Part shown: positions 1-64,000 of the stretch, piece after piece | Position numbering within the stretch: the first letter of the stretch is position 1 | How the letters are laid out: every line of letters begins with the position of its first letter | Translations under genes and position numbers: made by a program | Notes under the pieces: generated by a model | Databases searched by the model: none | Told to the model about the DNA's origin: nothing | What the model saw: only the letters and a program-made list of their open reading frames with translations | Source of the DNA: Mesoplasma lactucae ATCC 49193 | GTDB lineage: Bacteria > Bacillota_I > Bacilli_A > Mycoplasmatales > Mycoplasmataceae | NCBI RefSeq assembly: GCF_002441935.1 | Contig: NZ_CP023668.1 | Location: 372,001 to 436,000 of the forward strand | Direction of reading: 5' to 3' | DNA length: 64,000 bases

Positions 1-934
1 CTCCAGAAGCAAATTTATTAGGGTTTGCTTTTAAGTCTTCAACTTCAGCTACTAGTAAAATAGTATCTAATAAATCATCTAAACCGATGTTTTCACGAGC
101 TGAACCTTCAATGAAAGGAATGTCTCCTCCTCATTCTTCAGTTACAATTCCACGTTCCATTAATTCAGATTTAACTCTATCTGGGTTTGCATCTGGTTTG
201 TCCATTTTATTGATAAACACAATAATTGGTACTCCAGCATTTTTAGCATGATCGATGGCTTCTTCTGTTTGAGGCATCACCCCATCATCAGCAGCCACAA
301 CTAAAATAATGATGTCAGTGGCATTAGCACCACGTGAACGCATTTCAGTAAACGCTTCGTGACCTGGAGTATCGATGAAAGTAATTTTTTTCTTACTTCT
401 TGGTGCTATTGCTTGATAAGCACCAATTGCTTGAGTAATTCCTCCAGCTTCACCTTTAGTTACGTTTGTATGTCTTAATGCATCTAATAAAGTAGTTTTC
501 CCATGATCAACGTGACCCATAATAGTCACAATTGGTGCACGTTCTACTAAAGATTCAGGTGTATCTTCAACTTCAAATGTTTCTAATAAGTTTTCTTTTG
601 TTACAGAATTTTCTTTTTTAAAGTCATATCCGTATTCTAATGCTAATTCCCCAATTTGGTCTTCATTTAAAATGAAGTTTTGGTTTAGCATCATTCCTTT
701 TTTGAAGAAATATTTAACAATTTCAGTTACTGGTTTATTAATTTTGTTTGCAAATTCAGCAATTGTTAAAGGCCCTGTATAAACAAAAACACCATCAACT
801 AATCCTGTAGTTTTTTCTTCTTTTAATTTATTTTTAATCGCTTTTGCATGTCTATCGTTTCTTTGACGTTCAATTTCACGTTTAGACTTGTTAGCTTTGT
901 TATCTTTATTGATATCTTTTTTGGTTTTAGCCAT
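1..934 (-). CDS. infB: Translation initiation factor IF-2 (N-terminal part, runs off left edge)
   Basis: IF-2 is the GTPase that brings initiator tRNA to the 30S subunit. About 311 codons are present; the C-terminal half lies beyond base 1. A short lysine-rich N-terminus is followed by the IF2_N domain (about residues 50-100) and the G domain with GHVDHGKT (G1), GGITQ (G2), DTPGHEAF (G3), NKMD (G4) and SAR (G5). The first in-frame TGA is read as Trp at about base 130. The ATG at 934 follows a good AAGGAG site and is 17 bases after ylxQ, so it is the last visible gene of the rimP-nusA operon, as in other Firmicutes-related genomes. The N-terminal extension is much shorter than in E. coli IF-2, which is usual in mollicutes. 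Confidence 0.98.
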
Positions 935-951
935 ACTCTACATCTCCTTTA

Positions 952-1263
952 TTATTCATAAGATTTGATGAGATTTGCCAAGTTCTTATCCGTAATTCCA
1001 ATCGCAGAAATTTCAAACTCTTTATCTTTATTTAATAACTTGTTTAATTCTGGTTTTGAAATTAACTCATCTAATACTTCTATTTTGTAGAAACTAGCTT
1101 TATTAAGTAGTTTCTTTTTTTGGGTAGTTCCCATGTCATCTGCAATAATGACTACATAAACTTGATCTTTTGTGATTTTTTCTAATAGTCTTTGACCATA
1201 AACTACTTGATTAGCTCTGATTGCTAGTCCAATCGCATTTAACAATTTTTCTTTATTAGTCAT
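952..1263 (-). CDS. ylxQ: YlxQ-like L7Ae-family RNA-binding protein
   Basis: A 103-residue protein of the L7Ae/L30e/YbxF/YlxQ family, small proteins that bind kink-turn RNA; the exact role of YlxQ is not settled. Identification rests on the length, the N-terminal pattern of an L7Ae fold (NKEKLLNAIGLAIRANQVVY) and the conserved position between ylxR and infB. The ATG at 1263 overlaps the ylxR stop in the sequence TAATG, which favours this start over an upstream in-frame TTG at 1272. It probably has no promoter of its own and is translated by coupling to ylxR. Confidence 0.88.
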   Translation of the reverse strand: MTNKEKLLNAIGLAIRANQVVYGQRLLEKITKDQVYVVIIADDMGTTQKKKLLNKASFYKIEVLDELISKPELNKLLNKDKEFEISAIGITDKNLANLIKSYE

Positions 1264-1535
1264 TAATCTCAATTCTCATTGATTTCAACAATTAATTGGT
1301 CATAAACTTCACTAGGAATCTTAGTTTTTAAACTACGTTCTAGAAGTTTTTTTTGTTTTGCAGTTTGGATTGCTTCTGGTTTTGGTTGAATATAAACACC
1401 ACGTCCATTAGCTTTTTTATCAGAGTCCACAAAAACATTACCATCATTTGTTTTGACCACTCTAATTAATTCATTTGCTGGTAGTAATTTACCACTAACA
1501 ATTTCTTTTCTTAAAATTGGTTGTTTTTGTTTCAT
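1263..1535 (-). CDS. ylxR: YlxR family protein
   Basis: A 90-residue basic protein of the YlxR (DUF448) family, small RNA-binding-like proteins linked to nusA in many bacteria. The family motif is visible as NGRGVYIQP near residues 43-51, and ELIRVVK precedes it. The last two codons are TGA (Trp) and GAT before TAA at 1263-1265, so a standard-code reading would end it two codons early. It starts 6 bases downstream of the nusA stop and overlaps ylxQ through TAATG. Confidence 0.92.
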
Positions 1536-1541
1536 TAAAAA

Positions 1542-3026
1542 TTATTTTTCATCATAGTATGAATCGAAGTCTTCATCATCGAAGTCTTCATCTTCATCTT
1601 CTTCATCATCAGAAGTAATTTCTTCGAAAGCTTTTAAGTTTTCTTGAATTTCATCTAAGTTAGTTTCAACTTCTTTGATGTCTTCTTCTATTTTTTCTTC
1701 TTCATGATTAACTTGTTCTTGTGCAAATTTTTGTTCTTGTTTTTGTTCATGAGTTTCGTTTTCTTTTGCTAATTCAGCTTGGAAACGTTCAAGTTCTTGT
1801 TCAAGATCTGCAATTGGATCATAGTTAGCACGTTGTGAAGTTTTATTATTTTTAAAGTTTGGTTTTGATGGTTGATTAGTTTTATTTTTACGACGATTAG
1901 TTGCATCTAAGAAGTCTTTTGAAGTTAGTTCTTCTTCTGTAATGTTTCCATTTCATTGCACAGGAATTCCTAATTCTTGTGCTTGAGAAACTGAAAGAAT
2001 ATTAATTTTCATTTTTAAAAGGTTAGCAACGATTCTTGCAGCAATTCCGTTTCTTCCGATTGCTAATGATAATTGTTCATCAGGAACGATAATATCAGCT
2101 TCATTGTTTTCTTCATCAACATCAACAGAAACAACTCTAACTGGTGCCATTGCATTCATGATGAATTTATTAATATCTTCATTTCATTCCACAACATCAA
2201 TTTTTTCTCCGTTTAATTGGTTTGAAATGTTAGTAATTCTTGACCCTTGAGGACCAACAATTGAACCAATTGGTTCAATGTTTTCGTCATGAGAAATAGC
2301 AGCAACTTTAGCTCTAACTCCTGGTTGACGTGAAACTCCCATAATTTCAATAGTTCCATCAGCAACTTCAGGAATTTCTCTTTCAATGATTTTCTTTAAG
2401 AAACCTGGTGCAGTACGTGATGCTTGAATTTGTGAGAAACGGTTGTCTTTTTCAACGTCTTCAACATAGAAAGTTACAAAGTCTCCGACTTCAAATTCAT
2501 CATCTGGAATTAATTTTTTATTTCAAAGTGAAGCATTAACTCCATCAACATCAACTAAATAAGCAGTTCCTTGGTCATTCATCCCAACAACTTTACCAGT
2601 TAATAATTCATGAGCTTTATCGATGAATTTGTTATAAATTCTTTCTCTTTCAGAACTACGGATTTTTTGTTGCACGATTTGACGTACTTGGTGAACCGCT
2701 AAACGTGAAAATTCATCTTCAAATTCAACAGGACGTTTTACAACATCACCAATTGCAACATTATCTCCAAATTCATCTTTAGCTTCGTTGATTCCGATTT
2801 CTAATCAATCATCATCAACTTTTTGAACAACTTTTAATAATAAGAACATTTTAATAGCTCCAGTTTGTTCATCAAAGTCAACTTCAGTCACAGCTTCAGG
2901 ATCGAAGAAACGTTCGTAAGCTTTTTTAAATCCTTCTTTAATTCCTTCAATAACTTCTTCTTTATCAATTTCTTTTTCGGTAGCAATTTGTGTTAATGCT
3001 TCTAAAATTTCAGCAGTATTCTTCAT
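1542..3026 (-). CDS. nusA: Transcription termination/antitermination factor NusA
   Basis: NusA binds RNA polymerase and nascent RNA and modulates pausing, termination and rRNA antitermination. The 494-residue product has the N-terminal polymerase-binding domain (about 1-130), an S1 domain (about 130-200, with TGKVVGMN and DGVNASLW), and KH domains with GSRIT and the family signature LSLAIGRNGIAARI. After about residue 355 comes a low-complexity, Gln/Glu-rich tail ending in an Asp/Glu-rich stretch, in place of the acidic repeats of enterobacteria. Four or more in-frame TGA codons read as Trp. It lies between rimP and ylxR in the conserved operon. Confidence 0.98.
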
Positions 3027-3046
3027 TTTTTATCATTTCCCTTCAA

Positions 3047-3544
3047 TTAAAATTTAACCGCATAGCGAATAAAACGGATGTCATCAAATTTCGCTTTGCG
3101 TTTTTTTGGTGCACCCTTCACAAAAAAGTTAAATTCATATTCATCAGTTTCTGGGTTTCATGAACTGATTTCCCCATCAAAACTATCAATTCCTTTTTCA
3201 GGTTCATTGAATTCAACATGAACATAACTTCCAATTGCTTTTTGCAATTCAGCTTCACTTCTAATTTGTTTTTCAATTCCAGCACTAGCAACTTCTAAAA
3301 AGTAGTTTTCTGGAAATAAATTATTTAACCCATCTAATGCTTGAGAAACTTTTTCAGTTAACCCAACAATTAAATCAAAGTCCATTGGTTTTTGTGGATC
3401 TGTTTTATCTTCAACCAAAATTTGTAAAGTGTTATCTTCTAAATCATTTACAATGTTAATTTCATAAACATTTAAATTTAATTCATCCAAACTTGGTTGA
3501 ATCGCTTTCTTAATTTCTGGTTCAATTTGTTTAATATCAATCAT
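3047..3544 (-). CDS. rimP: Ribosome maturation factor RimP
   Basis: RimP assists late assembly of the 30S subunit. The 165-residue product shows the N-terminal domain (DELNLNVYEIN) and family motifs LVEDKTDPQ and YFLEVASAGIEK, with a shorter C-terminal SH3-like domain that is reached only by reading TGA at about 3155 as Trp. It is the first gene of the rimP-nusA-ylxR-ylxQ-infB operon. The start ATG at 3544 follows an AGAGGG site; a promoter at 3626-3654 and a hairpin at 3569-3596 lie just upstream. Confidence 0.95.
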
Positions 3545-3568
3545 GTCATCCCTCTTTTCTTACAATAA

Positions 3569-3596
3569 GAAAGGAAGCTCAAATGAGCTTCCTTTC
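3569..3596 (-). terminator. Leader hairpin of the rimP-nusA operon
   Basis: A perfect 12-bp stem with a 4-base loop, GAAAGGAAGCTC/GAGCTTCCTTTC, lies between the promoter and the rimP start. On the minus strand the stem is followed by a short U-rich stretch (TTATT), so it could act as an attenuator of the operon, or as a plain 5'-end stabilising hairpin. It is inside the predicted transcript, about 25 bases before the rimP start. The regulatory role is inference. Confidence 0.6.
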
Positions 3597-3625
3597 AAAG
3601 ATATTTCACTTTTAAGATTTCTTTT

Positions 3626-3654
3626 ATTGTATACTTAAAAGTTTTTCTTTTCAA
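3626..3654 (-). promoter_or_regulatory. Promoter of the rimP-nusA-infB operon
   Basis: On the minus strand a -35 box TTGAAA (3654-3649) and a -10 box TACAAT (3631-3626) are separated by exactly 17 bases. Transcription would start near 3619, giving a leader of about 75 bases that contains the 12-bp hairpin. This is one of the cleanest housekeeping-type promoters in the window. Confidence 0.75.
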
Positions 3655-3667
3655 CATTTAAAACAAG

Positions 3668-3702
3668 AAAAAACCAAAGGTTAATTACTCCTTTGGTTTT
3701 TT
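3668..3702. terminator. Bidirectional intrinsic terminator
   Basis: A 13-bp stem AAAAAACCAAAGG/CCTTTGGTTTTTT with a 9-base loop has a U-run when read in either direction. It lies directly upstream of the rimP promoter and would stop minus-strand transcription from the hairpin-dense region before the operon. Confidence 0.8.
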
Positions 3703-4075
3703 CGAATTCGAAATGATAAAAACGTTTTAATAAATTATTTTGGCATAACAACTTATTGAAATTATTAATATCATTTTTTTCTTAAATCAAGATTATTCTC
3801 CTCATCTTGAAATAAGAAGCATAAATCCTTTTAAAAAAGAACTGAGGCGAAATCAATTCTTAATTAATTAAGACTTAAGTTTGAAAAGAACAGAAAAGTT
3901 ACATAAGAATAACACCATTGAGATTTTTTATTTGCCTTAAATAAAAGAGATGGTGATACAACTAATCTTTCTAATCGGTGTGAAGAAAAGCGGTTCTTCA
4001 CAACCAATATTGTATCTTAATTATCTTATTTCAAGAATATTGTATTCAAAGATTCTTTGTGGCTTAGTTAAAAAG

Positions 4076-4613
4076 AAAAAAGCCAAGAAAGACTTTTGAT
4101 CTTTCTTGGCTTTAAAAATGTTTAAAATTTCTTTGATTAATAACCACAACATTAATAGACAAAGAGAATTTTTAAGTTTTTAATGCTTAAACAAGCCATT
4201 ATTAGAAACTTGTTTAACAATATTTGTACAAATATTAAAAGTTCTGATTAATAAAAATTATTTGCAACTAATTTTTATTAATTAAACTTTATGTTTCTCA
4301 AATAATATCTACCAGTTATATTTGAGAAGTTTGGAAATTTTTACTAGTCCAATACGTTTCTGACGGGATTATAGTTAACACTAAGTTCAAAAACGCCTAA
4401 GGAGTTTATTATTATCAACAATAAAAACATAACTGACAAAGGGTATGTTTTTATCATAATTTTTTAAAATGTTTAATAGAACATCTAAACCGTGACAGGA
4501 TGGTTTAGATTATTTTTTATAAATACAACACCATGGCTAGTTAAGCGTCTACTAGCCACCATTTTTAGCGCGGGATTGTGAGGCTCATAATACCTCACGG
4601 TTAATATTCTATA
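4076..4613 (-). ncRNA. Candidate structured RNA (unverified)
   Basis: Read on the minus strand, a possible promoter (TTGCTA at 4635-4630, 16-base spacer, TATAGA at 4613-4608 with an upstream TG) would start a transcript near 4601. It would run through about nine stem-loops (4578-4598, 4534-4558, 4483-4510, 4422-4453, 4295-4328, 4248-4281, 4219-4236, 4187-4217) and end at the strong U-tailed terminator 4079-4113, giving roughly 525 nt. No coding frame fits inside. The size and density of stems resemble large ornate bacterial RNAs, but I do not recognise a family; this is inference. Confidence 0.3.
4079..4113 (-). terminator. Strong intrinsic terminator
   Basis: A 14-bp perfect stem AAAGCCAAGAAAGA/TCTTTCTTGGCTTT with a 7-base loop. 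On the minus strand it is followed by TTTTTTC, a good U-tract; on the plus strand the tail is poor. It therefore ends a minus-strand transcript although no protein gene precedes it for over 1 kb, apart from the small membrane protein, which has its own terminator. Confidence 0.75.
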
Positions 4614-4676
4614 ACATCCACACTCTTTATAGCAAGAGTTTTTACAAAGTTTTATTTGTTTTTCACGCTATAAGTA

Positions 4677-4724
4677 AAAAAATAACTAGAGCTACGACTA
4701 TAGGCCATACTCTAGTTATTTTTT
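4677..4724. terminator. Bidirectional terminator-like hairpin
   Basis: A 15-bp perfect stem AAAAAATAACTAGAG/CTCTAGTTATTTTTT with an 18-base loop, U-tailed in both directions. It divides the hairpin-dense region into a left and a right part. Confidence 0.65.
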
Positions 4725-5196
4725 GAAGTGATTAATTAATAAATTAAATATTTATTTTAAGGTTTTTAAAAAAAGGAAATACCTTGAAAGCAACCACTTC
4801 ATTATTATTTTAATTTGTTTTTTCTTTTTTAAGAAACTACAAGATAGAAAATATATTCTATTAGAAAAAGATTGTTAAGCTATGAAATACTAATGAACAA
4901 TCTCTTATAAAAATTAAGAAAGGAGGTTTAAATAATGAAAACATAATAACAATTTAAACTCATATGAAAATAGAATAATAGATTTTTTAAATAATACTAA
5001 TTTGATTTTGAATGTGCGCAAGATTCCCTGCGGCTTGATGGACTTTATTTTTTTGTTTTGATATATTTAGCGAATTTTTCTAGTTAGTTACATAAGCAAG
5101 TCCAAGAACTTATGCACCCTTTAATTTTACTTCAAGCCTAATTTGAAAAGAAGTTCTTTAATAACACTTTTTTGAAATAATTTTGAAATAAAAAAA

Positions 5197-5224
5197 TCTC
5201 AAGCGGACAGCTAGTCGCAAGAGA
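5197..5224 (-). terminator. Terminator of the small membrane protein gene
   Basis: On the minus strand the stem TCTC-TT-GCG/CGC-TT-GAGA (with a TT/TT internal mismatch) is followed directly by TTTTTTT. It lies about 50 bases after the stop of the 109-residue membrane protein and should end that transcript. Confidence 0.7.
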
Positions 5225-5275
5225 CTTCTTAATCATATCTTAAAATAGTTTAAAGATAACTTTTAATTTGTTTTT

Positions 5276-5605
5276 TTATTTATTATTAATAACTCCACCA
5301 ACAATAAACATAACTAAACTTGCAATAAAACAAATAACAATTCCAACTCCAAGTCAAATCATTTCACGACGATATGATTTGATGTTAAATTTTGGATCTT
5401 CAACAACTTGTTTTTTAACTTTTAATGATTTATAAACCATTACTCCAATTAAAAACAACATTACTGCTAAGAAAAATCCCCCAAATCCAAAAAGAAGTCC
5501 AACTTCAGTGTCATAGTTTTTCGGATTCACTGGAGAAAGTGGTGGTGTAGTAGTTTCTAGAGTAAGTTCACCATTTGTTGATTGAGTTTCACCTCATTTA
5601 AGCAT
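5276..5605 (-). CDS. Small two-helix membrane protein, function unknown
   Basis: A 109-residue protein I do not recognise. The first 36 residues are polar with a Thr/Pro-rich segment (ETTTPPLSPVNP). Two hydrophobic segments follow, about residues 38-58 (GLLFGFGGFFLAVMLFLIGV) and 84-104, joined by a basic loop (KSLKVKKQVVEDPKF). Two TGA codons are read as Trp. The ATG at 5605 follows a GAGGG site. The gene is single, between the hairpin-dense noncoding region and a divergent HNH gene, and has a 10-bp leader hairpin at 5635-5663 and a U-tailed terminator at 5197-5224. Membrane location is predicted from hydrophobicity alone. Confidence 0.75.
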
Positions 5606-5634
5606 ATTATTCCCTCATTTCTTTTGTTATCTTT

Positions 5635-5663
5635 AATCTTAACTTAAAAGTTGAGTTAAGATT
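5635..5663 (-). promoter_or_regulatory. Leader hairpin upstream of the small membrane protein
   Basis: A perfect 10-bp inverted repeat, AATCTTAACT/AGTTAAGATT, with a 9-base loop, 30 bases upstream of the start at 5605. It has no U-tail on the minus strand (AAAG follows), so it is not a terminator in that direction. A second palindrome, TAATTCT-a-AGAATTA, is centred near 5682. They could be a leader structure or operators for the divergent genes. Confidence 0.45.
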
Positions 5664-5721
5664 ATTTCTTTTTAGTAATTCTAAGAATTAATTAGGACTA
5701 TAAAACAAATCAAGAAGAAGT

Positions 5722-5754
5722 TATAATTAAAATTAAGTAATATGAAAAAAAGGA
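5722..5754 (+). promoter_or_regulatory. -10 box and ribosome binding site of the HNH gene
   Basis: A consensus TATAAT at 5722-5727 and an AAAGGAG site near 5749-5754 precede the ATG at 5765 on the plus strand. No good -35 box is visible at the usual distance. Confidence 0.5.
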
Positions 5755-5764
5755 GTGTTGATTT

Positions 5765-6067
5765 ATGAGATCAGACGATAGAGGAAAATTTGACAAAATT
5801 AACAGCGAAAGTGTTTTTGATAACTACAAAGCTCATGTTGATGACAATCAAAGAAAAGAATTAGCAGAAATGGGACACGGTGAAGAAGAAATCAACGGTG
5901 CTAAAGCATGTCCTAAATGTGGTAAAGCTATGTTAAGAGCTAACCAAATGAAAAAAGAACAAGAATTAGAATCAAACCCATGATTTGTACACCACATTGA
6001 TGGAGATACAACTAACAACGATCCTAAAAACTTACAACCAATGCACAAAAAATGTGCAACTAAATAA
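5765..6067 (+). CDS. Small HNH-domain protein (putative nuclease)
   Basis: A 100-residue soluble protein. Near the middle a CPKCG zinc-knuckle appears, and after a TGA-coded Trp the segment FVHHIDGDTTNNDPKNLQP ends in MHKKC; together these match the HNH/zinc-finger layout (CxxC, HHxDG, N..NL, H..C). HNH proteins are metal-dependent nucleases that act in repair, homing or restriction; which applies here cannot be told. It is one of only two plus-strand genes in the window, has its own -10 box and terminator, and is divergent from the small membrane protein. No methylase or mobile-element partner is adjacent. Confidence 0.8.
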
Positions 6068-6092
6068 TTTAGTTATTTAATTTAATCAATAA

Positions 6093-6120
6093 AAATACCA
6101 ATCATTACCGATTGGTATTT
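6093..6120. terminator. Bidirectional terminator between convergent genes
   Basis: An 11-bp stem AAATACCAATC/GATTGGTATTT with a 6-base loop and U-runs on both sides separates the convergent HNH gene and FtsX-type permease. Confidence 0.85.
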
Positions 6121-6123
6121 TTA

Positions 6124-9100
6124 TTATTCTGCAAAGGTAATGTCTTTAACATTTGCCTTATGATATGAACTTAAGATTACTCAAACAATCATTAGATAGA
6201 AAACAGTCGCTACCAAGAATGAAGGAATAATAGTTATTGCGTTGTATAAATGAGTGATTGGTAAACCAACATTTTTAATCATTAATGTGGTTGTAGCATC
6301 AATCACACTTCCAGCTATAAAGATAGCACCAATAAAGGCTATGACTATGAATATGAAATAAATTGTTGTAAAGATTAAGACAACTTCTTTTCTGTTATAT
6401 CCTAAAGTTTTTAAAACAAGGATGTTTTTCTTATTTTCATAAGCAATTAACATACTAATGACACAAAGCACACAAACAGAAACTAAAACTAAGAAGACTG
6501 TGATTAAACTAGCAAAGTTTGCAAATGGTTTTGTTTTACTTTCAACTGCATTTTTAGCTAATGGTAATGACATAAAGTTAATGTTCGCAAGTAATGAAGT
6601 GTTACTATCAGTTGGTAAATAATCACTAAACTTATTTCCATCATTATGTTCTTTTGCTAAAACAAAATATTGTAAATCATATGGAATTTTTCCTTTTGAA
6701 ACTACCCCATTGTTATAATCTTTCATAACTTCATAAGTTTTATCATTTGCTTTTCTAATTGCATCAAAGTTTACAATTACTTGATCTCCCATATAAAGTT
6801 TTTGATCAATATTTTTAACTTTTAGTTTTAATTTATTTGAAGTTACATGAGAATTTTTTTCAAAATTTAAATCAATAAAGTCGCCTTTATTAACTTTTAA
6901 ACTTGAGGAAATACTATCACTAATAATAACTTCATCGACAGTTAAATTAATATCGTTATAAGTTGTAACTGAAGTTCTATAATTATTTTCTTCACTATCA
7001 ATTGATGAAATTGTTGAGTTATGAATCTCAGCATAACTTAAGAAGTTCTTATCTTTAACACGATTCTTAAAGAGAATATTTGGTTGTTGTGCATTTGTTC
7101 CAAAGTTTCCTTTATATAATTCAAGTTGTTTATGTAAATCTTTTAATCCTTGAATCAATTGTTTTCCATTTGGAATAAATGGTAAAACACTATCAAAGTC
7201 TTCTTGATTAATTTGATATAAATTGTCTAAATAATAAACTTCATCAAAATAGAAATTATAAATCGGTGTATCTCCCACTTGTTTTTTAACGTCCTTAAAT
7301 CAAGTAGAAATTCCACCACTAATATCTCCATTATTAGCATTTATAACTTGTTCTAAGCTAACAAACGGAGTCAAATCTTCAATTCTGTTGTTTGTGTTTT
7401 CAATTTTACCTTCATTATAGCTACGATAAGAAATACTTTCACCTTTCTTTTCATAAACATTTGGTTTGTCATTTAAAGAATGATTAATTGCACCAGAAAA
7501 CTGTAAAGAAACGTTAATCATTGTAAAGGAAAGAATACTAATTATGAAAGCTGCAAAAGCTTTCACTAAGTTTGTAACTTGGAATGAATAAACAATATTT
7601 CCAAAACCATTATTATTAAATATTTTCCATTCTTTAATTTTTAATAATCACATTTCAAAATGAGAAATCTTAGTTCTATTATTGATTGAAAGATTATTAC
7701 CGCTTAAACTTCAAAGCGCCAAGAAGAAACTTACTAATAAAATAATAATTACAAGAACACCGAAAATAGCATATCCTCAATTTGAGCTTGGATTATGGCC
7801 AAGAACAAAACCAACAGAATATCCTAAAGTATTTCCTAACATAACAAATATTAGTCAAGCTAATAGCAGTCCCAAACATGAACCGATAATCAAAATCGGT
7901 AAAAAGATAATTGATAAATAATAACCAAGTTCAAAATCATTCATTCCCATTGCTTTAAGATTAACTAAAACATTTTTATTCGAACGAATAATTAAAGATT
8001 GAATAAAACGATAAGAAACTAATAACAAGATGATTAGGATTAAAGCCACAATTCAAGTAAATAAATTATATAAGGTAACTTGTGTGTTTAAACTTCCTAA
8101 CGGAGTTTCTTTCACAAATTTTTGATGAACGATAATATCAGTTTCTTCTTGAGTAAATGATTTTAAAAGAACTTGTTTTGCAGCATTTGCTTGTGAAGCA
8201 AAGAAAGCATTGATTTTATCATTAGATTTTGTAGGTGTATTCGGTGAAAGAATATTCATATCTACCCCAAATTCAGCAGGATATTTATGATAAACATCAT
8301 TATACAAGAATGGATTAAAATAGATCATATCTGAAACGTTTGATAATGAATATTGTGGTAATAGTCCAGTTGCTGTAATTTTTAAGTTACTAAAAGCAAT
8401 GTCCTTATAAGAAACATCTATCATGTCCCCAAGTTTTAATTTATGAAATTTTAAAAATGAAGGAGAAACTATAATTTCTTTAGAATTCGGCGAGAAATTA
8501 TCTAATGAAAATCCTGAAACTGAATCAATGATTTCCATTTTAACCATTCTAGGATCAGCAATTTGTCAAGGATATAAATAATTATTTGGGTTAGCATCGG
8601 ATGTATTTGTGCTATTTTGATAAACTTGGAAATTGCTGATTCTAATTTTATCGTTGTTGAAATTTCCGTCCTTTAACAACAAGCCTCTGAATTCTAGAAA
8701 GTTTTCATTATTGGGAAATTCTGGGTTTTTAAAATCTTTAAAGGCAACATCAAAAACTCATTTGGCAAAAGAACCATGTGAATATGGTTCAGTTTCTTTA
8801 TAAAGATTTTGAAGAGCTACACTATTTGAATTTTCAGGAACAATGTTGTAGTTTTCTACAACTTGTTTTATTTCATCATCAGTTAAATTTTTGCTTTTAA
8901 GATAGCTGTAGTAAGTGTTTGAATCTCGTTTCAAAGCATTATAATTATGACCATTGTTAGAAATTTGAACTGTTGCTAGCTTTGGTGTTGAAACTGCGTT
9001 ACTTCCCAGAGTTTCAAATGAAAAAGTAAAATGAGCTAAGCCAACAATAACTCCGAAAGAAAGGATTAAAAATAATAAATAAAAGATGAAAAGAAATTTA

Positions 9101-9153
9101 CGTTCTTTTAATTGAATAAAACTTTCTTTAGTTAAAAGCTTTAGGTTTCGCAT
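6124..9153 (-). CDS. FtsX-type ABC transporter permease
   Basis: A single 1009-codon frame appears when TGA is read as Trp. The first hydrophobic segment is at about residues 15-37 (FLFIFYLLFLILSFGVIVGLA), followed by a large extracellular domain of about 320 residues, then a membrane block (about 370-490), a second large soluble domain and a C-terminal block of three or more helices with KTLGYNRKEV, a typical FtsX/MacB motif preceding the last helices. Such permeases work with an ATPase of the LolD/MacB type to move or extract membrane-linked substrates, but no ATPase gene is next to it. The start follows an AGGAG site. The substrate is unknown. Confidence 0.85.
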
Positions 9154-9182
9154 TCTATAATCTCCTATCTTTCATTTAACGC

Positions 9183-9212
9183 AAAGAACAACGTTTTTGC
9201 GCGTTGTTCTTT
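9183..9212. terminator. Intrinsic terminator
   Basis: An 11-bp stem AAAGAACAACG/CGTTGTTCTTT with an 8-base loop lies between the secreted protein gene and the FtsX-type permease. It would end the secreted protein transcript on the minus strand. Confidence 0.7.
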
Positions 9213-9233
9213 AATAAAGTAGTTTAGTTAATT

Positions 9234-9911
9234 TTATCTCGCATTGATAATGGTATCCATACCATCTAATTCAATTCTTATAAATAAACCATCAGTTCAA
9301 CTTTTAGCTTTAACAAAAAGATCGTCTGCTACTCAAGATATTTTAACAAGAGAGTTGTCTTTTGATCATTGAGTTTCAACGTGGTCACTGAATCGTGCTC
9401 ATTTTGAATCTCAATTTTTGTTAAACCCATTACGGTAGTAATTATTTCCTTCATTTAAAATATCAAACATAGAGTATTGCATACTTTCAGGTCCTCACCC
9501 ACTTGTTTGATGATGAGCAGGTTGACCAGCTTGAGTAGTAATTTTTAGACTCATATCTTTAAAATCATTTAAATAATAATTCTTTTTAGCAGATTCATAA
9601 TTACTTCCTAATCTAGAAAAATCAATAGTGAAAGACGCAGATACTTTACTTTGTTGTGTTCACGAACTTTTCTTAACTGTTTTACCAAAAGTATGAACGT
9701 AATTGGAATCTTGTGATGAAAGTGATCAAGATGGTGCATTTTCATCATTTGTATTTTGTCAGTCACCATTAATAGAGAATTGTTTTTGAGTAATTTCACT
9801 AACTGGAATATTTTTAAAAGCACTTTGTTGTGTTGGGGCCATAGCCATTGTAGAACTAGCTCCAGTAGCGACTAAGCTGAATGAAGCTAAAATTCCTAAC
9901 ATTTTTTTCAT
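9234..9911 (-). CDS. Predicted secreted protein, function unknown
   Basis: A 225-residue protein beginning with a signal peptide (MKKMLGILASFSLVATGASS, then TMAMA). The signal resembles those of neighbouring mollicute lipoproteins, but the usual lipobox cysteine is missing, so it is likely released or anchored by an uncleaved helix rather than lipidated. The mature part is rich in Ser, Asn, Gln and aromatic residues, with many TGA-coded Trp, and has no motif that I recognise. Start chosen at 9911 because of the AAGAAGG site. It is bounded by terminators on both sides and so is probably monocistronic. Confidence 0.75.
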
Positions 9912-10017
9912 TTTATTTCACCTTCTTTCTATATATAGATAAAGGTGTCTTGTTAATTACTTTTATTATACTTCTCAAAAAAATAAATAAAACGGAGTAA
10001 CACTCATTTAGTACAAA

Positions 10018-10043
10018 AAAACTAACTATTAATAGTTAGTTTT
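10018..10043. terminator. Intrinsic terminator
   Basis: A 13-bp palindromic stem AAAACTAACTATT/AATAGTTAGTTTT just after the stop of the four-helix membrane protein, with T-runs on the minus strand. Confidence 0.75.
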
Positions 10044-10055
10044 CAATATTGTTTT

Positions 10056-10715
10056 TTAAGCTTCACTATCAGCTTGTAATAGATAATTTTGTTTTTGTCC
10101 AATTAAGGTTGCTCCAGTTGAAATAATATATCCAACAATAAAACATGAAAACATTCCAATCATGTAGCTATAGTTTAAAGAACCAGTTTTTATTTTGAAT
10201 CCTTTGTTAATGTTTTTATTATCATCATAATCTCAGTATGGGTAATCATCTAAACCAGAATGTGGATAGTCATTTCCATTTCCATTTTCTCAATAACTAA
10301 AAGTATCGTTAAAACGAACAATTGCTTCGGCTGCACTTGCAATCATTAATGCCATTGCAATAAATGTAATTACAATCACAATAATTGTTACTGTTCAGAA
10401 TCGGTTACTTTTATCTAAGAATAAACCAAATAATGGGATTAAAAGTGAAATTCAAACCACAATTAAACTTGGCGCTCCTAATCAGTAAACAGTTTTTGCA
10501 TCAACATAATCAATCATTGATAATTGACTTAATTTTACTTTAAAAGAACCAACTAGAATTTGGGTTGTATCGTTTTTTGAACCTTGACCCAAATCATAAA
10601 TAACTCCTCTAAATCCAATTACTTCAAAAGCAATTGTTGCAAGAATTGCAAAAATTAAAATTCCACCAAATGATCATAAATATTTTAAATTAACTTTTTG
10701 ACGTATTTTATTCAT
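10056..10715 (-). CDS. Four-helix membrane protein, function unknown
   Basis: A 219-residue protein with hydrophobic segments at about residues 11-33, 68-88, 93-120 and 175-200, a short acidic-aromatic loop near residue 140 (DDYPYWDYDD) before the last helix, and a soluble C-terminal tail. I do not recognise a family. The ATG at 10715 follows AAAGGAG. The gene is flanked by terminators and is probably transcribed alone. Confidence 0.7.
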
Positions 10716-10783
10716 TAATATCTCCTTTACTCAACTTTATTATTATGAAGTAATTAGAGTTTAATTTGTTTAAATAAAAGAAA

Positions 10784-10804
10784 AAACGAGATTAAATCTC
10801 GTTT
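10784..10804. terminator. Intrinsic terminator after rmuC
   Basis: A short palindromic stem AAACGAG/CTCGTTT around ATTAAAT, preceded on the plus strand by a run of A that gives a U-tract on the minus strand. It follows the rmuC stop by a few bases. Confidence 0.7.
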
Positions 10805-10806
10805 AA

Positions 10807-11961
10807 TTATTCTTCAAATTGTTTTAATTCATCTTGTGAATAAATCGCATTATATCTTTTTTCGATTTTATCTTGAGTAATATCAAGTTCTTTAATTGAT
10901 TTTGTCATTTTATCGTTTGATGATTTAACATTTTCTCAACGAGTTGAGAAACGATCAAATTCTGTTTTTAAACTTAGAATTTGTTCTTTAATAGTTTGTA
11001 AGTTTTCTGTTAATTTCTTATCTGCGTTTTGTTTATCTAATAAGAATAAGAAAGCAGATAGAGTTGTTGGTGATGTAATTCAAACATGTTTTCTAATTGC
11101 ATAATCAATCACACTAGTTTGGAAATTTGCATAAATAAAACTAAAGATTTCTTCTGAAGGAATAAACATTATCGCATTAGAAATTCCGTTGGTTTTATTA
11201 ATGTATTTAGCAACTTCATCAACCTTTTGTCTAACATCTTTTTCAAAATCTTTTTTATAACGGTCTTGTGAACCCTTGTCATCAGTATCAAGATAATTGT
11301 TATAGTTTGTTAATGGGAACTTAGCATCAACTAAAATATCTTCTTTATCTTTTCCAGTTTTAACAATTGCATCAATTATGTTTCCATCTGGCATTTTGTA
11401 TTGCTTTTCTCATAAGTCATCAGAGAAACCATAAACATCACTAAGAATTTTATCTAAAACATATTCTCCAATAGTTCCTCTTGTTTTATTGTTATTGGTA
11501 AAAATATTATTAATATTGTTAACCTTTAAACCAATTTCATTAACTTTTTCATCTGAAGTTTGTACATTTTTTAAAAGTAAATTCATTCCGTTAATAACAT
11601 CATTAAATCTATTGGTTAATTTTTCATTTTGTTTAATTAGACCATCTTCAGCTTTTTCTTCATAAGTTTTTAAGATATTTAAGTTTTCTTTTAATGAAGT
11701 TAAAGTTTTTGCAGTTTCAATGTCATTTGTATTAGTTGAATCCTTAAATTTTTCTAACTTAGTATCAACCATTTTGATAGCTTCATCAATGTTGTCGTGT
11801 TCTCTTTTGCTTAATTCTGATGCATGTTCGAAATCATTTTTATTAACTAGATTATTATTTGTGTTGTCTTTTCTACTTTTAATAAAGTAAATTAATACTC
11901 CAATTAAAACTAATAAAACAACTAAAATAATTCCTAATAGAATGTATAATCCTGTATTCAT
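10807..11961 (-). CDS. rmuC: RmuC family protein
   Basis: A 384-residue protein. A single N-terminal membrane helix (residues 4-27, LYILLGIILVVLLVLIGVL) is followed by a coiled-coil region (about 40-150) and the RmuC core with GTIGEYVL, DGNIIDAIVK and ILVDAKFPL, which carries the D...DAK pattern of a PD-(D/E)XK nuclease fold. A second coiled coil ends the protein. RmuC proteins limit recombination of inverted repeats in E. coli; the enzymatic role is not settled. The gene stands alone between terminators. Confidence 0.88.
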
Positions 11962-12028
11962 TTCATTTCCCCTTTTTTAAAGTCTTCTTTAATTATAGTC
12001 ATAACTCTCAATATTTTTTGAAAATAAA

Positions 12029-12053
12029 AAACCAAGAAAGTTTTTCTTGGTTT
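12029..12053. terminator. Intrinsic terminator
   Basis: An 11-bp stem AAACCAAGAAA/TTTCTTGGTTT with a 3-base loop after the Rossmann-fold gene; the A-run on the plus side gives a U-tail on the minus strand. Confidence 0.75.
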
Positions 12054-12061
12054 AAAAATTA

Positions 12062-12712
12062 TTATAAAGTTTCAGTTTCCACTAAAGTGATACGATGATT
12101 TTCATATTGATTAAATTCTTTGATTAAATCAATTTCTGCTTGCGCCAATGTTTGATATCCACAAATTGATTGACCTTGAGCATTGTATAATGCTTTGTCT
12201 GAGATTTCTCATTTGTAAGTAGTTTTTGTTCTGTCTAACATTAAGTCAATTGGTGGTGAGACATAAACATATTTCAACCCAGCAACTGTTGGTAAGTATT
12301 CTAAAACTAATTTAGCTCCAAAAACAGCTGGTTTTAACATTTTATACATTGGTGAATCTCAAACAACGTTTGGATCAGTTGCTAATGTTTTACCTTGATT
12401 ATCAATTAAGGTTCCAGAACCTCCGCTTCAAATTAATGGAATGTTGTGTTCTTTTGCAACGCTTGCAATGTTTTTAGCCATTTTTAATAAAGTTTCTGGA
12501 TCTTTTGCTCCAAGTGCTGAAATAATCATATCAACACCATTAACTGCTTTCTTTAATTCGTCAATCTTTTCTGGTGCTCCAACAATGTTTTCTACTGTAG
12601 CATCTTCAAAAGGTTGTCTTGTCATGGTAGCAACACTATAGCCTGCACTAATAGCGTCATTAACTAGCATTCTTCCAAGTTTTCCGTCTGCGCCTAAAAT
12701 TAAAATTTTCAT
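12062..12712 (-). CDS. NAD(P)-binding Rossmann-fold protein (NmrA/SDR-like)
   Basis: A 216-residue protein starting with MKILILGADGKLGRMLV, a dinucleotide-binding GxxGxxG motif, followed by VDMIISALGAKDPE and TLAT-DPNVVWDSP segments that match atypical short-chain dehydrogenases of the NmrA/NAD(P)H-binding group. It lacks the YxxxK pair of classical SDRs, so it could be an oxidoreductase or a redox sensor; the substrate is unknown. The ATG at 12712 is followed closely by terminator-bounded neighbours, so it is likely monocistronic. Confidence 0.8.
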
Positions 12713-12762
12713 TATTTAATTCCTTCTTTCGATACCTATATTTTACTCTTTATAATGGCTAA

Positions 12763-12793
12763 AAAAGCAGAACTTCAAACTAGTTCTGCTTTT
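12763..12793. terminator. Intrinsic terminator
   Basis: A 12-bp stem AAAAGCAGAACT/AGTTCTGCTTTT after the nitroreductase stop, with an A-run on the plus side (U-tail on the minus strand). Confidence 0.8.
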
Positions 12794-12797
12794 AAAA

Positions 12798-13475
12798 TTA
12801 TTTAATTTCTTTAATGTAATCTTCTTTGGTTTTACGTACTTTTTCAGCATAATGACAAGGTCTATGATGACCACAATCAGCTTTTCCTAAAGCTAATCCA
12901 ATAGCCATTGTTTCTTTAGTAGAAATATAATTATGATTAACTAAATATTCATCGACTTTATCACGATTAAACCCTTCATGAGGACAAGTATCAATTTCAA
13001 CTTGTTCTGCTTGAATCATAGCAGCGCTCATAGAAATATAAGCTTGCATAATTGATCAATCAGTAGAATTTGATAAAGTTTTAGCATTGAATTTGTCATC
13101 TCATCAGCCATTCATATTAGCAATATCAATTTTAAGCTTTGAAAATGAATCTTCTACATGCATGTAATTTTCTGCTTTATAAACAGTTTCACTTAAAATA
13201 TATTCACCTTTATCAACAATAAACATTAAATAAACTGATGATTTTAAAAAGGCATCTTGATAAAAGAATAATGGCAACATTTCTTGTTTAATTTCTTTAT
13301 TAGATAGAACTAAAATTCTTTGATTTAAAACGCCATAACTTGTTGGTGAATATCTTGCAGCTTCTAAAATTAAGTCTAATTTTTCAGGTTCGATTTTAAA
13401 ATCAGGGTTAAATTTACGAACACTTCTTCTGTCTTTTAGTAAGGTTGCAACAAAACGATTATCTGTATTTTTCAT
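12798..13475 (-). CDS. Nitroreductase family flavoprotein
   Basis: A 225-residue protein of the NADH/NADPH-FMN nitroreductase family. The FMN phosphate-binding motif RRSVRKFNPDFKI and the AARYSPTSYGVLNQR segment occupy the usual N-terminal positions, and the C-terminal MAIGLALGKAD matches the last family block. Unusual is a Cys/His-rich end (CGHHRPCHYAEKVRK). The start ATG at 13475 has an AAAGG site 8 bases upstream; an upstream in-frame TTG at 13484 overlaps that site and is less likely. It lies 14 bases after polC and could share its transcript. Confidence 0.88.
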
Positions 13476-13489
13476 TTTTATCAACCTTT

Positions 13490-16400
13490 CTAAAAGTCGA
13501 AACTAATTTGTTCATCATTTGATAATGAGTCAACAATATTTAAATCTTCAAAGATTTTCATTTGCGTATTTGTTACTTGAGTTCTTGCTTTTAAATCATT
13601 TACAGAAGTAAAATTCTTTTTATCTCTTGCAACAATAATTGATTTTGCAGCAGCTTCTCCTAATGAATCAATGATATTAAATGGAGGTACAATGTATTTT
13701 TCTCCAGTTTGTGGATCAACTTCAACCCCGAATCTCATCGCTTTTGAAGTATTAAAATCAATATTCTTGATTTTAATACCACGTGCAAACATTTCTAATT
13801 CAACTTCATAAACAGTTTTTAAATCTAATTCTTTTTTAGTGACATCAATATTGTGATTTTGTTTATAAATAATTTCTCTTAAAGCTTGTAAAACAGCATC
13901 ATAACCGCCAAGAGTAGTTTTTAAATCAAAAGCATCAGCTCTTGTTGAGAAGTAAGTTGCATAATATTCTTCTGGATAATAAATCTTGTATCAAGCAACA
14001 CGATAAGCCATTAAAACATAAGCTGTAGCGTGTGCTTTTGGGAACATATATTTGATTTTTAAACATGAATCAACATATCATTGAGGAACATTATGTTCAC
14101 TCATTAATTGAATTCATTCAGGTTTTAACCCTTTTCCCTTACGAACAGATTCCATGATTGTAAAGGCTTCATGAGGAGGTAATCCTTTATTTAATAAATA
14201 AACCATAATGTCATCACGACAACCAATAACAGTTGAAATGTTGGCTTGACCTTCTTTAATTAAATCTCTAGCATTTCCTAATCAAACATCAGTTCCATGT
14301 GAAAGTCCAGAAATTTGGACTAAGTCTGCAAAAGAATGTGGTTTAGTTTCACGTAACATCCCGCGCACAAATTCAGTCCCAAATTCAGGAATTCCAATTG
14401 CTCCAGTAGTTTCACCATTAATTTGTTCTGCTGTAATATTTAAAGCATCTAATCCATAAAATAATGAATAAACTTTTGGATCGCTTGTTGAAATACTAAT
14501 TGGATCAATTCCAGTTAAATCTCTTAACATTTTTAAAGCAGTTGGATCAACATGTCCTAAAATATCCATTTTTAATAAGTTATCGTGAATTGAGTGGAAA
14601 TCGAAGTGAGTTGTTAATCAAGCAGCACTTTGATCATCTGCTGGATAGTTAACTGGTGTGAAATCTTCAATTTCATATTCTTCTGGAAGAATGATAATTC
14701 CTCCAGGGTGTTGTCCTGTTGTTCTTTTAACACCTTCAGCTAAAGCTGCTAAGCGTTCTTTTTCAACTTTTCTTGGTTGATGATATTCATCTCTTGTTTT
14801 TTCAAAGTAACCAGCAACATAACCAAACGCTGTTTTTTCAGCAACTGTTGAAATTGTTCCAGCTCTAAAAACGTTATGTTCTCCAAACATTTCTTTTGTA
14901 AAGTTATGTGCGTTTGGTTGATATTCTCCAGAGAAATTTAAGTCAATATCAGGAACTTTATCTCCATCAAATCCTAAGAAAGTTTCAAACGGAATATCGT
15001 GCCCATCTCCAATTAAAGGTGTTCCACATTTTGGACAATCTTTTTTTGGTAAGTCATATCCACAACCAATTTCTGATGGTGTATCAAAATCTGAATATTT
15101 ACAATTTGGACATCTATAGTGAGCTTTTAAAGGATTAACTTCAGTAATATTTGAAGTTGTAGCAACAAATGATGAACCAACAGAACCACGAGAACCAACT
15201 AAATATCCATCTCTATGGCTTCGTTGAACTAATTTATGTGAGATTCAATAAATAACCGCAAATCCATGTTTAGTAATTGAACCAAGTTCTCTTTCTAAAC
15301 GTTTTTCAACGATTTCTGGAAGAACTTCTCCATACATTTCATGAGCATTTTTATAACATTCCGCTCTTAACATTTCATCAGCATTATCAATGTTTGGTGG
15401 ATATGAACCATCTTTAACAGGTTCAATTCCTAAATCAATCATGTCAGCAATTTTATTTGAGTTTTCAACAACAATTTCGTTAACTAAATCAGGATTATCT
15501 AATCATCTAAATTCTTCAATCATTTCATCAGTTGTTCTCATGTATTGATCTGGATAATCTTTAACTTTACCTTTGTAATCAAATAATGGGTGGTTTTTTC
15601 CACCTAATCCTTTGGCATTAATATAAACTTCACGAATGATTTTTAATTCAGGATCAACATAGTGAGCATCACTAGTGGCTACGACCATTTTTCCTTCTTC
15701 TTTAGCAACTTTTAAGATTAAAAGAATAACATCTTTTAATTCTTGCTCTGTTAAAGAATCATTTTGTAATAAGTGCTTATAAACAGCAAGCGGTTGAATT
15801 TCTATGTAGTCATAAAAACGAATATGTTCTCTTAATTTTTCAACAGTATCAGTTCTTGCAGATTCAAAAACTTCTCCGTTAACACAACCAGAACCTAATA
15901 AAATATCATGATTTTTATCTCTCATTTCCGCTAAAGTAGATTTTAAGATTCTTGGTGAACCATAAAATTCTTCAGTATGAGATTTAGAAATTAATTTATA
16001 AAGTTCTTTTAATCCAGCTTGATTTTTAGCAAGAACTGAAACATGAGCCCCACGAGTTCTTACAAAGTTAGCATCATCTTTGTGGTCTTTTGGACGAATT
16101 AAGTTTCAATCACTATCTTTAATAACTGGATATTCTTTTTTAATATCAGTTCACATACGTTCAAAAATATCTGTTAAAACATCAGCATCATAATCTCCAC
16201 GGTGAGCTACTTTATCGTCATATAAAATCCCAAGTTTTTTAGCAACAGTTCCTAAACGGTGGTTTTTTAAACTAGGTCAATAAGCTCTGGCAATTGATAA
16301 AGTATCAATTACAGTATTTTCTAGTGGTGGATATCCCAATTTTTTGGCATAACTTTGTAAAAAGTCGAAGTCGAAGTTGGCGTTGTGGGCTACTAAAATA

Positions 16401-17971
16401 GCTCCATCAATAATTTCATAAATTTGTTTAAAAGCTTCTTTAATAGTTGGTTTATCAGCCAACATATCATCAGTAATATGAGTCAATTCTTTTGTAAATT
16501 GTTTTAAAGGGTGTTCTGGTTTAATCAGAATATCGATTTTTTCACGATGTCCAGATTGATAATCATAAGTCACCGCTCCAAATTCAATAATTTCATCAAA
16601 TTCTGGAGATAAACCAGTTGTTTCTAAGTCGAAAACAACTCATTTTGCTTTGTTCATATCAATCCCTTTTGGATTTCAAACATATCAAATATCTTCATCA
16701 ATTAAGTTAAGTTCTGAACCATAAATTAATTTAAATTGGTTATCTTGGTCACGTTTTTTATTGATTTGACGTAATGTTCCATAGACTTCTGGGAAGTCTT
16801 GAACATTCAAGTGATCAGTAATTGCTAAAGCATTTCAACCTCAGTTGACTGCAGTTTTTAAATAATCAGATCCTGTTGAAACTCCATCCATAACAGACAT
16901 TTTAGTGTGGGTATGTAATTCAACACGTTTCTTTTCAGCATGATCTTTACGTTTGAATTCTTCTTTTTCAATCTTTTTAAAACTATCAGCTACAAAGATT
17001 TGTTCACGATCATAGTTTGAATAGTTTGTACGACCTTTAAAAGCAACTCAATCACCAATGTTTGCTTTTTCTTTTTTTAAAGCTTCTGCAGCTTCATGGT
17101 CTTTTAATTCATCATCAGTTAAATCATCAAAAATAGTAGTAGCATCACCTTTTGCAAAGTGAGTTACTTTAATTGAATCTGTTCCATCAGTAACTTTTAA
17201 AGAATAAATCTTACGACCTGATTTTGAAATACGAGATTCTTTATCTAAAATTCTGGCATGAATAACGATGTTTTGTGCGTCGTCATCAACATCTTTTAAC
17301 TTGTCATAAGTTGGAGTATCTAAAGAAACATTCCCATATCCTCCGCGATATCCTCCAACAAATTTTGGTTTTGCTTGAACTGTATTACGGTTGAATTCAT
17401 CATTTTCTTTTGCTTTTGAAGCGATTTCAGCATATTTAGATTTAGTTTCTTCTAAAACACTTGAAGGATCATAATTTTCATCTTTAACTAAATCAAAGTT
17501 AAGGTTTTCTAAACCGTATTGTTCAAATTTAGATTCATAATAGGGTAAATCTTCTTTAACAGAGTTTTTAAATGCTTCAGTATCATATTCAATTTCAACT
17601 TTACGAGCATCTTTGTCAAAATTAATTTTGTCATTTTCTAATAACTTAATTGGAGATAAATTTAGTTGAGATTTATGTTCTTTAATATAACCAAAGATTT
17701 CATTAAAGTATTTAGAATCAATATCTAAATCTTTTGGTGTATCGATGATCAATTTCATTTTCATCACACCATTGTTTTTGAAAGCAACATCAATTTTTTT
17801 AATTAAAGAAATTGGTCATAATGCTGCAGACTTAAAATGAACTTTAGCTTTATTTTTACGACGATCAATATCAACGTTAGCAAGTTCACAGTCTTCTAAT
17901 AATTCGATTTCTTCAGGAGTTAAATTAACGTCAACTCCGTTTAAAATCTTTTCAATTTTTTTATTTCTCAT
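13490..17971 (-). CDS. polC: DNA polymerase III alpha subunit, PolC type
   Basis: The main replicative polymerase of low-GC Gram-positive bacteria and mollicutes. The 1493-residue frame has the N-terminal domain and OB fold (about 200-330), a PHP domain beginning [15 protein letters not shown], a DnaQ-like 3'-5' exonuclease inserted in the PHP ([10 protein letters not shown] at about residue 445, then [10 protein letters not shown]), zinc-binding CPKCG-like cysteines ([15 protein letters not shown] region near residue 980), and the polymerase catalytic region with [12 protein letters not shown]. More than 20 TGA codons are read as Trp, so it is broken up under the standard code. It follows the rseP-like gene by 27 bases, and TAG at 13490-13492 is the stop. 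Confidence 0.97.
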
Positions 17972-17998
17972 TTATACTCCCCCATTTTTATAACTTGT

Positions 17999-19444
17999 TT
18001 AACCGACAACTAAATCTTTGATTGTAATCACAATGAATAGAGCAGCAAAGGCTAATCCTCCAATTGTGTACATTCAAATTTTTGCTTTTTGTGGGATTTC
18101 TTTTTTAATACATGCTTCAACGGCATTTTCAAAGAATTTATATCCATCTAAAGGTGGTATTGGAATTAAGTTTAAAACGAATAAGTTCGCACTTAAACCA
18201 GCCACATATAAGAAGAACGTTGGTGCAGAAGTTAACATTTGTGCTGTTTGATTTGCAACCCCAACAGGTCCTGCTAATTGTGTAATATGTCCAGTAAATA
18301 ACAATCCAAACGCTTTTAAAATAGCGATAGATTGATTCCCAAATTCTTTTCAAGAATATCCATAAGCAACGGTTGTATTTTTAAAATATCTGGTTGGTGC
18401 TTTAACTCCAACAGATGAATGTTTCCCATTTAAAACAAAGTTTTCTGTTTTTTTAATATTGTTTGAATCAACATACGGTGTAGAGAATTGTGTATGAAGA
18501 TTATTACTATCATTTTCAGTGATAAATTTTCCATCATAAAGACCGTTATTTAACATTCCATAACTAAAACGAATTGCAGAATAATAATCTTCTCCGACAA
18601 TTTCTTTGTCGGCTTCGGTAATTTTTAGTTTATCACTTTTAAAGTTATCAATGAAATTATAAACCAACTTTGTATAATCAACTGCGACTTCTGGGTTTTC
18701 ATTTTGATAAATAAATGAATTATTATTTGAAAGTTCTTTAACTAAACCATTTTCATCTTTACCAAAGATTCTTTTAAGCTCTGGTAAATTAGAGAACTTG
18801 ACTATATAACCATTGTCTTTAGCATTTGTATAAAACTCGGGGGTTACATGATTATAGTCAGGGAGGAACTTGGTCATATCAACATCTTTTTTAGCTAAGA
18901 CGACTTCTCAACCGGTAATAGTTGCGTGTTGGTCATTCTGTTCAAAGCTTTCTTTATTTTTACCTTTGATATCATCTTTAATTAAGTTATAGGCAATTTG
19001 ACCTTGATCATAACGATTTCCATAGAAGGACATATCATCAGTTTTTTGTAATGTAGCCATAAAAATAATTGAAATCATGACTATAGCTATAACCATGTTC
19101 ATAACTGGCCCAGCTAGAATAAATAAAGCTTTTTTTCATCTTGCAATGTAGTCCATCTTACGAGAATCTGGAACTTTTTCAGCATCATCTTCTCTACCTT
19201 TTGGTGGATCAGAACGGTCTGAAGCAATTGAAACATAACCACCAAGTGGAAAGGCTCTTAAAACAATTCAAGTTTCTTCACCTTTTCAAGTTTTTAAAGC
19301 AGGTCCAAAACCAATTGAAAACTCATAGACATAAGCGCCACAAAGTTTGGCTACGATAAAGTGGCCAAACTCGTGGAGGGTTATTAAAAGAAGGATTGCA
19401 ATAATACCTACAAAGAAAGCTAAAACGATCATTCCTGCGCTCAT
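17999..19444 (-). CDS. rseP: RseP-like site-2 intramembrane zinc protease (M50)
   Basis: A 481-residue membrane metalloprotease. The zinc motif HEFGH sits in the first helix (residues about 24-28), and the second conserved membrane motif, [11 protein letters not shown], carries the Asp ligand near residue 430. Between them is a soluble domain of about 250 residues instead of clear PDZ repeats. S2P proteases cleave membrane-bound regulators or signal peptide remnants; no anti-sigma partner is visible here. Gene order cdsA-rseP-polC is the common Firmicutes order (there with proS between in many species). Start 19444 follows AAGGGG; the ATG 12 bases later is a weaker alternative. Confidence 0.9.
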
Positions 19445-19476
19445 ATATTATTTTCAACCCCTTGTTTTGTTTTTTA

Positions 19477-20535
19477 TTATAAAGTAGATAAAGCGATAAA
19501 GTAGAAGATGAAGAAGACAAATAAGAACGAATCTAATCTATCTAAAATTCCTCCATGTCCTGGAATTAATTTTGAGAAATCTTTTACGTTAAAGGCTCTC
19601 TTGTATCATGAGAAGAATAAATCTCCAACTTGTCCAGCAAGCGAAATCAATAAAGTTAATAATGCTAATACAACTCCCGGAATTGCGTGTCCACGTGCCA
19701 TTACATCTCTCATTGGTTTAACGAATGGTGAATAATCTGGTAATAAATATGCAAATAATACTGAATAAATAACTCCAACAGCGATGGCAACCCCACTTCC
19801 AATTGCACTACCTTCAACAGTTTTTTTAGGACTAATTGATGGAGCTAATGGAGTTTTACCAACTTTTCTTCCACCTAAATAAGCAAAAGTGTCAGTTAAA
19901 ATAATTGTTCCTCAAATTCAAATAATTGAGTTAAATCCGAATCATGGAGAAACAGTTGGATCTCCAACTCTAAATAGAGTTAATGAAATCATGTTGAATC
20001 CTTTAAATCCAATAATCATTACAAACATGTAAACAATTAACATTAAACTTTGCTTTCATGAATCTTTAAATGATTTTTTATTTAAATAAGGAATCCCTCA
20101 AAAAATTACAATACCAAGTAAAACTACTAAGAAAACGATATATCAACGATATCAATCTAATAAGTTAATATCATTTGTAAATGCTCAAGTGTTTTGTTTT
20201 TCAAATGGTAGGATAAATAGCACCATAGCCATAATTATTCCTACAACAAAGTATTCTCACTGATTTTTTTGAAATCCTTGGGCTTTAATTAATTCATAGG
20301 CACAAGCACCTACTAAGATAATAGTTATTGCAAAGTTGAAATAACCAGCAATGGCCGCATGTTTAATTTTTGGTTCGTAATCAGTTGCTCTACTTCCTTC
20401 AGTATAAACAATTGATAAACCAACATAAATCCCTAAAAAGATTAAAAGAAAAACAGAAGAAACGATTCTTTTAACAAGATCACTAGATTCATATTTCTGT
20501 TTGAAAGAAACATGTTCTTGGGTTTGTTTTTTCAT
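19477..20535 (-). CDS. cdsA: Phosphatidate cytidylyltransferase
   Basis: CdsA makes CDP-diacylglycerol from phosphatidate and CTP, the entry to phosphatidylglycerol and cardiolipin. The 352-residue product has about eight membrane helices and the C-terminal family signature: [12 protein letters not shown], then a D-containing [15 protein letters not shown] and [19 protein letters not shown]. The N-terminus (about 100 residues) is longer than in B. subtilis CdsA. The ATG at 20535 follows AGGAG. It is 32 bases upstream of the rseP-like gene and probably in one operon with it and polC. Confidence 0.95.
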
Positions 20536-20592
20536 TCGTTATCTCCTTTTGATTTTTATATTCTAATCTTAACATTTTTCACTATGAAAAAT

Positions 20593-20624
20593 AAAAACCC
20601 ATTGATAAATCTCAACGGGTTTTT
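20593..20624. terminator. Intrinsic terminator after the aminopeptidase gene
   Basis: Stem AAAAACCC-a-TTGA/TCAA-c-GGGTTTTT with a T-run in both directions. It separates the aminopeptidase gene from the cdsA-rseP-polC group. Confidence 0.8.
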
Positions 20625-20632
20625 GAATTATT

Positions 20633-21709
20633 TTAAGCTTTTGTTCTCATTAATTCTCTTGGTGAACTTGTTAAACGTTCACTTCCAGTTTTTGTAATTA
20701 CAAAATCATCTTCAATTCGAACTCCACCAACACTAGGAATATAAATTCCAGGTTCAACCGTAATGGTCATTCCTTCTTTTAAAAGCTCACGACAACTTGG
20801 ATTTTCATAAGGTTCTTCATGAATTTCAATTCCTAATCCATGACCTAAACCATGGTTAAAATATCCTTCATAACCAGCATCAGCTATGAATTTGGCAACA
20901 GTGTTATGAATATCTGAACATATTGCTCCTGGCTTTAATAAACTGATTCCCAAAGATTGTGCTTGATAAACAGTGTCATAGATTTTTTGCATTTCTTCAG
21001 TTCCTTTTTCACCAACTAAAAAGGTTCTTGTTTGATCTGAAGCATAACCTTTGTAATAACATCCCATATCTAAGGTCACAAAGTCACCTTTTTTAATAAC
21101 ACGATTAGTTGGAACTGCATGTGGTTTTGATCCATTTTCACCACTAGCAACAATTGTATCAAAACTTAATTTATCAGCCCCATGTTTTAAAAATGAGTCA
21201 CTGACAAAAATGCTAATTTCTTGTTCGGTCATTTTTGGTTGTACAAATCTTAAAACATCCATAAAAACTTCATTTGTGATATCACAAGCTTTTTTAATAT
21301 AACTAATTTCTCTTTCATCTTTAATCATACGAATTTTATCAGTGTTAACTGGTAGTCATTCAAAGTCTTTTAAAGCTTGTTTATAGCCTTGATAATCACG
21401 ATATAAAACTCAATCAGATTCAAACCCAATCTTTTTAACTTCATCTTGTTTTAAGATATCAGTTATTAATTTATTTAAATCGCCTTTAAATCAAATGATT
21501 TCATCAATGTTTTCTAATTCTTTAGATTCTCTAGCAGCTGTAATATATCTTCCATCTAATAATAAATAACTTTTATTTTTAGTAATAAAAATATAACCCA
21601 AAGAAGAATGAAACTGTGAATATCAATAACGATTTTGTTCTGAATAAAGCATCATTGCATCAAGGTTATTTTCTTTTAATAAATTATTAATTATTTCTTT
21701 TTTATTCAT
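20633..21709 (-). CDS. pepP: Xaa-Pro aminopeptidase (M24 family)
   Basis: A 358-residue peptidase that removes N-terminal residues preceding proline. An N-terminal creatinase-like domain (about 1-125) is followed by the pita-bread domain with all metal ligands visible: LDMGC (Asp), YASDQTRT (Asp), NHGLGHGLGIEIHE (His), VEPGIY (Glu) and VRIEDD (Glu). The start at 21709 follows AAAGGATGAG. It could be the PepQ dipeptidase of the same family; the length and N-domain fit either. A terminator follows the stop, so it is probably a single-gene unit. Confidence 0.92.
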
Positions 21710-21773
21710 AAAAACTCATCCTTTATCTTTTTTATATATAACAATTATTGTTTTTGATTATAAAGCAAATAAA

Positions 21774-21815
21774 AAAGAAAAGAACCTGATAATCGCCTGA
21801 TTGGTCCTTTTCTTT
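21774..21815. terminator. Intrinsic terminator after rpmG
   Basis: Stem AAAGAAAAGAACC/GGTCCTTTTCTTT (one mismatch) with a 16-base loop; on the minus strand it is followed by a T-run. Confidence 0.75.
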
Positions 21816-21846
21816 AATTGTTTAGTTAATTTAAATTTATTAATTA

Positions 21847-21990
21847 CTATTTTTTTTGTTTGTGTAGTTCGTGTTTGTTACAATTTGAACAGTATTTTTT
21901 AACTTCTACTTTAGGAGATTTTTTATCGTTCTTCCCAATGTAGTTTTCGTTTTTACATTCACTACAACGTAAAATGATTTTTTCACGCAT
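21847..21990 (-). CDS. rpmG: 50S ribosomal protein L33
   Basis: A 47-residue ribosomal protein with the L33 zinc-ribbon pattern: [13 protein letters not shown] near the N-terminus and [12 protein letters not shown] near the C-terminus, so this is a C+ (zinc-binding) paralogue. It is too short for a general ORF scan but the match is clear over the whole length. It begins at ATG 21990 (MREKIILRC) with a GAGGTGA site upstream and ends at TAG. Confidence 0.95.
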
Positions 21991-22113
21991 TTTAAGTCAC
22001 CTCATTTGTCATATAAATTTAGCTAAAATTACATGATTAACATGCTTATTTATAATAGCAATTTTCTTTAAGAGTTTCAAGATAAACTCTGTGTAATAAA
22101 CTAAGAGATAAGT

Positions 22114-22119
22114 TATAAT
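22114..22119 (+). promoter_or_regulatory. -10 box upstream of the plus-strand lipoprotein gene
   Basis: A consensus TATAAT 76 bases before the lipoprotein start. The base pattern at the -35 distance (GTGTAA) is poor. A second AT-rich candidate (TATAGAT repeats at about 22138-22160) lies closer to the gene. Confidence 0.4.
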
Positions 22120-22194
22120 TAGAAGTACATAGTCTTATATAGATTTTATATAGATAAATATTTTACTTATGATTTTAAGGGAGAAAGAGAAATT

Positions 22195-23313
22195 ATGAAA
22201 AAATTACTTAGCATTTTAGCTGCAATTGGAATTACAGCAACAGCTTCAACAAGCGTTGTTGCTTGTTCTAAAAAAGATGGACAAGATGCTTCAGCAACTT
22301 TTAAAGATTATCAAGGATGAAAAGAAGAAGCCAAGAATAATCGTGATATTAGCGTTATTTTTGTTGGTGGAAGACAAAACTCTGATAGCTTAAGTTTCTT
22401 AGCGGCCCTAGAAACATGAACCGGGAATGGTAGTTTAACTCCAACTGACGTTCTTAAAAAAGATAATTATGAAGCAGCTACAAAAGCTATTTCGAACGTT
22501 ACCTCAAGTTCTGGAGATAAAGTTTATGAAACTGAAGTTAAAAAAATAATTCAAGGTTCTTCATGATGGCCTCCACTAAGCGATCATGTAGAGAATACAA
22601 AAAAATGATTTGATATGGAAGATTCCAACACTACCACAAAAGGATTGTCAGTTAATGCAATTCTTGTAAATGATATTACTAAATTTTGAAGTAGTAGTTT
22701 AGGTTCTGATATTAAAAGTGATATCTATAAAGACATTAACGATTTCGCAGATATGCTTATAAAAGATGAACCGACAGCTAATGAAGGTAGTGCAGACGAA
22801 GCCACAAATAAAAATGCTAAATCTCAAAGAGAAAGCAATTTAGATACTCAATTCAACAATGCTAAAGGGCCTTTCTTTATTATTATGAGAAATGGTAAAA
22901 TATGTGGTTTATCTTCTGGATATGTAAATTATGACGAGTTTTCTCCTACCCCATTAAGTAATGATTCAGGAAATCATACTGTTGCTCAAAACGCTCCTCA
23001 AGATATGAAGAATTTATTCACTTATTTATCTACAAATATGGCCACAAGTAATGCTTATACTTGAATATCTTCTAATAGTAATAAAGAAACTAATAAATCA
23101 GGTTTATTCAAAAATAATTTAGATTCTGTTCCATGAGGTTCAAAACAAACTGGTGGTTCAGGTGAAAATAACATTCCTGATTTAGATGCTCTTGGAAAAA
23201 AAGGAGAAGAAAATAAAGAAGATTCTAAAAAAGATAAAGATGACAAGTCTAAAGAAGAACCTAAAAAACAAGCCAATATTAAATTTAACATTGATGAAAA
23301 CAAATATCTTTAA
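22195..23313 (+). CDS. Predicted surface lipoprotein
   Basis: A 372-residue protein with a typical mollicute lipoprotein signal (MKKLLSILAAIGITATASTS, then VVAC); Cys24 would be lipidated after LspA cleavage. The mature protein is soluble, with many TGA-coded Trp plus a TGG codon in a Ser-Trp-Trp-Pro segment, and a lysine/glutamate-rich low-complexity region near the end (KKGEENKEDSKKDKDDKSKE). No enzymatic motif is recognised. It is on the plus strand, convergent with the tRNA cluster and bounded by a terminator. Start 22195 follows GGGAGAAAGAG. Confidence 0.85.
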
Positions 23314-23321
23314 TAATAATT

Positions 23322-23347
23322 AAAGCAAGGAAATTGATCCTTGCTTT
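23322..23347 (+). terminator. Intrinsic terminator of the lipoprotein gene
   Basis: Stem AAAGCAAGG/CCTTGCTTT with an 8-base loop followed by TTCTTTT, nine bases after the stop codon. Confidence 0.85.
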
Positions 23348-23410
23348 TCTTTTGCCCTATTTAAATTTTAAGCATAAAAAAAATCACCCGAAGGTGATGT
23401 AATTTTCAAA

Positions 23411-23500
23411 TGGTCCCCGAGGCCGGACTTGAACCGGCACGGGCGATTAAGCCCGCTGGATTTTAAGTCCAGTGCGTCTACCAATTCCGCCACTCGGGGA
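23411..23500 (-). tRNA. tRNA-Leu (anticodon UAA)
   Basis: A 90-base class II tRNA with a long variable arm and encoded CCA. The anticodon stem CTGGA/TCCAG encloses loop CTTAAAA, giving anticodon UAA. T-arm GGTTCAAGT is present. Last gene of the five-tRNA cluster. Confidence 0.97.
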
Positions 23501-23528
23501 TAAAAATCCAAAATATAAAAATAAATAA

Positions 23529-23605
<77 letters not shown>

Positions 23606-23609
23606 TTGA

Positions 23610-23684
23610 TGGCTGGGCCAGCTGGATTCGAACCAGCGCGTGAAGGAGTCAAAGTCCTTTGCCTTACCGCTTGGCTATGGCCCA
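23610..23684 (-). tRNA. tRNA-Gln (anticodon UUG)
   Basis: A 75-base cloverleaf with encoded CCA. The acceptor stem TGGGCCA/TGGCCCA and the anticodon stem AAGGA/TCCTT enclose CTTTGAC, giving UUG. Confidence 0.96.
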
Positions 23685-23687
23685 ATA

Positions 23688-23772
23688 TGGTGGAAGGGGA
23701 GGGATTCGAACCCCCGAACCGAAAGGAAGTGGGTTACAGCCACCCGCGTTTGGCCTCTTCGCTACCCTTCCA
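23688..23772 (-). tRNA. tRNA-Tyr (anticodon GUA)
   Basis: An 85-base class II tRNA with a long variable arm and encoded CCA. The anticodon loop CTGTAAC lies within GGTGG/CCACT-type pairing, giving GUA. It follows tRNA-Thr by 12 bases. Confidence 0.96.
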
Positions 23773-23784
23773 TATTAATAACAA

Positions 23785-23860
23785 TGGTGCTGTCTAAAGG
23801 AATCGAACCTTCGACCTATTGATTACTAGTCAATTGCTCTACCGACTGAGCTAAGACAGC
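23785..23860 (-). tRNA. tRNA-Thr (anticodon AGU)
   Basis: A 76-base cloverleaf with encoded CCA. Anticodon stem ATTGA/TCAAT encloses CTAGTAA, giving AGU. It is first in the cluster, 29 bases after the -10 box. Confidence 0.96.
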
Positions 23861-23888
23861 GATTTGGGCTTTTGCTAACAACTTTTAA

Positions 23889-23918
23889 ATTATAACTTTT
23901 TGAATTATTAAAAGTCAA
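23889..23918 (-). promoter_or_regulatory. Promoter of the tRNA cluster
   Basis: On the minus strand -35 TTGACT (23918-23913), 18-base spacer and -10 TATAAT (23894-23889), 29 bases before tRNA-Thr. Five tRNAs would be cut from one transcript. Confidence 0.8.
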
Positions 23919-24055
23919 TAATAATTAATCTTTTTTTCAAATGTCTTTTTATTAAACTTGTTAAGCTCTTAAGCACTTAGTTATTATCTACAATAATCCT
24001 TTAAAAATCAAGAAAAAAAAGGATTTTTTCCTAAGATTTATGGAAAAGTTTTTGA

Positions 24056-24955
24056 TTAATCAATTACTTTAAATAAATCTTTAAATCCTTTTGATTTCTT
24101 ATTAGTTTTTTTAGCTTGTTTTTTCTCAAATTTAGCTTTTTGTTTTGGAGTCATTCTTAACTCTTTCAAAGGAGTTAATTCTTTATCCATATATTCATCA
24201 CGATTTTTTTCAATTTCTTTTTGAACTAAATTAGCAAGATCAGTTGTTGATGAAGCTAAAAGTTTATTTCCTTGAATCGGTTTTCCAAAAATAACTTTAA
24301 CAGTTACTCTTCCATGTTTACGATTTGGAGCAAATACTTTATATGAGTCAATAAAGGTTACTGGGATAATTGGTGCATTAGCCATTTTTGCTAGTTTCAT
24401 TGAAGCTGGCTGAATTTCACCAATTTCGTTTGAATATGAACGAGTTCCGGTCGGGAATAAAACCATACTACGTTTGAAATCTACAATTAAATCTTTACTT
24501 TCTTTAAAAGCTTGTAAAGCACTTCTTGGTGAATTTCTATCAAGTGGAACAGAATCAATTAAGTTTAAGAAGCGTGAGGCTTTCTTATCATTTCATAGTT
24601 CTTTTTTAGCAATGAAAGCAAGCGGTTGTTGACGTTGAAAATCATTAATTGCTAATAAAGCAATTACATCAAAGTTAGATTCATGGTTTGGCATTAAAAC
24701 AACCCCTTTATCTAATCAGTTTTCAATTCCTTGAACTTGAATATCGACATCAAATAAAGGCATAGCTTTTTGGACTCTTTTGCTTAATCAGTCATAGCGG
24801 TATTGTTCACTATAAGCCAAAGGATCTTTTTTGTTCTTTTTGTTAATCTTTTTAGCTTTTTTATAGGTATGTAAAGCACTAGGTCAGTCATAAACCATTT
24901 TTCCCTTATCGACAAAAAACTTTTCTTTTGGTTGTTCTTTTTGTTTTTTACTCAT
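24056..24955 (-). CDS. plsC: 1-acyl-sn-glycerol-3-phosphate acyltransferase
   Basis: PlsC adds the second acyl chain to lysophosphatidate at the membrane. The 299-residue product carries the acyltransferase block I NHESNFD (H-x4-D), block II around SVPLDR, block III as FPTGTRS (Thr in place of the common Glu) and block IV with NAPIIPVTFIDS. The N-terminal 70 residues and C-terminal 45 residues are lysine-rich extensions. TAA at 24056-24058 is the stop. It is followed by 45 bases and preceded in transcription by acpS, so acpS and plsC may be cotranscribed. Confidence 0.92.
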
Positions 24956-24999
24956 TTTAAAATCTCCTTAAATAATAATATTATTTTATCATTCTTATT

Positions 25000-25338
25000 T
25001 TATTTATCTTGTATTTGGTTAATAGCAATTGCTGTAGCATATTTTTTTTCATGAGAAATTGATACTAAGATGTTTTCAAATCCTTTTGAAGTTATGATTG
25101 GTGCACCATTTTTGTTATAGCCAATATTTATTTTGTTCATAATAACTCTTTTATCTGTAGCTTTAATAATTGCTTCTTTACAAGCTCATCTACCAGCTAC
25201 AAATTCTCTTTTTCTTTTCTTATCACTCATATTATTAAAACGTTTTAATTCTTCTGTTGATAGGACTTTAGTTAAAAACTTATCATTTAGTTTAATACGC
25301 TTAATTTCCACAATATCAGTTCCAATTTGTTCAATCAT
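25000..25338 (-). CDS. acpS: Holo-[acyl-carrier-protein] synthase
   Basis: AcpS transfers phosphopantetheine from CoA to acyl carrier protein. The 112-residue product has both family motifs: GTDIVEIKRI with the Mg-binding Asp at residue 8, and FVAGRWACKEAIIKA with the second metal-binding Glu. One in-frame TGA is read as Trp inside the second motif, which is why the gene is invisible under the standard code. Start ATG 25338 (MIEQIGTD) follows AAGGAG. Presence of acpS next to plsC is consistent with an ACP used in lipid or lipoate metabolism. Confidence 0.94.
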
Positions 25339-25360
25339 AACTTATTTCTCCTTCTATAAA

Positions 25361-25386
25361 AAAATAGGCTTTATATAGCCTATTTT
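25361..25386. terminator. Intrinsic terminator after the rhomboid-like gene
   Basis: Stem AAAATAGGC/GCCTATTTT with an 8-base loop and A/T runs outside, between the rhomboid-like gene and acpS. Confidence 0.75.
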
Positions 25387-25396
25387 ATCTTATTTA

Positions 25397-26770
25397 TTAA
25401 AGTGGTGATACAACACTAATTGAACCATCAGCATATTTAGTAATATCAATGTCGGTTCAACCAATTTTATGAAGAATACTTGATGCATGTTCTGGTGTCA
25501 TAAAGTTTCTATCAACATAACACATTAATGTATAAATTACGTTTCCATCTTTTCCAGGTACGTATTGTGGAATTGACATAAAGATAATCGGCATTAAAAG
25601 CACAATTAATAAAACGATGATTGGTAAAATTAATTTTCAGTTTGCGTTCTTATAGTCATAAGTAAACATAAAACTTACAGCTCCACCAGTAGCAATTCCA
25701 ACTAAAATTGGTAAATATTCAGTTCCAGAAATAAACATTGGTAGGATGATTAAAAATAGGATTGGTGTAACTAATCTAGTTTTAGTAAATTTTGCTCAAA
25801 CATTTTTATCACCAGCTACAGTTAAAGCTAATGTACCAAGAGTTATTCCATAGATTGGTAAAACTCCTCCAGTTACATAATTTGGTGTCATTACAGAGCT
25901 AAAAAATCCAACCAAGATATAACTAATTAAGAATGATAATAGGAATTTTCAACTACTAATTGAAAACTCAGTCATTTTAAAGAGCTTGTAAATGTTAAAT
26001 CCAACCAGAATTGTAATTGCAACTCCCACAAATCAATTTGCAGAAATAGCACTAAATCCATAAGTTAAGATTCTTCAACCTTCTCCGCCTAAAATTGTTA
26101 AATGATAAGTAGTTCCTCCAGAAAATAGTCTAGCAACTCCATTATTCGGAGTATAACCTCAAACTGAAGTTATGATTTGTGCAATGATTGGTAAAATTAC
26201 AAACAACATTAATAGTAATGAAGAACCTCAATAAGTTGTTTTATTCATTCGACTATTAAAGCTTTTTAAAACTTGTTGTAGCTGTTGTTCATTTGTAATT
26301 TGTGAAACATCAATGTTATTTAAATCATCAATTGCTTCTTTATTTTGCTGTGATTCAGGTTTTAACTCTTCAACAGTTTCATTAACACTAAAATCGATAT
26401 CATTTGCTGTTGCAAAGAAACGGTCTAGTTGCATTTTTAAGAATTTTTCATTAGTTGAAACAATGATTGTAGTATTATTGATTTTTTCAGTCACACTATC
26501 TTTTGTTTCATCTAAATAAATTTCAATAATTTGTAAATCTTGTTTATTAACTTGTTTTGTTTTTGCTAATTTAGTTACAAAAGAATCAAGCTCAACATCT
26601 TTTTTCTTAGAATCATATTTCTTAGCAATTTTAATTAAAGAAACATCGAACTTAGTTGAATAAAGATAGCAAGTATCACGATTTAATTTTGACGGTAAAA
26701 CTTTGTAATTGAACTGTTTATCAAAGAAAAAGACTATAGCATTTTTATATTGATTGTAGTCAAAACTCAT
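25397..26770 (-). CDS. Rhomboid-like membrane protein lacking the catalytic serine
   Basis: A 457-residue protein with a soluble N-terminal domain (about 1-175, charged, with coiled-coil tendency near the end) and six or more membrane helices. GEGWRILTYGFSA, after a first helix, matches the rhomboid signature GE.WR..T..F.H, but the expected HxxxN segment is changed (SANWFVGVAITILVGFN), the GxSG motif appears as TGGVLPIYG, and the last-helix His is missing. It therefore looks like an inactive rhomboid relative. A C-terminal soluble tail of about 60 residues follows. It starts 3 bases after rluD ends and is likely in the ileS-lspA-rluD operon. The assignment by pattern alone is moderate. Confidence 0.65.
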
Positions 26771-26773
26771 TCG

Positions 26774-27697
26774 TTATTCCCCTTTTCTTAATTCTTCAAT
26801 CTTGGTTTTAAATTCTTGTGGTAATTCTGATGTGAATTCCATTTTTTCACCAGTCACAGGATGGTTAAAAGTTAGTTTATGAGCATGTAGATATTGTCCA
26901 TAATCTGTTGCTTTTTCACGCATTCTTCCATATTGTGGGTCATTTAAAACTGGATGGTTAATGTATTTAAAGTGTACCCTAATTTGGTGGGTTCTTCCAG
27001 TATCAATTTTAACTGAAACTTCTGTTGCGTTATTGAATCTTTCCATAACTTTAAATCTTGTTACAGCTGGTTTTGAATTCTTACCTGTAACCATCATTTT
27101 TTTACGGTCAGTTTCACTTCTTCCGATTGGTGCATCAATAATAGCTTCATCTGGATCAATTTCTCCAGCTACAAGCGCAATATATTCTTTTTCAATTTCA
27201 TTATTCTTTAGCATTTCTGTTAATTTTTTATGAGCACGATCAGTTTTAGCAACGATTAATAAACCAGTTGTTTGTTTATCAATTCGATGAACAATTCCAG
27301 GACGTTCAACCCCACCAATTCCAGATAAATCTTTAACATGGTGCATTAAAGCGTTTACCATTGTTCCAGAATAGTTTCCTGGAGCTGGGTGAACAACCAT
27401 ATCATTTGGTTTATCAACAACTAAAATGTCATCATCTTCATAAACAATATTTAAAGGAATATCTTCAGCAACAATTTCAGAAGAAGCTATTTCAGGAATA
27501 GTAATTGTAATTTCATCATCGTTTTTTACTTTGAAGTTCGGGTTAGCTGTTTCACCGTTAACCATAACGTTCCCATTATCAATCATTTTTTTAACATAAG
27601 AACGTGAAAAGTCGAATTCAGTTTTTAAATTATCAACTAAAAACTTATCAATTCTCTCTTCTTTATTTAGCCCTTCGACTTTAATTACTTTTTCCAT
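26774..27697 (-). CDS. rluD: 23S rRNA pseudouridine synthase, RluD type
   Basis: A 307-residue enzyme of the RluA/RluD family, with an N-terminal S4 RNA-binding domain (ERIDKFLVDNL... FSRSYVKKMIDNG) and the catalytic domain with DKPNDMVVHPA and GIVHRIDKQTTGLLIVAKT, where Asp is the catalytic residue; RTHQIRVHF follows near residue 240. The family modifies 23S rRNA uridines; which paralogue it is cannot be decided here. The ATG at 27697 lies inside the end of lspA (17-base overlap). Confidence 0.94.
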   Translation of the reverse strand: MEKVIKVEGLNKEERIDKFLVDNLKTEFDFSRSYVKKMIDNGNVMVNGETANPNFKVKNDDEITITIPEIASSEIVAEDIPLNIVYEDDDILVVDKPNDMVVHPAPGNYSGTMVNALMHHVKDLSGIGGVERPGIVHRIDKQTTGLLIVAKTDRAHKKLTEMLKNNEIEKEYIALVAGEIDPDEAIIDAPIGRSETDRKKMMVTGKNSKPAVTRFKVMERFNNATEVSVKIDTGRTHQIRVHFKYINHPVLNDPQYGRMREKATDYGQYLHAHKLTFNHPVTGEKMEFTSELPQEFKTKIEELRKGE

Positions 27698-28460
27698 TTT
27701 GTTTCTCCCTAACTTTTTCTAGTTTTTGTTTTGCTTTTAATTCTCTAGCGCTTAATTGTTGTGATGGTTCAACAATTACTTCATCAGTTTTAACAACCGT
27801 TTTTCCTTTTTTGTGTTCAACATCAATTTTTGTCATAACATGATTTAAATTATTTTCAGGTTCTCTCAAACTATCATGATGTTTGCTTTTTATAGCTCCA
27901 TCAATTGACATTACAATCTCAATAATTAAATCAATAACTAAAATGATTACTCCAATATTTACTAAAACATCAGCAATGTTGAAAATATAATTTGCAGAAC
28001 CTAAGACTTCAAATCCTCAAACAAGAAAGTCGATAACCCCACCTTTTTGTCCGGCATTTTCATATCCAGGTGCTACTGCTGGAGCTCAAGCTCTAGCAAT
28101 TAGGTTGGCAAATGAACCCCCAAGAATAAAGACGATTGCAATCAACCATTTTTTATCATTTAAAAAGATAAAAATCACAAAAGCAATGATCGTTACAATT
28201 GATGCTAAAGCAATCGCTAATCCAGCATCTCCAGCATTAGCACCATAAGCACTACCTGGATTAATAATAAATTTTAAATGTAAAAAGTGAGGAATAAAGT
28301 CTGCTTCTTGACCTTGAGTCATAGTAAATTGCACAGCTATTTTTGTAGCTCAATCTACTAAAACAAGAACAACAAATAATGGTAAGCAAACTGTTAATTT
28401 GAATTTTCATTCATAATTATGGTTTTTTAATCATAACTTTAAATTATCAGTTCAAGTCAT
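27681..28460 (-). CDS. lspA: Lipoprotein signal peptidase II with C-terminal extension
   Basis: LspA cleaves the signal peptide of diacylglyceryl-modified lipoproteins. The product is 259 residues against about 150-170 for most family members. Four helices are visible, with the family motifs INPGSAYG, GSFANLIARA, GGVIDFLVW (catalytic Asp) and FNIADVLVNIGV (catalytic Asp). After the last helix a charged, Lys/Glu-rich tail of about 70 residues (from about 187) has no counterpart in the usual family. It serves the several lipoproteins seen in the window. The operon order ileS-lspA-rluD is conserved in Firmicutes relatives. Confidence 0.93.
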
Positions 28461-28490
28461 TTATTCTTTTCCTCACTTTTATTAATATTT

Positions 28491-31229
<2,739 letters not shown>

Positions 31230-31257
31230 TGTGATAATTTCTCCTTTAAAAAAATAA

Positions 31258-31540
31258 AAAACTTCGTCCTTAATTAAAAGGAGCGAAGTTTTCCGCGGTA
31301 CCATCCTTGATTGATAAACTTATTTTAGTTTATCCACTTGATTAAATAGTGCATCGGCACCAGCGTAGAATTCTAATCTCATTAATAAAATAATGATTTC
31401 TTTTCTAAAATACCAAAAGGTGATATTAAAGAAGGTTTCTATGTTAACTCACACCAACCGTTAACTCTCTGTTGTAGAAATTGACTTCTTCTTTTTGTCC
31501 TTTTTACCTAAAATATTTAATTTCAAATAAATTTTTATAG
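31258..31540 (-). promoter_or_regulatory. T-box riboswitch leader of ileS
   Basis: On the minus strand, between a -10 box TATAAT (31550-31545) and ileS, a T-box leader is visible: the conserved T-box sequence AAGGATGGTACCGCGG (31308-31293), followed directly by a terminator stem AAAACTTCG/CGAAGTTTT (31292-31258) with a U-tail. Upstream hairpins correspond to Stem I; a possible isoleucine specifier codon AUC lies at 31424-31422 in AATATCACC. Uncharged tRNA-Ile would stabilise the antiterminator and raise ileS-lspA-rluD expression. The T-box and terminator are clear; the specifier position is tentative. Confidence 0.9.
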
Positions 31541-31591
31541 GTTAATTATATCGTAAATAGGTTTTAATTTCATTTTGAAATTTCAAACATT

Positions 31592-32656
31592 TTATTCCTT
31601 TTGATTTTGTTTTTGCTGTTCTTCTTGTTTTTTGAATCAACGTTCTGTTCTTGATTCACGTTCCACCTGTTCAACAATCGTTTTCATCTCATCAGAAGAT
31701 GAAGCTAAGTTAATCATACGTTCTCGATGTAAGGTTTTTACTTCATCAATTGATTTTGCCGACTTAACTTGGTGAATATATCTAGATGATGATTCATCAA
31801 CAATAAATTCTCCATATTTGTTTCTTTTGTGGAATGAATATAGATATAGATATCTTGCTTGGAAAGCAACTGCATAAATCAAGATCATTGCTAAAGCTAA
31901 GATGTAAGGCAATCAAGCCAAACCATTATATCCGAAGTCAATATCATAAGAAGCAATATCTCCCATAGCAGGTTTTGTATAAATAAAGTCTGTTGCGTTA
32001 ACAAACCCACATTGTACAATGTTAATTACATATCTAAATGGGTGAAGATATAATAAATAGTTTAATCATTTAACATTTAAGATAACTTCAAACGGGAATC
32101 CTAAACCTAAAAAGTACATGGTTGTGAAATAAACCATCAATCCAGTCATTTGTGAGATTTTTTCATTTTTAATATAAATATAAATCACTGAAGCTACAAC
32201 ATATGAAGTAATTCAGCAAAGTACTAATCCACTTCAAACCATTCCTTGATTAGCATTTGGTAATAAGGCTCTTTGGTCTTGAAAGAAAATCATTGCAACT
32301 GCAAACATAATTGTACAAATTAAAGCAGTTGAGAAAATGTTGAAAACTAAACTAGTTAAAGTTTGAATTCATTGGGGAGCTGGTGAAAGCGTTAGTCTTT
32401 CAGTAAACCCTTCTTCTCTAAAGTTAGAAAAAGTTTTAACTTGAATATGACAGGCGTTACGAACTAATCCAACACAAACTCCAGACATCATTAGAAATGG
32501 ATCACTTGATTTAAAAGCTAATCAACAAACCATTGTATATAAAGAAACTCCTAAACCTAAAAATAGGTTCATAACGTTTTGACTTCAAAAGGCGAATTGT
32601 AATTTAAATAAACCACAAAAGATATTTCAGTCGTTCTTTCATCCTTTATCAAACAT
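31592..32656 (-). CDS. ABC-2 type transporter permease (second subunit)
   Basis: A 354-residue membrane protein with six predicted helices in the layout of ABC-2 permeases, and an ABC-2-like motif FREEGFTERLTLSPAPQW between helices 2 and 3. The C-terminal 90 residues are soluble and charged, with HQVKSAKSIDEVKTLH. It starts at ATG 32656 sharing one base with the stop of the first permease (TAATG), so it is translated as part of a three-gene operon. Substrate is unknown. Confidence 0.82.
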
Positions 32657-33741
32657 TACTTATCGCCTCCTTTCGGAAGCTTTTTATTTTCTTTTTTTAA
32701 TAATCTAGCTTTGTTCTCAGCCTGCATAATTTCTTCAATATCATAATTACTATTTGAGTTAATGTAATTAATAATTGCTTGAAGTTCTTCTGGTGTTTTT
32801 GCTTTTTTAATATTATTGATGTAGCGTAAGTGCATTTGCACTCCGTTATAGTTTTTATATTTTCTTAATCCATAGTTATAACGGTGGTTAATAACTAATA
32901 AAGTTAAGATTCCAAATAATAAACATCAACCTAAAGTAATTACAGTTGGTAATCATCAACCATTACCACCATATCCAAAACCATGCATTCCTAATCAAGA
33001 ATCAGGTTTAACTCCACCACCAGCAGCAACAACATCCATCCCAATTGTCGGAAAGGCCATAGTATTTGCAGTTCCAACTCAAGCAGCTTGCATAATTGCT
33101 AAAGGATAACGGTGAGGTGCTATGTATAAGAAGATATTTAATCCTTTATAGTTCCCAACAACGTTTCAAGGAATTCCTAATCCTAATAAATACATCGGTC
33201 CAAAGTATGAAAATAATGAAATTACTAAAACTCAGTCTTTCTTCTTAATGAATGTTGATAAGAATAACGCCATCACATTTGATAAGAAAACATTTAAAAC
33301 AAATCCAACAAAGAAAGGTCCTCATTGAACATAAGTTAAGATTTGACGTTGAGATTTAAAAATCATAGCAAAACCAAACAAGATTAAAGCTACTAAAATA
33401 TTAATAAATCAGTTAAAAGTTAAAATTGAAACAATCACTAACGTTTTAGAAACTGGTGTATCTGCTAGCCTATTAAAGAATTTCTTTTGTTTTCAATCAC
33501 CAATGGTTAAGTTTAAGTTATATTGAGAGTTACGAATAATACTAATCCCAATTGCTGAAGCTAAGATGAAGGGGTCGGTTGCAAACCCACCCTTTGCAGG
33601 TTTAAAAGCAATTCAACAAATCATAGTAATAGTTGTTAAAATAAATCCTAAAACTAAGTTAACTGGATCTGTAAAGTAGTTAATTGATTGAATCTTTCAA
33701 AGCTTAGCTAAGATTGTATAGCGACGCTTTACCTTATTCAT
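32656..33741 (-). CDS. ABC-2 type transporter permease (first subunit)
   Basis: A 361-residue paralogue of the next gene in the operon, with the same length, six helices and a similar soluble C-terminal tail (YINNIKKAKTPEELQAIINY). Corresponding motif DWKQKKFFNRLADTPVSKT sits between helices 2 and 3. It shares base 33741 with the stop of the upstream ATPase gene and base 32656 with the start of the second permease; both junctions read TAATG. The two permeases probably form a heterodimer. Confidence 0.82.
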
Positions 33742-35357
33742 TATTTTGACTCCTTCATTGATTTAGTAGTCATTGTATCTTCTAAAACAGTTTCTGGAGT
33801 TGCTTTACTAGTTCAACCAAAGTTAGTAGAGATTTTCTTGTTAAATAACGGAAAATCACTTTCTTTAACTGAGTTTTTATCTTTTAAAACAAGGTTATTA
33901 TTTTTTTGTAAAACAGCAATTAAGTTTTTAGAATTGTTGGCATCTTCAATTTGAGCTCCAACGTTTTTTTTCAATTCTGCTCGTTCTTTTGGAGAAAGAT
34001 TTCTCATTAAACGATTTGTAGCCAAACTGAAACTTCATTTGTTATTTGCTTCAGCCTTACGTTTTTCAAGACGAATAATTTTTAATTCTTCTTTAATATA
34101 ACGTTCTTTTAATTCTTCTAAACGTTTCTTTTCTGCTTTTGGTAATTCGATTTCAACTTCATTACCATTAATGATAATTTTGTTGTTTTTTAAGCTATCT
34201 TTTAACTTAGTTGTTAAGAAGTTTAAAATACGTTCAAAAGCTACTTGAAGTTGTTCAAGGTGTTTAATTGGTGGAACAACTTTCTTTTCTTTTTTAATTA
34301 ATTTAATGATTCTTTTGATTTCTTTAACAACTTTGTTGATAGCTTCTTTCATTGCATCAATCGCTTTTTTAGAAATATCAGAAGAAGCTAATTCATTAAA
34401 TTGAGTTCCTAATTCATTTACATAGAAGATTCCGTTTTTAACATTTAAATCAAATTCAGCATCAATTTCACTTAAATTATTTGCAAAATATGAATCATAG
34501 ACATTTTGTAAATCGTCTAATAATGATTTGTATCGGCGTAATAAAGGTCGAAAGAATGGATCAGTTTTCTTACGTTTTTCTTTATTAATTTCTTCATTTG
34601 ATGCCATTTTATTAAATTCAAAAATTGAACCATATTCTTTTTTGATTTGTTTAACAGTTAAATCATCAGTAATGGTTCCTTTATGAAGATAAATAACTCT
34701 TGAAGCAATAACACTCATGATATATTCATCAGGATAAATTAAAACAATAGTATTATCATCTTTTAAATATTCTTTTAGTAAATCAATAATTTTTGATTTA
34801 CGTTCATAATCTAATGCTGATGATAAATCATCAATGACTAATAATTCTGGTTTATGAATCATTGCTAAGAAAATAGCAAACAATTGTAAGTTAACAATTG
34901 AAAGTTTTGATAACGCTTTATTTCAAATATCATCAATACCAAAAACGTTGCGCAAACGAGCAACTCATTCTTGATCTTGAACATTATAAATATTGATTCA
35001 TAGACTTGTAACATCACTGACTTTGAATCCGTTTGGTCAAGCTTGTTCTCTTGCTTGATATCCAATCGCATTAAAAATATTTTCTTCTTTGAAATAATAA
35101 TCAATAATTCCAGAAGTTTGTTTAATAACGTTGGCAATTAGTCTCCCTAAAGTTGATTTACCAGAACCATTGGCTCCAAGTAAGGCGATACATTCACCTT
35201 TTCTGATTTGTAAATCAACTTTTCTAACTGCTCATGTTTGACGATTGAAGGTTTTAGAAACGTTGTCTAATTCAACAATAATATTAGGGTCTAGCTTATG
35301 AATTTTTTGTTCGACTTCTTGGTTTTCTTCGTCGATCATTGCTTCGATTTGATCCAT
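33741..35357 (-). CDS. ABC transporter ATPase with degenerate catalytic motifs
   Basis: A 538-residue protein: an N-terminal ABC domain (about 25-225) with Walker A GANGSGKST, a Q-loop glutamine, but a signature region reading LSKLSIVNLQ in place of LSGGQ, Walker B LLVIDDLSS with Asp where the catalytic Glu is expected, and no histidine at the switch position (VLIYPDEYI). The remaining 300 residues are lysine- and glutamate-rich, largely helical, with coiled-coil tendency. It heads the operon with two ABC-2 permeases through a TAATG junction. Motif loss suggests weak or altered ATP hydrolysis. Start 35357 follows AAGGAG. Confidence 0.85.
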
Positions 35358-35440
35358 TTTTTTCTCCTTAGTTTCCAACTATAAAATGTGATATTTCCCT
35401 TATAAATAAAAGTTCTTTTTACATACAACTTAATATTAAA

Positions 35441-36454
35441 CTATTTCTTTTTCTTTGCATTATCTTCAACAGCCTTTTTAACAAAATCTAATGAAGTTTC
35501 AATATAATTTTCTTTATATTCAATTAAAGCTTTAGTATGGTGATAGCCATCATAAATTCTTAAATGATTTTGAACACTATGTTCAATGTTATTTTTTTCA
35601 GTTCACATTCTAAAGCTATCTAAATAATCAGTAACTTTATCATAACGATTGTGAATGTATAAAATTGGAAAACGCATATTATCTGCTTGAATTAATTTTG
35701 TGAAATCTAATCCACTTAAATCAACACCATACTCATTTTTATAAATCATTAACATTTGGCTTAAAACTTCATTGGCATATCCTTCAAAAAAGGAAGCTGA
35801 GTTATCAGCAATCATTCGTTCAAGAAGTTTTGGTACAGACATATAAGCTGAATCAGAAACTCCTCAAATAATGTTTGCTTGTTTAATTAATTCTGGTTCA
35901 GTTAACATAAAGTAGTTTAAGGTAAATCCACCCATACTAGTTCCAACTAAACCAATGTGATCAATTGTGTATGATTCCATTAATCATTTAATTGCAGCAA
36001 TTAAATCTCATTTTTCTTTATATCCTCAAGTCACAACATCAATTCCACTTTGACCATGGTTTCTAAAGTCAAAAGTTAAAATGTTATAACCTAAAGCACG
36101 ATAATGTCAGGTTAAATATAAAACATCAAAACGATTTGAGTTATACCCATGACAACCAACAATTCATTTGTTGGTTGGTTTATCGTTTAATCAAACACTT
36201 GCAGCAATTTTATTTTGATCAAGTGATGGGAAAGTAACATTTAAAGAAGGAGACTTATAGTCAACATCCATCTTTTTATTTGAGTTTCTAGTCACAGGAG
36301 AAAAGTCAAACATTTTAATTAAATTTAAACGAACGCTATCTCCATCTTTGTTAACATAAATCGGAGTTGAGAAGTGAGTATTTCACATGTTAACCATGAT
36401 TTTTGCTAACGTACCAGGTTTTTGTTCTTGTTCTTTTACTTTTGGTTTTTTCAT
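35441..36454 (-). CDS. Alpha/beta hydrolase
   Basis: A 337-residue soluble hydrolase. Fold motifs are VGCHGYNSNR (oxyanion region), FDFRNHGQS, the nucleophile elbow GTSMGG (Ser near residue 190), PILYIHNRYDKVTD with the likely acid Asp, and a catalytic His in YDGYHHTK. Such enzymes in mollicutes are often annotated as esterases, lysophospholipases or X-Pro-like hydrolases; the substrate is not evident. It lies between the ABC operon and sepF and shares no clear promoter with them. Confidence 0.88.
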
Positions 36455-36557
36455 GAAAAGATGGGCCTTTCTAAATATATAAGTGTGCTTTTATCTTTAT
36501 TATAACAATCAAAAAACTAATTAAAGTTCTTGTGCTTAAGAAAGATAAGAAAAAAGG

Positions 36558-36583
36558 AAATAAGATAAGCTCTCATTTCCTAT
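36558..36583. terminator. Possible terminator after sepF
   Basis: A short stem GGAAAT/ATTTCC with a 12-base loop overlaps the sepF stop; on the minus strand it is followed by a T-rich run. This would end the mraZ-rsmH-ftsA-ftsZ-sepF transcript. Confidence 0.55.
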
Positions 36584-36921
36584 TTGATTTCTAATTCAAA
36601 AACATTGTCTTCGATTTTAGTTAAATAACCTTCTTTTGCAAAGATTACTCCACTCATAAAGTTTAATGTTTTTGAACGATCGTCTTTAGGCATTTTAGTT
36701 AAGACAATAATAATTTTTTTATAATCCATTAATCCTTTGGCAGCTTGTTTGATATCTTCAAAACTTGTTGGAGTATATCTTGGAGTAATGGGAAGCTCTT
36801 TATCATCATCACCGATTGCCATTGTTATGTCAGCTGAAGAATCATTTAGAAGAAAAGTTCCGTCATCAACTTCTAAATTATTTTTACTTCTTTGGTTTTT
36901 GTTTTTGAAGATAGCCATCAT
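36580..36921 (-). CDS. sepF: SepF-like cell division protein
   Basis: A 113-residue protein of the SepF family, which in Gram-positive bacteria binds FtsZ and tethers it to the membrane. The C-terminal domain shows YTPTSFEDIKQAAKGLMDYK, VLTKMPKDDRSKTLNFMSGVIFA and DNVFELEIK, in the order of the SepF fold. The linker is short. Start at ATG 36921 overlaps the ftsZ stop (TAATG); an ATG follows immediately and is an equal candidate. Confidence 0.9.
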   Translation of the reverse strand: MMAIFKNKNQRSKNNLEVDDGTFLLNDSSADITMAIGDDDKELPITPRYTPTSFEDIKQAAKGLMDYKKIIIVLTKMPKDDRSKTLNFMSGVIFAKEGYLTKIEDNVFELEIK

Positions 36922-38120
36922 TATTTATGTTTAACGAATGACGGAATATCGTTATCTTCATTATTGAAGGTGAAGTTAGTCATAGTTGCTTCTAAAACTT
37001 CTTCTTCAGTCAAATCACCAAAGCTAATGTCTTCTTCAGCTTCATCTTCTTCATCAAGATCATAATCTGATTCAACCATTTCAACTTCTTCGTCCATATC
37101 AGTTGCACTAGTTTGTTGTGGTTCATTGACAGTTTGTTGTGAAAAATCAAGTTCTTCATTTTCATTACTTTCAAGGTTTTCATCAAAACCTGTAGCAATA
37201 ATTGTTACAACAATGTTATCTTTTAATTCATCGTTTGTAGCCATACCAAAGACAATGTTTAAATCTTCTCCAGCAGCTTCTTCAATTACATTAACTGCTG
37301 CATAAACATCATTTAAAGTAATTTTGCTTCCACCAGTTACATTAACAATTGCATCTTTTGCACCACGAATTGAAGTGTCTAATAATGAAGAGTTGATAGC
37401 TTTTTTAGCAGCTTCAACAGCTCCACCATCACCAGATCCAACTCCAATTCCAAATAAAGCTTTACCTTTATTTTTCATCACATTTTTAACGTCTGCAAAA
37501 TCTAAATTGATTTGTGATGGAATTGCAATTAAATCAGTAATTGTTTGAACTCCTTGTCTTAAGATATTGTCAGCTTCTCTAAATGATTCTTTGGCTGGAA
37601 TATTTCCAGTTAATTCTAATAAACGGTCATTTGAAACAATAATCATTGAATCCACATTTTTTTGTAATTCTTCAATTCCTTCGTTTGCAAAGTTAACACG
37701 TTTTTTACCTTCAAATCTAAATGGTTTAGTAACAATCCCGATTGTTAAAGCACCAAGTTCTCTAGCTATTTTAGCAATAACAGGTGCAGCACCAGTTCCA
37801 GTACCCCCACCCATTCCAGCAGCAATAAAGACTAATTCAGCTCCTTGTAAAGCTTCTTTAATTTCATCTTCTGCTTCAATTGCAGCTTTTTTACCAATTT
37901 CAGGATCTGCTCCTGCTCCTAATCCTTTGCAAGTAGCCTCTCCTAAAATTAATTTTTTATCAATTCCAGATGCATTTAAAACTTGCATATCTGTATTAGC
38001 AACGATAAATTCAACGTTTTTCATGTCATTTTCTAACATGCGGTTAACAGCATTGTTTCCTCCGCCACCAACTCCAATGACCTTAATCATTGCTCCATTG
38101 TTTACTCATTCTTTTGCCAT
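36921..38120 (-). CDS. ftsZ: Cell division protein FtsZ
   Basis: The tubulin-like GTPase that forms the division ring; 399 residues. GTP-binding motifs VGGGGNNAVNRM and GMGGGTGTGAAPVI are intact, as is the T7 loop (NLDFADVKNVM). A long acidic linker precedes a conserved C-terminal tail DIPSFVKHK, which in other bacteria binds SepF, FtsA or ZipA. The start MAKEWVNN at 38120 is separated by 14 bases from ftsA. It belongs to the mraZ-rsmH-ftsA-ftsZ-sepF operon. Confidence 0.98.
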
Positions 38121-38134
38121 TGTATATCAACTCC

Positions 38135-39508
38135 TTATTTATCTAACTCTCTGACAAAAACATTGTTTGTACTTCTAAAGTATGAAACTGTTTTTGCTGA
38201 TTGTTCATTTTGATTTTCCATCATGACTAACATGTCTGGTTGGTTCATGATTTGTTTTTCTTTATCAACCATTTCAGAACGTAATTTCATTCCTGATTGA
38301 TGTTTAATGTTATTAGCATAACCAATGATGTTTTTCATTTCTTGGTTATAAACTCCTAACACTTCTTCTTTTTTATTGTTTTTTAACATTTTCATGTTTT
38401 TATGTTTGAAATAGTTAGCAACGTTTTTAATATCACTAATCATTCCACATTGATATTGCATTGCAATATCATTAGTATTTAATCCCATTTGTAAAGAGAC
38501 TGAAGTTTGAACATCTTTTAAAACTTCGTCTAATTTTGTAATTAACATTTTTAAAATTTGGTTTGCAGTAAATGTAGAGATGACTGCGTTTTTATTCTTG
38601 TTTCTCAATAAACAAGTGTTTTTATTGCCAAATCCTAATTTATTAAGATCTAGGTGGTTTTCAATAATATTTTTAATTTGTGATAAATCTTGTTTTGTGT
38701 TTAAATTTAATTCTTCAGTAATTCTTGAGTAAAGGTCATTTAACCCAACAGTAACATTTACTCTTCTTACGTTTCCAAAACCATCATAATATTTAACTCA
38801 AATATCATTTCATCCTCATTCATAAACGATTGAGGGTTTTAAATATAATGATTGAGTTAAAGCAGTGGGTAAATTAACCTTATTTAATCCAGAGATTTTA
38901 GCTACATCAATATTTAAATCATCAAAAACTTGTTTTAAGGGGTCAAATTTTTGTTTATTGATTTTTTGTCATTCTGATGAAAAACTAATTTCATTAGAAG
39001 TTAGTTTTTTAGCAGTAATTGGTGATTTGGTTCATTTACCATTGACCTTAACTGCACCACAGGTACAATCAATCGCCATTTCTTTATTTTCTTTACTGAT
39101 GATTTCTTTTTGTTTATTTACGAATTTTGTTCATGTTTCTCTTACAAAGTCACTTGTAATGTAATATTCACCATATTCGTTAGCTTTGATTTCAACATCT
39201 AAAATGCGGTTTTCAAAACTAATAAATTCATTTGGGATAAGTAAACTTACTTTTTCTAAATGTTTTTGATATTGTGGGTAAATACTTTTGAACTTATTTG
39301 TAGCGTTTTGTAAAAAATCTTCTAAGTTTTTTAATTCTTCTTGTTTAAAAGATGAATCATAGTCAGCAAACTGTGAAAAGATTTTTTTACTATCAATAAA
39401 TAATACTCGGTTAGCACCAACAAGTTGAATATCAACAACAGAATAGTTAACCATTCCATCACTTTTAATTTCAATAATTTGATCAATTTCTTGATAATTC
39501 TTGTTCAT
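38135..39508 (-). CDS. ftsA: Divergent FtsA-like division protein
   Basis: A 457-residue protein placed exactly where ftsA is expected, between rsmH and ftsZ. Its layout follows actin-like FtsA: a VDIQLVGANRVLFID first strand pair, a middle region corresponding to the SHS2-type insertion, and SIVYEWGWNDIWVKYYDGFGNVRR, aligned to the position of the second phosphate-binding motif (DIGGGTT in FtsA), where the glycines are lost. It probably no longer binds ATP in the classical way. There is no obvious amphipathic C-terminal helix; it ends in an acid-poor tail. The ATG at 39508 has better spacing from AAAGGGG than the one at 39514. Confidence 0.7.
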
Positions 39509-39537
39509 AACCATTACCCCTTTCTATAGGTTTTCTT

Positions 39538-40464
39538 TTATTTTTTTTCGATTACTCAAAGTTTTGAACTATGAGCTCTTCTATTTTGTTCAAGCTCATC
39601 TTTTGATGGCTTGATCGGTTTTTTGGAGATAAGTTTAAATTTTGTTCCGTCATCATCAACTTCAACGGGTAAGTTTTTTAAAACTTGTTGTTGTGGTGAA
39701 GTTGTTGCTTCTTTAACAATCTTTGAAACAATTTTTTCTTCTTGTGACTGGAAGGTTATAATACATATTCTTCCATGTGGTTTAATCACATCTAGTGCTT
39801 GTCTTAAAGACTTCTCTAAAGCATCCATTTCTCCATTCACATAAACTCTCAAAGCTTGGAATGTTTTCTTAGCTGGGTGTTTTGGAAGCTTTAATACTTT
39901 TTGTGGTAAAGCTTTTTTAATCACATCAACTAGTTGAAGGGTTGATTTAATTGGTCTTGATTTGACAATTTCTCTAGCAATTTGTTTAGAAAATTTTTCA
40001 TCACCATATTGATAAATAATATTGGCAAGTTCTTTTTCATCATAAGTATTAACAACTTTCTCGGCTGTTAAATCTTGTGATTGATCCATTCTCATGTCCA
40101 GAGGACCATCGAATCGATAGCTGAACCCGCGATTATCTTCATCAAATTGGGGTGAAGAAACTCCTAAGTCATATAAGATTCCATCAACTTCAAAGATACC
40201 TTCAATTGCTAATAAAGCTTTTAAGTTATCAAAATTACCTTTAATAATTTTGAAGTTTGGTTTAATCTCACTTAAGCGTTTCTGGCTTTTTTCTATTGCT
40301 TCATCATCGCGATCGATACTGATTAAAAGACCTTTATCAGATAATCTTTTTAAGATTTCTGATGAATGGCCTCCGCGACCTAAAGTACAGTCAACATAGA
40401 TTCCGTCAGGATTGATATTTAAATTATCAATGCTTTCTTGTAACAAAACTGATATATGTTCCAT
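39538..40464 (-). CDS. rsmH: 16S rRNA (cytosine(1402)-N(4))-methyltransferase
   Basis: RsmH (MraW) methylates C1402 in the ribosomal P site. The 308-residue product begins EHISVLLQESIDNL and has the SAM motif YVDCTLGRGGHS, GILYDLGVSSPQFD and HPAKKTFQALRVYVN, followed by ICIITFQSQEEKIV. The last codons (TGA as Trp, then VIEKK) extend six codons past the point where the standard code would stop. The start overlaps the mraZ stop as TAATG. Confidence 0.97.
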
Positions 40465-40898
40465 TATTTGTTACCTCCCAATTGGGAAGCAACTTCTTCA
40501 AATTTTGGTTCATTTTCAGCTTCATAATTATCGAATTTATCACGATCTCAAATTTCTAAGTGATCGATAACTCCAATAATGTAGACTTCTTTTGAAATTC
40601 CTGCATTCTTTAGTTGTTCAGCTGATAGTCTAATTCTTCCAGCATTATCAATCTCAACTTCTTCAGTGTTTGCAAAAATCTCACGAGTTACCATTCTGGC
40701 ACCCGGATTAGTTTGTGAAAACTGTTGAATTTGATTTGTATATGCTGAAAAGGCTTCAGGGGTTCTAACTTCTAGACAACCCTCAAACCCTTTAGATACA
40801 TAAACAACATTGCTAAGTTTGTTTCTTATTTTTGATGGAATAGTTAATCGAGACTTGTCATCGATTAAATGTGCATATTTTCCAATTAGTAGTTCCAT
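40464..40898 (-). CDS. mraZ: Transcriptional regulator MraZ
   Basis: MraZ is the AbrB-like regulator of the division cluster; it binds repeats upstream of its own operon. The 144-residue product has two SpoVT/AbrB-type repeats: KYAHLIDDKSRLTIPSKIR and a second with VEIDNAGRIRLSAEQL. Start ATG 40898 (MELLIGKY) fits the G-rich ribosome site at spacing 8; an upstream in-frame ATG at 40913 would overlap candidate operator boxes and lacks a site. It is the first gene of the cluster. Confidence 0.95.
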
Positions 40899-40910
40899 GA
40901 CAAATGCCCC

Positions 40911-40956
40911 CACTTTCTCCCACTCCCCAACATTATAACCACAAAAAGCACACTTT
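40911..40956 (-). promoter_or_regulatory. Candidate MraZ boxes and mraZ promoter
   Basis: On the minus strand a -10 box TATAAT (40937-40932) sits among three hexamers, AAAGTG at 40956-40951, GGAGTG at 40926-40921 and AAAGTG at 40916-40911. The three begin at multiples of ten bases, so they lie on one face of the helix. MraZ of Mycoplasma gallisepticum is known to bind AAAGTG-type repeats; the match here and the position over the promoter suggest autoregulation. The -35 hexamer is poor (TAGAAA at 17-base spacing). Confidence 0.65.
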
Positions 40957-41030
40957 TCTATTTTTTGTCAACAAAATTTTTTTGTATTTTTTTGAAACAA
41001 TCATTTTTTGAAACAATAGGAGAATAAAAA

Positions 41031-41057
41031 AAGAACGCTTCAGTTAGCGTTCTTTGA
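41031..41057. terminator. Intrinsic terminator after rpmF
   Basis: Stem AAAGAACGCT/AGCGTTCTTT with a 6-base loop, 25 bases after the rpmF stop, with an A-run on the plus side that gives a U-tail on the minus strand. Confidence 0.8.
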
Positions 41058-41082
41058 TTATTGTAATTTGTAAAACTAAAAA

Positions 41083-41262
41083 CTAGTTTTCAGTTTTAAC
41101 TGCTTCTTTACCTTTGTAGAAACCACAATCTCTACATACGCGGTGTGGTTTAATCATTGCTCCGCAGTTTTCGCAAGAGATGATTGCACTACTTTTTAAA
41201 GCCATGTGACTTCTTCTTTTATTTTTAACAGATTTACTTGTTTTTCTGAATGGTACAGCCAT
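41083..41262 (-). CDS. rpmF: 50S ribosomal protein L32
   Basis: A 59-residue ribosomal protein, too short for most ORF scans. It begins MAVPFRKTSKSVKNKRRSH, the L32 signature, and has two CxxC zinc pairs, CENCGAM and CRDCGFYKG. It follows the YceD-family gene, a pairing conserved across most bacteria, and ends in TAG at 41083-41085. Confidence 0.97.
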   Translation of the reverse strand: MAVPFRKTSKSVKNKRRSHMALKSSAIISCENCGAMIKPHRVCRDCGFYKGKEAVKTEN

Positions 41263-41298
41263 AATTACACCTCCACTTTTCTCTAATAACTTTTAAAG

Positions 41299-41817
41299 TT
41301 AATTCTTGTTCTTATCGTCTTTGAACTTAAATTCTTTTAATTTGTCTCATCTAGGATCTGGTTGGTTATTCTTGTTAGCTTCATATTCTTCTTCTGACAT
41401 CAAACTTCAACCAGAACCAGCCTTTGAGATTATATCATGATTATGTGTTAAGTTCATAGGAATATTTGCGTTAATTTGTTCAATAACTAAGGTATCGAAA
41501 TCAACGTTTTCTCCATCAATAATGTTTACATCATCATTGTTTTTATTAACAAAACTATAAGCATCATCTCAAGGGATTTCTTCTTCATGAACGATTAGTT
41601 CACCATCACGAGCATCAATGGCATCTAAACTATAATTAATAGTTCCATGCACAATGATTTCATCTTCATTTTTATCATAAAATACTTCAGCATCATAACT
41701 AACAGTATTATATTTTTTAATTAATGGGGAATGAATTTCAAACCCATCAAATTTTGTTAATTCATTAGAAACTTCAAACGGTTCTTTTCCATGTTTACGG
41801 ATTTCTTGTTTTAACAT
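41299..41817 (-). CDS. YceD/DUF177 family protein
   Basis: A 172-residue protein of the YceD family, whose genes are almost always directly upstream of rpmF and whose members are linked to 23S rRNA accumulation in other bacteria. Motifs: a central strand-rich core (EVFYDKNEDEIIVHGTINYSL with a D/E-rich follow-up) and DLV-type acidic end; TGA-coded Trp breaks the frame twice. It starts 3 bases after the pheT stop. Confidence 0.85.
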
Positions 41818-41819
41818 TC

Positions 41820-44204
41820 TTATCTCACTTTTACTTTCATTTCTTTAGCATTATTTAAGATCTTGTCTCATTGTCCATTAATTGTAGCATCATTTAACTG
41901 ATTAGTTAAATTGTTGAAAGTAATAGAAATTGATAAAGCAATTTTATTTTCTTTTTTCATTTCTTCTGATTGATAAATATCAATTAATTTGTAATCAGTA
42001 ATGTAATCAACACCATCTAATAATTCTTTAATTAATTCTTGATAAGCTAAATCAGTTGAAGTTTCTAAAGAAATATCTCTTGATGAAGCTTGGTATTTTG
42101 AAACTTCTTTAATTGTTAAAGTTTCATTAATCACACTAAATAAAGTTCCTAAATCGATTTCTCCAACAAAAGTTTTTCCTAATTTGTTTTTTTCTTCATA
42201 TCTTGGATTTAAACAATAGATAAATCCAATTGTTTTAGCACCAATTTTAATTTTGGCATTTTGATATGGGTGAATTTCAGCAATTACTTTGTTTGTCGGG
42301 ATTAGTTCATAACTAACTTTTGTTTGATCAACATTATATAAATCAAAGATATCTTCTAAGATTCCTTTTAAATAAAAGAAGTTAGCTTCTTGTCTATCTC
42401 TAAAGTCACTATTAAATTCTCCACTTAAAGCTCATGCTAAGTGAGTTTGACGTCCATCAGTTGTATAAACATCAGCAATTTCAAATAATTTTAAGTTTTT
42501 ATTTCCTTTAGCTGAGTTTGATTGAATAATATCAATCATTGATTTTCCTAAACTCATTCGATAAACTTCATGAAGGTTTGATAATGGTGACATTAATTTA
42601 ACTGGTTTTTTTAAGTTAAATAAGTTTCAATGTTTATTATCTTCTTCATTTACTAATGAATAAGTTTTAATATTCATCAATCCAGCCCCAATTAAATAGT
42701 TAGTAACTTTCTTTTGTAAGTCGGCATTTAAATCTTGTTCATGCTTCATTGCTTTAATTACAAGTGGTTTTGGAATGATTCTGTCATATCCATAAATTCT
42801 TGCAACTTCTTCTGCAACTTCTTTTTCACCAGTAATATCAATTCTGTTTGGATCACAAATGAAAGTCATATCATCACTACGACCTTTAATTTCAAATCCT
42901 TGTAAGTCTTCAAATAAGTCTTTGATTTCATCAATGTTAAATTCAGTTCCTAAAGTGTAATTTAGATATGAAACAGAAGTTTCAATTTCATTATGAACAA
43001 TTACAGGCCCTAAAAGATATTCAAGTTTATGAGCACTACTAATTAAAGCATAGTCATCAAAGATATCCTTTAAAGTTTCATTAGCATCTTCAAATTTATT
43101 AGCATATAAAGGTTTGATATATCTTTGTAAAGCAACGTTTGAAGTATTTAAACGTTTTTGTTGGGTTCTCATAATAACTGGATTGAAGTTAAAATAAATT
43201 GCTAAAACTTGTTTTGTTTTATCAGTTACTCGATATTTATTTTCAACTTCTAAACCAATTACATCAATAATTGATTGACCATCTTTTAAAGCGACTAGTT
43301 CTTGATCATCAATTGTTGATGTTCCTAAACTAATATCTTTTGATTTTAATTTATCATAATCAATTAAAATAACTGGTTGAGCAATTTCAATTGCCATTAC
43401 GTTTGCTAAGTCATATAAATAGTTTCCAGTTGATTTACAATTATTAAATTTTAATCATAAATCAGTTTCAACATTTAACTTATCTTCATAATTATCAATC
43501 ATAAAGATTGAATATCCAGCAGTATTAACAGCTCCATCTAAACTTGGAGCAATTTTTAAATTAATATCTTCAATATTCTTTTTATCTTTAACTTTATTAT
43601 CTAAACGATAAAAATCAGTTTGTGAATGGAAGTAGTTTCCTAATTCTTTTAATAATTGAACACTACTTAAAGCATCAGATCTATTTAAAGTTAAATCCAT
43701 ATCTCAAATATAATCATCAAAACCAATAGCATCAACACCTTTACCAATTAAAGCATCAAGGTTGTTGTATGATTCGATAATATAAATTCCGTTTTGTTCT
43801 TCTTCAGTTAAAACTGATGGTGAAACTCCAATTTCAGATAATGAACAAATCATTCCTTCAGATTTATATCCCAAAAGTTCTCTTTCATCCATTGTAATTC
43901 CAGCAGCAATTGTTGATCCAATTGGAGCCACAATTACATAAATACCTTCCTTTACATTTGGAGCACCACAAACAATTTGAACAAATTTCTTTTCTCCAAG
44001 TTGAACTTTATTAACAGTTAAATGAGAATCAGGAATTTTTTCAGATTCAACAACTTTTCCAATAACTAAACCTTTGTTTAATTTTGAATAATCTTTAGTT
44101 TCTTCAACTTCAAAACCTAATGAGTTTAAAGCAACAGAAATTTCATCGTTTGAAATTCCTGATAAATCCATGAATTTTTGAAGTCAGTTTCTAGTTAAAA
44201 TCAT
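41820..44204 (-). CDS. pheT: Phenylalanyl-tRNA synthetase beta subunit
   Basis: A 794-residue subunit of the alpha2-beta2 enzyme. It begins ILTRNWLQKFMDLS; an N-terminal EMAP/tRNA-binding domain (about 35-150, VNKVQLGEKKFVQIVCGAPN), the B3/B4 editing region, the B5 domain with CDPNRIDITGEKEVAEEVARIYGYD and a C-terminal ferredoxin-like anticodon-binding domain (SKYQASSRDISLE) are all present. Start at 44204, 14 bases after pheS. Confidence 0.97.
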
Positions 44205-44218
44205 TTCTTTCCCTCTTC

Positions 44219-45265
<1,047 letters not shown>

Positions 45266-45350
45266 AATATTCCCCTCTCGTGAATCTAGTCATTTATATA
45301 TTTTACTATTTATTCTCAAAAATCAAAAGAAACTAAATCATGAAAACAAA

Positions 45351-45375
45351 AAAAGAAAGTCATTTTAGACTTTCT
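45351..45375. terminator. Intrinsic terminator
   Basis: Stem AAGAAAGTC/GACTTTCTT with a 6-base loop following the 203-residue protein gene. Confidence 0.7.
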
Positions 45376-45379
45376 TATC

Positions 45380-45991
45380 TTATTCATGTTTATGTTTTAA
45401 ATTTTTAACAAGATTAGTTTGTTCAATAATCTTTCCATCATAAGCATTTGCTAAAATACCATAAACTTGATCGTTTGGAATTGCTTTTGAGATTAACTTA
45501 ATTGATTCTTTCATTTTTTTCATAATTGTTAAAACAAAATACTCATAGCGATAAGCTTCTCAATATAAAGGTTCTCAATCAACTAATTGTTTATGTAAAG
45601 GAAAATTACCAACTGTAGCAACAATTCAAGGAATAAATCCTTCATTGATATAATCTTTAAAGTTTTTATAAAAGTTATTTAAAAACTCAACATAGATGTT
45701 TTTGATTTTTTCTTCATTTTTGATTTCTAAAAGATAACGTTGTAAAGCATTTCTAGTATTTAAAGAAAGTTCACGAAGTTGATCAACCTTATCATCAATC
45801 ATCAGAATTTCATTATGGTTTAATTGAAAATCCATATTTAAAGAAATTTGTGATTGAATGGTAGTTTTAGAAATTAAATTATCAAACCCTTCAAAGAATC
45901 AGCGAATGTGGAAGTTTTCTTCTGTTCCTGTATTCACCTTTGCAGTTTTATCTTTTTCGAACTCTTCTTCTCACTCTGTGAAAATACTCAT
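45380..45991 (-). CDS. Hypothetical protein, 203 residues
   Basis: An acidic-to-neutral soluble protein without signal peptide or membrane helix; it is rich in aromatic residues and helix-forming stretches. I recognise no family. It begins at ATG 45991 (MSIFTEWEEEFEK) and sits 16 bases downstream of the 1476-residue FtsX-type permease, so it may be cotranscribed with it and play a cytoplasmic partner role, but no ATPase motif is present. A terminator follows. Confidence 0.7.
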
Positions 45992-46007
45992 TTATTAAAT
46001 CTTCTTT

Positions 46008-49000
46008 CTATCCAAATGATGTCACTTGTGTTAGTGGCGTTTTGTTTACTTGATAATCAGCAATTGCTCAACCAATTACTAAGATTGAACCAATTACTAA
46101 GAAAGTAATGACTGGTGCTTTTCATGAGAAAGCCATGAAAATATAAATTTGTCATTGTGAAGCTACCAGTTCTAAGACTCCTCACCAAATCAATAATGAC
46201 AATAAATAAGCAATTACAAATGAGATTAATGCTCCTGTAATATAACTTCCCATAACAATTCAGTTAATTTCACGTTTTGTATAACCTAATGAACGTAAAG
46301 TTAAGATAACTTGTGCTTGTTCTTCAACAACAATGTTCATAACCACAATTAAGATGATTAATAACAGAATTGCTTCAAGAATCATGAATAAAGTTAAGAT
46401 GTTATTAACTCTACTTGTAGCATCGTTTACTCCAACTCTTAAAATGTTGTAAGGTGTTACTCCTGAATTCATTGAGATTGAAGCAACGTTAGGGTTTGTT
46501 AATAAACGTACGTTTGTATCAACATTTAAGTTAAATAATTTTTGAATATCAATCATTCCGTTAAAGATTGAACCAAAAACAGATGAATTTGGTGCGATTG
46601 ATAAAGCAACGTTGTTTCCAACAAATTTTAATGAGTTGATTGAACCTGCTAAATCATTTAAATTAATATCACCTTCTAACATTGGAGATTGTGAAGTTAA
46701 GTTATTGAAGATTGGTTGACCATTATCAATTGTTTTATTAACTTCATCACTAAAGAATTTTTGACGATATTGATCATAATCAACATCAATTGGTCATCCA
46801 CCTAAGAATTGGAAAGTAATGTTTTTATTAATTCCAATAACTTTAAGTTTTAAACGTTGTCTTTGTAAAGTATTAGTTGATGATTCTAAGATATCTCCAA
46901 CTTCTAATTTTCTAGCTTTTGCTAAACCATAAGGAACGATTGCGTTAATAGTTTCAGGATCATCAAGTTCATTTCCTAATTCTCTGAAAGTATTTTCACT
47001 AACTCCGTTTAAATCATAAGCATGGAAGTAATCTCCATATTTAGTTGTTTGTGAATCAACTAATCTTACATAAGAACTAGCATCATCATTAGAATCTAAT
47101 CCTAAAATTGGTAATTGATATTGTAAGAAATCTTTTTCTTGATTATAGAATAATTCATTAATTGTTAAAGTAGGGTTTTGATTAATATCAGGATTATTAA
47201 CTCCTAACATCATTGCAGACATAATTAATGAAATTGTATCTTGAGAAAGTTTAGATAATGAAAGTCCACCGCTTTGAACACCACTATCATCTTTATCACC
47301 TTTTTTAGCTGCATCACCCATTAAAGCACTAGTATCAACTAATGGATTATTAGCAATTCCTCAATATTTAGAATTGTTTGGATCAAAGTCTTTAACAATT
47401 TTGTCATTTGCTTTTACATACTCAACAGCTTTATCGATATCTGTTGTTCTATATTTTGCAGTTTTATCTCATGAATTATTTTTAGTAATTGCTGGTTTAA
47501 AGTTTTTAGCTAAATAATCATGTACTTTTCCGTCAACATAGTTTTCAAATAATTCCATGGTAATGATTTTTGTAATATCACTCATGAATAAGTTATTTTT
47601 CAATCCATTAACATCACGATCTTGCATTCCAAAAACAGTATTTACAAAATTAGCTTCAATTTCAGCTTTAGCTTTATCTTTTGTTACCTTATCTTTTCCA
47701 AATAATGCATCATGAATTGGTAAACGACTGTTATGTTCTTTTGTATAAGCTTCTAGATCGTTTAATGTAAATTTATGATTATCTTTAACTTGTTGAACAG
47801 TTTGAGTATCTAAACCGTTTTCACCATTAATCATGAATGATAAAACTCAGTTAATGTAGTAGTCATCATAAATAACTTTTCCAAGTTGACGCATTTGAGC
47901 ATTATTTACTGGTGTGCTTGATCATTTATCATAATAGCCATTTTTAATCATTACAGTATCTAAAGCTTTTTCTCTTGTAGCTTTATTACTAAATGAATTT
48001 GTAATTCCACCAATAATATAACTTACTCTGAATCTTGAATCAGATGTTTTTTTATCTTCATTTAAAACATCGCTCATTGATTGATCCCCACTTGAATAAG
48101 GGATATATTGGAAATCTTGTTCATGATATTTATCAATGTTTTTAAAGTCATATTTTGTTTCATCATAGTTGATATTTAAATCTTGTGGATTTGATCAATA
48201 GAAGTTATGGTCAACTTTACTATTAATAATTGAGAATCCTTGATCAACTGTTGAATACATAATTGCTTGAGCACCAAACATTAATGAGAATGTTAAAGAA
48301 GCAAAGGCAAATAAAACTTGAACAGTTATGAATTTACCCATACTTGTTCTTACAAATGATCTTTGTAAACGGTAGTTGAATCAAATATCTTTTTTATCCA
48401 ATCAACGAATAAAGTGTGATGGTTTAAGAGTTTTTGAAACTTTATAACCATTTGAAAGTAATGATAATGTTGGTTCGTTTAAGTATTTTAAAGTTAATAA
48501 GTATGAAATTAATAAGAATAATAATGGAACAACAATAAAGATTACAACCATAAATGCTGCTCCAGCATAGATGTGAGCAAAACTAAACATTAAACCATTT
48601 ACATAGTTTCCTGCTTGATATAGTTGTACTGGAATTGACACTAAATATCCTAAAGCAATACCAACAAAAATAGTTACTAAAGTTTTAACAGCAAAGATTC
48701 ATGATAATTCTGAGTTTTTATATCCGAATGCTTTGAAAACCCCAAGTTGTTTTCTTGTTTCATTTAATTCTTTTTTAATACTGAAGTTAATAAAGATGAA
48801 AGCAAGAATTAAAACAACAACTCCTAAAACAACATAAATAATTACTTGAATCTTAATGTTGTTTAATGATTGATTGGTTTTTGAAGTTTTGAAAGTTGGG
48901 AAAATAGTTCTTGATAAATCATAAACACCAGTATTTTTGCTTTCACTAATTGTGAAGGCTTTTTCAATTGGAGTATTTGTTAATTCTTTAATACGGTAAG

Positions 49001-50438
49001 TTGTTGCATATGCTTTATTATTTTGCGTTGCATATCCTCAACGAGCATTTCTAATTGCATTAAAGAATGAATCATCAACATAACCAATTGCATAACCTGA
49101 AATTTCTTCTAGGTAAGGAATATATTTTTTACCTGGAACTAAGTCATCGTATTTTTGACCAGAACCAACAATTTTTGCTTTGATTCCGTTAGCAAAATAA
49201 GCGTCACTTGGTGCAGTATCAGGACTTAAAATAACGTTTGCTTCAGGAGTAGAAGGAATTTCAATAACATCACCAATATTAAGGTTGTTATGTTTCATAT
49301 AGCCACTTGCTAAAACAATAGTTGGCATTTTTCCTTTTTCAATATCTTTAATAGTGAATGCTTCAGGACGATTACCAGATTCAATTTGGATTTGGTTTGC
49401 TTCGTTAGTTAACCCTGCATTCTTTAACTCTAAAGAAAAAGTTGGGAATAACGATTCAGTCGTTGTTTTTGAGAAATAATAATTTTGCTCTGTTGATAAA
49501 GCAAATTTTAAAGAATTTTGGTTTTGTTGGTTTACAGCATCAGGATTTGAAATATTATGTAAAACTTGATAGTTAATATATGTTTGGAAATTATATCCAT
49601 ATAAAGGGTCAGCTAAAATTTTATACATTTCTGGTGAATAGATTTGATAGCTTAAAATTGTAACTTCTTTATTAGCTGTTTTTCCATCAAAAGTATTTAG
49701 AGAATCATCCATTAATTTTGATAAAGAACTTGGGTCTTTAATTGAAAGAATATTAAAAGGCATTTGGTTATACGAAAAGAAGTTATACGCTTTTGTTATT
49801 GCTTTAACTTGAGCTTCTCCCTCAGTATACCCTTGATTTTTATATAACTCTTTATCAGTAACAATCATTTGTGTTAAGTTGTTTTTAATTAAAGATTTAT
49901 TAGCACTAATTCCTTTTTGATCAGCATCAGTGATTTTAATAGTCATTCCACTTGGTGTTAAAGCACCAGCTGCAAATGCTTGCATAGCTGAAACTGAAGT
50001 ATTAGCAACTTGGGCATGTCATTCTTTTGTGTTGGTATTACTTGGCTTATTAGCATTAATTGAAGCCATTGCTAATTCAGAAAAAATAGATTCAACCGGT
50101 TGTTGTCCAATTAATTGACTTGGGCGCCCTAGAATCTCTTTGTATTGTCCTGTTTTTGGATCTGTTGTTGTGAAAGGTTTATTTTCATACATATATTCAT
50201 AAACAAAATCATCTGTATATAAATCGTTTGTACTAATTCTTTTATTATTTGCCTTGATATAAGTATCAAATTTATTATTATCCTTTGAAAAGTGTGAAAG
50301 TTTAGCACTAATCTGTAAAGGAGTTGCTAACATCCCAATTACAACTGCACACATCATTAGAATAAATAAGACTGTTCCAATGGTTTGGATTCAGTTCTTA
50401 ACGAATGTTTTCATGTAGTTTTTAAAAATAACGCTCAT
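46008..50438 (-). CDS. Large FtsX-type ABC transporter permease
   Basis: A 1476-residue protein, one continuous frame under code 4. It starts with MSVIFKNYMKTFVKNW and a membrane helix (about 17-45), followed by a large soluble domain (about 45-490), a first FtsX block of helices with a GYKNS-like basic loop (about 495-640), another long soluble region and a C-terminal FtsX block with LTLRSLGYTKREIN. The duplicated FtsX arrangement is that of MacB/LolCE-like permeases, which use a separate ATPase; none is adjacent. It lies directly downstream of the rRNA operon, with a promoter GTGACT-17-TACAAT around 50520 on the minus strand. Confidence 0.85.
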
Positions 50439-50547
50439 TTTCGCACAATCCCCCACGTTTAAAAGTCTATATAACACATTAATTGTAAATGAAACACACT
50501 AATAAGTCACTTTAAAAACCAAATTTCTTGATATTTTTGGACAAAAA

Positions 50548-50572
50548 AAGAAGCAAGGAGACTTGCTTCTTA
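50548..50572 (-). terminator. Intrinsic terminator of the rRNA operon
   Basis: Stem AGAAGCAAG/CTTGCTTCT with a short loop, directly after the 5S rRNA, followed on the minus strand by TTTTTTTG. Confidence 0.85.
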
Positions 50573-50576
50573 CTAA

Positions 50577-50684
<108 letters not shown>

Positions 50685-50779
50685 TTATATGTTGTTTTAA
50701 AGATTACTCTCTGAAAACTGAATACTTGATTTCGAATTTATTCTTCACGTTGATTTGTAAATTGTTTTGTCCATTTGAT

Positions 50780-53700
<2,921 letters not shown>

Positions 53701-54082
53701 AAGAAATCTAATGGCAATTTACAAATTTTAGTTTTTAATTTCTGATCTCATTGTCAATAATTAATAACTATTTTTATTAGAAAATTGTTTTAAATTATTT
53801 AAGTTTCAAATTAATGAAACTTAAAATTCAATTGCTATCAAAACTAAATAAATTAGTTTTGAATAACTGTAGTATTCAATTCAAAAAGAATTAAATACTT
53901 TGTTTTAGTTTGTATATCGAAAATAATAAATTAAATTCAATATACGTTTCTCATCAAATATTCAGTTTTCAAAGAACAATCTTTCAGCAGATTATTTTAA
54001 TTTAATAAAATGATCGCTGAAAACTAAATAGAACGAATAGTCAAAGTTGTTTATCTCAACTTCAATAATATTAATCTCCATA
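53701..54082 (-). other. 16S-23S rRNA internal transcribed spacer
   Basis: About 380 bases without a tRNA gene. It contains one strand of each rRNA processing stem: the sequence near 54013-54036 pairs with the 16S leader, and the sequence near 53957-53985 pairs with the region after 23S. Confidence 0.8.
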
Positions 54083-55610
<1,528 letters not shown>

Positions 55611-56049
55611 CATTAGTTTATTAAAAACTAATAAAAATGATTTGATTCTGACTATTCTTTTTTATCTCAATTTAATTGTACGAGTTATTTTACAATAACT
55701 TCGAATCGTCTATTTCAACGATTCATTTAACAAGTAATTGGTTGTTCTATTTAGTTTTCAAAGATCATTTCCGATTGCTAGAAATTTCCCTCTTATTTCA
55801 TAATTATTATTATAATTTTAAGTTTTAAAAAGTACGTTTCTCTCAACGACTTCTAGATAATAACCTTTTCAAAACAAGAAAGCAAGAGAAAATTTAAAAA
55901 TGTTTAAACTTTTTTAAATTATTTTCTTAACCCTTTGTTTTAGCCTTTTTAAGACTAATTATCACTAGGAATAAATTGATTATAAACATGAGATTTTTTA
56001 AATTCAAGATGTAATTTTAAAAAGTTATTAAGTTTTATAAAGAAGAAAA
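55611..56049 (-). other. rRNA operon leader and upstream region
   Basis: About 440 bases between gapN and 16S. It holds a candidate promoter at 55857-55885, the upstream half of the 16S processing stem near 55743-55770, and no reading frame that I would accept. Confidence 0.7.
55857..55885 (-). promoter_or_regulatory. Candidate rRNA operon promoter
   Basis: On the minus strand -35 TTGCTT (55885-55880), a 17-base spacer and -10 TATTAT (55862-55857), about 245 bases before 16S. Another TATAAT lies at 55813-55808 without a good -35. Confidence 0.55.
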
Positions 56050-56050
56050 A

Positions 56051-56083
56051 AACCTCAAGTTAAGAAGACCTTAACTTGAGGTT
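56051..56083. terminator. Intrinsic terminator after gapN
   Basis: Stem AACCTCAAGTTAAG/CTTAACTTGAGGTT with a short loop and an A-run on the plus side (U-tail on the minus strand), nine bases after the gapN stop. Confidence 0.85.
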
Positions 56084-56091
56084 AATTTTAA

Positions 56092-57525
56092 TTATTTAGT
56101 TAAAGGGTTTTTGTAGTTAATAACAATTCCTTTTAATCTTGTACATGATAATAAGGTTTCATGAATTCCTTGAACTCCAAACCCAGAATCTTTAATTCCC
56201 ATGAATGGGAATGAGTCAGGACCACGTTGGGTTTTTCCATTAATGTTAGCAGTTCCAGTTTCTAATTGTTTAGCAACAGTGATTGCTAAATCAATATCTT
56301 GTGAAAAGACAGCTGCTTGTAAACCATAAACTGATTCATTAGCAATCTTAATTAATTCATTAATATCATCATTTCTGATAATTGGTAAAACTGGTCCAAA
56401 TGGTTCTTCTCAAGCTAAATCAGATTTTAATGACACATGATCCATTAAAGTTGGCGCCATTAAATTGTTATCTCTCTTATTTCCGATGACCACAGTAGCA
56501 CCATCTTTAATTGCTCCATCAATTAAAGATTGAACAAAGTCAGCAGCTTTTGGTGAAATCACTGGTGTAATATCTGCATTATCCATTGGTTTTCCCACTG
56601 TTAATTTTTCAATTCTTTCTTTTAATAAAGGAACTAGTTTATCAGCAATCGCATTAGTTGTTAAAACTCTTTTAATTGCAGTACATCTTTGTCCTGAATA
56701 AGAAAAAGCACCACTAATAATTTGATCAGAATAAAAATCAAGGTTTTTATCATCTAAAACAAGAACAGGATCTTTTCCTCCTAATTCTAAAATGACATCT
56801 TTTGTTGAAGCAATTTCTAAAATATGATGTCCAACATCAACACTTCCAGTGAAGGAAATAAAGTCTAATTCTTTGTTTTGGGTAATAATATCTCCAATTA
56901 CAGAACCTCTTCCAGTTACAACATTAAAAATACCAGCAGGTAAACCAGCTTCAACTGCTAGTTTTCCTAACATACTTCCAGTCATACTTCCAGCAGTTGC
57001 TGGTTTAAATACAACAGTGTTTCCCATTACTAAGTCTGGTGCTATTTTTGACATTGCTAAGTTAATGGGGTAGTTAAATGGTGAAATAGCTAACCCAACT
57101 CCTTTTGGTAAACGTTCATAAATAGCATATTTATTTTGCACATCATAACCAGCACCAGTAAAGGCCATTGGTTCTAGTCTTTTAGCTTCTTCTAAAGTGT
57201 AAGTAATATATTCAACAGTTCTGTCAACTTCTGTTAAAGCATCCTTATAGTTTTTAGCAACTTCTATTGTCATAATTTTTGCTATTTCTTCACGGTTTTT
57301 AGCAATTAACTCATTTCATTTAGTTAAATAATTAATTCTTTGAATTAAAGTTAAGTCTCTTCATGCTGGAAAAGCAGCTCTAGCTGCTAAAAAAGCATTA
57401 TCAATATCTTGTTCATCTAAAGCAGCAACAGTCCCACCTGTTTGTAAGGTTGTTGGGTCTAAAATATTTAAACGTTCTTTTCCTTCAATAAACTTGTTAT
57501 TTATAACAGCATCAAATTTATACAT
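56092..57525 (-). CDS. gapN: Non-phosphorylating glyceraldehyde-3-phosphate dehydrogenase
   Basis: A 477-residue aldehyde dehydrogenase of the GapN type, which oxidises glyceraldehyde-3-phosphate to 3-phosphoglycerate with NADP, producing NADPH and bypassing ATP formation. The catalytic Cys lies in SGQRCTA (about residue 284) and the general base Glu in LELGGKDP; NPINLA-like substrate and cofactor motifs (SPFNYPINLAMSKIAP, FTGSVDVG) agree. YSGQRCTAIKR matches characterised bacterial GapN better than general aldehyde dehydrogenases. The gene is alone, followed by a terminator. Confidence 0.92.
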
Positions 57526-57613
57526 TATAATTTCCTTCTTTCGTTTCTATTATTTATATTCTAATCCAAAAGCGCACTTACTAAAAGAGAGTTTGTAACT
57601 TATTTGAAAATAA

Positions 57614-57636
57614 AAAAGTACTGCTTATTTAGCAGT
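57614..57636. terminator. Intrinsic terminator overlapping the methyltransferase stop
   Basis: Stem AGTACTGCT/AGCAGTACT with a 5-base loop; the stem overlaps the last codons of the rRNA methyltransferase gene, and an A-run follows on the plus side (U-tail on the minus strand). Confidence 0.75.
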
Positions 57637-58410
57637 ACTAATTTCATACATTACAATTGAACCAGCCACAGCTGCATTTAATGATTCAACGTTTTCTTCC
57701 ATTGGAATTAAAACGTTAATATCAATTAATTCTGAAATTTCTGGTGAAATCCCAACAGATTCATTTCCAATAATCACAGCATATTTTTCATCATCTTTAA
57801 ACTTAACTTTATTTAAGAATTTGGATTCTTCATGCATTTGGGTTCCAATAATAATATATCCTTGGTTTTTTAATTCTGAAATTGATTGAACAAGATATTC
57901 TTTAACTAAGTTAATTTGAAAGAAGTTTCCTTGAGTTGAACGAATAACTTTATCGTTATAGTAACTTACTGAATTTGGGTTACTAATGACAGTTTTAAAG
58001 TTAAATGAAGCAGCACTACGGATTAAAGTTCCAACGTTTCCAGGATCTTGAACACGGTCTAATAAAAGAATGTTGTTATCATAATCGATGTGTTGTGGAG
58101 TGATCTCACAAACGGCAAACACATTTTGACTATTAACAGTTGAAGCAATCTTTTTGGCCACATTATCTTTAATTAAAAAGATATTGTGATAACTTGAGAT
58201 TGGTAAAGCCATTGCTAAATCATCATAAGCATCTTCAGTCATATAAATTGCATCAACAATTCCTTTTTTCATAGCTTCTGCTACTAAGTGAATTCCTTCA
58301 ACAACAAACTTACGTTCTTTTTTACGATAACTAACATCGCTTAAAAGTTTAATAATTTCTTTAATTTTAGGATTAGTTACAGAACTAATCTCTTTTAATT
58401 TATCTTTCAA
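57625..58410 (-). CDS. TrmH/SpoU family RNA 2'-O-methyltransferase
   Basis: A 261-residue enzyme: N-terminal substrate-binding domain (KERKFVVEGIHLVAEAM) and SPOUT catalytic domain with motif 1 NVGTLIRSA, motif 2 IGNESVGIS and motif 3 ESLNAAVAGSIVMYE, which form the knotted SAM site. The family methylates tRNA or rRNA ribose; the exact target is unknown. It starts 14 bases after the DUF2130 gene ends and is probably cotranscribed with it. Confidence 0.93.
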   Translation of the reverse strand: MKDKLKEISSVTNPKIKEIIKLLSDVSYRKKERKFVVEGIHLVAEAMKKGIVDAIYMTEDAYDDLAMALPISSYHNIFLIKDNVAKKIASTVNSQNVFAVCEITPQHIDYDNNILLLDRVQDPGNVGTLIRSAASFNFKTVISNPNSVSYYNDKVIRSTQGNFFQINLVKEYLVQSISELKNQGYIIIGTQMHEESKFLNKVKFKDDEKYAVIIGNESVGISPEISELIDINVLIPMEENVESLNAAVAGSIVMYEISTAK

Positions 58411-58424
58411 TTCAATCTATCTCC

Positions 58425-59735
58425 TTATTTTTTATTAATTTTACCTAATTCTTCATTGATTTTATCAAAGACAGAACTTCTTAAATTACGTTCTGCTTTA
58501 TCTAAAGTATCAGAATGTTTAATTAAACTTTTTGATACTTTAGAAATATCTTCTAATTGGGTGTCTAGTTTTTTCTTTAAAGCTGGTAGTTTAGAAACAC
58601 TAAAGTCTTCTAAAGCTTCAAGTTTACGTTTACATTCATTAACAATTTGTTCAGTATCTTGGTTTAATGATTTTGCTAAAATATTTTCTTTTTCAGCTTC
58701 AATTTCAATCATTTTTCTCAAAATTTGCGCCACAAAGATAAAACTTTGGGGATCTGAAATATAAATACCATCTTTTCCATCAGCTTTCACAAAGGGCACA
58801 TCATGGAATTTTTCATCAAATGAAGTTGCTACTAAGATTCCATATTTAGATTTCTTTTTCGCAGCATCAGTTTCTAATTTATTAATTCAAGTATCTTTTC
58901 ATTCAGCATTTTTAACTTCATAAACAATTCTTCCAAGTTCATGATTGTTATTATCTTTAACAATTTGTAGATAATCAGCTTTTTCTCCATCACGATCTGT
59001 GATTTTTTCAATACTGTCATTAAATCCAAAGGCTTTTCTCAATTCGCCTTCAACTTCATGCTCAAAGTTTTCACCCTTTGTTTTTGAATGAATTAAACGA
59101 TTTGCATTAATTGCTTGTTGCAACTCGTTGATTTGTTTATTATATTCTGCTTCTTGTTTTTGTAAAGCAAGGTTCTTTTTATCTTCAAAACTTAATTTTT
59201 CTTGTTCAAGTTTATTATTTAAATCAGCAATTTGTTGTTCTAGTTTTGCTTTTTGATTTTGATTATTAATTTCGTTAGTTTGGTTTAATTCTTTTTCTTT
59301 ATTTTCTAAGTTAATTTTAGCCTTTTCTTGTTCTGATTTAAGTTCTAATTTTAACTTTTGAATGTCCATATTATTTAAAGCAAGTTTTTCTTGATATTGT
59401 TTATCAATTTCTGAAGCTTTAATTTTAACTTTATTATCAAGTTCAGCTTCTAAGCTTTTAATTTGGTTTAATAGTTCTTGATTCTTATCAAGTTCTACTT
59501 GTTTTTCTTTTACAAATTTTTGTTGTTCTTCTAAAATTGTAGCTTTTCTAATTTGTTCTTGTTTAGAAATTTCATCTTTTCTAATTTCAGCTTCTTTTGT
59601 TTTTAAAAGATCATCAACTCTAAGGTTTAAATATTTAGATAAAGCTTCTTGGTTGTGACCCATCAACTCTTCTAAAGTAAAGGTTTTGTGACAGTGTGGA
59701 CACTGAAACTCAATTGTTCGTTCTTCTCTATTCAT
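58425..59735 (-). CDS. DUF2130 protein with nuclease-like domain
   Basis: A 436-residue protein of the DUF2130 family. A zinc-finger-like CPHCHKTF lies near the N-terminus, followed by a long coiled coil (about 45-205), then a PD-(D/E)XK nuclease-like core with GENFEHEVEGELRK, GEKADYLQIV and IVYEVKNAEW (Asp...Glu-x-Lys). A second helical stretch ends the protein. RmuC in this window has a comparable coiled-coil-plus-nuclease design. The biological role of the family is not settled. Start 59735 follows GAGGGAAG. Confidence 0.85.
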
Positions 59736-59786
59736 AAATAATAACTTCCCTCTTCTATAACTTATTTTATTACATTCATTAAAAAA

Positions 59787-59805
59787 ATCCGGGGTATCCC
59801 GGAAA
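59787..59805 (-). terminator. Intrinsic terminator of the small lipoprotein gene
   Basis: A GC-rich stem TCCGGG/CCCGGA with a 4-base loop, followed on the minus strand by TTTTTTT, 24 bases after the lipoprotein stop. Confidence 0.9.
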
Positions 59806-59828
59806 TTATTAATTTTCTACAATAACAT

Positions 59829-60335
59829 TTAAAGTGATTGATTTCTAGGAATTTTGCATAATCAATAATTAAATTCTTTTATAATTTTTCCTGAGGAATC
59901 TTTTCCTCTTTTTATTCATATTCTAAAACCATAATCATCATTTGACTTGTAACTAGGCCCACCAGTTTTATCAATTGCTTCGCTTATTGTATCATCCATT
60001 GAATAAACTCCATCTTTTTCTAAATTTGTTCAAGCAAGAACAGCATTACTAACAAAATAATCTTTGAATATTTTGTTTTGCTCTTCAGATAAGTTATTTA
60101 TAATATTTTCTAATATTTTGTTAGATAACCTAAACACTGTGCTAGCATCTGAAATTGTTGACATTTTTGTATCTAACGGAAGATTTAAATTTGTGTTTTT
60201 ATTTATATTCTTTGATATAAGATTATTTATTTCTGTATTCTCTGAAGAGATTGTTTGCTTTGAACAACTGGAAATAGGAGAAGTTAAAGCTGGTATAAAA
60301 GCGATGGCAAAAAAAATTGCTAATTTTTTTTTCAT
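59829..60335 (-). CDS. Predicted lipoprotein, 168 residues
   Basis: It begins with a lysine start and hydrophobic signal (MKKKLAIFFAIAFIPALTS, then PISSC), giving a likely lipidated Cys24. The mature part is Asn/Ser-rich and soluble; TGA-coded Trp is used three times. No known domain. It is transcribed after the 689-residue gene but has its own -10 box (TATAAT at 60376-60371) and a perfect palindrome at 60381-60397 in the promoter. It may belong with the neighbouring accessory genes. Confidence 0.75.
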
Positions 60336-60370
60336 AAAAACAAACCCTCATGTTCTATTTAATTAAATAT

Positions 60371-60397
60371 ATTATATAAAATATGTTGAGAACATAT
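60371..60397 (-). promoter_or_regulatory. -10 box and adjoining palindrome upstream of the lipoprotein
   Basis: A -10 box TATAAT (60376-60371) and, 4 bases upstream, a perfect 7-bp inverted repeat ATATGTT-gag-AACATAT covering the spacer and -35 region. The layout suits a repressor operator, but no repressor gene is visible in the window. Confidence 0.45.
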
Positions 60398-60416
60398 GAG
60401 TTTAATTGCAATAATT

Positions 60417-62486
60417 CTAAAAAATTATTTTAATCGCACTCACATCCTCCTTCTCTCCTCTAGAAAAAATTAAATCGTTAATTTTTAAGGTGGTGTTACC
60501 ATTTGCATCGATGAACTCTAGGGAATAGTTGCCTGGTAAAAATAGTCCTGATAGTTCTAGAAAATTCAGAGATTGGAAAGCAATTTTACTTTCAAAAGTT
60601 AGTATGTTCTCTTCTAACATACTATCAAAATCTTCTTTATTGAAAATCAAAGATTTCCCACTTCCTAAATAGTTAATAATATTTGTTCTAGTATAAAGTA
60701 AATATTTCGTAACATTTATATCAGAGGTCTTAAAATCTGAGTTTTTTAGACCTGGCAATTTAGATTCTTCAATAACTTCTTTTGGATTTTGCCAAATAAA
60801 TGTATCATTATTACCAGTTAATATTAATTGTTTTGAATTTTTCATTTTATTAGGAGTTTTATTTTCTAAGTTAAAATACAATGATTTTAATTTGACATTA
60901 ATATTTTTATATTTCCATAAACCACGTCCGGATTCTGTTTGATCAGATATATTTCCGTCGATGTCATAAACAGGTTTAGAAGTAAGCTCAAATCAATATG
61001 GCAATAAAAATCTTGCATCATCTTGTTTATTGTTACCAATTGAATTAGTTCCGAATATATACGGACTAAGCATTGTTCTAATTTTTTTATAATTTGAGTA
61101 CTGTGTAGAATCGATTTTATTAGGATGAGCTTGTTCTCATGATTTTTCTAATCCATCAATATATTCTGAAATAGTTTTACCTTCGAATTCCTGCTTATAA
61201 AGAGCCATTTTGTTTAATTCTTTTGTTTGTTCGTTTGTATACCCAGCACCTTTGAAATTCATAGAATAGTTGTATGAAGCATTTAATACATCTTTTAGTA
61301 ATTCAGTAAGGCTGGAAGGTTTTATAGAATTATCTAAAACGTATTGAATACTTAGATTTTTTTCAAATCATTCAAATCTATAGAAAGTGTTTGCATATAA
61401 CAATTGATAGGGTAAGCTATATAAATTAGGTCTCTCGCGGCTACCTAATTCATCGCGATTATCACGATCGTTAACGATAGGTCAATTGTCTCTGTTTTCA
61501 TACTTATCTTTCCCATATGTAACGCTAGACCCTTTTCAAGAACCTGTCTGTTTTCCTTTTTTTACATCATAAAAAATTTCAGGAAAATCAATTTTTATAT
61601 ATTCAACATTATTAGCACTGATAGTTTCTTTAGAAACAGCTTCTTCATCACTAAATTCAAGTAATTTTGATATTTCGAAAGATGAATGATTTGAATCGGA
61701 AATTCTTTTTGCTTCCTCGAGCGCAAATATTCTATCGCTCATTCAATAATTAATTACATCAATTTTTTTAGAATTAGATATGTTAATTGGATTTATTCAA
61801 AGAGGGAATAGTACATCCTGCGGTTCTAAACTTATGTAAGAACTTATACCTTTTTCCGAATTAACAGCTTTTAAAGAGCTAATCAAAAATGATTTAGGTG
61901 TTTTTATTTTAATTTTAGACAACATTGTTTTATTTAATTCTTTACCAATTTTAATAATTAAATTATTTGCATCTCTTGGTTTTCATTCGCTTAATAAAGT
62001 CGTCCCGATAGTTAATTCTCTAGAAAGATTTAAATTGTCTTCTCCAAATGTTTTTGAAGTAAAAGTTTGAATGATTTGACCAAAAGTTTCTATGTCTATA
62101 TCAGTTTTAATTTCGAATTCTGAAACTAAATAAAGTTTATTAGGATTGTATTCAAAATCTTCTGTAGTTGTATAAAATTTATCATATTTACTAACAATAG
62201 CTAATTCTCCATCCATGTTACTTAGCGATTGTTTACTATTATAACTATATTGAGGATTCTCGATTAATTCTGCTTTTATTTTTTTAACATCATCAAGATC
62301 AATAATTCTTAAGTTTTCTGTGTATGGAGAATATGTGATAAGTTCCTTATTTGCATCAATATTTTTGAATATTGATTTGATTGGATAGATGTAAAGTTCT
62401 CTTTCCATGCCTGGTATCTTGTTATTTTCAATTTCATTGCCTATTTGGAAGAAATCAAAATCATCAAATTGCTGGTTATTCATCAT
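60417..62486 (-). CDS. Unknown protein of a putative phage-like module, 689 residues
   Basis: A long soluble protein without signal or membrane helix, one continuous frame under code 4 (broken at three or more TGA-coded Trp). It is Asn/Lys/Ser-rich and has no motif that I recognise. Two Trp are encoded by TGG (in FIWQNP and GLWKYK), which core genes here rarely use. The start follows a strong AGGAGG site; the ATG at 62486 or the following ATG at 62483 may be used. It overlaps the upstream coiled-coil gene by about ten bases. Compact packing and large Asn-rich proteins recall phage structural genes, which is inference. Confidence 0.6.
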
Positions 62487-62895
62487 ACTCCTCCTCAAAG
62501 TGTTCATTTCTAACTTCACCTATTTTCCTTGATATTGAAAAACTGTATTCTACTTTTTTGTTCATTTTATTAATCTCACTTTCATAATGTTCGATTCTAT
62601 TACTGTTTTCTTGCAATTCATTGTTTAATTTTTTTACAACTTCTCTTAAATCGTCTAATTCTTTTTGTGTATTTTTATCAACATACTTTGGTAACTCTGA
62701 ATTAAACTGAGAATATGTCTTTTCTATGTAATTATTTCTTTCCAACTCAATATTTTCTTTTCTTAAATTAAGAAATTGCTTTTTTTGCTCTAAAGATTTT
62801 AGATTTTTAGAGATTATTTTGTTTTCGTTTTTCATGTACACTATTTCATTTTGCGTTCTCATAGCGACATCATAAGACTTTAATAAATTTGTCAT
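62476..62895 (-). CDS. Coiled-coil protein, 139 residues
   Basis: A highly charged protein rich in Lys, Glu and Asn, mostly one long coiled coil (about residues 15-125). It has no signal peptide. It starts at ATG 62895 after AAAAGGAG and ends within the start of the 689-residue gene. Small coiled-coil proteins in such positions in phages can be chaperones or scaffolds; here only position and overlap suggest a shared transcript. Confidence 0.6.
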   Translation of the reverse strand: MTNLLKSYDVAMRTQNEIVYMKNENKIISKNLKSLEQKKQFLNLRKENIELERNNYIEKTYSQFNSELPKYVDKNTQKELDDLREVVKKLNNELQENSNRIEHYESEINKMNKKVEYSFSISRKIGEVRNEHFEEEYDE

Positions 62896-62929
62896 TTTTT
62901 CTCCTTTTATATAAAAAATAATTTAAATT

Positions 62930-64000
62930 TTATTCTGCATAAAAAAACAATAATGTTTGTCTATCTGGATCAAGGTTTCATTTTGTAGATTCTAGTGCAA
63001 AATTAAATGTATTATCTGATCTATTTATAGTTAGTGTTGACATTAGAACATACCCTGCATTGTAAGTTTCTAGGATTGGAATTCTGTATCAAGCTAAATT
63101 TTCCGGGCCATAAGATAAATTAAATATATTAACGTATAAAATTATTTCGGCCATTAATTGTCCAGAAATACCAATAACTTTATCAGGAGATAATCATGAA
63201 GGCAGTTTAAATAAAACATTTGTGTTATCTTTTTTTTCACCAGAAATCTTAATTGCTTTAATTTTCAATTTCTCTAACATATTGTTTTGGTTTTCAATAG
63301 CACTATTTTGAGTTTGATTGATAGTTTTTTGATTCTCTACAATTTCTTCAACATATTTGACATCTGCTTTTTTATCAATGTCTGCTTTCATTTTTGGAAT
63401 ATCAGCAACTCTATTATTAATTTCGTTTGCAATTTTATTAGAAATTGTTTCATCATTATTAATAATATTTTTAGCAATTTGAGCCAAATCTAATTTTGAT
63501 TCAATATATCCTAATGTTTCTTTTTTTCAATTTTCATCGTCAATTTTATTTTTAGCAATTTCATCGTCAATTAATTTTAAAACATTACGATTAGTCAAAT
63601 CTAAAGATTCAACTAATGTTTTAACGTATTCTTTGTTTATTAATTCATTTGGATCAATAGTTTTAGATCATTCTTCAAAAACTTCATTTCAAGATTTAAC
63701 TTTATATAATTTTTTTATATTTGTATGACTTAATCACGCCATGGCTGATGGTGGAAAAATATCAGTAATAGATCCATTATTGTTTTTAAAATAATTAGTT
63801 AGTGAATAATCCTTAGAATTGTTGGTAATAATTAAATCAACGTTTGAATTAATAGGAAGTCTTCCGAATAATATGGCTTCAAAAGTATCGAAGATTGCCA
63901 ACATGATGTATCTTCTATTGATTTCAGAAGTCATTTCAAACGGAATTAAGTCAAAGTACCCATCAAAATGTAAATTAATTAAACTTTGGATTCTAATAGT
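62930..64000 (-). CDS. Tail-fibre-like or adhesin-like protein (C-terminal part; runs off right edge)
   Basis: At least 357 codons, open to the right edge, ending in TAA at 62930-62932. The visible N-terminal part is globular; a central coiled coil (about 160-245, NKIANEINNRV to NQKTINQTQNSA) is followed by a C-terminal beta-rich domain with MAEIILYVNIFNL, ENLAWYRIPILE and TLTINRSDNTFN. This order resembles trimeric phage receptor-binding or baseplate proteins, but no family was confirmed. It is immediately upstream of the coiled-coil gene, so it may begin the module. Confidence 0.55.

Follow-up and report, generated by a model that had tools for sequence, protein, structure and literature searches.

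The window, which is the whole stretch of 64,000 nucleotides of Mesoplasma lactucae ATCC 49193 that was analysed, harbours a noncoding gap at positions 3545-5275, with a G+C content of 25%. The gap is bounded by the start codon of rimP and by the stop codon of a gene encoding a small membrane protein of 109 aa. Its left part (3545-3654) is occupied by the leader and promoter of rimP, and the interval studied here is the remaining 3655-5275. The source genome (G000) comprises 837 kb and was sampled as stretches, about 660 kb. The rRNA region is the only other long gap in the window, in agreement with an earlier sequence-only reading, which had described the interval as exceptional for its length. 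The following features were found, with the strand given where one is assigned:

3545-5275: entire noncoding gap from rimP to the 109-aa membrane protein gene; its two flanking genes are on the minus strand
3569-3596, minus: rimP-leader terminator/attenuator hairpin followed by TTATTG, outside 3655-5275
3626-3654, minus: promoter-like site for rimP-nusA (TTGAAA-17-TACAAT), a consensus match only
3667-3703: perfect hairpin of 14 bp whose arms carry A6/T6, resembling a terminator in either direction
3713-3780, plus: long imperfect hairpin TGATA...TATCA followed by T7
3783-3817: hairpin TCTTaaaTCAAGA/TCTTGAaatAAGA
3919-3953: hairpin CACCAT...ATGGTG with an AT stem inside
3979-4002: 9-bp hairpin TGTGAAGAA/TTCTTCACA
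4079-4113, minus: perfect 14-bp hairpin, terminator-like on this strand, tail TTTCTTTTT
4187-4217: 9-bp hairpin
4247-4282: 14-bp hairpin, all AT
4295-4328: 10-bp hairpin
4421-4454: 11-bp hairpin
4483-4510, plus: 9-bp hairpin, terminator-like on this strand, tail TATTTTTT
4534-4566, plus: GC-richer 8-bp hairpin TGGCTAGT/ACTAGCCA, then CCATTTTT
4677-4724: perfect 15-bp hairpin with A6/T6 arms and a loop of 18, terminator-like in both directions
4905-4947, plus: orphan gene start, TATAAA, AGAAAGGAGG and ATG AAA ACA TAA (3 codons)
5197-5223, minus: hairpin with T7 after it, probably terminating the 109-aa gene, sequence read directly
5276-5605, minus: small membrane protein of 109 aa, with no relatives in 60 genomes of the family or in a class-wide sample of 198

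The gap contains no ORF reaching 80 aa under code 4, and the ten longest reading frames had no match in Pfam, which confirms for 3655-5275 the previous statement that no credible protein gene is present. Six-frame peptides of the gap compared with 1.8 Mb of related DNA gave nothing above the reversed-sequence control. At the DNA level, the search for relatives in the genus, the order, phages, plasmids, one viral-contig pattern and a rimP-guided contig scan returned only AT-rich chance matches, and the best local matches equalled those of the reversed sequence. Rfam covariance models, run at gathering and permissive thresholds, yielded only chance matches in the interval and thus no known family, including no known sRNA family. 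The reported absence of rnpB, ssrA and SRP RNA from the interval also held, and all three were found elsewhere in the genome.

The hairpin at 3569-3596 is the conserved leader attenuator of the rimP-nusA operon. Alignment of 13 genomes shows it conserved immediately before rimP, and three of its base pairs have changed on both sides. Among the family leaders (window 3569-3596; L022, L023, L025, L028, L029, L033-L036, L039, L047 and L048), the tail CTTTCTTATTG is conserved, and the stems vary and compensate. Naville and Gautheret 2010 (PMC2965389) reported a family of such attenuators in rimP leaders, marked by a GGGc...gCCC motif.

In the gap and in dinucleotide shuffles, we counted the perfect stems whose loops measure 3-30 nt. 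We found 20 stems of at least 7 bp (10.9 in shuffles), nine of at least 9 bp (1.8), six of at least 10 bp (0.4) and four of at least 12 bp (0.1). From these counts, about half of the weaker stems are expected by chance and the strong ones are not. The sequence-only reading had listed at least 18 inverted repeats; the excess is real and the strong stems stand beyond chance, while about half of the weaker ones are at chance level. Its description of the stems as unrelated to each other was borne out, with no direct-repeat family and no k-mer above the 95% level of the shuffles. Inspection for the conserved core sites that an integron attC array would have at its hairpin ends likewise gave no recurring k-mer. 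Seven out of the forty hairpins of the window with at least 9 bp and at least 2 GC lie inside 3655-5275, where about one is expected by area.

The comparison of folding stability with shuffled controls, which the same reading had proposed, revealed a strong excess on both strands. Fold z-scores (plus/minus strand) were -9.1/-9.4 in one calculation and -9.3/-10.8 in another, over the whole 1.7 kb, and 3800-4630 alone reached -7.5. Across these 1.7 kb, local folding was more stable than in the shuffles by 6.0 kcal/mol per 100 nt on the plus strand and by 7.6 on the minus strand. Coding controls gave z-scores of +0.3 to -3.2, and a 2-kb AT-rich noncoding gap from another genome of the family showed no excess (-0.3 to -0.6). 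The hairpin density, 5.2 per kb, is similar to that of short terminator-bearing spacers of the same genome, and some short spacers with terminators or tRNAs are equally hairpin-rich per base. The unusual feature of the gap is its length, rather than its hairpin richness per base.

The excess does not extend to longer distances, as stems with 31-300 nt between their arms were not in excess over shuffles in the gap. Being confined to loops of at most 30 nt, it indicates that the hairpins are independent. The 3' arm of the hairpin at 3783-3817 (3805-3817) can alternatively pair with 4024-4036 over 13 bp, 206 nt apart; we rejected this pairing as a candidate switch, since one such pairing of at least 12 bp is near the 0.5 expected by chance. 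Permutation of unit order was also dropped as a test of long-range architecture, given that 16S rRNA failed it too. Stems and unpaired positions of the gap have similar G+C contents (0.26 and 0.24), and no purine skew was detected among the unpaired bases. In the control RNAs, stems were G+C-richer (rRNA, RNase P RNA and tRNA), and a clear purine skew was present in rRNA and RNase P RNA. The ratio of G-U to A-C mismatches was 13:15 in the fold of the gap and 17:21 in that of its reverse complement, and the sole hint of a strand is a slight folding advantage on the minus strand. As the excess is purely local, no motif recurs, stems are not enriched in G+C and neither strand is clearly preferred, the evidence argues that the interval is composed of independent hairpins and is not one large ornate RNA.

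We counted three terminator-like sites with loops of up to 8, including the rimP leader, where shuffles of the scanned stretch gave 0.6. By inspection, T-tract hairpins were found at 3667-3703, 3713-3780, 4677-4724 and 5197-5223. At least five terminator-like hairpins, in both orientations, are present in the interval. Promoter-like sites in the gap were only mildly above shuffles (21 versus 15.1, sd 3.5). The orphan start at 4905-4947 combines a strong promoter, a Shine-Dalgarno site and an ATG and resembles real gene starts elsewhere, with a stop after three codons and no gene behind it.

The sister genome (G001, the only genus-mate compared) is distant, with rimP 47% identical, and has the order polC-nitroreductase-rimP without the gap. 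Two genomes from a further genus of the family carry a single small membrane protein gene between nitroreductase and rimP, with a spacer of about 0.1 kb. The gap, the 109-aa gene and the genes for HNH, FtsX and others, from nitroreductase to rimP, make up a lineage-specific block.

As our tentative first choice, rated at somewhat under an even chance, we propose that a lineage-specific series of short, terminator-ended untranslated units makes up the interval; both the transcription of the units and their shortness are inferred. Several independent short-range hairpins would act as intrinsic terminators, unidirectional or bidirectional. Each of a few short untranslated transcription units, whether small RNAs or what is left of lost small genes, would be closed by its own hairpin. 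These units would be flanked on one side by the terminator of the 109-aa gene, and on the other by the rimP-nusA promoter with its attenuated leader. A hairpin density like that of terminator-bearing short spacers, a fold excess above that of the 2-kb gap in the other family genome, the orphan gene start and the sister genome without the gap also speak for such units. Among the three options of the sequence-only reading, the array of terminators is the best supported, given the at least five terminator-like hairpins in both orientations and the excess at short range only. However, promoter-like sites are only mildly in excess, no known sRNA family is present, and perfect stems of 14-15 bp are not what simple decay would be expected to leave next to unrecognisable genes.

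A neutral, relaxed spacer without function at the RNA level is a possible but less probable explanation. Its hairpins would be built by template switching during replication, in which one arm is copied into its reverse complement, giving short perfect stems of unrelated sequence. There is published documentation that template switching both creates hairpins and maintains them (PMC8794818). The mechanism is presumed here, and as an origin of the hairpins, which we consider possible and on balance unlikely, it would fit nearly as well as the short terminated units, because the stems are perfect, local, and neutral in composition and strand. Perfect stems restricted to short range, the absence of a recurring motif, the mismatches without clear strand bias, and a stem composition and purine content that differ from those of the rRNA and RNase P RNA controls are all in favour of such a spacer. 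Nevertheless, the 2-kb noncoding gap of the other family genome shows no excess, and several stems in the interval carry terminator tails.

The gap may also be what remains of a mobile element, or of small genes or type I toxin-antitoxin loci, with terminators and a start surviving and the genes lost; we regard this as unlikely. The lineage-specific block is absent at this site in the sister, the orphan gene start is present, the 109-aa protein is weakly similar (below cut-off) to a pilin-like family of ICEs, and type I toxin-like loci elsewhere in the genome are equally hairpin-rich. Nonetheless, no protein remnant was recovered with Pfam or from the 1.8 Mb of related DNA, the likeness of the DNA to the toxin-like loci is AT-rich background only, and no phage or plasmid match of substance was detected. 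The gap does not contain a small hydrophobic ORF with a Shine-Dalgarno site, and its sole strong Shine-Dalgarno site (about 4919) opens the frame of three codons. Decay after gene loss, another of the earlier options, is possible; one gene start survives, protein remnants were not recovered, and the sister genome lacks the gap.

Possible type I toxin-antitoxin loci were observed at L090:13934-14740, L087:15192-15650 and L079:6536-6800, as tiny hydrophobic ORFs with Shine-Dalgarno sites adjoining terminator-like hairpins. The candidates in L087 and L090 are homologous (84% over 112 nt). Two tRNA genes with equal score and length, at L087:14528-14598 and 15066-15136, belong to a nearby duplicated block in one 1.5-kb gap, and their anticodon, read by eye, is UCC. 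Three 2'-deoxyguanosine riboswitches (2dG-I, Mesoplasma florum type) were also found, at L078:5783-5846, L092:11098-11159 and L092:12890-12953.

A single large structured ncRNA with an OLE-, ROOL- or GOLLD-like function, probably on the minus strand and co-directional with its neighbours, is unlikely. The fold excess is strong over more than 1.5 kb and slightly stronger on the minus strand, the interval adjoins a small membrane protein gene, and the same genus harbours two long, syntenic noncoding elements. However, pairing is not in excess beyond loops of 30 nt, stems are not G+C-enriched, loops are not purine-rich, terminators lie inside the interval on both strands, and Rfam gave no match. 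Identity with OLE, ROOL or GOLLD was dropped, with no match at the gathering threshold. The suggestion of a family of structured RNAs was not supported for this interval either, as no family likeness, motif, stem or loop composition signature of RNA genes, Rfam match or relatives that could show covariation were found.

The two syntenic elements, A and B, are other long gaps (1.2-2 kb) of this genome shared with the sister genome:

Element A, L086:16605-18610 (G000 336605-338610) and L113:4479-6186 (G001): 1.7-2 kb noncoding, from a recD2-like gene to small membrane protein genes
Element B, L082:13260-14651 (G000 173260-174651) and L190:13689-14912 (G001): 1.2-1.4 kb noncoding, upstream of a lipoprotein gene

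Element A shows weak collinear similarity between the two genomes, with a best stretch of 70% over 140 nt (E 1e-8); its sequence has mostly diverged, and motif and position are kept in both species. On the strand that runs in the direction of recD2, it possesses 6-13 UCUCUC blocks, which are predicted to be unpaired. CTCTC occurs 20 times versus 2.7 expected in one genome and 8 versus 1.1 in the other, and its reverse complement 1 and 0 times. On the recD2-co-directional strand the unpaired probability of the motif is 0.86 and 0.88, versus about 0.4 elsewhere, and on the other strand 0.54 and 0.49. No denser GAGAG/CTCTC cluster than element A occurs in the sampled part of G000, and in G001 it ranks close to the top. 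GAGAG was found within 22 nt upstream of ORF starts in 30 out of 538 and 43 out of 616 cases. No motif-bearing gap was present upstream of recD2 in 19 genomes of other genera, and element A is therefore considered genus-specific. A 219-aa protein encoded in the window (10056-10715, minus strand) is weakly similar (30%, E 5e-6) to the small membrane protein encoded next to element A in G001. The two genomes share in element B a stretch of TTTTTATAAGTAATAAAATT, and both have a hairpin with CATCCGA close to the promoter.

It is unlikely that the gap represents the latest addition, beside elements A and B, to a genus-specific class of ncRNAs (1.2-2 kb) lying between co-directional genes, one of which would act through its UCUCUC as a sponge or regulator of GAGAG, and blastn of the interval against elements A and B gave no convincing similarity among the matches listed. 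In such a class, the UCUCUC blocks would be complementary to GAGAG, common just upstream of start codons. To our knowledge, no long regulatory RNAs of this unpaired-UCUCUC design have been described in Mollicutes.

The interval indicates that a compact Mollicute genome can carry a long, uncatalogued, hairpin-dense spacer, and its own significance is modest. Fold z-scores alone would wrongly point to a giant RNA. The control search carries more weight, as it exposed syntenic long noncoding elements of the genus, one of them with a conserved unpaired UCUCUC motif.

Compared with known systems, the gap resembles OLE, ROOL and GOLLD in being longer than 0.5 kb, hairpin-rich and noncoding, but differs from them in lacking an Rfam match, conservation, and a long-range pairing excess, i.e. 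helices closing multi-branch domains. Type I toxin-antitoxin loci, which seem to be present elsewhere in this genome, are likewise hairpin-rich, intergenic and provided with terminators; unlike them, the gap has no small hydrophobic ORF bearing a Shine-Dalgarno site. The hairpin at 3569-3596 lacks the GGGc...gCCC of the Naville and Gautheret rimP leader, its stem reading GAAAGGAAGCTC, but similar to that leader it is a hairpin with a U-rich tail just upstream of rimP and shows compensatory changes across the family. Regarding the intrinsic (Rho-independent) terminators of Mollicutes, many strong hairpins of the gap differ in having no T tract, and many crowd one gap without genes between them; nevertheless, several combine a hairpin with a T tract as these terminators do, some of them bidirectionally.
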